DNA from: Pelomonas aquatica
GTDB lineage: Bacteria > Pseudomonadota > Gammaproteobacteria > Burkholderiales > Burkholderiaceae_C
Direction of reading: 5' to 3'
DNA length: 50,154 nucleotides
Assembly: GCF_026712205.1 (NCBI RefSeq)
Contig: NZ_JAPPUW010000031.1
Coordinates: 1 to 50,154, forward strand
The notes under the pieces: generated by a model
What the model was told of the DNA's origin: nothing
Seen by the model: the letters and a program-made list of their open reading frames with translations, nothing else
The model's database searches: none
Program-made: the position numbers and the translations under genes
Shown: positions 1 through 50,154 of the stretch, piece after piece
Numbering within the stretch: the first letter of the stretch is position 1
Layout: every line of letters begins with the position of its first letter

Positions 1-184
1 GGGCCTTCGCGAGGCCAGCGCCGCAGGCAGTCACCATGGGGGCACGGAAGTCAGTTCCTACCCTCGGTCCACCTCCTCGTCGATGTCAACAAGCAGGAGG
101 TTGCCCAATGAGCGCCGCGCCGGGCCGCCCCAAGCAAGCTCGCTCCCGCTTGGCGGGACAGCGCGTGGCGCGAAGGGTGCACCA
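1..184 (+). other. 5' flank of sugar-permease gene, with a 26-codon mini-ORF
   Basis: I recognise no protein in this stretch. An AGGAGG at 95-100 precedes ATG 108 by 7 nt, but that frame stops at 188 after 26 codons. Its stop overlaps the GTG at 185 that I take as the permease start. A frame open from the window edge ends at 111 and overlaps ATG 108 in the ATGA manner. The end of the partner permease that ABC sugar importers of this type need may lie here or just upstream, but none of the three frames looks like a membrane segment. The mini-ORF could be a coupled leader, or a remnant left by an insertion or frameshift. Confidence 0.35.
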
Positions 185-1075
185 GTGACCGCCCCGGGCC
201 AACGCTGGACGCCCGGCCGCCTGCTCGCCTGGGCGGCGCTGCTGGGCATGCTGCTCGTCACGCTGCTGCCGCTGTGGTTCGCGCTGAAGACGGCGCTGGT
301 GCCGCCCCAGCAGCTCTACGAGCAGTCGGCCAGCCTGGTGCCGCGCGACCCCACGCTGCTGAACTTCCGCCGCGTGCTGGGCCTGCTGTCGCCGGAGCAG
401 AGCCTGGCCGTCGGCGGCTCCGGGGCGGAGATCAACTTCCTGCGCGCGCTGGGCAACTCGGTGCTGTTCACGGCCATCATCGTCACGCTGCAGGTGGGCT
501 GCGCGGCGATGGCGGCCTATGCCTTCGCGAGGCTGCGCTTCCCGGGGCGCGACCTGCTGTTCGCGCTGTTCGTCGGCACGATGATGGTGCCCGGCGTCGT
601 CACCTTCATCCCCAACTTCATCCTCATCAAGGAACTGGGCTGGCTGGACACGCTGGCCGGCATGGTGGCGCCGTTCTGCCTGATGCAGGGCTTCTCGGTC
701 TTCTTCCTGCGCCAGTTCTTCCTCGGCATCCCGCGCGACATCGAGGAGGCCGCGCTGCTGGAAGGCGCGTCGCAGGCCTATATCTTCGCCCGCGTCGTGC
801 TGCCGCTGTCGTCTTCGGCCCTGGCCACCATCGCGATGCTGACCGGCATCAACATCTGGAACGAGTTCTTCTGGCCCTATCTCGTCGCCAAGGACGAGGC
901 CCACCAGGTTCTGACCGTGGCCCTGCAGACCTTCAAGTCCCAGACGCCCCAGGGCCAGCCGGACTGGACCGGCCTGATGGCGGCCGCCGCCGTCGCCGTG
1001 CTGCCGGTGCTGCTGCTGCTGCTGGCCTTCGGGCGGCGCGTCATCGAGTCGGTCCAGTACAGCGGAGGCAAATGA
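185..1075 (+). CDS. ABC sugar transporter permease, MalG type
   Basis: This is an inner-membrane subunit of a CUT1-type ABC sugar importer, about 296 aa, the usual MalG-family length. The first helix begins near residue 12 (LLAWAALLGMLLVTLLPLWF) and several more hydrophobic helices follow. The cytoplasmic coupling loop carries an EAA-type motif (EEAALLEGAS) near residue 190. I chose GTG 185 because AAGGG at 173-177 sits 7 nt upstream and because the residues before it (PQASSLPLGG and onward) look non-coding. An in-frame ATG at 83 would add 34 atypical residues. The gene is first in an operon with the binding protein and ATPase; the second permease is probably upstream of the window. The alpha-galactosidase and gal genes downstream suggest an alpha-galactoside such as raffinose or melibiose as substrate, which is inference. 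Confidence 0.85.
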   Translation: MTAPGQRWTPGRLLAWAALLGMLLVTLLPLWFALKTALVPPQQLYEQSASLVPRDPTLLNFRRVLGLLSPEQSLAVGGSGAEINFLRALGNSVLFTAIIVTLQVGCAAMAAYAFARLRFPGRDLLFALFVGTMMVPGVVTFIPNFILIKELGWLDTLAGMVAPFCLMQGFSVFFLRQFFLGIPRDIEEAALLEGASQAYIFARVVLPLSSSALATIAMLTGINIWNEFFWPYLVAKDEAHQVLTVALQTFKSQTPQGQPDWTGLMAAAAVAVLPVLLLLLAFGRRVIESVQYSGGK

Positions 1076-1077
1076 CG

Positions 1078-2373
1078 ATGCAGCGAATCCTGGCCATCGC
1101 GCTCGCGCTGGCGGCCTCGCTGGCCCAGGCCGTCGAGGTGCGCTACATGCTGTGGGACTCCGACCAGCAGCCCGCCTACCGCGAGTGCGCGCGGCGCTTC
1201 GAGCAGCAGCATCCCGACATCAGCATCAAGTTCCAGCAGGCCGGCTGGGCCGACTACTGGACGGCCCTGTCCACCGGCTTCATCGCCGGCACGGCGCCCG
1301 ACGTCTTCGTCAACCACCTGGCGAAGTTCCCCGAGCTGATGAAGAACGGGCAGCTGCTTGACCTGGCGCCGTTTTTGCGCCGCGACCCGGTCGACCCGCA
1401 GGCCTTCATGCCCGGGCTGTTCGGCATCTGGGGCCGCAACGGCGCGCAGTACGGCCTGCCCAAGGACTGGGACATGGTGGCCCTGGCCGTCAACCTGGAG
1501 ATGGCGGAGAAGGCCGGCATCACGCGCGAGGAGCTCTGGTCCATGACCTGGAACCCGGTGGACGGCGGCAGCTTCGAGCGCATCGCGCGCCGGCTGTCGC
1601 GCGACCGGGCCGGCCGCTCGGCGGCCGATCCCGGCTTCGACCGGCGCCGCGTGAGCGTCTACGGCTTCCAGACGCCCGGCCCCGGCGGCGCGCTGGGCCA
1701 GACCGAGTGGAGCCATTTCGCCGCCTCCATGGGCTTCACGCTGCAGGACCAGCCCTGGGCGCCGCGCCTGCACTACGACGACCCGCGCCTGGCCCAGACG
1801 CTGGGCTACATCGCCGGCCTGCCGGGCAAGGGCATCTCGGCCCGCTTCGAGCTGACCCGCTCGCTGGGCTCGGCCGCGATGTTCATCGCCGGCAAGGCGG
1901 CCATGGTGCCCGAGGGCTCCTGGATGGTGGCCAACTTCGCCCGCAACGCCCATTTCCGCCATGCCTGGGTGCCGCTGCCCGTGGGGCCCAGCGGCCGGCG
2001 CGCCAGCATGATGAACGGCTTGGGCGACTCCATCTGGGCCGGCACCCAGGTCAGGGAGCAAGCCTGGCAGTGGGTGCGCTTCATGGCCTCGGCGCAATGC
2101 CAGCGCGTGGTGGCCGAGGCCGGCGTCACCTATCCGGCGCTGCGCGGCATGGCCGAGCTGGCCGTGCAGGCCCAGGCGCGGCGCGGTGTCGACGCCGCGG
2201 CCTTCCTGGCCATGAGCCGCGAGCGCAACTTCCCCATGCCCATCGCGGAGCACGGCGCCGAGATCGACGACTGGGTGGGCACGGCCATCGAGTCGGTGCT
2301 GATCGGCAAGATCGGTGCCGCCACCGCCCTGCAGACCGTCGACGCCCGCGTGCGGCGCCTGCTGCAGCCCTGA
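1078..2373 (+). CDS. ABC sugar transporter periplasmic binding protein (family 1)
   Basis: This is an extracellular solute-binding protein of family 1 (MalE-like), about 431 aa, that should capture sugar in the periplasm for the neighbouring permease. A Sec signal peptide is visible (MQRILAIALALAASLAQA), with mature sequence starting VEVRYMLWDSD. Family-like stretches include FEQQHPDISIKFQQAGW, GTAPDVFVNHLAKFPEL and a later GKAAMVPEGSWMVANF. Two starts are possible: ATG 1072, which overlaps the permease stop as ATGA, and ATG 1078. The GGAGG at 1064-1068 is 3 nt from the first and 9 nt from the second, so I prefer 1078. In this operon the binding protein lies between permease and ATPase, an uncommon order. 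The ligand is not readable from sequence; downstream enzymes point to alpha-galactosides. Confidence 0.88.
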   Translation: MQRILAIALALAASLAQAVEVRYMLWDSDQQPAYRECARRFEQQHPDISIKFQQAGWADYWTALSTGFIAGTAPDVFVNHLAKFPELMKNGQLLDLAPFLRRDPVDPQAFMPGLFGIWGRNGAQYGLPKDWDMVALAVNLEMAEKAGITREELWSMTWNPVDGGSFERIARRLSRDRAGRSAADPGFDRRRVSVYGFQTPGPGGALGQTEWSHFAASMGFTLQDQPWAPRLHYDDPRLAQTLGYIAGLPGKGISARFELTRSLGSAAMFIAGKAAMVPEGSWMVANFARNAHFRHAWVPLPVGPSGRRASMMNGLGDSIWAGTQVREQAWQWVRFMASAQCQRVVAEAGVTYPALRGMAELAVQAQARRGVDAAAFLAMSRERNFPMPIAEHGAEIDDWVGTAIESVLIGKIGAATALQTVDARVRRLLQP

Positions 2374-2392
2374 ACGCACCCACGAGAATCCC

Positions 2393-3525
<1,133 letters not shown>

Positions 3526-3529
<4 letters not shown>

Positions 3530-5688
3530 AGCCGCCCGAAACCATGACCGCCGACTACCTTTTCCTGCACGGCCGCCGCAGCAGCCTCGTCCTCGAACTG
3601 CCGCCCGGCGAGGCGCCGCTGTGGCGCTACTGGGGCCCGCGCCTGCCGGATGCCGTCGACCCGGGCGCGGCGCTGCGCGCGACCCGGCCGCTGCCCAGCT
3701 TCATGCTGGACAGCGACCAGCCGCTGGCCGTCGCGCCCAGCTTCGGCGTCGGCTGGTTCGGCCAGAGCGCGCTGCTCGCCCACCGCGGCGGCCGCGACTT
3801 CGCCCAGGCCTTCACGCGGTGCGAGGTCGACTGGGTCGAGCCGGGGCGGGCCGTCGTGCTGCGGCTGACCGATGCGGTCGCGCGGCTGCGCCTGGACCTG
3901 CATCTGCGGCTGGACGAAGCCAGCGACGTGCTGGTCGCCCGCAGCGAGCTGACCAACCTCGGCGACGGCGAACTGGACCTGCAATGGCTGGCCGCCGCCA
4001 CGCTGCCGCTGCCGGGCGATGCCGACCAGGTGCGCTTCTACGCCGGCCAGCATATGCACGAGTTCCTGCTGCAGACCGAGGCGCTGACCCGCTCGCTGTG
4101 GCGCCGCGAGAGCCGGCGCGGGCGCACCACGCAGGACTGCTTCCCGGGTGCCGTCGTGACGACGCCCGGGGCCACCGCGCACGCCGGCCTCGTCTACGGC
4201 GCGCACCTGGCCTGGTCGGGCAACCATGCGCAGACCATCGAATGGCTGAACGACGGCCAGTACCAGTGGCAGTTCGGCGAATGGCTGGCGCCCGGCGAGG
4301 TGCGCCTGGCCCCCGGCGCCACGCTGGCCACGCCCGAGCTGGTGGCCAGCTGCTCGACCGAGGGCCTCAACGGCCTGGCCGCCAATTTCCACGCCGAACT
4401 GCGCGCCCGCCTGCCCTGGCACGGCGGCGCGATGAAGCCGCGCCCGGTGCACCTGAACACCTGGGAGGGCTTCTATTTCGATCTCCAGCCCGACAAGGTC
4501 AAGGCGCTGGCCACGGCCGCCGCGGCGCTCGGCGTCGAGCGCTTCGTGCTCGACGACGGCTGGTTCAATGCCCGCCACCACGACCGCGCCGGCCTCGGCG
4601 ACTGGTGGCCCGATGCGACGAAGTTCCCGCAGGGGCTGGGCGAGCTGGTCGCGCATGTGAACGGGCTGGGCATGGAGTTCGGCCTGTGGGTCGAGCCCGA
4701 GATGGTCAACCCCGACAGCGAGCTGTTCCGCGCCCATCCGGCGTGGGCGCTGCAGCTCGCGGGCCGGCCGCTGATCACCGCGCGCAACCAGTTGGTGCTG
4801 GACATCTCGCGGCCCGAGGTGGCCGACTACCTCTTCGACAAGATCGACGCGCTGCTCGCGGCCCACCCCATCGCCTACCTGAAGTGGGACCACAACCGCG
4901 ACCTGACCACGGCCGGCCTGGCCGACGGCACGGCCGGCTACCGCGCCCAGGTGGGCACCGCCTATGCGCTGATGGACAGGCTGCGCGCGGCCCATCCCGA
5001 GGTCGAGATCGAGAGCTGCTCGGGCGGGGGAGGGCGCATCGATTTCGGCGTGCTGCGCCACACCCACCGCGTCTGGACCAGCGACTGCATCGACGCGCTG
5101 TCGCGCGTCGCGATGCAGCGCGGCTTCCTGCAGTTCTTCCCGCCCGAGATCATGGGCGCCCACATCGGCACCTCGCCGGCCCACACCACCGGCCGCACCC
5201 AGAGCATGGCCTTCCGCGCGGCCGTCGCGCTGCCCGGCCATCTGGGCGTGGAGCTGGACGCGCGGCTGTTCGACGACGCGACCCGCGCCGAGGTGTCGCA
5301 GTGGATCGCGCTCTACAAGCGCTGGCGCGAGCGCCTGCACCACGGCCGCGTCTGGCTGGGCGAGGCGGGCGACGGCCTGGTCTGGCAGGCCCATGGCGAC
5401 GCGTCGGCGAGCGACGTGCTGCTGCTGGTCTATCGCACCGAGCCGAGCAGCTTCAAGTACAACCCGCCCGCCCGCCTGCCGATGCTGGACGCCGGCGCGC
5501 GCTACCGCGTCAGGCGCATGCGCCAGGCGCCCGCCGCCGGGCATGACGGCTTCGGCCCGTCGACGGACTTCTTCGATGCGCTGGAGCAGGGCGTCGAGCT
5601 CGATGGCGCCTGGCTGGCCCGCGCCGGCCTGCCGCTGCCGCGCTCGGTTGCCGAAACCTGCTTCATCGTCCACCTCGAACGCCTATGA
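3526..5688 (+). CDS. Alpha-galactosidase, GH36
   Basis: This enzyme hydrolyses terminal alpha-1,6-galactose from melibiose, raffinose and related sugars. It has 720 aa, typical for bacterial GH36. The catalytic TIM barrel is clear: [35 protein letters not shown], the nucleophile Asp455 in YLKWDHNRD, the [14 protein letters not shown] loop and the acid/base Asp520 in VWTSDCID. A beta-sandwich N-terminal domain (about 1-310) and a small C-terminal domain flank it. There is no signal peptide, so it acts on imported sugar in the cytoplasm. It overlaps the transporter ATPase upstream and galT downstream by 4 nt each, so transport, hydrolysis and galactose metabolism are translationally coupled. 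With raffinose the products would be galactose and sucrose, which matches the sucrose genes 5 kb further on. Confidence 0.95.
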
Positions 5689-6719
5689 ACTTCGACCCCG
5701 CAGAACATTCGCACCGCCGCCGCAACCCGCTGACCGGCCAGTGGGTGCTGGTCTCGCCGCATCGCGCCAAGCGCCCCTGGCAGGGCCGCCAGGAAGCCAG
5801 CGCCGCGGCCGAGCTGCCGCGCCACCACCCGGGCTGCTACCTCTGCGCCGGCAACACCCGCGTCAACGGCCAGGCCAACCCCGACTACCGCGGCACCTAT
5901 GTCTTCACCAACGACCATGCCGCCTTGATGCCCGAGGTGCCGGACGCGCCGGCCGGCGATGCGCTGTTCCAGGCCCAGGCCGCACGCGGCACCAGCCGCG
6001 TCATCTGCTTCTCGCCCGACCACTCGCGCACGCTGCCGGAGCTGGCGCGGGACGAGATCGTCGCCGTCGTCGACACCTGGTGCGAGCAGAGCGCCGAGCT
6101 GGGCCGCGAGCATGCCTGGGTGCAGGTGTTCGAGAACAAGGGCGATATCATGGGCTGCTCCCAGCCCCATCCGCACGGCCAGATCTGGGCCACCGGCTTC
6201 CTGCCCAACGAGGCCGCCACCGAGGACGCCCACCAGCGCGAGCATTTCGCGGCCCAGGGCCACCCCCTGCTGCTCGACGTGGCGGCGCGGGAGGCCGGCG
6301 GCGAACGCGTCGTCGTGCAGAACGAGGACTGGCTGGCCATCGTGCCCTTCTGGGCCACCTGGCCCTTCGAGACCCTGCTGCTGCCGCGCTTCGCGGTGCA
6401 GCGCCTGCCCGAGCTGACGGCCGCGCAGCGCGCCAGCCTGGCCGACGCGCTACGGCGCCTGACCTCGCGCTACGACAACCTGTTCCGCTGCTCCTTCCCC
6501 TATTCGATGGGCTGGCATGGCGCGCCCTTCGACGCGCGCGACGCGTCGCCCTGGCAGTTGCACGCGCATTTCTATCCGCCGCTGCTGCGCTCGGCGACGG
6601 TGCGCAAATTCATGGTCGGCTTCGAGATGCTGGCCGAGGCCCAGCGCGACCTGACGCCGGAGCAGGCCGCGGCGCAGCTGCGCGCGGTCAGCGACGTGCA
6701 TTACCGGAGCGCGCCATGA
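5685..6719 (+). CDS. galT: Galactose-1-phosphate uridylyltransferase
   Basis: GalT exchanges galactose-1-phosphate and UDP-glucose to give UDP-galactose and glucose-1-phosphate, the second step of the Leloir pathway. The 344-aa protein has the family start ([20 protein letters not shown]), zinc-site cysteines in CYLCAGN near residue 49, and the active-site HPHGQIWA with His164 as the uridylylated nucleophile. Further conserved segments are [13 protein letters not shown] and MGWHGAPFD. It overlaps alpha-galactosidase and galK by 4 nt on either side. No galE or galM is present in the window, so UDP-galactose must be recycled by an epimerase encoded elsewhere. Confidence 0.96.
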
Positions 6720-7864
6720 CGGCCCGCGAACGCGCCGCTGCGGCCTTCCGCGCCGCCTTCGGCGCCGAGCCCGCGCTGCAGGTGCAGGCGCCGGGGCGGG
6801 TCAACCTGATCGGCGAGCACACCGACTACAACGACGGCTTCGTGCTGCCCTGCGCCATCGATTTCGGCACCTGTGTCGCCGCGCGGCCGCGCGACGACGA
6901 CCAGGTGCAGATCGTCGCGGCGGACTGCGACGGCGCCATCGACCGCTTCTGCGTCGGCACGGCCATCCCCCACCACGAGCACGCCGCCTGGGCCAACTAC
7001 GCGCGCGGCATGGTGCAGATGCTGGCGGCGCGTGGCCTGGCGCTGCGCGGTGCCGACCTGGCCGTGGCCGGCGACGTGCCCCAGGGCGCCGGGCTGTCCT
7101 CGTCGGCCTCCTTCGAGGTGGCCATCGGCCAGGCCTTCAAGTCGCTGCAGGGCCTGGCGCTGGACCCGACCGAGCTGGCCCTGACCGCCCAGCGGGCCGA
7201 GAACGAGTTCGTCGGCTGCAACTGCGGCATCATGGACCAGCTCATCTCGGCCCGCGGCCAGGCCGGCCATGCGCTGCTGATCGATTGCCGCAGCCTGGAT
7301 GCCGAGCCGGTGCGGCTGCCGCCCGACCTCGCCGTCATGATCGTGCACTCGCGCGTGAAGCGCGGCCTGGTGGACAGCGAATACAACACGCGCCGGCGCC
7401 AGTGCGAGGCCGCGGCCCGCCACTACGGCGTGCCGGCCTTGCGCGATGTCGACCTCGAACGTCTCGAAGCGGGGGCCGCGGGGCTGGACGAAGTGGTCTA
7501 CCGCCGCGCCCGCCACATCGTCACCGAGAACGCGCGCACGCGGGCCGCCGCCGTCGCGCTGGCCGAGGGCGACCTCGTGGCGCTGGGCGCGCTGATGGCC
7601 GCGTCGCATGCGTCCATGCGCGACGACTTCGAGATCACGGTGCCCGCCGTCGACCGCCTCGTCGAGATCCTGCGGCAGGCCATCGGCCCGCAGGGCGGGG
7701 CGCGCATGACGGGGGGCGGCTTCGGCGGCTGCGTCGTCGGCCTGCTGCCGCGGGGCCGCGTCGACGCGGTGCGCGCGGTGGTCGAGGCCGGCTACCGCGC
7801 CCCGGGCGGGGAGGCGCCGACGGTCTGGGTCTGCCGGGCCAGCGCGGGTGCCGGGCCGGGTTGA
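6716..7864 (+). CDS. galK: Galactokinase
   Basis: GalK phosphorylates galactose to galactose-1-phosphate using ATP. The predicted protein is about 382 aa, normal for the family. GHMP-kinase features are plain: the galactokinase signature [19 protein letters not shown] near residue 29, the ATP loop [18 protein letters not shown], the [15 protein letters not shown] segment that includes the catalytic Asp, and the C-terminal [14 protein letters not shown]. The start ATG overlaps the galT stop, so galT and galK are coupled. The regulator gene follows after about 40 nt on the same strand and may be read through from this operon. Confidence 0.96.
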
Positions 7865-7906
7865 CGCTGCTTGTCGTTTGCGGTGACCCCTGAGAGGATG
7901 CCGGCA

Positions 7907-8974
7907 ATGTCCAAGTCAGCCCCAAAAGAACCCGTCGCCACGCCAAGCGCCGGCGAGCAGCGTCGCCTGCAGATGGTCGACATCGCCCGCCTGGCGGGAG
8001 TGTCGGTGTCCACCGTGTCGCGCGCCCTCAACGGCAGCGAACTCGTCAACGCCGAGACCCGCCAGCGCGTCGCCGAACTCGCCCGCTCGCTGAACTACTC
8101 GATCAACTTCGGCGCGCGCAATCTGCGGCTGCAGGAGAACAAGACCGTCGCCGTCGTCGTGCCCTACGACGCCAAGTCGCGCCAGCACATCTCCGACCCC
8201 TTCTTCCTGTCCATCGTCGGCGCCATCGCCGACGCGCTGACCGACCGCGGCTACGACATGCTGCTGTCCCGCGTCGATGCCGAGCACCTCGACCTGGCCT
8301 CGCACTGGTTCGATTCCGGCAAGGCCATCGGCGTGATCCTGATCGGCCAGTGGCGCCACCACGATCAGCTCAACGAGATGGCCGCGCGCAAGCTGCCGCT
8401 GGTCGTCTGGGGCGGCGAGATGCCCCAGCAGCTTTATTGCAGCGTCGGCGGCGACAACGTGCTCGGCGGCAGCCTGGCCGCGCGCCATCTGCTGCAGCTC
8501 GGCCGGCGCCGCATCGCCTTCGTCGGCGACGCCAGGCTGCCCGAGGTCTGGCTGCGGCGCCAGGGCTATGCCCAGGCGCTGCGCGAGTTCGGCGTCGACG
8601 TGGACCCGGCGCTGGAGCTGCCCGCGCCTTTCGAGCCCGGCGCGGCGACCGATGTCGTGCACGAGTTCTGCGCCAGGCGCCGCGACTTCGATGCCGTCGT
8701 CTGCTGCAGCGACGTGCTGGCCCTGCTGATGATCCAGGCGCTGCGCGCCGCGGGCCGCAGCGTGCCGGGCGACGTCGCGCTGGTCGGCTACGACGACATG
8801 CCGCTCGCCGCCTATTGCGATCCGCCGCTGACCACGGTGCATCAGCCCGTTGCCGAGGCCGGCGTCGAGCTCGTCGAGACGCTGCTGTCGCAGCTGCACG
8901 GCAAGCGTCTCGGGCCGCGCACCCTGCCTGTCTACCTGAAGTTGCGCGGGAGCGCGCCCGACGCGGCGGGTTGA
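7907..8974 (+). CDS. LacI-family transcriptional regulator
   Basis: This is a sugar-responsive DNA-binding regulator of about 355 aa. The N-terminal helix-turn-helix spans about residues 23-43 (MVDIARLAGVSVSTVSRALN), followed by the hinge helix and a periplasmic-binding-protein-like sensor domain (IVGAIADALTDRGYDMLL, VALVGYDDMPLAAYCDPPL). ATG 7907 is preceded by GAGAGG at 7892-7897 with 9 nt spacing; TTG 7871 and ATG 7898 are weaker alternatives. It lies between galK and the GH32 gene. Two copies of a perfect 14-bp palindrome (9047-9060, 10657-10670) in front of the next two transcription units are its likely operators. I saw no such site before its own gene. Its inducer is probably sucrose, raffinose or a derivative; that is inference. 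Confidence 0.92.
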   Translation: MSKSAPKEPVATPSAGEQRRLQMVDIARLAGVSVSTVSRALNGSELVNAETRQRVAELARSLNYSINFGARNLRLQENKTVAVVVPYDAKSRQHISDPFFLSIVGAIADALTDRGYDMLLSRVDAEHLDLASHWFDSGKAIGVILIGQWRHHDQLNEMAARKLPLVVWGGEMPQQLYCSVGGDNVLGGSLAARHLLQLGRRRIAFVGDARLPEVWLRRQGYAQALREFGVDVDPALELPAPFEPGAATDVVHEFCARRRDFDAVVCCSDVLALLMIQALRAAGRSVPGDVALVGYDDMPLAAYCDPPLTTVHQPVAEAGVELVETLLSQLHGKRLGPRTLPVYLKLRGSAPDAAG

Positions 8975-9046
8975 GCGGCCCGGGGCGGGGCGGACGGCTG
9001 CCGCGGCCCCTTTCCGGGATGGCGATGGTGGCGTTCGCGTTGAAAA

Positions 9047-9084
9047 TGCAATCGATTGCAAATTGCGCTGGACTCACCCAGAAT
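9047..9084 (+). promoter_or_regulatory. LacI-type operator overlapping the GH32 promoter
   Basis: A perfect palindrome, TGCAATCGATTGCA, lies at 9047-9060. Its 3' half overlaps a -35-like TTGCAA (9056-9061), with a -10-like CAGAAT 17 nt later (9079-9084). LacI-family operators are commonly CG-centred palindromes of this size. The same sequence and the same promoter spacing recur at 10657, so repression by blocking the -35 element is likely. Confidence 0.8.
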
Positions 9085-9147
9085 GCCGATGGGCACGCGG
9101 TGAACGGCATGGGGCCGTCACGACGTCCGGGTCTGCACCCATCCACC

Positions 9148-10614
9148 ATGACAAGCATCCCGTCGACCTCCGAGGACTTCTGGCGCCCGGCGCTGCATTT
9201 CACGGCCGAGCGCTTCTGGATCAACGATCCCAACGGCCTGGTGTTTGCCTGCGGCCAATGGCATCTGTTCTTCCAGCACAACCCCCAGGGCAACACCTGG
9301 GGGCATATGAGCTGGGGGCATGCCGTCAGCCGCGACCTGCTGCACTGGCGGCACCTGCCCCTGGCCATTGCGGAAGACCCGACCCACATGGCCTTTTCCG
9401 GATCGGTCGTGATCGATGACAAGGGCACGAGCGGGTTGGGCGACGGCGGGCAGGCGCCGCTGGTGGCGATCTACACCGCCTGCGCCCAGCCGCCGGCGCG
9501 CCACCAGGCCCAGCATCTGGCCTTCAGCAACGATGGCGGCACCCGCTGGACGAAGTACGCGGGCAACCCGGTGCTGGACATCGGCGCCGAGAACTTCCGC
9601 GACCCCAAGGTGTTCTGGCACGGGCCCAGCGGTCGCTGGGTGATGGCCGTGGTGCTTGCGCACGGCCGCATCGTCAGCTTCTATGCCTCGGCGGACCTGA
9701 AGCACTGGTCCCACCTCAGCGACTTCGGCCCGGAAGGCGGCGTGCAGGGGATCTGGGAATGCCCCGACCTGATCTCCGTGCCGGTGAAGGATCACGCCGG
9801 GCGGCGGGCCTGGGTGTTGAAGGTCGATGTGTTCGAGGGACATCCGAGCGGCGGCTCCGGCGCCCAGGTCTTCATCGGGGATTTCGACGGCCAGAGCTTC
9901 CAGTCGACTCAGCCCGCACGCTGGATCGACCACGGTAGCGACTTCTATGCCGCGATCTCGTGGGCCCATGTGCCGGCCGAGGACGGGCGCTCCGTCTGGC
10001 TGGGCTGGATGAACAACCATCGCTACGCCGCCGCGACGCCGACCCTGTCCTGGTGCGGGGCCATGAGCATTCCGCGCGTGCTCCATGTGCGGGATGATGG
10101 CGCTGCGCTGCTGCTGTGCCAGGAGCCGGTGTCGGAGTTGCAGGCGGCGCGGCGCGAGCAGCGGCGCTGCGGGCCTCTCGGTCTGGGGGCCGGCGGCGCG
10201 GACGAGGTCGTTGGGCTGGGCGCGGGCGACGTGCTCGATCTCGACATCGTCTGGCGGCCCGGCACGGCCAGGGAGTTCGGCCTGCTGCTGCGCTGCGGCG
10301 GCGAGCAGGCGACGCGGGTCGGCTGGGATGCCGAGCGCCGCGCCTTGTTCGTCGACCGCCGCCAGAGCGGCCCCGGCCCGGACGACCCGGTCTTCCGGTC
10401 GCCCCAGTACGCGCCGTTGGCGCCGCAGGCCGACGGCAGCGTCAGGTGGCGGCTCCTGCTGGACCGCTGCAGCGTCGAAGTGTTCGCCGATGGCGGCGCC
10501 GTCGTGCTGACGAATCTGATCTTTCCTTCGCCCGGCAGCCGTGAACTGAAGGCCTTCGTGAGCGGCGGGGCGGCCGAGCTGGTGACCATGGAGTGCTGGA
10601 CCTTGGAGGCCTAG
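9148..10614 (+). CDS. Beta-fructosidase (GH32; sucrose/levan/inulin hydrolase)
   Basis: GH32 enzymes split beta-fructofuranosyl bonds in sucrose or fructans. This one is about 488 aa. The three catalytic motifs are visible: the nucleophile Asp27 in WINDPNG, the transition-state stabiliser Asp152 in FRDPKVFW, and the acid/base Glu204 in WECPDL. The five-bladed propeller is followed by a C-terminal beta-sandwich (about 330-488, ending with CSVEVFADGGAVVLTNLIFP). The start is uncertain: ATG 9148 fits the domain boundary best, but no clear ribosome site precedes it, and ATG 9109 is in frame. Neither version has a signal peptide, so the enzyme should act in the cytoplasm on imported sucrose, raffinose or short fructans. 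It is preceded by an operator and promoter and looks monocistronic. Confidence 0.93.
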   Translation: MTSIPSTSEDFWRPALHFTAERFWINDPNGLVFACGQWHLFFQHNPQGNTWGHMSWGHAVSRDLLHWRHLPLAIAEDPTHMAFSGSVVIDDKGTSGLGDGGQAPLVAIYTACAQPPARHQAQHLAFSNDGGTRWTKYAGNPVLDIGAENFRDPKVFWHGPSGRWVMAVVLAHGRIVSFYASADLKHWSHLSDFGPEGGVQGIWECPDLISVPVKDHAGRRAWVLKVDVFEGHPSGGSGAQVFIGDFDGQSFQSTQPARWIDHGSDFYAAISWAHVPAEDGRSVWLGWMNNHRYAAATPTLSWCGAMSIPRVLHVRDDGAALLLCQEPVSELQAARREQRRCGPLGLGAGGADEVVGLGAGDVLDLDIVWRPGTAREFGLLLRCGGEQATRVGWDAERRALFVDRRQSGPGPDDPVFRSPQYAPLAPQADGSVRWRLLLDRCSVEVFADGGAVVLTNLIFPSPGSRELKAFVSGGAAELVTMECWTLEA

Positions 10615-10656
10615 CGAGCCCGATCCGTCATCTGGGATGCAGAGTTTTCCCTCAGA

Positions 10657-10694
10657 TGCAATCGATTGCAAAATGACTGGATGTGGCTGAAAAT
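10657..10694 (+). promoter_or_regulatory. LacI-type operator overlapping the fructokinase-operon promoter
   Basis: A second exact copy of TGCAATCGATTGCA lies at 10657-10670. A -35-like TTGCAA (10666-10671) overlaps its 3' half, and a -10-like GAAAAT follows after 17 nt (10689-10694). This is the same layout as at 9047. It should control fructokinase, the sucrose transporter and sucrose phosphorylase as one operon. Confidence 0.8.
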
Positions 10695-10750
10695 TGACTC
10701 ATCCGGAAAAGCCGGCGATCGAGATCGACATGACAAGAACAGGAGACAAC

Positions 10751-11668
10751 ATGCCCCGAGAGCAGGTGGCCGCCAGCACCGTCCTTGTGCTGGGCGAAGC
10801 CTTGATCGACGAGTTCCACGACGGCCCGGTGGTCGGCGGGGCGCCGTTCAATGTCGCGCGCTCCCTGGCCGTGCTGGGCGCGCCGGTGCACTTCGTCAGC
10901 CGTATCGGCGCCGAAGACGCCGCGGCGGCCCTGGTGCTGGAAAGTGCCCGCGAATACGCGCTGCCCGTTGCCGGCCTGCAGCGCGATGCCCGCCGTGCGA
11001 CGGGGCGCGTCAGCGTGCTCGAATCTCCCGACGGCGGGCATCGGTTCCAGATCCACGCCGATGCGGCCTGGGACCACATCGAGGTGCCCGAGTTGGAGCC
11101 GCGCTGGGCCGAGGGCTGGCTGTATTTCGGCAGCCTCGCACAGCGCAGCCCAGTGTCGCGCCACAGCCTGCGTGCCCTGGCCAAACGCAACCGCGGGCCG
11201 GTGTTTCTCGACCTGAACCTGAGGCCCGGCGAATCGCTGCGCGAGCTGGCCGCCGAGTCGCTGATGCTGGCCGACTGGGTCAAGGTGAACGAGGACGAGC
11301 TCGCGCAGTTGCAGGCCTGGTTCGCGCCTGACGGCGTGGCCGCGCTGATGGCGCGCTTCGTGTTGACCCGGCTGCTGGTGACGCGCGGTGCGCAGGGCTT
11401 CGAGCTGTTCGGCCCGGGCGGGCGGTCGATGGACGGCGGCGCCGGCGTGTTGCAGCCGCAGCTGCGGGACACGGTGGGGGCGGGCGACGCCTTCACCGCG
11501 ATGCTGCTGGCCGGCCTGTGCCTGGGCCGCTCGCTCACTGGCACGCTGGGCCTGGCCAACCGCTACGCCGCCGCGATCTGCGGCCTGCGCGGGCCGCTGC
11601 CGGCCGATCCGGTGGTGCTGTCCACGTGGCGTGCCGCCCTGCACGCGCTGCCCGCCGCGGAGGCCTGA
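10751..11668 (+). CDS. Fructokinase, PfkB family
   Basis: This sugar kinase should convert the fructose released from sucrose to fructose-6-phosphate. It has about 305 aa. The two PfkB signatures are present: VVGGAPFNVARSLAVLGAP near residue 30, and the C-terminal DTVGAGDAFTAMLLAG with catalytic Asp246. FLDLNLRPG in the middle is typical of ribokinase-fold fructokinases. ATG 10751 has AGGAGA at 10741-10746; ATG 10730 and 10694 are in frame but have poorer sites. The next gene starts 3 nt after the stop. Fructose as substrate rests on the neighbouring sucrose phosphorylase and GH32 genes; other ketoses or ribose cannot be excluded from motifs alone. Confidence 0.92.
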   Translation: MPREQVAASTVLVLGEALIDEFHDGPVVGGAPFNVARSLAVLGAPVHFVSRIGAEDAAAALVLESAREYALPVAGLQRDARRATGRVSVLESPDGGHRFQIHADAAWDHIEVPELEPRWAEGWLYFGSLAQRSPVSRHSLRALAKRNRGPVFLDLNLRPGESLRELAAESLMLADWVKVNEDELAQLQAWFAPDGVAALMARFVLTRLLVTRGAQGFELFGPGGRSMDGGAGVLQPQLRDTVGAGDAFTAMLLAGLCLGRSLTGTLGLANRYAAAICGLRGPLPADPVVLSTWRAALHALPAAEA

Positions 11669-11670
11669 CC

Positions 11671-12993
11671 ATGAGCCAAGCCCTCGCGATGGACAAGCCC
11701 CGCCTGTCGGTCTCGCAGATCGTGAACATGAATGTCGGCTTCCTCGGCATCCAGTTCAGCTTCGGCCTGCAGCAGGCCAGCATGAGCCCGATCTACCAGA
11801 TGCTCGGCGCCGAGGGCAAGGATCTGCCCTATCTCTGGCTGGCCGGCCCCATCACCGGGCTGCTGGTGCAACCCCTCATCGGCGCAATGAGCGACCGCAC
11901 GACCCACCGCCTGGGCCGGCGCACGCCTTACTTCCTGCTCGGCGCGCTGATCTGCTCGCTGGGCCTGCTGCTGATGCCCTTCAGCCCGACCTTGTGGTTC
12001 GCGGCCGGCCTGCTGTGGATCCTGGATGCCGCCAACAACGTGACCATGGAGCCCTACCGGGCCTATGTCAGCGACCGCCTGCGCGAGGAGCAGCATGCGA
12101 GCGGCTTCCTGACCCAGGCCTCCTTCACCGGCCTCGCCCAGACCTTGGCCTATCTGACGCCCAGCATCCTCGTCGGCCTGGGGATGAGCAAGGATGCCCT
12201 TGGCGCCAACGGCATCCCGGTGGTCACGACGCTGGCCTTCATGGTCGGCGCGCTGCTGTCCTTCACGACGGTCTACTGGTCCATCCGCCGCGTGCCCGAG
12301 CTGCCGCTGCCGGCCGACGAACTGGCGCGGCTGCGCGCGCTGCCGCGCGGCCTCGGGCCGGCCCTGGCCGAGATCTGGCAGGCGCTGCGCGACATGCCGC
12401 AGACGATGCGGCGCCTGTGGTGGATGGCGCTGTTCCAGTGGTACGGCATGGTCTGCTACTGGATCTACATCGTGCCGACGCTGGCCGCGACGGTGTTCGG
12501 CACCGACGACCCGCACAGCGCGGGCTTCCGCGACGCGGCGCTGCTGAACGGCCAGGTCGGCGGCTTCTACAACGTCGTCGCCTTCTTCGCCGCCTTCGCG
12601 ATGCTGCCGTTCACGCGGCGCTTCGGCGCGAAACGGGTGCATGCCTTCGCGCTCGCCTGCGCGGCGGCCGGCATGTGGGCCCTGCCCGGCATCCACGGCA
12701 AGGCGCTGCTCTTCCTGCCCATGGTCGGCATCGGCCTGGCCTGGGGTTCCATCATGGGCAACCCCTATGTGCTGCTGGCCGGCAGCATCCCTCCCGAACG
12801 TGCCGGGGTCTATATGGGCATCTTCAATATGTTCATCGTGATCCCGATGCTGATCCAGTCGCTGACGCTGCCGCTGTTCTACGACGGCCTGCTGGGCGGC
12901 CGGCCCGAGAACGTCATCCGCCTTGCCGGCGTGCTGCTGGCCCTGGCCGCGCTGTGCGTGCTGGCCGTCAAGACCCCGAAGTCCTCCTCATGA
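11671..12993 (+). CDS. Sucrose/maltose-type MFS transporter (GPH/SLC45-like)
   Basis: This inner-membrane transporter has about 440 aa and some 12 hydrophobic helices. It resembles the proton- or cation-coupled disaccharide carriers related to plant SUC and bacterial SuxC/MalA proteins. Typical segments are [37 protein letters not shown] and the loop [21 protein letters not shown] late segment, [19 protein letters not shown], is also characteristic. The ribosome site GCGGAGG lies inside the end of the fructokinase gene, and the stop overlaps the sucrose phosphorylase start (ATGA). Position between fructokinase and sucrose phosphorylase makes sucrose the best guess for cargo. Confidence 0.9.
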
Positions 12994-14486
12994 AGAACCA
13001 AGTCCAGCTCATCACCTATGTCGACCGCCTCGGCGGCCAGCTCGACGGCGCCGACCTGGCCCGGCTGAAGAAGCTGCTCTGCGAGCCTGGCCAGCCCTTG
13101 GCGGGCGTGTTCGGCGGCGTCCACCTGCTGCCCTTCTTCCATGCCATCGACGGCGCCGATGCCGGCTTCGACCCCATCGACCACAGGCAAGTCGACCCGC
13201 GCCTCGGTGGCTGGGACGACATCAAGGCGCTGACCGAAGGCCTGGACGTGATGGCCGACGTCATCGTCAACCATATGTCGAGCGAGTCGCCGCAGTTCCT
13301 CGACTTCGCGCAGAAGGGCGAGGCCTCGGCCTATGCCGGCCTGTTCCTGACGCTGGACGCGGTGTTTCCGAACGGCGCCACCGAGCGGGACCTGCTGGCC
13401 GTCTACCGCCCGCGCCCGGGCCTGCCGCTGACCTATGCGACGCTTCAGTGCGGCGAGCGCCGCATCCTGTGGACCACCTTCACCGCGGCGCAGATCGACA
13501 TCGCCGTGCAGCACCCGCAGGGCCGCGCCTACCTGGCGAGCATCCTGCAGACCTTCGCCGCCAACGGCATCCGCATGGTGAGGCTGGACGCCGTCGGCTA
13601 TGCGATCAAGAAGGCCGGCGCGAGCTGCTTCATGATGCCGGAGACCTTCGACTTCATCGCCGAGTTCGCCGCCGAGGCGAAGGCGCTGGGCATCGAGGTG
13701 CTGGTCGAGATCCATGCCTATTACCAGCGCCAGATCGAGATCGCGTCCCAGGTCGACTGGGTCTACGACTTCGCGCTGCCGCCGCTGGTGCTGCACGCCT
13801 TCGCGTTCAAGACGGCCGCGGCGCTGAAGCGCTGGATCGCTGTCCGCCCGCCCAATGCGCTGACCGTGCTCGACACCCATGACGGCATCGGCATCATCGA
13901 CATCGGCGCCGACGCGGGCGACCGCGCGGGCCACCCCGGCCTCGTGCCGCCCGAGGAGCTGGACGCGCTGGTGGAGCGCATCCACGCGGCCAGCCAGGGC
14001 CAGAGCCGCAAGGCCACGGGTGCCGCGGCCAGCAACCTCGACCTCTACCAGGTCAACTGCAGCTTCTTCGACGCGATGGGCCGCGACGAGACGGCCTATC
14101 TGCTGGCCCGCGCGATCCAGTTCTTCCTGCCCGGCGTGCCCCAGGTCTACTACGTCGGCCTGCTGGCCGGCCACAACGACATGGAGCTGCTCGCCCGCAC
14201 CCAGGTCGGCCGCGACATCAACCGCCATCACTACGACGCGACCGAGATCGCGCGCGACTGCGAGCGCCCCGTCGTGCGCCGCCTCATCGAGTTGATCCGT
14301 CTGCGCAACCGCCACCCGGCCTTCGGCGGCGCATTCAGCGTCGAGGCCAGCGGTGCCGACGAGCTGCACCTGCGCTGGCAACAGGGCGCCGACTGGGCCG
14401 CGCTGCGCGTGGACTTCGCCAGCCTCGCGCATGAGCTGAGCTTCAGCGCCGATGGTGGCGCGACCGAACGCTTCGCCTTCAGTTGA
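12990..14486 (+). CDS. gtfA: Sucrose phosphorylase (GH13)
   Basis: This enzyme splits sucrose with phosphate into glucose-1-phosphate and fructose, saving ATP. The 498-aa protein has the family start [16 protein letters not shown] and the DGADAGFDPIDHRQVDPRLG loop. The catalytic residues are in place: nucleophile Asp200 (RLDAVGY), acid/base Glu240 (VLVEIHAYY) and Asp298 (LDTHDGIG). Each is offset by 8 from the Bifidobacterium adolescentis enzyme (192, 232, 290, from memory). The C-terminal part has GVPQVYYVGLLAGHNDMELL. There is no signal peptide, so it is cytoplasmic. It is the last gene of the operon with fructokinase and the sucrose carrier. Related phosphorylases acting on sucrose-6'-phosphate or glucosylglycerate exist, but the sequence around the active site fits sucrose. 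Confidence 0.93.
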   Translation: MKNQVQLITYVDRLGGQLDGADLARLKKLLCEPGQPLAGVFGGVHLLPFFHAIDGADAGFDPIDHRQVDPRLGGWDDIKALTEGLDVMADVIVNHMSSESPQFLDFAQKGEASAYAGLFLTLDAVFPNGATERDLLAVYRPRPGLPLTYATLQCGERRILWTTFTAAQIDIAVQHPQGRAYLASILQTFAANGIRMVRLDAVGYAIKKAGASCFMMPETFDFIAEFAAEAKALGIEVLVEIHAYYQRQIEIASQVDWVYDFALPPLVLHAFAFKTAAALKRWIAVRPPNALTVLDTHDGIGIIDIGADAGDRAGHPGLVPPEELDALVERIHAASQGQSRKATGAAASNLDLYQVNCSFFDAMGRDETAYLLARAIQFFLPGVPQVYYVGLLAGHNDMELLARTQVGRDINRHHYDATEIARDCERPVVRRLIELIRLRNRHPAFGGAFSVEASGADELHLRWQQGADWAALRVDFASLAHELSFSADGGATERFAFS

Positions 14487-14521
14487 GCGTCAGCCTCGCT
14501 GCGCAGAATCCCGGCCAATCC

Positions 14522-14759
14522 AACCTAGAAACGGTAGTTGGGCAGGCCCGAGGGCGCGCCGAGGCGGGCGGCTGGCAAGGCGCGACGACGAAGTGGGCTC
14601 ATGCCCACGAGGAGGAGCAACGCAGCCAGCGGTCCGAAGCGGCGTGCCAGCGGGCTTGCAGCGCTGCTCACCGAAGTGGTGAACATGGCGTCGTGAGCCA
14701 GGTCTTGATGCACCGAGACTTTCGACGAGTAGCAAGCGGTCAACTGCCGTTTCTAGGTT
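14522..14759. repeat. MITE-like element, 238 bp with 19-bp terminal inverted repeats
   Basis: The left end AACCTAGAAACGGTAGTTG (14522-14540) is matched by an inverted right end at 14741-14759 with a single mismatch. The interior has no convincing gene, although short open frames cross it. I found no clear target duplication at the flanks and no second copy in the window. The size, inverted ends and lack of coding capacity resemble a miniature inverted-repeat transposable element. It fills almost all of the gap between sucrose phosphorylase and the next small gene; nothing else was seen in that gap. Confidence 0.6.
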
Positions 14760-14780
14760 TTAACCCCGGGAGTCCCGAGC

Positions 14781-14966
14781 ATGTGGAAGATCATTGTTGG
14801 CTTCGTCCTCTTTGCCGTGCTGGCGCTGTTCGTGCTGATGAAGAGCGGCGGCGGCATCGACATGAGCGGCGAGAAGCACGACGTGGGCGCGGCGGCGGAG
14901 CCGGCGGCTTCGACCGCAGCCGTTGCCGACGCGGCATCCGCACCGGCCTCGGCCGCTTCGCAGTGA
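14781..14966 (+). CDS. Small single-helix membrane protein, unknown function
   Basis: This predicted 61-aa protein begins with one strong transmembrane helix (residues 2-20, WKIIVGFVLFAVLALFVLM), then a short polar stretch (KSGGGIDMSGEKHD) and an Ala-rich tail. A GGGAG lies about 9 nt before the ATG. The clear helix and sensible start suggest a real gene, but I do not recognise a family. It runs towards the histidine kinase gene and ends 4 nt from that gene's stop. The inverted-repeat element ends only 21 nt upstream of its start, so that element may carry or disrupt its promoter. Confidence 0.65.
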   Translation: MWKIIVGFVLFAVLALFVLMKSGGGIDMSGEKHDVGAAAEPAASTAAVADAASAPASAASQ

Positions 14967-14970
14967 GTCT

Positions 14971-16602
14971 TCAGTGAGTCTTTGAGTCCTCGCCGGCGGC
15001 GCGCTGCGGCGCCAGCAGGGGCAGCTTCATCAGCATCTGCGTGCCCTGGCCGGGCGAGGACTTCACCTCGATCTGGCCGCCCAGCACATTGGTCACGATG
15101 CTGTGCACGATGTGCATGCCCAGGCCCGAGCCGCCGGTGCCGAGCTTGGTCGTGAAGAAGGGATCGAAGATGCGCCGCCGCACGGACTCGTCCATGCCGC
15201 GGCCGTCGTCCTGCACGCTGAGCTCGACCTCGGTGTCGCTCAGCCGCGCGCAATGCACGCACACGCGGCCCTGCTCCAGGCCCTCGAAGCCGTGCAGCAG
15301 CGCGTTCATCAGCAGATTGGTCAACACCTGGCCGAGCGCGCCGGGGTAGCTGTTCATGACCAGGCCGCGGGCCAGCTCGGTGTCGATGACGAAGGGCGTG
15401 TGCTTGAAGCTGGGCTCGACCATGACGAGCACGTCCTCGACGACCTTGGCGAGGTCGAAGTCGCGCCTCAGGTCGGCCGTCTGGTCGATGGCCACCTGCT
15501 TGAAGTCGCGCACCAGGTCGGCGGCCTTCTGCACATTGCGCTGCAGGATGTCTTGGCCGCGGCGCGTGTCGCGCGCCAGTTCCTCCAGCATGCTGCGGCG
15601 CAGCTGCGTCGTGCCGGCCAGCATGGCTTCGAGCTGCTTGTAGCGGTCGTTGAGCGCGGACACGACGGTCAGCGCATTGCCCAGCGGCGTGTTCAGCTCG
15701 TGCGCGACGCCGGCCACCAGCCGGCCCAGCGAGGCCAGCTTCTCCGACTCGACCAGCTCGCGCTGCGCCTTCTGCAGCGTCTCCAGCGCGTTGGACAGCT
15801 CGGCGTTGCTGGCCGTCAGCTCGCCGGTGCGTTGGGCCACCGTTGCCTCCAGGTTCAGGTTGTGCTGGCGCAGTGCCTCGAAAGCCGACAGCAGGGCCTG
15901 GCGCATGCGCTCCATGGCCATGCCGACGCGCGCGATCTCGTCCGCGCCGCCGACGTGCAGGGGTTGGTCCAGCCGGCCGGCGGCCAGCGCCTCGGCCGCG
16001 CCGGTCAGCTCCGTCATCGGGCGTAACACGAAGCGCTGCAGCACCCACAGCATCAGCACGAGCGACAGGGTCAGCGTCAGGCCGCTGCGCCAGAAGGTGC
16101 GCCAGACCTCGGCCTGCTTGGCCTGCAGCAGCGGCGCCGCGCTCATGCTGACGGTCAGCCGCGCGATCTCGCGGCCGTCGCGCTGGATGGGGCGGGTCTG
16201 GCTCAGCACGAGGTCTTCGTCGCCGCGCTCGCCGGGGCGCTGCTGCGACAGGAAGGGCGCCGAGGCCGCCGGCTCGACGACCAGCACGGACACGAAGCGC
16301 GGGTCGTCCATCTGCGCCTTGACCATGGGGTCGGCCAGGTCGGGCGAGACCTGCCAGACCGGCTCGGCCAGCGAAAGCGCCATCACCTCGGTCGCGCGGC
16401 CGAGGTCGCGCCTGAGGTCTTCCATCGCCGTGGTGCGGGTCTTCTGGCCGTCGTAGAGCAGCACGGCCGTCGTCGGCAGCAGCAGGCCCAGCAGCAGGGC
16501 CACCACGACGGCGATGGTCAATGAATCGCTGCGCAGGCCGAACAGGCTGCGCGGGGCGGCCGGCGGCCTGGACGCGTTGGGCGGGGCAGGGCTTTCGGGC
16601 AT
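14971..16602 (-). CDS. Sensor histidine kinase, orphan
   Basis: This inner-membrane signalling kinase of about 543 aa has two helices (about 27-50 and 172-192) enclosing a periplasmic sensor of some 120 residues. A HAMP linker (about 193-245) and a coiled region (QRTGELTASNAELSNAL) follow. The phospho-acceptor His301 lies in VAGVAHELNTPLGN. The ATPase domain shows the N box NLLMNALLHGF, the G1 box DDGRGMD, FDPFFTTK and GGSGLGMHIV. The start at 16602 precedes a Pro-rich cytoplasmic tail; longer frames upstream look like non-coding sequence. No response regulator is adjacent, so its partner and signal are unknown. The signature resembles kinases of the type with an extended dimerisation region and C-terminal HATPase_c. 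Confidence 0.92.
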   Translation of the reverse strand: MPESPAPPNASRPPAAPRSLFGLRSDSLTIAVVVALLLGLLLPTTAVLLYDGQKTRTTAMEDLRRDLGRATEVMALSLAEPVWQVSPDLADPMVKAQMDDPRFVSVLVVEPAASAPFLSQQRPGERGDEDLVLSQTRPIQRDGREIARLTVSMSAAPLLQAKQAEVWRTFWRSGLTLTLSLVLMLWVLQRFVLRPMTELTGAAEALAAGRLDQPLHVGGADEIARVGMAMERMRQALLSAFEALRQHNLNLEATVAQRTGELTASNAELSNALETLQKAQRELVESEKLASLGRLVAGVAHELNTPLGNALTVVSALNDRYKQLEAMLAGTTQLRRSMLEELARDTRRGQDILQRNVQKAADLVRDFKQVAIDQTADLRRDFDLAKVVEDVLVMVEPSFKHTPFVIDTELARGLVMNSYPGALGQVLTNLLMNALLHGFEGLEQGRVCVHCARLSDTEVELSVQDDGRGMDESVRRRIFDPFFTTKLGTGGSGLGMHIVHSIVTNVLGGQIEVKSSPGQGTQMLMKLPLLAPQRAAGEDSKTH

Positions 16603-16789
16603 GTTTTTGGAAGCCAGGGGCCGCGCGAGTTTAGGCCCAGGAGTCCGGTCGAAATACGCGTTTGGGGCCGTGAACAGGTTCGCGCAGGCTCGGGTTTTTC
16701 CTGGGTTGGCGGGGCTGCGGCCCGCCGGGGGCTTGGCCCCACAATCTGCCGCCACTGAAGCGCCGCAGGCGCATGGGCTGGAGAAGACT

Positions 16790-17902
16790 GTGAAACCTTG
16801 GGTCGGCCTGGTGGCGCTGCTTGCTGCCTGCTTGGGGATGGATGGCGCGTTCGCGCAGGGCGGCCTGCGCATCGGTATGGTGGCCGGCTTCACGGGGCCC
16901 GTCGCCAGCCTCGTGCGCGAGAGCGCCGAGGGCGCCAAGCTCTATTTCGATTCGGTCAATGCCCAGGGCGGCATCAAGGGCCAGAACATCGAGCTCGTCA
17001 CACAGGACGACAAATACGACCCCGCGACCGCCGTGGCCGAGGCCAAGTCCCTCGCCAGCCAGGGCGTGCTGGCGCTGATGCTCAGCCGCGGCATCGGGCC
17101 GACCGAGGCCCTGCTGCCGGTGCTGAAGGAGAACCGCCTGCCGCTGATCGCTCCGGCCGTCGGCGACATCAACCTCTACGAGCCGGCCCAGCCCTACGTC
17201 TATTTGCTGCGCGCCAGCTACCAGCGCGAGGCGCAGCGCGCGGTCCGCCACCTCGCCGGCATCGGCGTGAAGCGCATCTCCATCGTGCAGGTCAACGACC
17301 CCTTCGGCAACGACGCCAGCAAGGGCGCCATCAAGGGGCTGGACGACATGAAGCTGCGCGCGATGTCGCGCCTGCGCTTCGACCGCAACAAGCCCGAGCT
17401 GGGCCCCGTCATGCAGGCCATCGCCAAGGCCGGCATCGAGGCCCTGGTCATGATCGGCCCGGGCTATGCCGTCGTCGAGGGCATCAATGCGCTGCGCGCC
17501 GCCGGCTCGACGGCCCATGTCGCGACACTGTCCAACAACGCCTCGGCCGACTTCGTGAAGTCGCTCGGCAAGGATGCCCGCGGCGTCATCGTGACCCAGC
17601 TCTTCCCCTATGAACGCTCCACGGCCAGCCCGCTGGTGCGCGAGGCCCTGGGCCTGGCCAAGTCCGCCGGCCGCGACGAGCTGACGCCGGCCCAGCTGGA
17701 AGGCTTCGCCGCCGCCAAGCTCGTCGTCGAGGCGCTCCGGCGCGCCGGCAAGGACGTGAGCCGCGAGAGCCTCGTCAAGGCGCTCGACGGCGCGCGTTTC
17801 GACCTGGGCGGCCTGCAGGTGCACTACACCGACAAGGACCACAGCGGCCTGGAGTTCACCGACGTGTCCATCGTCGGGCCGGACGGCAAGTTCTGGAGAT
17901 AG
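16790..17902 (+). CDS. Orphan periplasmic binding protein, branched-chain amino acid type
   Basis: This type-1 periplasmic binding protein (LivJ-like fold, about 370 aa) starts at GTG 16790 after GGAGAAG. A signal peptide is visible (MKPWVGLVALLAACLGMDGAFA). Conserved features are IGMVAGFTGPVASLVRES, YFDSVNAQGGIKGQNIEL, ASYQREAQRAVRHL and VTQLFPYERST. No permease or ATPase genes are nearby, so it either serves a transporter encoded elsewhere or has a sensory role. It is clearly a paralogue of the minus-strand protein at 37398-38522, with matching segments such as YQREA and TLSNNA. The ligand cannot be read from the sequence. Confidence 0.9.
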   Translation: MKPWVGLVALLAACLGMDGAFAQGGLRIGMVAGFTGPVASLVRESAEGAKLYFDSVNAQGGIKGQNIELVTQDDKYDPATAVAEAKSLASQGVLALMLSRGIGPTEALLPVLKENRLPLIAPAVGDINLYEPAQPYVYLLRASYQREAQRAVRHLAGIGVKRISIVQVNDPFGNDASKGAIKGLDDMKLRAMSRLRFDRNKPELGPVMQAIAKAGIEALVMIGPGYAVVEGINALRAAGSTAHVATLSNNASADFVKSLGKDARGVIVTQLFPYERSTASPLVREALGLAKSAGRDELTPAQLEGFAAAKLVVEALRRAGKDVSRESLVKALDGARFDLGGLQVHYTDKDHSGLEFTDVSIVGPDGKFWR

Positions 17903-17928
17903 AGCTCACCCCCTACGGCCTGACGGCC

Positions 17929-17970
17929 GCCCCCTTCGAGGGGGCACTGCCAGCGGCCTGGCAAAGCCAG
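17929..17970. repeat. Two tandem hairpins after the binding-protein gene
   Basis: A perfect 7-bp stem with a TCG loop lies at 17929-17945 (GCCCCCT/AGGGGGC). A 5-bp stem with an AAA loop follows at 17958-17970 (CTGGC/GCCAG). There is no T-run, so a classical terminator is unlikely. The pair may be a dispersed intergenic repeat of the kind common in Burkholderiales, or a transcript-stabilising structure. Confidence 0.45.
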
Positions 17971-18035
17971 TTCCGCGGCAGTCGCGCGATGATGCGGCGT
18001 GCTGCGCACAGCCGCAGTCTGCTTGAGGAGTGGTT

Positions 18036-18824
18036 ATGGATCTCGGATTAAAGGGCCGCTGGGCCCTGGTCTGCGCGGCCAGCAAGGGCCTGGGCCGCGG
18101 CTGCGCCGAGGCGCTGGCGGGGGAGGGCGCCAACGTCGTCATCACGGCGCGCGGCGAGGACGACCTGCTGGCGACGGCCGCCGCGTTGAAGGCGGCCCAC
18201 CCGGCCGTCGAGGTGCTGGCCGTCGTCGGCGACATCGCGACGCCCGAGGGCCGCGCGGCGGCGCTGGCCGCCTGCCCGCGGGTCGACATCCTCGTCAACA
18301 ACGCCGGCGGCCCGCCGCCCGGCGACTTCCGCGACTGGGACCGCGCACAGTGGATCGCCGCGCTGGAGGCCAACATGCTGGCGCCCATCGAGCTCATCAA
18401 GGCCACGGTCGACGGCATGGCCGCGCGCGGTTTCGGCCGCGTCGTCAACATCACGTCGGGCGCCGTGAAGGCGCCCATCGACGTGCTGGGCCTGTCCAAC
18501 GGCGCGCGCTCCGGCCTGACCGGCTTCGTCGCCGGTCTCGCGCGCCAGCCGCGCCTGGCGGGCGCCAACGTGACGATCAACAACCTGCTGCCCGGCGCCT
18601 TCGACACCGAGCGGCTGCGCAAGACGCTGGCGGCTGGCGCGGCCGAGGCCGGCCTCGATGCCGACGCGGTGGCCGCCAAACGCCGCGCGGCCATCCCGGC
18701 CCAGCGCTTCGGCAGCGCGGCCGAGTTCGGCGCGGTCTGCGCGATGCTGTGCAGCGCCCAGGCCGGCTACCTGACCGGCCAGAACATCCTGCTCGACGGC
18801 GGCAACTACCCGGGGACATTCTGA
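18036..18824 (+). CDS. SDR-family oxidoreductase with altered catalytic residues
   Basis: This is a Rossmann-fold short-chain dehydrogenase/reductase homologue of about 262 aa. The cofactor loop is CAASKGLGRGCAEALA and NNAG is intact (LVNNAGGPPPGDF). The catalytic serine region is NITSGAVKAP. Where classical SDRs have Tyr-x-x-x-Lys, this protein has SNGAR in GLSNGARSGLTGF, so both Tyr and Lys appear replaced by Ser and Arg. A subgroup of SDR proteins shares this pattern, as far as I recall. It may bind NAD(P) without classical catalysis or use a different chemistry. GAGGAG at 18025-18030 supports ATG 18036. The twin palindromic repeats follow directly. Confidence 0.85.
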   Translation: MDLGLKGRWALVCAASKGLGRGCAEALAGEGANVVITARGEDDLLATAAALKAAHPAVEVLAVVGDIATPEGRAAALAACPRVDILVNNAGGPPPGDFRDWDRAQWIAALEANMLAPIELIKATVDGMAARGFGRVVNITSGAVKAPIDVLGLSNGARSGLTGFVAGLARQPRLAGANVTINNLLPGAFDTERLRKTLAAGAAEAGLDADAVAAKRRAAIPAQRFGSAAEFGAVCAMLCSAQAGYLTGQNILLDGGNYPGTF

Positions 18825-18827
18825 TGA

Positions 18828-18879
18828 ACTTGCGGGACAGACCGCCCGAGCGAAGCGAGTAGCTCTGTCCCCAACTGAT
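18828..18879. repeat. Palindromic intergenic repeat, copy 1 of 2
   Basis: This 52-bp unit begins directly after the SDR stop and contains the inverted arms GGGACAGA and TCTGTCCC around a GC-rich core with GAGCGAAGCGAG. Copy 2 differs by one base. It resembles REP-type or hairpin repeats. Confidence 0.75.
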
Positions 18880-18883
18880 TTCC

Positions 18884-18935
18884 ACTTGCGGGACAGACCG
18901 CCCGAGCGAAGCGAGCAGCTCTGTCCCCAACTGAT
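18884..18935. repeat. Palindromic intergenic repeat, copy 2 of 2
   Basis: This is a direct repeat of the unit at 18828, four bases after it, with one substitution in 52 bp (GAGTAG becomes GAGCAG). It ends 12 nt before the penicillin-acylase-family start codon, so the ribosome site AAAGG lies just outside the repeat. Confidence 0.75.
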
Positions 18936-18947
18936 CAAAGGCAATTC

Positions 18948-21308
18948 ATGACGTGGTTCAAGCGAATCCTTGGCGGCCTGCTGCTGCTCGTGCTGCTGCT
19001 CGCACTGGCCCTGTGGCTGGCGCTGCGCGGCAGCCTGGCCCAACTGGACGGCGAGCGCGCCGCGCCGGCGCTGAGTGCGCCGGCCGAGCTGCAGCGCGAC
19101 GCGCGCGGCTACCTGAGCATCACGGCCGAGAACCGCCTCGACGCGGCGCGCGCGCTGGGCTTCGTGCATGCCCAGGAGCGCTTCTTCCAGATGGACCTGA
19201 TGCGCCGCAACGCGGCCGGCGAGCTGTCGGCGCTGGTCGGCGCGAAGGCGCTGGAGGTGGACAAGGCGCGCCGGCTGCACCGCTTCCGCCACCGCGCCGA
19301 GCAGATCGCCGCGGCGCTGTCGCCCGAGGAAAAGGCGCTGGCCGAGGCCTACACCGGCGGCGTCAACGCCGGCCTGGCGGCGCTCTCGACGCGGCCGCCG
19401 GAATACCTGCTGCTGCGCCAGTCGCCGCGGCCCTGGGTGCCCGCCGACTCGCTGCTGGTGGCCTATGGCATGTACCTGGACCTGCAGCGCGGCCAGGGGC
19501 ATGACGACATTGCCAACGGCCTGCTCAAGCAGGCCGTGCCGGCCGACTGGTACGCCTTCCTGACCCAGCACAGCGCCGACTGGCAGGCGGCGCTGGACGA
19601 CAGCCGCGTCGAGCCCGTGCCGCTGCCGGCCTCGCCGCTGCCGGATTGGCTGCGCAGCGTGCAACTGGCCTGCAGCGACTGCAGCCTGACGGATGCGCGC
19701 GACATCGGCAGCAACAACTGGGCCGTGGCCGGCAGCCGCACGGCGGACGGCCGCGCCATCGTGGCCGACGACATGCACCTGAACCTGCGCGTGCCGGGCA
19801 CCTGGTTCAAGGCCCGCCTGAAATGGAAGGCCCAGGGCCGCAGCTTCGACGTGGCCGGCGTCACCTTGCCGGGCACGCCCCTGGTCGTGGCGGGCAGCAA
19901 CGGCCATGTGGCCTGGGGCTTCACCAACACCACGTCGGACTGGTCGGACGTCATCTCGCTGCAGCTCGGTGCCGGCGGGCAGAGCTATTGGAGCGGCGGC
20001 GCCGAGAAGCCGCTGGTGCGCAGCGTCGAGAGGATAGAGGTCGCCGGCCAGCCGGCGGTGGACTTCGAGGTGCGCGAGAGCGAGTGGGGGCCGGTCATGC
20101 CAGAGAAGGCGCCGGCCGGCCATGCCTACGCGCTGCGCTGGGTGGCCCACGACGCGGCGGCCATGAACCTGCGGCTGATGCAGATGGAGGCCGCCGGCGG
20201 CGTGGACGAGGCCGTGAAGCTGGCCGCCGGTGCCGGCATACCGGCGCAGAACCTGATGGTGGCCGACGCCCGCGGGCGCATCGCCTGGACGGTGATGGGC
20301 GCCATCCCGCGGCGCGTGTCCACGCAGGACATGGCCGTGCCCCAGGACTGGAGCGACGGCCGTTCCGCCTGGCAGGGCTACCTCGGCGCGGACGAGCAGC
20401 CGCGCGTGCTGGACCCGGCCGATGGCCGGCTGTGGACGGCCAACGCCCGCATGATCGGCGGCGAGGCCCTGAAGATCCTCGGCAACGGCGGCTACGACCT
20501 CGGCGCCCGCGCGCGCCAGATCCGCGACGGGCTGCGCGCCCGGGACAAGTTCGACGAGGCCGCCCTGCACGCCATCCAGCTGGATCACCGCGCGCTGCTG
20601 CTGCAGCGCTGGCGCGGCCTGCTGCTCGAACGCGTGCTGACGCCCGGCTTCGTGGCCGCCAACGGCCTGGCCGACTACCGCGCCGAGGTCGAGAAGAACG
20701 CCGAGGCGGCGCGGCCCGACGCTGTGGGCTATCTGCTGGTGCGCGCCTTCCGCGAGCGCACGCTCAAGACCGTCTTCGCGCCGCTGGCCGGCCGGCTGGA
20801 GGCTCAGGGTGCCAGGCTGCAGGATCTGACGATGGCGCCCGAGACGCCCGGCTGGGCGCTGATCCAGGCCAGCCGCGCCGACACGCTGCCTGCGGGCGCG
20901 GCCAGTTGGGAGGCGCTGCTGCAGCGTGCCGTGCTGGACAGCCGCGCCGAGTTGCTGAAGAAGTTCGGCAGCCTGGCCGCCGCCACCTGGGGGGCCGAGA
21001 ACCCGGCCGGCATCCGGCACCCGCTGTCGGCCGCTCTGCCGATGCTGTCGGGCTGGCTGGACATGCCCGCCACGCCCATGGCCGGCGACAGCCATATGCC
21101 CCGCGTGCACAACCATGGCCACGGCCAGAGCGAGCGCATGGTGGTTTCGCCGGGCCACGAGGAGAGCGGCATCCTCGTTATCCCGGGCGGGCAGAGCGGC
21201 CATCCGCTGTCGCCCTTCTACCGGGGCGATCACGCCGCCTGGCTGGCCGGCGAGCCGCTGCCTTTCCTGCCCGGGGAAGCCACGCACCGCCTCGTGTTGC
21301 GACCCTGA
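18948..21308 (+). CDS. Penicillin acylase family (Ntn-hydrolase) protein
   Basis: This 786-aa precursor belongs to the penicillin amidase / acyl-homoserine-lactone acylase family, which hydrolyses amides and self-cleaves. A signal-anchor helix is at 5-27 (KRILGGLLLLVLLLALALWLAL). The alpha-subunit-like part (about 30-254) contains GFVHAQERFFQMDLMRRNAAGELS. The new N-terminal nucleophile is Ser255 in DIGSNNWAVAGSRT, and VADDMHLNLRVPGTW follows as expected. The beta-subunit region holds GSNGHVAWGFTNTTSDWSD. It should act in the periplasm. The substrate is unknown: AHLs, beta-lactam-like amides or other N-acyl compounds are possible. The gene stands alone after a tandem palindromic repeat. Confidence 0.93.
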   Translation: MTWFKRILGGLLLLVLLLALALWLALRGSLAQLDGERAAPALSAPAELQRDARGYLSITAENRLDAARALGFVHAQERFFQMDLMRRNAAGELSALVGAKALEVDKARRLHRFRHRAEQIAAALSPEEKALAEAYTGGVNAGLAALSTRPPEYLLLRQSPRPWVPADSLLVAYGMYLDLQRGQGHDDIANGLLKQAVPADWYAFLTQHSADWQAALDDSRVEPVPLPASPLPDWLRSVQLACSDCSLTDARDIGSNNWAVAGSRTADGRAIVADDMHLNLRVPGTWFKARLKWKAQGRSFDVAGVTLPGTPLVVAGSNGHVAWGFTNTTSDWSDVISLQLGAGGQSYWSGGAEKPLVRSVERIEVAGQPAVDFEVRESEWGPVMPEKAPAGHAYALRWVAHDAAAMNLRLMQMEAAGGVDEAVKLAAGAGIPAQNLMVADARGRIAWTVMGAIPRRVSTQDMAVPQDWSDGRSAWQGYLGADEQPRVLDPADGRLWTANARMIGGEALKILGNGGYDLGARARQIRDGLRARDKFDEAALHAIQLDHRALLLQRWRGLLLERVLTPGFVAANGLADYRAEVEKNAEAARPDAVGYLLVRAFRERTLKTVFAPLAGRLEAQGARLQDLTMAPETPGWALIQASRADTLPAGAASWEALLQRAVLDSRAELLKKFGSLAAATWGAENPAGIRHPLSAALPMLSGWLDMPATPMAGDSHMPRVHNHGHGQSERMVVSPGHEESGILVIPGGQSGHPLSPFYRGDHAAWLAGEPLPFLPGEATHRLVLRP

Positions 21309-21471
21309 TAAAGGCGACCCCGCTCGGGTGGTATGAGGATGCCGGGCGGCTCTTCGCTGGGCACAATGCAGGGCTCGTGGGCACGGTGTTGTGAGCGGTC
21401 CGTCTTCAATGCCTTGTCTGCGCCCCGCCCCGCATCAGGGGCATTTACACGTTAAAGGAGAGGGTCATTCC

Positions 21472-22401
21472 ATGAAAAAGTTCGCTCTGTCGTCATCTCT
21501 GTCGCCCTTTGTGTTCGCTGCGCCGCTGCTATTGAGCGGGTGCCTGGCCACGGCGCCCACCTTGGGTGAGAACAAGGGCACCGTTTCCGGCGCTGCCGGG
21601 GGCGAAACCGCGCAGGGCGAAAACACCCAACTGGAGACCTGCTCCGAGAGCCTCGGGACGCTGTCGATCCACGAAGACACCGCTGCGCCCTGGTATATAC
21701 AGCTCACCAGCCGCCAGCTCGGTTCGACGGTGCCCGTCATCCGGCTCATGATCCAGCAAAGCAACTGCTTCGTCGTTGTCGAGCGCGGCAAGGCGATGCA
21801 GGACATGATGCGCGAGCGCGCACTGATGCAAAGCGGCGAATCGCGTGCCGGCTCCAATATGGGCCAGGGACAGATGGTGGCCGCCGACTACACGCTGAGC
21901 CCCGAAGTGCAGTTCGCCGGCAAGACCGGCGGCGGCGGCGGTTTCGGGGGTGGCGGCGTCGTGGGCTTGGCACTGCTGGCTGCCGGCAGCGTCAGCAAGA
22001 ATGAGGCATCGACGACGCTGCTGCTGATCGACAACCGGTCTGGCGTGCAGATCTCGGCGTCCGAAGGCACGGCCAAGAACTTCGACTTCGGCATTTTTGG
22101 CGCGGCCTTCGGCGGCGGCGGCGTCGGCGGGGGCGGCGCTTACGCCAAGACCCCTCAGGGCAAGATCATCGTGGCTGCTTTTGCGGACTCCTACAACCAG
22201 ATGGTCAAGGCGCTGCGCAACTACAAGGCCCAGACCGTCAAGGGCGGCCTGGGCACGGGCGGACGTCTAGGTGTGGATGGCGGCACGACTCCGGCATCCA
22301 AGGAACTGAGCCAGCCGGCAAAAACGCCTGTGAACGTGGCTCCCAAGCCCACGCAGAAGTCGGTCGCCAAGCCCGCGGCAGCGGCATCTTCCGTCAAGTG
22401 A
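21472..22401 (+). CDS. CsgG/HfaB-like lipoprotein
   Basis: This predicted 309-aa outer-membrane lipoprotein has a signal peptide ending in the lipobox LLSGC (Cys24). AAAGGAGAG upstream supports ATG 21472. Segments such as [38 protein letters not shown] and [26 protein letters not shown] follow the pattern of CsgG-related proteins, which form secretion pores or related assemblies. Two Gly-rich runs (near 160 and 215) sit in the body. The C-terminal tail is Lys/Pro/Ala-rich and probably disordered. No curli or holdfast genes are nearby, so a secretion role is not supported by context. An SDR gene starts 7 nt after the stop, but a shared function is doubtful. Confidence 0.82.
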
Positions 22402-22408
22402 TGCCGTT

Positions 22409-23152
22409 ATGACCAGGGGCGTCGCCCTCGTCACCGGCGCCGGCTCCGGCATCGGCCGCGCGGTGGCGCGGGCGCTGGCGGCCGACGGCTGGGCGCTGGC
22501 CCTGATGGGCCGCCGCGAGGCGCCGCTGCGCGAGACGCTGCAGGATCTTCAACCGGAGGCCCTCGTGCTGGCGGCCGACGTGGCCGACGAGGCCCAGGTC
22601 GATGCGGCCTTCGCGCGGCTGCGCGAGCGCTTCGGCAGGCTCGACCTGCTGTTCAACAACGCCGGCATCTCGGCGCCGCCGCTGCCCATCGACGAGCTGA
22701 CCCCGGCGCAGTGGCGCGCCGTCGTCGACACCAACCTCACCGGCAGCTTCCTGTGCGCCCGCGCCGCCTTTGCGCTGATGAAGGCGCAGGCGCCGCGCGG
22801 CGGCCGCATCGTCAACAACGGTTCCATCTCGGCCTACGCGCCGCGGCCCTGCTCGGCGCCCTATACGTCCACCAAGCACGCCATCACCGGCCTGACCAAG
22901 GCCCTGAGCCTGGACGGCCGCGCCTTCGACATCGCCTGCGGCCAGATCGACATCGGCAACGCCGCGACCGACATGACGCTGCGCATGCGCCAGGGCGTGC
23001 TGCAGCCCAGCGGCCAGGTCGCGATCGAGCCGACGATGGATGTCGAGGACGTCGCCCGCGCCGTCGTCTACATGGCCTCGCTGCCGCTGTCGGCTAATGT
23101 GCAGTCGATGACGGTGATGGCGCGCGACATGCCCTTCGTCGGCCGTGGCTGA
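22409..23152 (+). CDS. SDR-family oxidoreductase
   Basis: This is a classical short-chain dehydrogenase/reductase of 247 aa. The NAD(P) loop is [17 protein letters not shown] near residue 8, with NNAGISAPP, catalytic Ser in [12 protein letters not shown] and the active-site [11 protein letters not shown] with Tyr and Lys in place. The Arg-Arg after the second strand (MGRREAP) hints at NADP preference. The substrate is unknown; the closest activity classes would be sugar or alcohol dehydrogenases and ketoacyl reductases. It follows the lipoprotein gene by 7 nt and overlaps the upstream in-frame extension of the next gene. Confidence 0.9.
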
Positions 23153-23210
23153 GTCGTTGCGGCCCCGGTTGGCCCGGCCTATGCTTGCCCGGCCACTCCG
23201 GGAGCGCAGC

Positions 23211-23957
23211 ATGCAGGCTCTGACGATGTCCAGATCGGTCCGGGGCCTGATCGCCGCCTTGGCGGTTTCATGGGGCCTGCTGGCGCAGGCGAACCCGTTC
23301 CGGCTGGTGCTCGCGACCGAGGAATACCCGCCCTACAACATGAGCGGCCCGAACGGCACGGTGACCGGCATCTCGACCGACATCGTGCGCGCGCTGCTCG
23401 ATGCCGCCGGCTACGAATACGAGATCACCGTCTACCCCTGGGCCCGCGCCATTGCGCTGGCGCGCACCCAGGTCAACACCTGCGTGTACTCGATGTCGCG
23501 CACGCCCGAGCGCGAGGCCCTCTACAAATGGGTGGGGCCGCTGGTCTTCAACGACTGGGCCTTGTTCGCGCGTGCCGGAGCGAGCCGGCCGCAGACGCTG
23601 GACGAGGCCATGATGATGCGCATCGGCAGCTACCAGGGCGATGCCATCGTGGCCTATCTGCAGACCCGCGGCCACCAGGTGGACGTGGCGCCCAGCGACG
23701 ACGTGAACCCGAAGAAGCTGCTCGCCGGCCGCATCGACTTCTGGGCCACGGGCCGGCTGATCGGCCAGTACCGGCTGAAGCAGCAGGGCATCGACAGCAT
23801 CGAGCCGGTGCTGAACTTCAACCGCACGGAGATGTACCTGGCCTGCCAGATCCAGCTGCCCGACGCCCAGGTCCAGAAGCTCAACCGGACGCTGCACGCA
23901 CTGGAGAAGTCCGGTGCGATCCGCAAGATCTACGCCGGCTACGGCTACACGCCCTAG
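23211..23957 (+). CDS. Periplasmic binding protein, family 3 (amino-acid type)
   Basis: This is a PBPb-fold solute-binding protein of about 248 aa. A signal peptide (VRGLIAALAVSWGLLAQA) precedes FRLVLATEEYPPYNM. Family features include GTVTGISTDIVRALLDAAGY, YPWARAIALA and ACQIQLPDAQVQKLN. ATG 23211 has GGAG about 7 nt upstream; ATG 23226 is also possible. No permease or ATPase is adjacent. Proteins of this subtype, short and with WARA in lobe one, are often orphan or serve as sensors, so transport of an amino acid is only one possibility. Confidence 0.88.
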   Translation: MQALTMSRSVRGLIAALAVSWGLLAQANPFRLVLATEEYPPYNMSGPNGTVTGISTDIVRALLDAAGYEYEITVYPWARAIALARTQVNTCVYSMSRTPEREALYKWVGPLVFNDWALFARAGASRPQTLDEAMMMRIGSYQGDAIVAYLQTRGHQVDVAPSDDVNPKKLLAGRIDFWATGRLIGQYRLKQQGIDSIEPVLNFNRTEMYLACQIQLPDAQVQKLNRTLHALEKSGAIRKIYAGYGYTP

Positions 23958-24031
23958 GCAAGGTGCCGCGCTGAGGCCGCACGGCCACAGGCTTGCTCGG
24001 CAACGCCCTGGCCTTGCGCAACAATGCCCCC

Positions 24032-24598
24032 ATGTTCCTGACCCTGCCGACTCTGCTGACCTGGGCCCGCATCGTGGCCATCCCGCTGATCGTCGGGGTG
24101 TTCTACCTGGACCTCGCGCCCGCCCACCAGAACCTGATCGCGACGGCGCTCTTCATCGTCGTCGCGCTGACCGACTGGCTCGACGGCTACCTCGCCCGCA
24201 AGCTCAACCAGACCTCTTCCTTCGGCGCCTTCCTGGACCCGGTGGCCGACAAGCTGATGGTCTGCTCGGCCCTGCTGGTGCTGCTCAAGCTGCAGCGGGT
24301 CGACGCCTTCGTCGCGCTGGTCATCATCGGACGCGAGATCACGATCTCGGCGCTGCGCGAGTGGATGGCCCAGATCGGCGCGTCGCGCAGCGTCGCCGTG
24401 CACATGGTCGGCAAGCTCAAGACGACGGTGCAGATGGTGGCCATCCCCTTCCTGCTCTTCGACGGCCGGCTCTTCGGCCTCATCCCGACGCGGCCGTGGG
24501 GCACCTGGCTGATCTACGCGGCCGTCGTGCTGACCATCTGGTCCATGGCCTACTACCTGCAGAAGGCCTTGCCCGAGATCCGCGCCAAGGCGCGCTAG
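24032..24598 (+). CDS. pgsA: CDP-diacylglycerol-glycerol-3-phosphate 3-phosphatidyltransferase
   Basis: PgsA makes phosphatidylglycerol phosphate, the committed step to phosphatidylglycerol and cardiolipin, in the inner membrane. The 188-aa protein starts [14 protein letters not shown], typical for the family, and has several hydrophobic helices. The CDP-alcohol phosphatidyltransferase motif is complete: Asp48, Asp51, Gly52, Ala55, Arg56, Gly65, Asp69 and Asp73. The upstream TTG extension at 23993 looks non-coding. The following gap of 214 nt carries a TAGAAT -10-like box at 24673-24678 that may serve the HU gene. Confidence 0.95.
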
Positions 24599-24812
24599 AC
24601 ATCCGGCGGCTCGGGGCAGACGTTCAGTTGTATCGGGACTTTTCCCGCCCTGCCGCGCATCGGACGCGCGTCTAGAATCCGCTTTCCCGCGCGCGCCTTG
24701 GCCGCCCATGGTGGCCTGCAACGGGCTGCGCAGTGCGCGGGACCGACATCTCTTTGCAGTCCATGCCCCCGGCAACGGCAGCATGGCCCAACGTTCCGTT
24801 GAGGGGGCACGA

Positions 24813-25085
24813 GTGAACAAGTCCGAATTGATCGAGCACATTGCCAAGCAGGCCGACATTTCCAAGGCCGCCGCCGGCCGTGCGCTCGAAGCCGTGATCG
24901 GCGGCGTCAAGACGACGCTGAAGAAGAACGGCACCGTCTCGCTGGTGGGCTTCGGCACCTTCAGCATCACCAAGCGCGCGGCGCGCACCGGCCGCAACCC
25001 GCGCACCAACGAAGCCATCAAGATCAAGTCGGCCAAGGTGCCGAAGTTCAAACCCGGCAAGGCGCTCAAAGACGCCGTGAACTGA
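24813..25085 (+). CDS. hup: DNA-binding protein HU
   Basis: HU is a small histone-like protein that bends and packages DNA. The 90-aa sequence starts at GTG 24813 after GAGGGGG and reads as a canonical HU ([55 protein letters not shown]). The RNP segment of the DNA-binding arms is intact. In many proteobacteria HU is followed by the PpiD foldase gene, as here, with tRNA-Val inserted between. lon, often upstream, is absent. Confidence 0.96.
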
Positions 25086-25113
25086 CCCTCACGGGTCGCC
25101 CCCCCGGATTCCC

Positions 25114-25189
25114 GGGCGCTTAGCTCAGTTGGTAGAGCACCTCCCTTACACGGAGATTGTCGGCGGTTCGAGCCCGTCAGCGCCCACCA
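25114..25189 (+). tRNA. tRNA-Val (anticodon UAC)
   Basis: This 76-nt sequence folds as a tRNA, with a 7-bp acceptor stem (GGGCGCT/AGCGCCC), a D arm, an anticodon loop CTTACAC with TAC, and a T arm with GGTTCGAGC. The CCA end is encoded. The anticodon stem has a C-A mismatch at the position 27-43 pair. It lies 28 nt after HU and may be cotranscribed with it. Confidence 0.95.
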
Positions 25190-25238
25190 CCCGCCCTGCG
25201 ACGGCGGCCAGCCGTCCCATCTAGAATGCGGCTCCCCT

Positions 25239-25264
25239 CGAAGGCGAACCTCGGTTCGCCTTCG
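25239..25264 (+). terminator. Perfect 12-bp hairpin between tRNA-Val and the foldase gene
   Basis: The arms CGAAGGCGAACC and GGTTCGCCTTCG are perfect complements with only two bases between them. There is no run of T residues, only CATTTG downstream, so termination would be weak. It may end the HU/tRNA-Val transcript or act as a leader structure of the foldase gene. A TAGAAT box at 25222-25227 could start the latter. Confidence 0.45.
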
Positions 25265-25300
25265 TCGCATTTGATCGTTTGATCCTCAAGGCTCCCCGAG

Positions 25301-27214
25301 ATGTTCGATTTCGTCCGCCAGCACAACCGCCTGTTCCAGTTCATCCTGCTGCTGCTGATCCTGCCGTCCTTCGCCTTCGTCGGCATGCAGGGCTACACGA
25401 GCATGATGGGCGGCGCCAACGCCGGCGTGGCCAGCGTCGATGGCCGCAAGATCACCCAGCTTGAATGGGACAACGCACAGCGCGAGCAGGCCCAGCGCAT
25501 CCGCAGCCAGAACCCGACCGTCGACGCCAAGCTGCTGGACACGCCCGAGATGAAGCACCAGGCGCTCGAAGGCCTGGTCACCGAGCGCACGCTGCAGGCC
25601 GCGGCGACGCACCAGCACTTCACGCCCAGCGTCGAGGCGGTCAACGCGCGGTTCTGGAACGACCCGCAGTTCGCCTTCCTGCGCAACCCCGACGGCACCG
25701 TCAACAAGGGCCTGCTCGCCGCCCAGGGCATGACGCCGTCGATGTTCATGGAGCGCCTGCGCCAGGACTACGGCCTGCGCCAGGTCTCGGCGCCGGTGGA
25801 AACCTCCGCCGTGGCCGGCGCCGCGGCACCCAAGCTCGCCTTCGATGCGCTGCTGCAGCAGCGCGAGGTGCAGCTGCAGCGCTTCGACCTCAAGGACTTC
25901 GCGGCCAAGACCAACCCCGGCGATGCCGAGCTCGAAGCCTTCTACAAGGACCCGGTCAACGCCGCCAGGTTCCAGCTGCCCGAATCGGCCCAGATCCAAT
26001 ACCTCGTGCTCGACATCGAGGCGCTGAAGAAGGACGTCAAGTTCACCGACGAAGATCTGCAGAACTACTACAAGGAAAACGCGTCGCGCTACGGCGTGCC
26101 CGAGGAGCGTCGCGCCAGCCACATCCTCATCAAGGTGGACCGCAAGGCCTCTGCCGAGGAGCGCGCCAAGGCCAAGGCCAAGGCCGAGGACATCCTGGCC
26201 CAGGTCCGCAAAAACCCCGCCGACTTCGCCGCACAGGCCAAGAAGAACTCGCAGGACGAGGGCTCGGCGGCCAATGGCGGCGACCTCGACTTCTTCAGCC
26301 GCGGCGCGATGGTCAAGGAGTTCGACGCCGCCGTTTACGCGATGAAGCAGGGCGAGATCAGCAATCTCGTCGAGACCGACTTCGGCTACCACATCATTCA
26401 GTTGACGGGCGTGCGCGGCGGCGAGAAGAAGCCCTTCGAAGCCGTGCGCGCCGAGGTCGAGGCCGAGGTGCGCAAGCAGCTCGCGCAGAAGAAGTACGCC
26501 GAGGTCGCCGAGCAGTTCGGCAACCTCGTCTACGAGCAGTCCGACAGCCTGCAGCCCGCCGCCGACAAGCTCAAGCTGCAGATCCAGACCGCCACCGTGC
26601 TGCGCCAGCCCCAGCCGGGCGCCGCCGGCCCGCTGGCCTCGGCCAAGCTGCTGGACGCCGTCTTCGGCACCGACGCGCTGCGCAACAAGCGCAACACCGA
26701 GGCCGTCGAAACCGGCGCGAACCAGCTCGTGTCGGCCCGCGTCGCCCAGTACAACCCGGCCCGCGTGCCGCCGCTGGCCGACGTGAAGGACAAGGTGCGC
26801 GAGCAACTCGTCAAGAAGCTTGCCGGCGAGCAGGCCCGCAAGGCCGGCGAAACCCGCCTGGCCGCGCTGAAGGCCAATCCGGCCGACGTGGCCGGCCTGG
26901 ACGCCGCGGTCAGCGCGTCGCGCGCCAAGCCGCAAGGTCTGTCGCGCACCCAGCTCGAAGCCGTGCTCGGCGCCGATGCATCCAAGCTGCCGGCCGTGGT
27001 CGGCGTGCCGGCCGATGACGGCGGCTACGTCGTCGTGCGCATCAACCAGCTGCAGCCGCGCGACGCCGCCGTCATCGACGACAAGCGTGCGGCCCAGCAA
27101 TACGCCGGTGCCTGGGCGCGCGCCGAGGCGCAGGCCTACCTGGCCGCACTCAAGTCGCAGTACAAGGCAGTGATCAAGGTCGCCACTCCTGCCTCGGCCG
27201 CAAGCGCCCCCTGA
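25301..27214 (+). CDS. ppiD: Peptidyl-prolyl isomerase, PpiD/SurA-like foldase
   Basis: This periplasm-facing, membrane-anchored folding factor has 637 aa. The N-terminal anchor is residues 11-29 (LFQFILLLLILPSFAFVGM), followed by the SurA_N/PpiD chaperone region. A parvulin domain lies at about 267-373 (RRASHILIKVD, ANGGDLDFFSRGAMVKEFD, ETDFGYHIIQLTGVR). A C-terminal chaperone-like region ends with an Ala/Lys-rich tail. PpiD helps outer-membrane and secreted proteins leave the Sec translocon. The length and layout match E. coli PpiD (623 aa, from memory). Gene order HU then foldase is conserved in proteobacteria. Confidence 0.93.
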   Translation: MFDFVRQHNRLFQFILLLLILPSFAFVGMQGYTSMMGGANAGVASVDGRKITQLEWDNAQREQAQRIRSQNPTVDAKLLDTPEMKHQALEGLVTERTLQAAATHQHFTPSVEAVNARFWNDPQFAFLRNPDGTVNKGLLAAQGMTPSMFMERLRQDYGLRQVSAPVETSAVAGAAAPKLAFDALLQQREVQLQRFDLKDFAAKTNPGDAELEAFYKDPVNAARFQLPESAQIQYLVLDIEALKKDVKFTDEDLQNYYKENASRYGVPEERRASHILIKVDRKASAEERAKAKAKAEDILAQVRKNPADFAAQAKKNSQDEGSAANGGDLDFFSRGAMVKEFDAAVYAMKQGEISNLVETDFGYHIIQLTGVRGGEKKPFEAVRAEVEAEVRKQLAQKKYAEVAEQFGNLVYEQSDSLQPAADKLKLQIQTATVLRQPQPGAAGPLASAKLLDAVFGTDALRNKRNTEAVETGANQLVSARVAQYNPARVPPLADVKDKVREQLVKKLAGEQARKAGETRLAALKANPADVAGLDAAVSASRAKPQGLSRTQLEAVLGADASKLPAVVGVPADDGGYVVVRINQLQPRDAAVIDDKRAAQQYAGAWARAEAQAYLAALKSQYKAVIKVATPASAASAP

Positions 27215-27241
27215 TTTCTGCGCTATACTCTTTGGCTCTGC

Positions 27242-27318
27242 GGTGGCTGTAGCTCAGTTGGTAGAGTCCAGGATTGTGATTCCTGTTGTCGTGGGTTCGA
27301 GTCCCATCAGCCACCCCA
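27242..27318 (+). tRNA. tRNA-His (anticodon GUG)
   Basis: This 77-nt tRNA has the extra 5' G (position -1) paired with C73, typical of tRNA-His. The anticodon loop is TTGTGAT on a CAGGA/TCCTG stem, the T arm has GGGTTCGAGTCCC, and CCA is encoded. A TATACT box at 27224-27229 is a likely -10; the -35 is poor. Confidence 0.96.
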
Positions 27319-27327
27319 TCTAATACG

Positions 27328-27363
27328 AAGGCCCGGAAGCGAAAGCTCCCGGGCCTTTTTCCT
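27328..27363 (+). terminator. Rho-independent terminator after tRNA-His
   Basis: A 9-bp stem (AAGGCCCGG/CCGGGCCTT) extends inward to a GAAA tetraloop on a short AGC/GCT stem, with one mismatch. It is followed by a T-rich tract starting at 27356. It ends the tRNA-His transcript and separates it from the convergent Lrp-type gene. Confidence 0.92.
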
Positions 27364-27376
27364 TTTTCTTCGCCGC

Positions 27377-27865
27377 TCAGCCGACGTAGCCCAGCGGCAG
27401 CGCCGTCGTCAGCTTGAGTTCCTCCATCGCGAAACTGGAGCTCACGTCGCGCAGTTCGGTGCCGGCGATGAGGCGCTTGTAGACCCTGTCGTAGGCGGCG
27501 ATGTCGGGGACGACGACGCGCAGCAGATAGTCCACGTCGCCGCTCATGCGGTAGAACTCGACGACCTCGGGGATGGCCTGCACGGTGGCCTTGAAGGTCT
27601 CGAACCACTGCTGGCTGTGCGTGCTGGTGCGCACCGCGACGAACACCGTGACGCCGACGTTGACCTTCTGCGCGTCCAGCAAGGCCACCTGGCGGGTGAT
27701 GACGCCGGATTCCTTCAGCCTCTGGATGCGCCGCCAGCAGGGCGTCGTCGACAGGCCCACGCGTTGCGCGACCTCGGCGACCTGCAGTTCGGCGTCTTGC
27801 TGCAGGATTTCCAGGATTCGGATGTCAATGGAATCCAGTTTCATGTTGACGATGATATTCGGCAT
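27377..27865 (-). CDS. Lrp/AsnC-family transcriptional regulator
   Basis: This is a feast/famine-type regulator, 162 aa from ATG 27865 or 155 aa from ATG 27844. The first start has an AGAG about 7 nt upstream and gives Lrp-like length, so I use it. The winged helix is KLDSIDIRILEILQQDAELQ and VAQRVGLSTTPCWRRIQRL; the RAM ligand domain follows (EVVEFYRMSGDVDYLLRVVV). Lrp-type proteins bind amino acids and assemble as octamers. It is divergent from a cysteine desulfurase fusion, so a role in sensing cysteine or a related amino acid to control that gene is a reasonable guess. Confidence 0.92.
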   Translation of the reverse strand: MPNIIVNMKLDSIDIRILEILQQDAELQVAEVAQRVGLSTTPCWRRIQRLKESGVITRQVALLDAQKVNVGVTVFVAVRTSTHSQQWFETFKATVQAIPEVVEFYRMSGDVDYLLRVVVPDIAAYDRVYKRLIAGTELRDVSSSFAMEELKLTTALPLGYVG

Positions 27866-27970
27866 GAATTGCTCTGATGTGGCATTTGCATAGCCGAAGA
27901 TCGCAAACCGTTTTTGGCCGGCGCTGGCCACAATTCGCGGCAGTGCCATCACCGCCGCACGGCCCCGCCC

Positions 27971-30214
27971 ATGGAAATCTATCTCGACGCCAACGCCACG
28001 ACACCCGTCCTCCCCCAGGCCCGCGAGGCAGCCCTGGCCGCGATGGCCGAGGATTTCGGCAACCCCAGCAGCATCCACAGCACCGGGCTGAAGGCGAGGG
28101 CGCTGATGGACGGCGTGCGTGCCCGCGCGCGGCGCGTGCTGGGCGCCGGCAGCGGCAAGCTGCTGTTCCTGAGCGGCGCCACCGAGGGCATACAGACGGC
28201 CGTTCTGTCCACGCTGAGCGCACTGCGCGAACGGTCGCAGGGACCTGAGCTGCTGCTCTACGGCGCGACCGAGCACAAGGCCGTGCCCGAGGCGATCCGG
28301 CACTGGAACGCGCTGCTGGGGCTGGGCCTGCGGCTGCTGGCCATCCCGGTCGGCCGCGACGGCCGCCATGACCTGGCCTGGCTGCGCGAGCATGCGCCGC
28401 ATGCCGGCCTCGTCTGCACGATGGCGGCGAACAACGAGACCGGCGTCATCAGCGACCTGGACGGCATCGAGGCCGCCCTGGCCGGCAGCGCGGCGCTGTG
28501 GATGGTGGACGGCGTGCAGGCGCTGGGCAAGCTACCGCTGCGCCTGGCCGAGCGCCGCATCGACTACGCGCCGTTCTCGGGCCACAAGCTCTATGCGCCC
28601 AAGGGCATCGGCCTGCTGTATGTGCGCGACGGCGCGCCGTTCACGCCGCTGCTGGCCGGTGGCGGCCAGGAGGGCGCGCTGCGTTCGGGCACCGAGAACA
28701 TGTCCGGCATCGCGGCGCTGGGCGCCGTGCTGGCCGCGCTGGAGGAGGGCGGCAGCTTCCGCGACCCCGCGACGCAGGCCGCCTGCCGCGACCGCCTCGC
28801 CACCGCGCTGCAGCAGGCCTTCCCGGGCCTCGTCTTCAACGCGCCGCCCGAGCTCTGCCTGCCGACGACGCTGAATTTCGCGGTGCCGGGCCTCAGCTCC
28901 AAGCTGCTGCTGGATCTGTTCGACGCGGCCGAGATGCGCGTCAGCGGCGGCTCCGCCTGCAGTGCATCGAAGGCCCAGCCCAGCTATGTGCTGCAGGCCA
29001 TGGGCCTGCCGGCCTGGCAGGCGGCATCGGCCGTGCGGCTGTCGTTCGGGCCGGTGGCGGACGCCGCCTTCATCGACGAGGCCTGCGCGCGCATCCGCGT
29101 CTGCGGCGAGTCGCTGCGCGAAAGCTGCCTGGACCCGAGCGCGCCCGGCCATGCGCTGCCGGTCGACGGGCTGACGCGCTTCGTCGTCGACGGCGCCTGC
29201 TGCTATCTGCTGGCCGACGCCGCCAGCCGCCGCGCCGTCGTCATCGACCCGCTGCCCGAGCTGACCGGGCGCCTGGCGCAATGGCTGCGCTGCCAGGGCT
29301 ACGCGCTGGCGGCGGTGCTCGACACGCACAGCCATGGCGACCATGCCTCCTCCGCAGCGGAGCTGCTGGCTGCAACGCAGAAGCCGCGCGGCGATGTCGA
29401 CGGACTGGGCTGGCCGAGCGGCGCGGACGCGATCGAACTCGGCGCGTTGAGGCTGACGCGCCTGCACATCCCCGGCCACACGCAGGACTCCACCGCCTAT
29501 CTGCTCCACGACACCCAAGGGCTCCGCCTGGCCTTCGTCGGCGACACCGTGATGCCCGGCGCTTTAGGCCGCAGCGACTTCGAGCAGAGCGCGCCGCAGG
29601 CCTATGGCGGCTCGCTGCGGCGGCTGGAGCAGGCCGTCGGCCCGCGCACGCTGCTGCTGCCGGGGCACGACTATGACGACCGCTTCGCCAGCACGCTGGC
29701 CGTGGAGTGCGCGGCCCAGCCGCTGCTGGCCGATGTGCTCGGCGGCCGCCTGGACGACGCCGGCTTCGCGGCGGCCAAGGCGCAGCTGGAGCAGGGCCTG
29801 GCGCTGACGGCCTACCAGACCGTCGCCTGCGGCGCCCGCGTGGACAGCGGCTGCCCGCTGGCCTCCAGCGAGCTGAGCATGGCCGCGCTGACGCAGCTGG
29901 CCGGCGAGCACCCGGGCCTGCTGCTGGTGGACGTGCGCGAGCCCTATGAGCAGAGGCTGGGCCAGGCGCCGGAGCTGGGCGTGCCGGTGCGGCGCGAGGC
30001 CGTCGCGCTGTCGGGCCTGCCCGATGCGCTGGCGCGCTGGATCGCGCTGCCGGCCGGCACGCCCGTCGTGTTCTTCTGCCGCAGCGGCAACCGCAGTGCC
30101 CAGGCCGCGCAGGCGCTGCGCCGCCTGGGGCACGAGCAGGCCTGGAGCCTGGGCGGCGGCCTGGCGCTGTGGCCCCGCATCACGGCGGCGGCCGACGCGG
30201 CCTTCGCGATCTGA
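27971..30214 (+). CDS. Cysteine desulfurase / metallo-beta-lactamase / rhodanese fusion
   Basis: This 747-aa protein joins three sulfur domains. Residues about 1-380 are a class V aminotransferase of the NifS/IscS type (EIYLDANATTPVLP), with PLP Lys206 in SGHKLYAPKG and catalytic Cys330 in GGSACSAS. Residues about 395-600 are a metallo-beta-lactamase fold like persulfide dioxygenase (ETHE1), with His453, His455, Asp457 and His458 in DTHSHGDHAS and later ligands in IPGHTQD, VGDTVM and LPGHDYDD. Residues about 640-747 are a rhodanese with Cys703 in FFCRSGNRSAQ. Known chemistry would let one chain take sulfur from cysteine as persulfide, oxidise it to sulfite and transfer sulfur to or from thiosulfate. 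That pathway is inference. The start at ATG 27971 fits the domain edge. Confidence 0.93.
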   Translation: MEIYLDANATTPVLPQAREAALAAMAEDFGNPSSIHSTGLKARALMDGVRARARRVLGAGSGKLLFLSGATEGIQTAVLSTLSALRERSQGPELLLYGATEHKAVPEAIRHWNALLGLGLRLLAIPVGRDGRHDLAWLREHAPHAGLVCTMAANNETGVISDLDGIEAALAGSAALWMVDGVQALGKLPLRLAERRIDYAPFSGHKLYAPKGIGLLYVRDGAPFTPLLAGGGQEGALRSGTENMSGIAALGAVLAALEEGGSFRDPATQAACRDRLATALQQAFPGLVFNAPPELCLPTTLNFAVPGLSSKLLLDLFDAAEMRVSGGSACSASKAQPSYVLQAMGLPAWQAASAVRLSFGPVADAAFIDEACARIRVCGESLRESCLDPSAPGHALPVDGLTRFVVDGACCYLLADAASRRAVVIDPLPELTGRLAQWLRCQGYALAAVLDTHSHGDHASSAAELLAATQKPRGDVDGLGWPSGADAIELGALRLTRLHIPGHTQDSTAYLLHDTQGLRLAFVGDTVMPGALGRSDFEQSAPQAYGGSLRRLEQAVGPRTLLLPGHDYDDRFASTLAVECAAQPLLADVLGGRLDDAGFAAAKAQLEQGLALTAYQTVACGARVDSGCPLASSELSMAALTQLAGEHPGLLLVDVREPYEQRLGQAPELGVPVRREAVALSGLPDALARWIALPAGTPVVFFCRSGNRSAQAAQALRRLGHEQAWSLGGGLALWPRITAAADAAFAI

Positions 30215-30235
30215 CGGCCCCTGAATTCGACTGTT

Positions 30236-31336
30236 TCATCGCGAAGCAGTCGGCGAGGGGCTGAGGGACTCGGCCACCCACTCGGCGATGGCCAGCGCCG
30301 CGGTCAGCCCCGGCGACTCGATGCCGAACAGGTTGACGAGGCCGGGCGCGACGTCGATGCGGAAATCCGCCGCCGGCTCGCCCGGGCCCGTGAGCTTGGG
30401 CCGGATGCCGCTGTAGGCCGGCTGCAGCGCGCCCTGCGGCAGGCCCGGCCAGTAGCCGCGCGCCTCGGCCTCGAAGGCCGGCGCCAGCGCGGGGTCGACG
30501 GCGTAGTCCAGCGTGGCCGGGTCGGTGCCGGGCAGCCATTGCACGTCGGGCCCGAAGCGCGCCTGGCCGCCCAGGTCCAGCGTCAGGTGCACGCCCAGGC
30601 CGCCGTCCACCGGCAGCGGGTAGATCAGGTGCTTGAACGGCGCCCGGCCGGCCAGCGCGAAATAGTGGCCGCGCGCAAAGCGCAGCGCCGGTGCGTCGCA
30701 ACCCAGCGAGCGGGCCAGTTCCGCCGCGAACAGCCCGGCCGCGTTGACGACGCAGCGCGCGCCCAGCTCGAAATCGCCCACTCGCAGCCGCCAGCCGCCG
30801 CCATCGCGCACGCCGCCGCTGACGCGGCTGGCCAGCGCGAGCGTGGCGCCGGCGTGCTCGGCGTCGCCCAGCAGCGCCGTCATCAGGCCGTGGCTGTCGA
30901 CGATGCCGCTGGACGGCGACAGCAGCGCGCCGGCGCAGTCCAGCGCCGGCTCCAGGGCCAGCGCCTGCGCGTGGTCCAGCAGCCGCAGGTCGTCCACGCC
31001 ATTGGCCGCGCCCTGTTCGGCAATGCGGGCCAGCCGCGGCAGGTCGGCCGCGCGTGTCGCGACGACGAGCTTGCCGCAGCGGCCGTGCGCCACGCCGCGT
31101 GCCGCGCAGTAGGCGTAGAGCAGGGCCTTGCCGCGCACGCACAGCCGCGCCTTCAGGCTGCCGGCGGGGTGGTAGAGCCCCGCGTGGATGACCTCGCTGT
31201 TGCGCGACGAGATGCCCGTGCCGATGGCGCCGGCCGCTTCGATGATGAGCACCTCGCGCCCGCGCAAGGCCAGCTCGCGGGCCACCGCGAGGCCGACGAC
31301 GCCGGCGCCGATGACGGCGATTTCCACGTGGTCCAT
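30236..31336 (-). CDS. FAD-dependent oxidoreductase, L-2-hydroxyglutarate oxidase-like
   Basis: This DAO-family flavoprotein has 366 aa. The FAD loop is [19 protein letters not shown], and the next conserved block, [15 protein letters not shown], resembles L-2-hydroxyglutarate dehydrogenase/oxidase (LhgO, L2HGDH). Other segments are [17 protein letters not shown] and AYSGIRPKL near the C-terminus. E. coli LhgO is longer (about 420 aa, from memory), so this is a shorter relative and the substrate is only suggested. It is downstream of aminopeptidase P on the same strand, with 18 nt between. It ends 21 nt from the convergent fusion gene. Confidence 0.85.
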
Positions 31337-31354
31337 CGCCGCCCAGGTCGGGGG

Positions 31355-33172
31355 TTAGGCCGCCAGCGGCTCCGTGCGCGCCAGCAGCCAGGCCAGCGCC
31401 GGGCCGCTGACCAGCGGCTGCAGGCGCGCACGCACGGTGGCGTGGTAGTCGTTCAGCCAGGCGATCTCGTCGGCGCGCAGCAGGCTGGCGTCGATGCAGC
31501 TCGTGGCGATGGGGCAGAGCGTCAGCGTCTCGAATTCGAGCATCTCGCCAAAGGCGTTCTTCTCCGGCGTGTCGATGGCGACGTTGAGCACCAGGTTCTC
31601 GATGCGCACGCCCCACTGGCCCGGCCGGTAGAGGCCCGGCTCGATGCTGGTGATCATGCCGGGCTCCATCGCCATGGCCGGCTCGGCGACGGCCTTGGAG
31701 ATGCTCTGCGGGCCTTCGTGCACATTCATGAAATAGCCCACGCCGTGGCCGGTGCCGTGGCCGTAGTCCAGGCCGTGTTCCCACAGCGGCGCGCGGGCGA
31801 TGGCGTCGAGCATGGGGCTGAGCGTGCCGCGCGGGAAGCGCGTGCGCGACAGCGCGATGGTGCCCTTGAGCACCAGCGTGTAGTCGCGCTTCTGCGCGGC
31901 GCTGACGCTGCCGATGGGCCAGACGCGGGTGATGTCCGTCGTGCCGCCGAGGTATTGGCCGCCGGAGTCGAGCAGCAGCAGGCCGTCGCCCTCGATCTGC
32001 GCGAAGGACTCGGGCGTGGCGCGGTAGTGGGGCAGGGCGCCGTTGGCCATCCAGCCGGCAATCGTCGAGAAGGACGGGCCGACGAAGCCGGGGCGCCGGC
32101 GGCGCGCGGCGGTCAGCCGGGTGTCGATGTCCAGCTCGCTCCAGCGCTCGCCGCGTGCCAGCGCGGCCTCGAACTCGGCATAGAACTCGCACATGGCCGC
32201 GCCGTCCCGGGCCATGGTCTCGCGGACGAACTCGGCCTCGGCGGCGGTCTTGCGGCTCTTCAGCAGCGTGCTGGGGTTGATCTGCTCGACGACGCTGACG
32301 GCAGCCGGCACAGCCTCGCGCAGGCCCAGCGTCACGCGGCGCGGGTCGATCAGCAGCCTGGCGCCGGCCGGCAGCGCGGCCAGGGTGGCTGCGGCCTGGC
32401 CGTAGGGCGCGAGCTGGATGCCGTCCGCGCTCAGGCGGGCGGCCGCGTCGGCCGGCACCTTGCCATCGCCGACGAAGAGGCGGCCGCCCTGCGCATCCAG
32501 CAGCAGGTGGGCGATGAAGACGGGGTTGCACTCGACGTCGCTGCCGCGCAGGTTCAGCAGCCAGGCCACATCGTCCACGGTGGAGACGAGATGGTGGGTG
32601 GCGCCGACCGAGGCCATGGCCTGGCGCACGCGGGCCAGCTTGTCGGCGCGCGACACGACGGCCTGCGGGAGCTGGTGCTCGTAGATGGCGTCGGCGGGCA
32701 GGCCGGGGCGGTCGTCCCAGGCGGCCTGCAGCAGGTCCACGTCGCTGCGCAGCGTGACGCCGGCACGCTGCATCGCGGCGCGCAACGTGTTCGCCAGCGC
32801 CAGGCCCAGCACCTGGCCGTCCACGGCCAGCGCCTGGCCGGGCTGCAGCGTCTTGGCGATCCAGTCGATGTAGAGCGTCGAGGCGCCCGAGTTCATCTTC
32901 TCGAGCTGGATGCCGCTGCCCGCGATCTGGGCCTCGGCCTGGGCCCAGTAGCGGCTGTCGGCGAACAGCGCGGCGCGGTCGCGCGTGACGACCAGGCTGC
33001 CCACCGAGCCGTTGAAGCCCGACAGCCATTCGCGGCCCTGCCAGCGGCCGGGCAGGTATTCGGAGAGATGGGGGTCGCTGGAGGGCACGAGCACGGCGTG
33101 CAGGCCCTGGGCGATCAGCGCGTCGCGCACGCGCTCGATGCGCAGTCGGGTTTCGGAGGTGCGGGTGTCCAT
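31355..33172 (-). CDS. Xaa-Pro aminopeptidase (M24B), long form
   Basis: This metallopeptidase removes N-terminal residues before proline. It has 605 aa, the long three-domain form also found in eukaryotes. Two creatinase-like N-terminal domains (about 1-310) precede the pita-bread catalytic domain. Metal ligands are visible in LDSGGQYLGGTTDITRVW (two Asp), GTGHGVGYFMNVHEGPQ (His) and the two C-terminal glutamates near SIEPG and TLCP. The start at 33172 (MDTRTSETRLRIERVRDALI) fits the family. It is likely cytoplasmic, as no signal peptide is seen. Confidence 0.94.
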   Translation of the reverse strand: MDTRTSETRLRIERVRDALIAQGLHAVLVPSSDPHLSEYLPGRWQGREWLSGFNGSVGSLVVTRDRAALFADSRYWAQAEAQIAGSGIQLEKMNSGASTLYIDWIAKTLQPGQALAVDGQVLGLALANTLRAAMQRAGVTLRSDVDLLQAAWDDRPGLPADAIYEHQLPQAVVSRADKLARVRQAMASVGATHHLVSTVDDVAWLLNLRGSDVECNPVFIAHLLLDAQGGRLFVGDGKVPADAAARLSADGIQLAPYGQAAATLAALPAGARLLIDPRRVTLGLREAVPAAVSVVEQINPSTLLKSRKTAAEAEFVRETMARDGAAMCEFYAEFEAALARGERWSELDIDTRLTAARRRRPGFVGPSFSTIAGWMANGALPHYRATPESFAQIEGDGLLLLDSGGQYLGGTTDITRVWPIGSVSAAQKRDYTLVLKGTIALSRTRFPRGTLSPMLDAIARAPLWEHGLDYGHGTGHGVGYFMNVHEGPQSISKAVAEPAMAMEPGMITSIEPGLYRPGQWGVRIENLVLNVAIDTPEKNAFGEMLEFETLTLCPIATSCIDASLLRADEIAWLNDYHATVRARLQPLVSGPALAWLLARTEPLAA

Positions 33173-33257
33173 GGCCAGGACCTTTTCTGAGTCGAAGCCG
33201 CAAGTTTAGTTTTGTAGCCCCGGCCCTGCCGTTCGGCAGGGGGCGGGGCGTGCCGTC

Positions 33258-34466
33258 TCAGGCCAGGGCCCGGGCGGGCGTCAGCAGCCGCTCCATCAGC
33301 TCGCGCACGCTGCGGATCTGGCTGCCGAAGGGCAGGGCACCGCTGCCGCGGAAGAACAGGCCCTTCTTCACGTCGCCGCGCAGCGCGGCGGCGAGCTGGT
33401 TGTCGATGCAGAACTGGCCCCAGTCCTTGAAGCCGTCGCGCAGGCCGCACTGGGCCAGGCAGTCGAAGGCCTTGGTGCAGCGCTGCTTGACCTGGGCGAC
33501 GGCTTGCAGCCGGCTCTCCAGGCGCAGATAGGTCTTCAGCCAGGGCGTGGCCACGGCGCGCGCCGGCAGGCCGGCCACGCTGGTGAACTCGATCATGTCC
33601 TCGTCGCGCGCCTCGGCCAGCACGCGCTTGAACTCGGCGTCGGCATCGCCCTCGGTCGTCACGGCGAAGGGCGTGCCCAACTGCACCGCGTCGGCGCCCA
33701 GGGCCTGCAGGCGGCTGATGTCCTCGAAGCTGCGCACGCCGCCGGCCGCGATCAGCGGGATCTCGCGCTCGATGCCGGCCTGGCGGAAGAATTCCTTGCA
33801 GGCGGGCAGCACCTGGTCGAAGTCGAAGCGGCGGTCATTGACGTCGGCGATGCGCGCGGCGCCCAGGTGGCCGCCGGCCAGGCGCGGGTGCTCGATGACG
33901 ATGGCGTCCGGCAGGCGCTTCTTGCGCTCCCATTTCTTGACGATGAGCTGCACGCCGCGCGCATCGCTGAGGATGGGGATGAGCAGGGCCTTGGGGTGGC
34001 CCTGGGCCAGGTCGGGCAGGTCCAGCGGCAGGCCCGCGCCGACGACGACGGCATCCACGCCCGCGGCCAACGCGCGCTTGACCGAGGTCGCGTACTCGCT
34101 GACGGCACGCATCACGTTCAACGCCACCAGGCCGCGGCCCTGCGAGCGCTCGCGGGCGCCGGCGATTTCGCGGTCCAGCGCCACGAGGTTGGCCTCGTTG
34201 ATGCGGCGCTTGGCCTCCTCGCCGGCATTGCAGCCTTCGGTGGCTTCCATCAGGTCGGGGTGCAGGCGGCGCAGGTCCACCGAGCTGATCGTGCCCATGC
34301 CGCCGTCGGCGGCCACGGCCCCGGCCAGGCGCTGGGCGCTGACGCCCACGCCCATGCCGCCCTGCACGACGGGCAGCAGCTCGCGCCCGCCCAGTTGCAA
34401 CGGCTTCAGGCCGGAGCGCACGAGCAGGGCGCCGAGTTCTTGGGAGATGTGCGGGAAGGGGTTCAT
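33258..34466 (-). CDS. Nitronate monooxygenase-like FMN protein
   Basis: This protein of about 402 aa belongs to the NPD/nitronate monooxygenase group of FMN TIM-barrel enzymes, which oxidise nitronates or reduce quinones. Visible segments are PVVQGGMGVGVSAQRLAGAV, DAVVVGAGLPLDLPD, IVIEHPRLAGGHLG and PLIAAGGVRSFEDISRLQALGADAVQLGTPF (given here in pieces of the barrel). The ATG at 34466 (MNPFPHISQELG) is preferred over a longer frame. The C-terminus has several cysteines (RCTKAFDCLAQCGL), which may hold a metal or structural disulfide. It sits between kynA and aminopeptidase P; no link to tryptophan breakdown is evident. Confidence 0.88.
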   Translation of the reverse strand: MNPFPHISQELGALLVRSGLKPLQLGGRELLPVVQGGMGVGVSAQRLAGAVAADGGMGTISSVDLRRLHPDLMEATEGCNAGEEAKRRINEANLVALDREIAGARERSQGRGLVALNVMRAVSEYATSVKRALAAGVDAVVVGAGLPLDLPDLAQGHPKALLIPILSDARGVQLIVKKWERKKRLPDAIVIEHPRLAGGHLGAARIADVNDRRFDFDQVLPACKEFFRQAGIEREIPLIAAGGVRSFEDISRLQALGADAVQLGTPFAVTTEGDADAEFKRVLAEARDEDMIEFTSVAGLPARAVATPWLKTYLRLESRLQAVAQVKQRCTKAFDCLAQCGLRDGFKDWGQFCIDNQLAAALRGDVKKGLFFRGSGALPFGSQIRSVRELMERLLTPARALA

Positions 34467-34574
34467 CGGCGGGCCAGGTTGACGAGCAGAAACGTCGCAG
34501 CCTAGGCCTTGCCGCCGACCGTCGCCTTGACCCAAGTCATCGACAGCGCAAGTTAGGCGCTTGCTCTCACCCTC

Positions 34575-35402
34575 TCAGAGCTCGGTGCGCAGCGTCCACA
34601 GCTCCGGGAAGAGCACCACGTCCAGCATCTTGCGCAGATAGCTGACGCCGCCGGTGCCGCCGGTGCCGCGCTTGAAGCCGATGACGCGCTCCACCGTCGT
34701 CACGTGCCGGAAGCGCCAGAGGCGGAAGGCGTCCTCAAGGTCCACCAGCTCCTCGCCCATCTGGTAGAGGTCCCAGTGGTCCTGCGGCGCGCGGTAGACG
34801 GTCAGCCAGGCCTGCTTGACGCCCTCGTCGGCGGCATAGGGCTCGGTCCAGTCGCGCTGCAGCCGCGCGGCCGGCACCGCGATGCCGCGGCGGGCCATCA
34901 GCTTCAGCACCTCGTCGTAGAGCGATGGCGCCTCGAAGGCCTCCTGCACCTGGGCCAGCAGGTCGGGCCGGTGCTCGTGGGGCTTGAGCATGGCGGCGTT
35001 CTTGTTGCCCAGCATGAACTCGATGCGCCGGTACTGCGCGCTCTGGAAGCCGCTGCTCTTCGCCAGATAGGGCCGGATGGCGCTGTACTCGGGCGGCGTC
35101 ATCGTGGCCAGCACGTCCCAGGCATGCACCAGCTGCTCCATGATGCGCGACACGCGGGCCAGCATCTTGAAGGCCTCGGGCAGGCGGTCGGCGGCCACGT
35201 TGGCGACCGCCGCGTGCAGCTCGTGCAGCATCAGCTTCATCCACAGCTCCGAGGTCTGGTGCTGCACGATGAAGAGCATCTCGTTGTGGTCGGGCGAGAG
35301 CGGCTTCTGCGCGCTCAGGATGGCGTCGAGCTGCAGGTAGTCGCCATAGCTCATGTCCCGGGAGAAATCGAGCTGGGCGCCGTGGTGTTCCAGGGGCGTC
35401 AT
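34575..35402 (-). CDS. kynA: Tryptophan 2,3-dioxygenase
   Basis: KynA is a heme enzyme that opens the indole ring of tryptophan to give N-formylkynurenine. The 275-aa protein matches the family length and shows [56 protein letters not shown] and [20 protein letters not shown] with the C-terminal [12 protein letters not shown]. It is the third gene of the kynB-kynU-kynA set, starting 3 nt after the kynU stop. Together the three convert tryptophan to anthranilate and alanine. Confidence 0.97.
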
Positions 35403-35405
35403 GGG

Positions 35406-36659
35406 TCAGGTCACCTTTGAGCGGCTGGTGAATTCGGGGGCGTCCCAGGATCGGGTGGCGACGATGTCCGCCAGCGTGTCCACCGCGCGCACCACGTCGG
35501 CGAAGCCGTTGTAGAGCGGCGCGAAGCCGAAGCGCAGCAGCTCGGGGTCGCCGGCGCGGAAGTCGCCGATGAAGCCGCGAGCGATCAGCGCCTGCATCAC
35601 CGCATAGCCGTCCGTGCCGCGCGGCAGGCTGAACGACACCTGCGAGCCGCGCATCGCCGCGTCGCGCGGCGTCGCGATGACGGCGCCGGGCACTCGTGCT
35701 TCCACGCTGTCGATGAAGGCTTCGGTCAGCGCCAGCGACTTGTTGCGCAACGCCTTCATGCCGCCCAGCTTCTGGGCGGCGTCGAAGACGTCCAGCGCCG
35801 TGTCCAGCCCCGTCGCGGCCAGCACCGCGGGCGTGCCGCACTGGTACTGCTGGATGCCCGGCGCGGGCTGGTAGTCGCTGTCGAAATCGAAGGGGTTGGC
35901 ATGGCCCATCCAGCCGGTCAGCGGCTGCCAGACCTGGCCCTCGTGGCGCGGGTGCATCCACACGAAGGCCGGCGCGCCGGGGCCGCCGTTCAGGTACTTG
36001 TAGCCGCAGCCGATGGCGAAGTCCGCCGCGGCGCCGAGCAGGTCGATGGGCACCGCGCCTGCGCTGTGGCACAGGTCCCAAACGGCCAGCGCGCCGGCCT
36101 GGTGGGCCCAGCGCGTCAGCAGGCCCATGTCGTGCATGCGGCCGCTGCGGTAGTTCACATGCGTCAGCATCAGCACCGCGCAGCGCTCGTCCAGCAGCGG
36201 CGGGATGTCCTCCGGCCGCTCGGCCAGGACCAGCTCGCCGCCATGCGCGCGCGCCACGCTCTGCGCGATGTAGTTGTCGGTCGGGAAGTTGCTGCGCTCG
36301 CTCACCACCACGCGGCGCTTGCCTTGCTGCAACTGCAGCGCCGCGTGCAGCACCTTGTAGAGGTTGATGGAGGTCGAGTCCGCCACCAGCACCTCTCCCG
36401 GGCGGGCGCCCAGCCACGGTGCCAGCCGGTCGCCCAAGCGGCGCGGCAGGTCGATCCAGCCGGCGGTGTTCCAGCTCTTGATGAGGTCCCGGCCCCATTC
36501 CTGCTCCACCGCGCGCCGGATGCGCTCGGGCGTGGCGCGGGGCAGGGCGCCGAGCGAGTTGCCGTCGAGATAGGTCACGCCGTCGGGCAGCGTGAAGAGG
36601 TCGCGCAAGCTGCGCAGGGGGTCGGCGGCGTCGAGCCGCTTGGCGTCGTCGATGTTCAT
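35406..36659 (-). CDS. kynU: Kynureninase
   Basis: KynU is a PLP enzyme that cleaves kynurenine to anthranilate and alanine. It has about 417 aa. Family blocks include YLDGNSLGALPRATPERI, ADSTSINLYKVLHAAL, the PLP-binding Lys221 in GCGYKYLNGGPGAPAF and QPLTGWMGHANPFDF. The start ATG 36659 overlaps the kynB stop by 4 nt (ATGA), so the two are coupled. Confidence 0.97.
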   Translation of the reverse strand: MNIDDAKRLDAADPLRSLRDLFTLPDGVTYLDGNSLGALPRATPERIRRAVEQEWGRDLIKSWNTAGWIDLPRRLGDRLAPWLGARPGEVLVADSTSINLYKVLHAALQLQQGKRRVVVSERSNFPTDNYIAQSVARAHGGELVLAERPEDIPPLLDERCAVLMLTHVNYRSGRMHDMGLLTRWAHQAGALAVWDLCHSAGAVPIDLLGAAADFAIGCGYKYLNGGPGAPAFVWMHPRHEGQVWQPLTGWMGHANPFDFDSDYQPAPGIQQYQCGTPAVLAATGLDTALDVFDAAQKLGGMKALRNKSLALTEAFIDSVEARVPGAVIATPRDAAMRGSQVSFSLPRGTDGYAVMQALIARGFIGDFRAGDPELLRFGFAPLYNGFADVVRAVDTLADIVATRSWDAPEFTSRSKVT

Positions 36660-37297
36660 TTCAGTTCCCTCAGGACGGCGCGCACCGGGGAGGCACAGGC
36701 GCCTTGGAGTTTGAGTGGCAGGGCGATCAATTCGTAGTCGCCCTCGGGCACGTCGTCGAGCACGAGGTTCTCCAGCACGCGCAGGTCGTGGCGGCGCAGC
36801 TGCTGGTGGCTGCTCAGCACCTTGGAGTCGGCCGGGTCCACGCTGGGCGTGTCGATGCCGATCAGGCGCACGCCGCGCGCGGCCAGCCACTCGACGGCCT
36901 CGGGCGCATAGGCCGTGAAGGCGGGGTTCCAGCGGGTGTCGGCACGCTCGCAGCAGCGCACCAGCACGCGCGGGGGGAGGCCTTCTTCCGCGTGTTGCAG
37001 GTGCTCGACCGTGACCAGCGGCGCGGCACCGATGGCGTGGATGACGCGGCAGCGGCCGAGATAGCTGTCCAGCGGCACGTCGGCAATCGCCGGCGCGTCG
37101 TTCGCGTAGTGCAGCGGCGCATCGGCATGCGCGCCGACATGCGGCGACATCGTGATCGCGCTGAGGTTGACCGGGCAGCCGGGCGACAGCCGCGCCGTCC
37201 AGCGCAGGCTGTAGGGCTCGTCGCCCGGGAAGATGGGCGCATCGGGCGCGACGGTGGGGGAGATGTCCCACAGGCGTGGGCAGGGCTTGGAAGGCAT
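36656..37297 (-). CDS. kynB: Kynurenine formamidase
   Basis: KynB hydrolyses N-formylkynurenine to kynurenine and formate. The 213-aa form starts MPSKPCPRLWDISP, close to the length of Pseudomonas KynB (213 aa, from memory); ATG 37312 would add five residues. The cyclase-type metal site HxGxHxDxxxH is complete (His53, Gly55, His57, Asp59, His63 in SPHVGAHADAPLHY). The C-terminus, VLDDVPEGDYELIALPL and PVRAVLREL, is typical. It is first in the kyn set; an orphan binding-protein gene ends about 100 nt upstream on the same strand. Confidence 0.95.
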   Translation of the reverse strand: MPSKPCPRLWDISPTVAPDAPIFPGDEPYSLRWTARLSPGCPVNLSAITMSPHVGAHADAPLHYANDAPAIADVPLDSYLGRCRVIHAIGAAPLVTVEHLQHAEEGLPPRVLVRCCERADTRWNPAFTAYAPEAVEWLAARGVRLIGIDTPSVDPADSKVLSSHQQLRRHDLRVLENLVLDDVPEGDYELIALPLKLQGACASPVRAVLRELK

Positions 37298-37397
37298 GGC
37301 GGGCGGCACCATAGCTTTGCCGGAACCTTCGTGGTGTCGGTTAATTCCAACTGCCTGTCAACTCGGGCCGGGCGCCCCCCTGGAGTCCGGTCCGGGC

Positions 37398-38522
37398 TCA
37401 GCGCCGGAACTTGCCGGCCTGGTCCACGATGGACAGGTCCACATACTCCAGGCCCGTGTGGTCCGTCGGGCTGTAGCCCAGCTCGATGCCGCCGACGTCG
37501 TAGTGGCCCATGCCCTCCAGCGCCTTGCGCAGGCCGTCGCGCGTGGGCTTGGGGCCGGCGCGCTTCAGGCCTTCCACCAGCACCTTGGCCGACACATAGC
37601 CCTCGACGACGGTGGGCGTCAGCTCCACGCCTGCCTTGCGTGCCGCCTCGGACGCCTCCTTGATGATGGGCTTGGCCATCGAGCGCTCGTAGGGGAAGAC
37701 CTGGCTGACGATGACGCCGTAGGCGATGTCGCCCAGGTCCTTGACGAAGCCCGCCGTCGCGTTGTTCGACAGGGTCACCAGCTGCGCCTTCGAGCCCGCG
37801 GCCCGCACCGCTTTCATGCCCTGCACGACCGCCGTGCCCGAGCCGATGAACAGCACGGCCTGGGGCGATGCGGCCAGCAGCTTGGGCACGATGGGGCCGA
37901 AATCGGGCTTGGCGCGGTCGTACTTCTCGTGGGCCACGGCTGTCTTGTTGACCTTGGCCAGACCGGCATGGGCGCCCTGCACGGCGTCCTCGCCGAAGGA
38001 GTCGTCCACCTGCACGATGGCGATGCGGTCCACGCCGATCAGGCTCAGGTGCTCGATGGCCCGTTCTGCCTCGCGCTGGTAGGTGGCGCGCACGTTGAAG
38101 AGCCACGGGTGCACCGGCTTGTGCAACACCATCGCGCCCGTGGACGGCGCCACCAGCGGCACCTTGTACTCGGTCAGCAGCGGCATGATGGCCTGCGCCA
38201 GCGGCGTGCCGCGGATCAGGAACAGCGAGATCGCGCCCTGGTCGATCAAGGTCTTGGCATTGGCGGCGGCCAGCTTGGCTTCGAACTTGTCGTCCAGCGA
38301 CACCAGCGTGATCTTCTGGCCGTTGACGCCGCCGGCGGCGTTCACCGCGTCGAAGTACATCCTGGCGCCCTGGGTCGCCTCCTTCACGCTGGCGGCGACC
38401 GTGCCGGTGAAGCCGGCGGTCTGGCCGATGGTGATGTCGGCGTGGGCGGGGGGGACTGCCAGGCCGGTGGCCGTGAGGGCGGCGAGCGCGAGGCGGCCGG
38501 CGAGGTGCCGAAGTGGGGTCAT
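37398..38522 (-). CDS. Orphan periplasmic binding protein, branched-chain amino acid type (second copy)
   Basis: This type-1 binding protein of 374 aa has a clear signal peptide (LAALTATGLAVPPAHA, mature start DITIGQTAGFTG). It is a paralogue of the protein at 16790-17902, sharing AGFTG, YFDAVNAAGG, ATYQREAERAIEHL, TLSNNA and QVFPYERSM. No permease or ATPase is nearby. It lies directly upstream of kynB on the same strand and could be cotranscribed with the tryptophan-degradation genes. Uptake or sensing of tryptophan or kynurenine is therefore possible, but only from context. Confidence 0.9.
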   Translation of the reverse strand: MTPLRHLAGRLALAALTATGLAVPPAHADITIGQTAGFTGTVAASVKEATQGARMYFDAVNAAGGVNGQKITLVSLDDKFEAKLAAANAKTLIDQGAISLFLIRGTPLAQAIMPLLTEYKVPLVAPSTGAMVLHKPVHPWLFNVRATYQREAERAIEHLSLIGVDRIAIVQVDDSFGEDAVQGAHAGLAKVNKTAVAHEKYDRAKPDFGPIVPKLLAASPQAVLFIGSGTAVVQGMKAVRAAGSKAQLVTLSNNATAGFVKDLGDIAYGVIVSQVFPYERSMAKPIIKEASEAARKAGVELTPTVVEGYVSAKVLVEGLKRAGPKPTRDGLRKALEGMGHYDVGGIELGYSPTDHTGLEYVDLSIVDQAGKFRR

Positions 38523-38890
38523 GGGGTTGTCTCCAAGCTGTTCCTGGCTGCGGCGGGCTCTGTGGCGCTCTTGATGGCCTGCTCGCGGGAGTGCAATTCA
38601 AGCATGGGTGCAGGAGGCGTTTGGCGAAACCGTCGTCGGGCGACGTGACACGGCTGTGACTTAGCCCGCGCCGCATTCATTCACCTACTCGGCGCTCTCG
38701 GTTTGACGATTGCGCTTGCGAAGATCAAGGGCGATGGCCGCCACTTCAATCGCCACGAATCCCAAGGACCCACGTTGATTGACGCAGTGGGCACATTCTT
38801 GAAGCTGCCCGGGCTTGCTCTCATGGCTGAGATAATTGTTCATCAAGGGAGGGCTCTTTCGAGGCCTCTTCCCATTCTTGGAGGTCAACC
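38523..38890. other. Intergenic region, start of a compositionally different patch
   Basis: The first part is the upstream region of the minus-strand binding protein. From about 38640 the sequence looks less GC-rich than the surroundings. One minus-strand frame, 38685-38843 (52 aa from ATG 38843, with CAHC and a hydrophobic FVAIEVAAIAL), could be a small gene, but it lacks a clear ribosome site and overlaps a plus-strand frame of similar quality. I see nothing else definite. Confidence 0.35.
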
Positions 38891-39169
38891 ATGGGAAGCA
38901 CGATTGGGCAGTTCGAATACAGCATCATGACGATGAAGAAGGGGGACTCTTTGCCCTTCGACCCGCAGGTTCACATCGAACTCAAACGATGGGGGATGAA
39001 TCGCGACGTGCCGGTGATTTCGCCGGCGCTCATGTCAGAGGCGGAGATCGACGAGCAAATCAAGTTCATGAAGGACGATCTTGATGCAGTGGGGAAGCGC
39101 GCCAAGGCGGCTTTGGTTCGCGCGAAGCAGCGGACCATAGACCTGGTCAAGACCAGGTCAACCGATTGA
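38891..39169 (+). CDS. Hypothetical protein, 92 aa
   Basis: I do not recognise this gene. GGAGG at 38880-38884 sits 6 nt before the ATG, which is the best evidence that it is real. The protein has a mixed N-terminal half (FEYSIMTMKKGDSLPFDPQV) and a highly charged helical C-terminal half (EIDEQIKFMKDDLDAVGKRA, then RAKQRTIDLVK) that may form a coiled coil. No signal peptide or membrane segment is seen. It lies in a less GC-rich patch with other unknown genes. Confidence 0.6.
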   Translation: MGSTIGQFEYSIMTMKKGDSLPFDPQVHIELKRWGMNRDVPVISPALMSEAEIDEQIKFMKDDLDAVGKRAKAALVRAKQRTIDLVKTRSTD

Positions 39170-39270
39170 CAACCAGCATGCCCACCCCGCGTGGGCGTGG
39201 ACATCTTGCAATACGCGGGTGTGCCGCCAGGCGAGACTGATTCGCCGCGTTTTCTCTTGTTGTGAAGAGG

Positions 39271-40029
39271 TCACGTTTCCTTGGGCGGCTCGACGGGCGC
39301 TGGCGAGGCGACAGGGGCCGCGTCGGACTTCTTCCACGGCGGCGTGATGCCCAGGTAGGTTGTGAAGCCGTAGGCCGCGACGACAAGCAAACCCAGCAGC
39401 ACATGCTTTGTGTAGACATCGACCATCGCCGAGGCGTATGACGACTCGCTCTCGGCGAGCATTCGAATTTTGAGCGTCAGCATCAGGTTTTGGACGGCGT
39501 CCAGGTGAGGCACCCAATTTTCGGAGATCGAAAGGGCCAACAGGCCCAGCAGCAGCGACGCGATCATCATCATCACGCCAAACTTTTCTTCGTATTTCAT
39601 GTTGACTCCTGATGTCTTTGCGCGGCGGGCAATCCAAAAGGCGAATGCCAAGGGAGCGGCGACGGCGATGGCAAGGTAGGCGGTGTCGGCAGACTTCGCG
39701 GCGGCGATTGCGGCCTCTTCGACCCGGTTGGCTTCCGCTTGGGCGGCGGCGGCGTCCGCCTCCTTTTTCGCCTGTATCTCGCCCATGATCTCGAAGATGC
39801 TCTTTTCTCGCGGCTGAGCGGCCCGCTCGGCTTCGCGCCGCTCCATTTGAAGCCGCATCAGCTCGGTTTGATTGCGAATACTCTCTGTCTGAGCTTGAAT
39901 CCGCGCCATGTCGATTTCGTGCTGCATTTGTCGCAGCTGCGCTTCGTTCGTCTGCTGTTCAAGCGAGATCTGGCCTTGCGCATGCGCGCATGCAAGCATC
40001 AGAGGGAAAGAAAGAGCAAAAAGACGCAT
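39271..40029 (-). CDS. Membrane protein with long coiled coil, unknown function
   Basis: The predicted 252-aa protein starts at ATG 40029, which has AGGAG about 7 nt upstream. It has a signal peptide (MRLFALSFPLMLACAHAQG), a long charged coiled-coil-like stretch (about 20-112, rich in Gln, Glu and Arg), then three hydrophobic helices at about 116-134, 151-169 and 208-226. The tail is Pro/Ala/Lys-rich. I do not recognise the family. The layout, an exported coiled coil followed by membrane helices, suggests a periplasm-facing scaffold or sensor. Base and codon use look less GC-biased than in the flanking metabolic genes, which may indicate transfer. Confidence 0.75.
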   Translation of the reverse strand: MRLFALSFPLMLACAHAQGQISLEQQTNEAQLRQMQHEIDMARIQAQTESIRNQTELMRLQMERREAERAAQPREKSIFEIMGEIQAKKEADAAAAQAEANRVEEAAIAAAKSADTAYLAIAVAAPLAFAFWIARRAKTSGVNMKYEEKFGVMMMIASLLLGLLALSISENWVPHLDAVQNLMLTLKIRMLAESESSYASAMVDVYTKHVLLGLLVVAAYGFTTYLGITPPWKKSDAAPVASPAPVEPPKET

Positions 40030-40076
40030 AGACGCACTCCTGCTCAATCGTAACCGGCCCGCCCATGGGGCTTTGC

Positions 40077-40300
40077 TCAGAAGAACCTCAACGGCTCGCC
40101 GTTTTGCTCAAACGGCGTCCAGGCGACCGCGGTGGCGATGAAGATTTTGCGGTGCGCCAAGCACCCGGTCGCATCCCCCAGGGAACTCGACGAGCCAGCC
40201 GAAGCCCTCATGCCGAGCCATGGACTGCGCCGCGTCGGGCTCTTTGCTCTTGACCCAAACGACGCGGTCCAGCGGGATTGATGTCGGGGCGCTGGATCAT
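40077..40300 (-). pseudogene. Broken small gene with two apparent +1 frameshifts
   Basis: On the minus strand, ATG at 40300 begins MIQRPDIN. If one base is removed from the CCC run (complement of 40274-40276), the frame continues as PLDRVVWVKSKEPDAAQSMA and RHEGFGWLVEFPG. Removing one base from the G5 run (complement of 40175-40179) continues it as DATGCLAHRKIFIATAVAW and TPFEQNGEPLRFF, then stop at 40077. The joined product would be 73 aa. Both changes are in homopolymers, so sequencing error is as likely as true decay. The family is unknown to me. Confidence 0.5.
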
Positions 40301-40317
40301 GCTGGGGTACTGGATCA
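40282..40317. repeat. Imperfect tandem repeat, 2 x 18 bp
   Basis: Two adjacent 18-bp units share TG-T/C-GGGG-TGGATCA spacing (units 40282-40299 and 40300-40317) with three or four differences. They lie at the 5' end of the broken gene. This is a small local duplication with no assigned role. Confidence 0.4.
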
Positions 40318-40339
40318 AAGCGTGAACTTTCTACGAGCT

Positions 40340-41245
40340 TCATGCTTTGCTGGCTCGGTTCGTCAAAAACCGCGCGCGCAACACGCTTGCTGAATCCCTC
40401 CTCCACGCCGCAAACACCGCTGACGCCTCAATCGCCTCGGCCAGCGGCCTGAACACCGCCCCCTGCACGCCCGCCTGCCGAAACGCCGCCGGCACGATGC
40501 TCACGCCCAGGCCCTGCGACACCAGCGACACCACCGACAGCCAATGCCGCCCCTCGTGCTGCAGCCTTGGATAGAACCCATGCTGCCGGCAGATCTCGAC
40601 GATGCGGGCGTGGTAGTCGGGCGAGCCCTTGCGGGAGAACAGGATGAAGGGCTGGTCGCTCAAGCTCGCGAGCGGAATCTGCTCCAGCGACGCCAGCGGG
40701 TGGCCCGCCGGCAGGCAGGCGAGGAAGGGTTCGCTGTAGAGCGGCTGTGAGGCGAGGGCGGGCGGCAGGCGGTCGGTGTGGACGAGGCCGAGGTCCAGCT
40801 CCTCGGCCAGCAGCGCGTCGATCTGGTCCTGCGAGTTCAGCTCGATGACGATCACCTCGACCTTGGGGTGGCTGGCCTGGAAGACCTGCAGCCAGGCCGA
40901 CAGGCCGTTGAACAGCGTGGAGCCGACAAAGCCCAGCCGCAGCCGGCCCACCTCGCCGGCCTGCACCTCACGGGCGAGGGCGCAGGCGTCCTCGGCGCGG
41001 TCGAGCAGGGCCTGCGCGCTGCCGCGGAAGGCCTCGCCCGCGGGCGTGAGGCGCACGCCCTTGCTGTCGCGGTCGAAGAGGCGGGCGCCGACGCTGGCCT
41101 CCAGCTGCTGGATGGCGACCGACAGCGGCGGCTGCGAGATGGCCAGGCGCTGCGCGGCGCGGCCGAAGTGCAGTTCCTCGGCCAGCGCGAGGAAGTAGCG
41201 CAGGTGGCGGAACTCCAGGGATCGGGTGGCGGCGTCGATAGGCAT
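40340..41245 (-). CDS. LysR-family transcriptional regulator
   Basis: This regulator of about 301 aa has the LysR helix-turn-helix near residues 14-60 ([40 protein letters not shown]) and a PBP2-type effector domain from about residue 90 ([18 protein letters not shown]). ATG 41245 is chosen from the domain boundary; the frame upstream is non-coding in style. It is divergent from glutaryl-CoA dehydrogenase with 117 nt between, a usual LysR layout, so that gene is its likely target. Confidence 0.93.
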
Positions 41246-41362
41246 TGCGAATCGTCGAAGTCGTTTGCTGAATTGGACACGAATCGCAGGGCGCGGAATA
41301 CTGGGCGCCATCAGCGCCCGGCCAATGCCGGGCGCGCCACCATCACGCAGGAGACCGCGATC

Positions 41363-42541
41363 ATGGCCACCAAGGCAAGCTTTCACTGGGACGACCCGCT
41401 GCTGCTGAACGAGCAGCTTTCCGAGGACGAGCGCATGGTGCGCGACGCGGCCGTGGCCTATTGCCAGGAGCGGCTGCGGCCGCGCGTGCTCGAGGCCTTC
41501 CGCCACGAGCAGACCGACGTGGGCATCTTCCGCGAGATGGGCGAGTTAGGCCTGCTCGGCCCGACCATCCCGGCCGAGTACGGCGGCGCCGGCCTGAACT
41601 ACGTCAGCTACGGCCTCATCGCCCGCGAGGTGGAGCGCGTGGACTCGGGCTACCGCTCGATGATGAGCGTGCAGTCGTCGCTCGTCATGGTGCCGATCAA
41701 CGAGTTCGGCAACGAGGCGACCAAGCGTAAATACCTGCCCAAGCTCGCGAGCGGCGAGTGGATCGGCTGCTTCGGCCTGACCGAGCCCAACCACGGCTCC
41801 GACCCTGGCTCGATGGTCACGCGCGCCCGGTCGGTTGCCGGCGGCTACGAGCTGACGGGCAGCAAGATGTGGATCACGAACAGCCCCATCGCCGACGTCT
41901 TCGTCGTCTGGGCCAAGGACGACGGCGGCCAGATCCGCGGCTTTGTGCTGGAGAAGGGCGCCAAGGGCCTGTCGGCGCCGGCCATCCACGGCAAGGTCGG
42001 CCTGCGCGCGTCCATCACCGGCGAGATCGTCATGGACAAGGTGTTCTGCCCCGAGGAGAACGCCTTCCCCGACGTGCGCGGCCTGAAGGGCCCGTTCACC
42101 TGCCTGAACTCGGCCCGCTACGGCATCGCCTGGGGCGCTTTGGGTGCGGCCGAGGACTGCTGGCACACGGCCCGCCAGTACACGCTGGACCGCAAGCAGT
42201 TCGGCAAGCCGCTGGCGGCCAACCAGCTGGTGCAGAAGAAGCTGGCCGACATGCAGACCGAGATCGCGCTGGGCCTGCAGGGCTGCCTGCGCCTGGGCCG
42301 CATGAAGGACGAGGGCACGGCGGCGGTCGAGATCACGTCCATCATGAAGCGCAACAGCTGCGGCAAGAGCCTGGAGATCGCCCGCATGGCGCGCGACATG
42401 CTCGGCGGCAACGGCATCTCGGACGAGTTCGGCATCGCCCGCCACCTCGTCAACCTGGAGGTCGTGAACACCTACGAGGGCACGCACGACATCCATGCGC
42501 TGATCCTGGGCCGCGCGCAGACGGGCATTGCCGCGTTCTGA
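41363..42541 (+). CDS. gcdH: Glutaryl-CoA dehydrogenase
   Basis: GcdH oxidises and decarboxylates glutaryl-CoA to crotonyl-CoA in lysine and aromatic degradation. The 392-aa acyl-CoA dehydrogenase shows [57 protein letters not shown] and the catalytic Glu372 in [20 protein letters not shown]. These match GcdH rather than generic acyl-CoA dehydrogenases. CAGGAGA at 41347-41353 supports the start. The divergent LysR gene is the likely regulator. Confidence 0.94.
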
Positions 42542-42597
42542 TGACTTGAGGCCGAGATGCCGGGATGCCGGGATGCTGGCCGGCCAGGGCAATGAGT

Positions 42598-43395
42598 TCA
42601 GCGTGACGGCTTGGTCAGCTGGATCTCGAACAGCCGCGGCCAGAGCTTGCCGGTGACGAAGAGGCGCTTCTTCTTCTCGTCGTAGGCGATGCCGTTGAGC
42701 ACGGCATCGGCATTCAGGCGCTGGTCGTCGGGCAGGATGCCGGCGAGGTCGATCCAGGCCGTCACGCGGCCGGTCCTGGGGTCGATGCGGGCGATGCGGT
42801 CGGTCTGCCAGACGTTGGCGAAGATCTCGCCCTCGACCCACTCCAGCTCGTTGAGCTGGTCCACCGGCCGGCCGTCGGCCGTCACGCGCACGCGGCGCAG
42901 TTCCTTGAAGCTCAGCGGGTCCAGGAAGCGCAGCTCGGCGCTGCCGTCGCTCATGACCAGTTCCTTGGCGTTGTGCGTCAGGCCCCAGCCTTCGCCGGGG
43001 TAGTTGAACTTGCGCCAGAGCTTGAAGCTCCTTAGGTCCAGCACGAAGGCGGTCTGCTCCTGCCAGGTGATGCCGATGAGGCGGTCGCCCCACTGCGAGA
43101 TGCCCTCGCCGAAGACCTCGGGCGGCAGTTCCACGGCCTGCACGACGCGGCCGGTCTCGATCTCGACCTTGCGGATGGTGGAGCGGCCGCGCAGGCCCGT
43201 GCCCTCGTACAGGAAGCCGTCGTGGAAGAACAGGCCCTGCGTGAAGGCCTGCGGGTCGTGCGGGTAGCTGTGCACGACCTTGAAGCCCTGCACCGGCACG
43301 GCCGCGGCGGCCCAGGCGGCGGGCAGGGCCAGCGCGGCGGCCAGCAGGGCCAGCGCGGCGCGGCGGGAGGCTAGCAAACGCGAGATCGGATTCAT
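42598..43395 (-). CDS. Glutaminyl-peptide cyclotransferase
   Basis: This secreted enzyme of the plant/bacterial QC type turns N-terminal glutamine into pyroglutamate. It has 265 aa with a signal peptide (RRAALALLAAALALPAAWA). The five-bladed propeller has typical segments: YPHDPQAFTQGLFF, YEGTGLRGRSTIRKV, WQEQTAFVLD, YPGEGWGLTHNAKELVMSDG and LNELEWVEGEIFANVWQTD. It stands alone between gcdH and the glucokinase fusion. The role of QC in bacteria is unclear. Confidence 0.93.
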   Translation of the reverse strand: MNPISRLLASRRAALALLAAALALPAAWAAAAVPVQGFKVVHSYPHDPQAFTQGLFFHDGFLYEGTGLRGRSTIRKVEIETGRVVQAVELPPEVFGEGISQWGDRLIGITWQEQTAFVLDLRSFKLWRKFNYPGEGWGLTHNAKELVMSDGSAELRFLDPLSFKELRRVRVTADGRPVDQLNELEWVEGEIFANVWQTDRIARIDPRTGRVTAWIDLAGILPDDQRLNADAVLNGIAYDEKKKRLFVTGKLWPRLFEIQLTKPSR

Positions 43396-43460
43396 GCCGT
43401 CAGCCTAGCCCAAGCCGTGGGCGAGAGCTGTCTGCAAGGGGTCTTCAGGCCGGCTGGGGC

Positions 43461-45365
43461 TCAGCGGCTGTGCGAGGTCAGCCGCGCCAGCGGCGAGGCC
43501 ATGCTGACGCCGGGCGCCGTGGTGCGCGTGGGCTTGTTGGCCTCGTCGTCCTCGGCGCCGGCCGACAGCGCGGCGATGCTGTCGGGGCTGCGGCGCATGG
43601 CCACGCCCACGGCGAGGATGTCGATGACCAGCAGGTGCAGGATGCGGCTGACCATGGGTAGGTGGGTCGCGATGTCCTCGACGTGGTCGACGATCAGCGC
43701 CGCGTCGGCCTTCTTGGCCAGCGGGCTCTGGCTGGCCGTGATGGCGACGACCTTGGCGCCGCGCTCCTGGGCCTTCTCGACGACGGCCAGCAGCTCCGGC
43801 AGGCGCCCGCCGCTGCTGATGACGACGGCCACGTCGCCCTCGCGCAGCACGTCGGCCGCGAGCAGCTGCAGGCGCGGGTCGGTGTAGGCGCCGCAGGGCA
43901 TACCGAAGCGCAGGAACTTGAACTGAGCGTCCTGCGCGACGACGCCGTAATGGCCGAGTGCGAAGAACTCGATGCGGCCGGCCTGCAGCAGCATGTCGAT
44001 GGCGCGGTCGATGGTGTCGCGGTTCAGCTGGCTGCGCACCTGCAGGATGGCGCTGGCCGTGTTGCCCAGCACCTTGGCGCCCAGCTCCAGCATGGAGTCG
44101 TTGGTGTTGACCTGGGTGTGGGTGACGGGCACGGTGCCGGTCAGGCCCGAGGCCAGGCGCAGCTTGAAGTCCGACAGGCCCTCGCAGCCCAGCGAGCGGC
44201 AGAAGCGGATGACGGTGGGCTGGCTGACGCCGGCGGCGCGGGCGATCTCGGCGATGGGGTCGTTCAGCACCGAGCGCGGCTGGGCCAGCACGAGGTCGGC
44301 CACGCGCAGCTCGGCGGGCGAGAGCTCGCTGCGCGCGCGGCGGATCTGGCCGAGGATGGCCGAGCCGGGCGAGGCCTGCAGGTTGCGCAGCTGGTTCTCG
44401 AGGATGGCCGACGCGCCCTTGAAGGTAGCGTTCTCGGCGGTGATGACGAAGGTCGGGATGGCCGCGACGTAGTCGTGGAAGCGCCCCTTGTCCTCGAAGC
44501 GGGCGCGGAAGGGGCTGCGGTCGAAGTATTCGCCCAGGCGCGGCACGATGCCGCCGCCGATGTAGATGCCGCCCAGCGAGCCCAGCGTGACGGCCAGGTT
44601 GGCCGCGGCCGTGCCGAGCAGGCCGCAGAAGACCTCCAGCGTCTCCAGGCAGAGGGCGTCGCCATCCTCCAGCGCGCGCTGCGTGATGGCGGGGGCCAGC
44701 AGCGGCTCGGCATTGGCGACGCCGTTGCGGTCGGCCAGTGCGCGGTAGATCAGCTCCAGGCCGGGGCCGGAGATCAGGCGCTCGTAGGAGACATGGTCCA
44801 GCGTCTTCCACGCGAACTGCAGGATCTCCATCTCGCGCTTGTCGCGCGGGCCGAAGTTGACGTGGCCGCCCTCGGTGCCCAGCGCGATCCAGCCTTCGCC
44901 CGCCGGGATCAGCCCGGACACGCCCAGGCCCGTGCCGGCGCCCAGCAGGCCGATGACGCTGGGCCGCCGCGCCTGGCCGCCGCCGACCTGGCGCACATCC
45001 GCCTCGGCCAGCCGGGGCAGGGCCATGGCCAGCGCCGTGAAGTCGTTGACGACGACCAGCGTGTCCAGCCCGAGGCGCTGGCGCATCTCCTCGATGGAGA
45101 ACTGCCAGTGATAGTTGGTCATGCGCACCCGGTCGCCCTCCACCGGGTTGGCGATGGCGATGGCGGCGTGCGCGATCTGCTGCGGGCCGCCGTCCTGCCA
45201 GCTCAGGCCCTGCAGATAGGCGCGCACGGCGGCATGGAAGTCGGCATGGTCGGCGCAACGCAGCGAGGCCATCTGCGTGAATTCGCCGAGGCCGGTTTCC
45301 AGCGCGAATCGGGCATAGGTGCCGCCGATGTCGGCGAGCAGGCGGGGGCTGTCGAAACGGGGCAT
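43461..45365 (-). CDS. glk: Glucokinase / RpiR-type (HexR) regulator fusion
   Basis: This 634-aa protein joins a kinase to a transcription factor. Residues about 1-325 are a bacterial glucokinase (LLADIGGTYARFALET, VNDFTALAMALPRL, LLGAGTGLGVSGLIP, GTEGGHVNFGPRDKRE). Residues about 335-415 are an RpiR-type helix-turn-helix (AEIARAAGVSQPTVIRFCRS), and about 455-590 a SIS sugar-phosphate domain (FFALGHYGVVAQDAQFKFL, VVISSGGRLPELL). HexR proteins sense 2-keto-3-deoxy-6-phosphogluconate and control glucose and Entner-Doudoroff genes. Fusions of this kind are known in Burkholderiales. A HexR-like box covers its own promoter, so it is probably autoregulated. It is divergent from a second glucokinase. 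Confidence 0.94.
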   Translation of the reverse strand: MPRFDSPRLLADIGGTYARFALETGLGEFTQMASLRCADHADFHAAVRAYLQGLSWQDGGPQQIAHAAIAIANPVEGDRVRMTNYHWQFSIEEMRQRLGLDTLVVVNDFTALAMALPRLAEADVRQVGGGQARRPSVIGLLGAGTGLGVSGLIPAGEGWIALGTEGGHVNFGPRDKREMEILQFAWKTLDHVSYERLISGPGLELIYRALADRNGVANAEPLLAPAITQRALEDGDALCLETLEVFCGLLGTAAANLAVTLGSLGGIYIGGGIVPRLGEYFDRSPFRARFEDKGRFHDYVAAIPTFVITAENATFKGASAILENQLRNLQASPGSAILGQIRRARSELSPAELRVADLVLAQPRSVLNDPIAEIARAAGVSQPTVIRFCRSLGCEGLSDFKLRLASGLTGTVPVTHTQVNTNDSMLELGAKVLGNTASAILQVRSQLNRDTIDRAIDMLLQAGRIEFFALGHYGVVAQDAQFKFLRFGMPCGAYTDPRLQLLAADVLREGDVAVVISSGGRLPELLAVVEKAQERGAKVVAITASQSPLAKKADAALIVDHVEDIATHLPMVSRILHLLVIDILAVGVAMRRSPDSIAALSAGAEDDEANKPTRTTAPGVSMASPLARLTSHSR

Positions 45366-45468
45366 AGGCGCTGGCGCTGGAAAACGGGCTGTGAAAGGAC
45401 CGGCGGATTATTCAGCAGGCCGGCCGGCGGCGGCGCAAGGCGGCCTGCGGCGGTGGTGCTGGAAAGTT

Positions 45469-45497
45469 CTTGTAGCTTCACTACAGTATTGCGGCAA
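45469..45497 (-). promoter_or_regulatory. HexR-like box within the promoter of the glucokinase fusion
   Basis: TGTAGCTTCACTACA lies at 45471-45485. On the minus strand a -35-like TTGCCG (45497-45492) and -10-like TACAAG (45474-45469) are 17 nt apart and bracket the box. The TGTAG-N5-CTACA form fits HexR sites of proteobacteria. Repression of glk/hexR is the likely effect. Confidence 0.72.
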
Positions 45498-45581
45498 CCG
45501 ATTTTGCCCAGGGAGCTGCTGGTTGCGAGGCGTTTGGAAGCGATTGCAGAAGGCGAATTGAATCGTTGGGGCGAATGCGTA

Positions 45582-45610
45582 TTGTCGGGGATATGTAGTT
45601 TTGCTACCGT
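45582..45610 (+). promoter_or_regulatory. HexR-like box within the promoter of the second glucokinase
   Basis: TGTAGTTTTGCTACC lies at 45594-45608. A -35-like TTGTCG (45582-45587) and -10-like TACCGT (45605-45610) are 17 nt apart, the same arrangement as on the opposite strand. The last base departs from the palindrome. Between this and the minus-strand promoter the 343-nt gap shows nothing else. Confidence 0.65.
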
Positions 45611-45708
45611 CCGCCGCGACCGAAATTTCACCTTTTTGCTCCCGTGCCTGCCAAAAACCGACTCCCGAAACCCCGCCTCCTTTCCTGCCCGTCGTCGGGA
45701 GCCCTCGC

Positions 45709-46701
45709 ATGACGGCCGCCTACCCCTGGCTGGTGGCCGATGTCGGCGGCACCAATGCCCGCTTCGGCACCGTGGCCGGCCCCGGCGCGGCGGTCGAGGA
45801 CGTGCGTGTGCTGCCCGTGGCGGGCCATGCCGGGCCGGCCGCCGCGGTGCGCGCCTACCTCGCCGGCCAGGCGCCGGGCCAGGCCGCGCCGCGCAGCGCC
45901 GCCTTCGCGCTGGCAACGGCGCTGGGCGGCGACCGCATCGAACTGACCAATGGTGCCTGGAGCTTCTCGCGCGCCGGCACCCAGGCCGAACTGGGCCTGC
46001 AGACGCTGCTGTGCCTGAACGACTTCGAGGCCCAGGCCCTGTCGCTGCCGCGGCTGGGCGGGCACCAGCTGCGCGCCTGGGGCGCGGCGCCACCGCCGGC
46101 GAAGGACATGGCCACCGGGGCTGTGCTGGCCGTCATCGGCCCGGGCACGGGCCTGGGCGTGGGCGGCGTCGTGCGGGCGCCGGGGCGCTGGATCGCGCTG
46201 CCGGGCGAGGGCGGCCATGCCACGCTGGCGCCGGCGGACGACTTCGAAAGCGCCGTGCTGAGCCATGCGCGCCGCGAGTTCCCGCATGTGTCGGCCGAGC
46301 GCTTCCTGTCCGGCATCGGCCTGCCGGTGCTGTGCCGTGCGGTCGCCGCCGTGCTGGGCGAGGGCGAGGCGGTCGACGCGCTGCCCACCGAGCAGATCGT
46401 GGCCCGCGGCCTGGCGGGCGAATCGCCGGCCTGCTCACGCGCGCTGGACGTCTTCTGCGCGATGCTCGGCGGCTTTGCCGGCAACGTCGCGTTGACGCTG
46501 GGTTCGCGCGGCGGTGTCTTCATCGGCGGCGGCATCGTGCCGCGCCTGGGCGAGCGCTTCTTCCAATCGGAATTCCGCGGCCGCTTCGAGGCAAAGGGCC
46601 GCTTCCAGCCCTTGCTGGCCGGCATCCCCACCGCCCTCATCACCGACACGCTGGCCGCCCTGGCCGGCGCGGCCCAGGCCCTGGAGCAGGCCGACGCCTG
46701 A
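45709..46701 (+). CDS. Glucokinase (second copy)
   Basis: This stand-alone glucokinase of about 330 aa phosphorylates glucose with ATP. It has the phosphate loop LVADVGGTNARFGTVAG, the catalytic CLNDFEAQALSLPRL, VIGPGTGLGVGGVV and LPGEGGHATLAPADDFE, and the C-terminal GGVFIGGGIVPRLGERFFQS. It is related to the kinase half of the divergent fusion (both share GGTxARF, NDFxA and GIVPRLGExF). ATG 45709 follows GGGAG about 8 nt upstream. It probably provides extra capacity when sugars enter through the receptor encoded next. Confidence 0.94.
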   Translation: MTAAYPWLVADVGGTNARFGTVAGPGAAVEDVRVLPVAGHAGPAAAVRAYLAGQAPGQAAPRSAAFALATALGGDRIELTNGAWSFSRAGTQAELGLQTLLCLNDFEAQALSLPRLGGHQLRAWGAAPPPAKDMATGAVLAVIGPGTGLGVGGVVRAPGRWIALPGEGGHATLAPADDFESAVLSHARREFPHVSAERFLSGIGLPVLCRAVAAVLGEGEAVDALPTEQIVARGLAGESPACSRALDVFCAMLGGFAGNVALTLGSRGGVFIGGGIVPRLGERFFQSEFRGRFEAKGRFQPLLAGIPTALITDTLAALAGAAQALEQADA

Positions 46702-47150
46702 GCTCACGGCGGGTCCGCTCGCGCCCGCCGCCTGTCCCTGCGGCGCGGCCGTTCGGTGGCGCAGCCCTCATCACTCCATCAGAAATGACTGCTCGGCGCC
46801 GCACTGGCAAGCGGCGCCGAGCGGCTCTGCCGTGCGCATTTGTTCACGGATGGATGGCTGCCGTGACCCTGAAAATTGATGTGTAGTTGAGCTACAGAAT
46901 TTTGTTTTTCTTGATGTCGACTTCGGCGGCGCCATCGATCGTCACTTGATTTAATGCTGGTTTTCCCTTGGCATTTGTCGGAAATCAGGTCGTTTCTGCG
47001 CAACTTCTAGGGTTTACGCAGGTGCGGAAAAAAATCTAGTTTTGATACAAACATGGTCGAGACGTTGGGTTCTCGCCCTCCAGACGCAAGCCGGCACCCG
47101 GCGGCGCCTCCCGGGCCAAGCCGTTTTCCAGTGAACCAGAGGAGACATTC
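46702..47150 (+). other. Upstream region of the TonB-dependent receptor
   Basis: This 449-nt gap holds a perfect 12-bp inverted repeat with an 8-nt loop at 46791-46822 (GCTCGGCGCCGC and its complement), which may end the glucokinase transcript although no T-run follows. It also holds the HexR-like box at 46882-46896 and a long leader. GAGGAGA at 47139-47145 is the receptor's ribosome site. The part from about 46870 to 47060 is notably AT-rich. Confidence 0.6.
46882..46896 (+). promoter_or_regulatory. HexR-like box upstream of the TonB-dependent receptor
   Basis: TGTAGTTGAGCTACA is an exact TGTAG/CTACA palindrome. A -10-like TACAGA overlaps its 3' end (46893-46898) with TGAAAA 17 nt upstream (46870-46875); TTGATG with ATTTTG is another pairing. 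The position matches the two glucokinase boxes, so the receptor gene is probably in the same regulon. Confidence 0.7.
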
Positions 47151-49985
47151 ATGAGCATGAGCAATGACAAGCGCGGCTCGGGCCGCGCCGAGTCCTTCCA
47201 CATCAGTCCGGTGGCCGTCGGCTGCACCCTGCTGATCGCCGCCGCGGCGGCGACGGCACAGACGGCGCCGCAACCCCAGCAGCTCGAAACGGTGACCGTC
47301 ACCGGCATCCGCAAGGGCATCGAGGACGCGATTTCGGTCAAACGCAATAACGACTCCATCGTTGAGGCGATCTCGGCGGAAGACATTGGCAAGTTGCCCG
47401 ACACGACCATTGCCGAGGCTCTGGCCCGACTGCCTGGTGTCACGGCGCAACGTACCAAGAGCGGCACTGCATCCAATATCGCCATTCGTGGTTTGAATGA
47501 GGACTTCACGGGCTATCTGCTGAATGGTCGCGAGCAAACCAGCACCGGTGACAGCCGCGCGGTTGATCTCAGCGTCTACCCGGCTGAACTGATCGCCAGC
47601 GCCACCGTCTACAAGACCAACGATGCGGCGCTGATGGGTGCGGGCATGGCTGGCACGATCGACAAGCGCCTGATCGATCCGCTGGCGTTTGGTCGCCGGG
47701 TGCTTGCTGCGAGCTACGAGCGCGACCGCACCGGCATCAGCCTGCCCAACCCTGGAACGGGCAATCGAAAGAGCCTGGCCTACATCGATCAGTTTGCAGA
47801 TCGGACCATCGGTATTGCCCTGGGCTTCGTCAAGGCGGATGGCACGACCAACGAACTGGGCACGGGTGGTTGGGGTTCCGCCACCGTGAAGGCAACATTG
47901 ACCGACGGAACGGTGCAAAACAATGTGACCGTGCCCGCTCCCTTCGGCAACGGTGTCGACTACAAGAACCGTCGCGTGACTGACAGTCGCTGGGGTGGTG
48001 CGGCGATCCTGGCGTACAAGCCTAACAAGAACTTCACCAGCCAGCTGGATGTGTTCTATTCGAAGATTGACGCCGTCCAGAAGGAAGCCCGGATCCAGGG
48101 TGGCTTGGGTGGCCCGATCACCAACGCGACTGTCGTCAACGGCGTGGCCACCAAGGGCACATTCCAGCTCGGTGCCAATGGTGCCGGACTCATTGACCGC
48201 GCGGAAAGCATCTTCGACAACGACACCATTAAGTCGCTGGGCTGGAAGAACACCCTTAAGCTTGATGACGGCTGGACCGCGAGCGTCGACCTGAGCAACA
48301 ACTCGGCGAAGCGCGTGGAGCGCGATATCGAGGCCTACGCTGGCATTGCCGCCGCCGATACGCTGAGCTTCGACAACACGGGCGGCGGTACCGTCCAGTT
48401 CAAGGTCGGCAACCCCACGGCGTACACAGACCGGACCATGATCTTCGTGCGTGACCAGCAAGGCTGGAGCGGCGTGCCGGACCCCGTGGTCCCGGGCAAA
48501 AACCTGGCTCAGGCTGGCTACGACAAGGGCCCGACCGTGACGGATAAGGTCAGCGCCATCCGTTTTGACCTGACTAAGGAACTGCCCAGCGGGTCAATGT
48601 TCAGCAGCATTCAAGGCGGCCTGAACTACGCCAAGCGCACCAAGGACCGCATCGTCGACGAAGGCGTGCTTCAGTCCAAGACCGGCAATGGTTTCGATCC
48701 GTTTGCCTTCCCATCCGATGCCTATGTGTCGACGAACATCGGCGGCACAGGTCTGAACATGTTGACCTTCGATCCCAAGGTCAACCTGTGGGACGGCGCA
48801 GTTCTTGTTCGTAAGTACAACGATGACATCCTGTCCAAGACCTGGACCATCGCTGAGAAGGTTACTACCGCGTACGCGAAGGCGAACATCGACACCGAGA
48901 TCGGCGGTATCCCGGTGCGAGGCAACGCAGGCTTGCAGATCGTGAACACGGATCAGTCCTCGGGCGGCTACCGCGCCCAAGTTGGCTCCGGTGTGACCTT
49001 GACGAACCCGGCTGGCACGTTGGTAACGGATGGCTCCAAGTACACCGACTTCCTGCCCTCGCTCAACCTCAACGGGGAACTGGGTGGTGGCAACGTGGTG
49101 CGTTTTGGCGTGGCCCAGCAGATTGCGCGGCCGACCTTGACCGACATGCGCAATTCCTTTGCCGCATCTCGATTCCTGACTGGGGACAAGACGTCGCCTG
49201 TGTACGATCTGCTGGTGGGTTCGGGTGGTAACCCGCACCTCAAGCCCTTCAAGGCCTGGGCTTTCGACCTGTCCTATGAGAAGTACTTCGGCAAGAAGGC
49301 CTATGTGAGTGGTGCGCTCTTCTACAAGAAGATCGACACCTACATCGCTCCGCAGACCAATCTGTCCTACGACTTCACGCCTTACGTTCAGTCACTTGGC
49401 TTGGCACCGAGCACCACCGGCAAGGGCAACGTCGGTATCTTCACCACCTCGGTGAACGGCACGGGTGGCAATGTCCATGGCTTTGAATGGGCCGTGTCTG
49501 CGCCGTTCAACATGATCTCGTCCTGGTTGGATGGCTTCGGCGCTTACGCCAGCTATTCGAACACCGGCAGCACGATCAAGTTCCCGGACGTGCTGGGTCA
49601 GATTCCTAACGTGCAGGTCCCGCAGGTCGGCAACATCGCGATCCCGGGCCTGTCAAAGGAAAACGCCAAGTTGACGCTGTACTTTGAGAAGTGGGGCTTC
49701 AGCGCCTTCGTCGCTGACAACTACCGCTCGACTTACGTCGGCTTCGTGGCGAACGACCAGACCGGCGGCTACCCGGTGCTGAAGCGAATTCAGGGTTCGA
49801 GCTGGGTGTCGGCCCAGGTTGGCTACGAGTTCCAGGAGGGGCAGATGAAGGGGCTCAGCTTCCGAGTTGAGGGCAACAACCTGAACAACCCGGTCTATCG
49901 TCAGCTGAATCGCGATAACAGCATCGACACCGAAAACAAGACAGGCCACACGATCATCGTGAAGGTCAGCTACAAGCTGCAGTAA
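47151..49985 (+). CDS. TonB-dependent receptor, carbohydrate-uptake type
   Basis: This outer-membrane active transporter has 944 aa. After a signal region (VAVGCTLLIAAAAATAQ) comes a TonB-box-like LETVTVTGIRKGIEDAI. The plug (about 45-165) has LPDTTIAEALARLPGVTAQR and IRGLNEDFTGYLLNGRE. A 22-strand barrel follows, ending in an aromatic-type VKVSYKLQ. The Xanthomonas/Caulobacter-type receptor subgroup, which often imports oligosaccharides, has this plug style. Codon use is less GC-biased than in most neighbours, and long barrel loops are Gly/Asn/Thr-rich. A HexR-like box and the glucokinases upstream support glucose-yielding sugars as cargo. The substrate itself is not readable. Confidence 0.93.
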   Translation: MSMSNDKRGSGRAESFHISPVAVGCTLLIAAAAATAQTAPQPQQLETVTVTGIRKGIEDAISVKRNNDSIVEAISAEDIGKLPDTTIAEALARLPGVTAQRTKSGTASNIAIRGLNEDFTGYLLNGREQTSTGDSRAVDLSVYPAELIASATVYKTNDAALMGAGMAGTIDKRLIDPLAFGRRVLAASYERDRTGISLPNPGTGNRKSLAYIDQFADRTIGIALGFVKADGTTNELGTGGWGSATVKATLTDGTVQNNVTVPAPFGNGVDYKNRRVTDSRWGGAAILAYKPNKNFTSQLDVFYSKIDAVQKEARIQGGLGGPITNATVVNGVATKGTFQLGANGAGLIDRAESIFDNDTIKSLGWKNTLKLDDGWTASVDLSNNSAKRVERDIEAYAGIAAADTLSFDNTGGGTVQFKVGNPTAYTDRTMIFVRDQQGWSGVPDPVVPGKNLAQAGYDKGPTVTDKVSAIRFDLTKELPSGSMFSSIQGGLNYAKRTKDRIVDEGVLQSKTGNGFDPFAFPSDAYVSTNIGGTGLNMLTFDPKVNLWDGAVLVRKYNDDILSKTWTIAEKVTTAYAKANIDTEIGGIPVRGNAGLQIVNTDQSSGGYRAQVGSGVTLTNPAGTLVTDGSKYTDFLPSLNLNGELGGGNVVRFGVAQQIARPTLTDMRNSFAASRFLTGDKTSPVYDLLVGSGGNPHLKPFKAWAFDLSYEKYFGKKAYVSGALFYKKIDTYIAPQTNLSYDFTPYVQSLGLAPSTTGKGNVGIFTTSVNGTGGNVHGFEWAVSAPFNMISSWLDGFGAYASYSNTGSTIKFPDVLGQIPNVQVPQVGNIAIPGLSKENAKLTLYFEKWGFSAFVADNYRSTYVGFVANDQTGGYPVLKRIQGSSWVSAQVGYEFQEGQMKGLSFRVEGNNLNNPVYRQLNRDNSIDTENKTGHTIIVKVSYKLQ

Positions 49986-50000
49986 CCCTTCGGCACTCAG

Positions 50001-50033
50001 AGCCCCCCGGCCAGGTTGGCCTGGGGGCTTTTT
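50001..50033 (+). terminator. Rho-independent terminator after the TonB-dependent receptor
   Basis: AGCCCCC (50001-50007) pairs with GGGGGCT (50023-50029). After one mismatch an inner GGCCA/TGGCC stem with a GGT loop continues. A run of five T follows (50029-50033). The position, 16 nt after the stop codon, suits the receptor transcript. Confidence 0.92.
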
Positions 50034-50037
50034 CTTG

Positions 50038-50154
50038 GTGCGCCCGGCAGGGTGCACCTACTCGGAGGTGAGAGTCCTCTATCAGCCCGGCAAGGGGAAT
50101 GGTTAGCCAATGGCAAGGGTTCCGCGGGTGACTGTGGGTCTGAAGGAAGCCGGA
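50038..50154 (+). mobile_element. Group II intron, 5' end (partial, class C-like)
   Basis: The sequence starts GTGCGCCCGGCAGGG, the conserved GUGCG 5' end of group II introns. It continues with GGTGAGAGTCC, TTAGCCAATGGCAAGGG and TCTGAAGGAAGCCGG, which correspond to domain I segments of class C introns as I remember them. It begins 9 nt after the terminator stem; class C introns are known to insert just after such hairpins. The intron-encoded reverse transcriptase would lie beyond the window. It is on the same strand as the receptor gene. Confidence 0.82.

Follow-up and report, generated by a model that had tools for sequence, protein, structure and literature searches.

What is the function of a protein in which a cysteine desulfurase, a persulfide dioxygenase (PDO), and a rhodanese are joined in one chain beside a divergent Lrp-type regulator? 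Such a protein is encoded in a 50,154-nucleotide stretch of DNA (the window) from a 5.12-Mb genome of Pelomonas aquatica, the relevant features of which are listed in Table 1. We lean toward a cysteine-inducible enzyme that would remove the sulfur of cysteine oxidatively, its activities, its sulfur route, and its induction all being predictions.

Table 1. Features of the fusion locus and its surroundings (window positions)
Feature	Position	Strand	Basis
SurA/PpiD-like peptidyl-prolyl isomerase	25301-27214	+	Pfam
DecR/CyuR-like Lrp-family regulator, 155 aa (MKLDSID...)	27377..27844	-	Pfam, identity to E. coli DecR
Imperfect palindrome GGCATGAATTGCT, copy of recurrent RGMATNNNATKCY, candidate regulator site	27861..27873		Palindromic-pair peak
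GCAAACCG...CACAAT block, possible promoter	27903..27934	+	Recurrent GCA-n-CANAAT block, by eye; weak
Fusion gene, cysteine desulfurase-persulfide dioxygenase-rhodanese, 747 aa	27971..30214	+	ORF, Pfam, PDB matches, homologues
Cysteine desulfurase domain, residues 3-366	27977..29068	+	Pfam
PLP Lys206	28586-28588	+	Desulfurase domain
Catalytic Cys330	28958-28960	+	Desulfurase domain
Type-I persulfide dioxygenase-like domain, ~residues 396-622	29156..29836	+	Boundaries by alignment
Predicted Fe ligand His453	29327-29329	+	Homology with hETHE1
Predicted Fe ligand His503	29477-29479	+	Homology with hETHE1
Predicted Fe ligand Asp525	29543-29545	+	Homology with hETHE1
Rhodanese domain, residues 646-734	29906..30172	+	PF00581, 41.6 bits
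Rhodanese Cys703, loop CRSGNR	30077-30079	+	Conserved in 130/130 rows
Rhodanese Arg708, loop CRSGNR	30092-30094	+	Conserved in 130/130 rows
FAD-dependent oxidoreductase, M24 peptidase, and nitronate monooxygenase genes, downstream of fusion	30236-34535	-	Pfam

Architecture and distribution of the fusion

The open reading frame at 27914-30214 (+), read from the ATG at 27971 to the stop at 30214, encodes 747 amino acids. Three Pfam domains lie above their curated cutoffs: Aminotran_5 at residues 3 to 366 (175.5 bits), Lactamase_B (48.6 bits), and Rhodanese at residues 646 to 734 (41.6 bits). In the PDB, the N-terminal part matches cysteine desulfurases (E = 2.4e-53), and residues 410 to 735 match BpPRF, a PDO-rhodanese fusion (E = 3.3e-22). 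All three Pfam domains recur in 119 of the 120 homologues listed (the best 120 of 3414), and the architecture is no chance occurrence; the one exception, P0021, is a 659-aa record that is 100% identical to the window protein. These searches agree with the original prediction, which had placed three fused sulfur enzymes on one chain. Whole-model structural searches listed only desulfurase-type chains among their matches, and the C-terminal half was therefore folded separately; Foldseek assigned the resulting model a PDO-like fold, with BpPRF as the top match.

Among the matches listed, the nearest named homologues belong to Roseateles and Pelomonas, and several homologue records are annotated merely as cysteine desulfurase or aminotransferase class V. 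In a scan of named genomes, the best 80 of 561 relatives come mostly from Burkholderiales genera, with 13 loci (the "Alteromonadales group") from Shewanella, Pseudoalteromonas, Psychrobium, and two other gammaproteobacterial records. As lower bounds, with two or three candidates scored per genome, the fusion is present in at least 5 of 300 genomes of the order (E ≤ 1e-60; one of the 5 is a partial match to the desulfurase only), at least 47 of 299 genomes of the family (E ≤ 1e-100), and at least 10 of 398 genomes of the phylum (E ≤ 1e-90).

The closest known systems each share part of this design. BpPRF (PDB 5ve3/5ve4/5ve5) has the same PDO-then-rhodanese order, and both sequence and Foldseek rank it first among PDB relatives of the C-terminal half, but it has no desulfurase domain. 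CstB of Staphylococcus aureus (presumably PDB 3r2u) and PDB 3tp9 also carry a metallo-beta-lactamase-type domain and a rhodanese on one chain; unlike the fusion, they have no cysteine desulfurase, and their similarity to it is lower than that of BpPRF. Literature searches aimed at the triple-domain architecture, with subscription journals mostly outside their coverage, found no description of it, in line with the earlier expectation that this exact architecture lacks a characterized example. The domains and the type of regulator are known, in a combination that was not found described.

Desulfurase and rhodanese domains

The N-terminal domain has the aminotransferase V fold, PLP lysine, and cysteine loop of group I (NifS/IscS-type) cysteine desulfurases. 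Residues H102, N155, D180, Q183, K206, C330, and R356, which include the PLP lysine, the His, Asp, and Gln, and the catalytic loop cysteine of this group, are kept in 82 of 82 rows. The domain differs from NifS and IscS in being joined to a PDO and a rhodanese and in scoring below the NCBIfam equivalog cutoffs for NifS (264 versus 530.75 bits) and IscS (184 versus 643.2 bits), as well as that for DndA (216.7 versus 480 bits). The same genome encodes IscS in an apparent isc operon (judged by eye), so iron-sulfur assembly need not be the job of the fusion gene. The C-terminal domain is a rhodanese with an active-site cysteine loop; one homologue, L117, has CQSGQR in place of CRSGxR.

Dioxygenase-like middle domain

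The middle domain carries the iron-site pattern of type-I PDOs, with two histidines and an aspartate as predicted ligands (Table 1) and His455, Asp457, His458, and His566 as predicted second-sphere residues, roles transferred from hETHE1 (PMC4383860). All catalytic residues of the three domains are present, as had been claimed. The three residues originally singled out, Cys330, His455, and Cys703, all exist; of these, His455 is by homology not an iron ligand, corresponding instead to His81 of hETHE1, a nonligand. Defining an intact row as one that retains the equivalents of His453, His503, and Asp525, the metal-site residues at 453, 455, 457, 458, 503, 525, and 566 are kept in all 68 unique intact rows.

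The residues expected to hold the substrate are retained only in part. According to PMC6060420, an arginine and a tyrosine that contact glutathione in the active site are common to all PDO types, and a conserved type-I cysteine is C247 of hETHE1. The window fusion has the counterparts of all three, Arg534, Tyr568, and Cys620, which are kept in 67, 63, and 66 of the 68 unique intact rows, respectively. The type-I glutathione-binding arginine is absent: all 68 unique intact rows have Leu, Met, or Ile at its position (R190 of AcPDO was equated with hETHE1 R214 by our own alignment). The LPxPK segment containing the glutathione-binding lysine (K212 of AcPDO) also has no counterpart in the alignment; a K212A variant of AcPDO is described as retaining about 10% of activity. 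BpPRF differs from the fused PDO in having both the NPR and the LPxPK-type residues. Judged by its residues, the fused PDO looks to have kept its chemistry and lost part of the known glutathione grip, and its substrate may therefore not be glutathione persulfide.

One tentative possibility is that the fused iron site has abandoned glutathione and would oxidize either a persulfide held in cis (on Cys330 or Cys703) or cysteine persulfide. The latter would be an unusual substrate, given that one characterized type-II PDO had no detectable activity with it according to PMC12856154. A glyoxalase II-type hydrolase in place of a dioxygenase is suggested by an NCBIfam GloB match, which is weak (58.6 bits against a cutoff of 200.8), and we regard this alternative as highly improbable. 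The protein also scores below the cutoff for Blh, a bifunctional sulfurtransferase/dioxygenase (NF040641; 36.1 versus 625 bits).

Regulator and gene neighborhood

The neighboring gene encodes an Lrp-type protein with AsnC_trans_reg (73.9 bits) and HTH_24 (66.4 bits) domains, as predicted; if translation began instead at the ATG at 27865, which lies upstream in the same frame, it would be 162 aa long. It is better termed DecR-like, with 48% identity to E. coli DecR versus 38% to E. coli Lrp when aligned with these two proteins, which are themselves 33% identical. Among 12 matches in its own genome, it is also the best to DecR (157.2 versus 110 bits), and its similarity in both respects places it with DecR/CyuR. 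According to PMC5423876, DecR/CcdR/YbaO responds to cysteine and controls two cysteine-degrading enzymes that are unrelated to each other; in P. ananatis, its target is encoded adjacent to it. Control by DecR need not signify detoxification, since E. coli CyuPA is reported to ferment cysteine (PMC9040844).

Of the 111 unique rows, 62 have a DecR-like gene next to the fusion, in divergent (55), tandem (4), or convergent (3) orientation; among them are 14 of the 17 forms that have no middle domain and one gammaproteobacterium. The earlier suggestion that this neighbor senses cysteine is plausible by analogy with DecR and from its recurrence as a divergent partner. Counting against the reading that we favor, 12 of the 13 rows in the Alteromonadales group lack a DecR-like gene next to the fusion, as do all 7 additional gammaproteobacterial loci, one of them apparently the contig of L084.

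In 39 divergent loci, which are related to one another, palindromic pairs peak at the offset of RGMATNNNATKCY, 5.3 standard deviations above the mean of 75 offsets. This element is a candidate regulator site, of which the window has an imperfect copy with a putative function; the imperfection also tells against the favored reading. E. coli CyuR likewise binds an imperfect palindrome (PMC11408624). Within positions 27700 to 30500, neither a consensus sigma-70 promoter nor a terminator was found. Many relatives have a CANAAT-like block 11 to 16 nt ahead of the ATG, a spacing that would suit a leaderless mRNA; in the window, the block lies about 40 nt upstream of the fusion ATG.

Besides the DecR-like gene, no conserved functional neighbor was found across 84 loci and the 7 further gammaproteobacterial loci, only local ones. 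By eye, these include TrhO-like (TrhO/YceA), trxB-like, and psd-like genes, with L055_7 and L045_11 as examples of the TrhO/YceA-like and trxB-like genes, and one fusion (L169) lies near a PALP-domain, cysK-like gene. Elsewhere in the window, a tryptophan 2,3-dioxygenase gene (PF03301, 242 bits) stands beside a frame matching PF00266 (34575-35402 and 35574-36425, both on the minus strand); by its position the latter looks like a kynureninase, which would make the two kynurenine-pathway genes.

Loss of the middle domain

The middle domain is the variable part of the family. Of 130 homologue rows, 82 retain all three iron ligands, 31 have a decayed domain, and 17 have none, the last two groups together making 48. 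The desulfurase cysteine and the rhodanese cysteine and arginine are invariant in all 130, PDO-less forms included. The original prediction was that one chain could channel a toxic persulfide from cysteine to sulfite or thiosulfate; with the PDO decayed or absent in 48 rows and thus dispensable, a channel of three obligatory steps is not what the family has in common. The PDO-less desulfurase-rhodanese proteins (L103 to L119; L103 was checked against Pfam) belong to the same gene family as the fusion, from which they differ in the missing middle domain. Among the 82 intact rows, 6 deviate at Tyr568 and one of these also at Arg534, and some of these domains may be impaired as well.

A quick tree was built from 111 unique rows with the middle domain left out; 32 of its 108 inner branches are unsupported. 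It requires at least 8 changes in the state of this domain, and supported branches force 4 of these. If the Alteromonadales group is taken as the outgroup, loss is the simpler reading, and the HxHxDH motif is partly lost in two further gammaproteobacterial fusions. Repeated loss implies that oxidation in cis is not essential, which counts against the preferred reading. Two genomes hold a pair of fusions: both are intact in R. caseinilyticus P7 (L019 and L045), and in R. toxinivorans one is intact and has the regulator and the other is decayed and has none (L026 and L068). These pairs are possibly subfunctionalized paralogues.

Invariant ends around an expendable center are what would be expected under the main rival explanation, in which the constant function is the delivery of sulfur from the desulfurase through the rhodanese to a biosynthetic acceptor (e.g., a thiolation system), with the PDO as an optional overflow valve. 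Delivery is also favored by what comes after the fusion, which is a TrhO/YceA-like gene at 11 of the 84 loci and one resembling trxB at 4 of them (by eye). However, no acceptor gene is a constant neighbor in the loci examined, the genome already has IscS, and a DecR-type regulator suggests a response to cysteine rather than to biosynthetic demand; on balance, we consider a delivery role rather unlikely.

Standalone PDOs in the same genomes

Within the family, a standalone type-I PDO is encoded by 5 of the 21 genomes with an intact fusion versus 22 of the 26 in which the middle domain is decayed or absent (P = 3.4e-5), and by 103 of 252 genomes without a fusion. Type-II PDOs occur in 16 of these 21 and in 11 of these 26 genomes, and each of the 47 fusion-bearing genomes has a standalone PDO of one type or the other. 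The genome containing the window encodes a separate type-II PDO in addition to the fused one, a further point against the preferred reading. Both types are present in 3 of 33 other genomes with intact fusions (G593, G594, and G599). That the fused domain replaces a standalone PDO was considered and dropped, since 16 of the 21 family genomes with an intact fusion carry the type-II enzyme.

Among genomes tested for both types, neither standalone PDO is present in 14 of 54 with an intact fusion versus none of the 34 whose middle domain is decayed or absent. This contrast is consistent with a functional fused PDO whose loss is tolerated only in genomes that have another, and it comes mainly from one clade: 11 of the 14 belong to the Alteromonadales group (11 of 12 tested), without which the counts are 3 of 42 versus 0 of 34 (P = 0.25).

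The type-I contrast favors a second alternative, in which the three activities are coexpressed without channeling, free glutathione persulfide links them, and separate proteins can take their place. Exchangeability also accords with the two standalone type-I proteins inspected (L159 and L160), which by eye are PDO-rhodanese fusions; one such protein, from the same bacterial family, aligns end to end with the C-terminal half of the fusion (31% identity over 355 columns). But the contrast is phylogenetically insecure, in that a tree-aware test gave the same direction with only 4 supported independent pairs and a median P of 0.5 (another run gave 3 pairs). Moreover, 16 of the 21 genomes with an intact fusion have a type-II PDO instead, and the fused PDO has lost the type-I glutathione-binding residues. 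Coexpression without channeling therefore seems unlikely to us.

The same end-to-end alignment would suit an assimilatory role, in which thiosulfate supplies the rhodanese with sulfane sulfur, the PDO produces sulfite, and the desulfurase serves as a second feed. Motl et al. reportedly proposed thiosulfate or persulfide assimilation for BpPRF in 2017. For the fusion, this role is very unlikely, because the desulfurase cysteine is invariant while the PDO is expendable and because the regulator is DecR-like.

Proposed role of the fusion

In oxidative removal of cysteine sulfur, the explanation that we prefer, the desulfurase domain would convert cysteine to alanine and leave a persulfide on Cys330, as its homology suggests. 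The joint conservation of the two ends suggests that this persulfide would pass to Cys703 of the rhodanese, to a small thiol, or to both. The residues and fold of the middle domain point to an iron site that would use O2 to oxidize the persulfide to sulfite, which the rhodanese might combine with another sulfane sulfur to form thiosulfate. The substrate of the oxidation is probably held otherwise than in glutathione-persulfide dioxygenases, as judged from the residues lost, and the divergent DecR-like protein would sense cysteine and switch the fusion gene on.

After CcdA (CdsH) and CyuA (YhaM), the fusion would make up a third cysteine-degrading system under DecR control; the regulator of those two, DecR/CyuR/CcdR, is related to the neighbor of the fusion. 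CcdA and CyuA are enzymes of another kind, in that the fusion would yield alanine and oxidized sulfur rather than pyruvate, ammonia, and H2S. The more specific combination, of a glutathione-independent protein-persulfide dioxygenase operating within such a third system, is a doubtful but conceivable elaboration.

If the preferred reading is correct, the fusion is the oxidative equivalent of enzymes that degrade cysteine with release of H2S, and it may keep a reactive persulfide on one chain. The series of intact, decayed, and missing middle domains would then constitute a natural test of the value of fusion for channeling, and proteins recorded only as cysteine desulfurase or aminotransferase class V would gain a sharper annotation.
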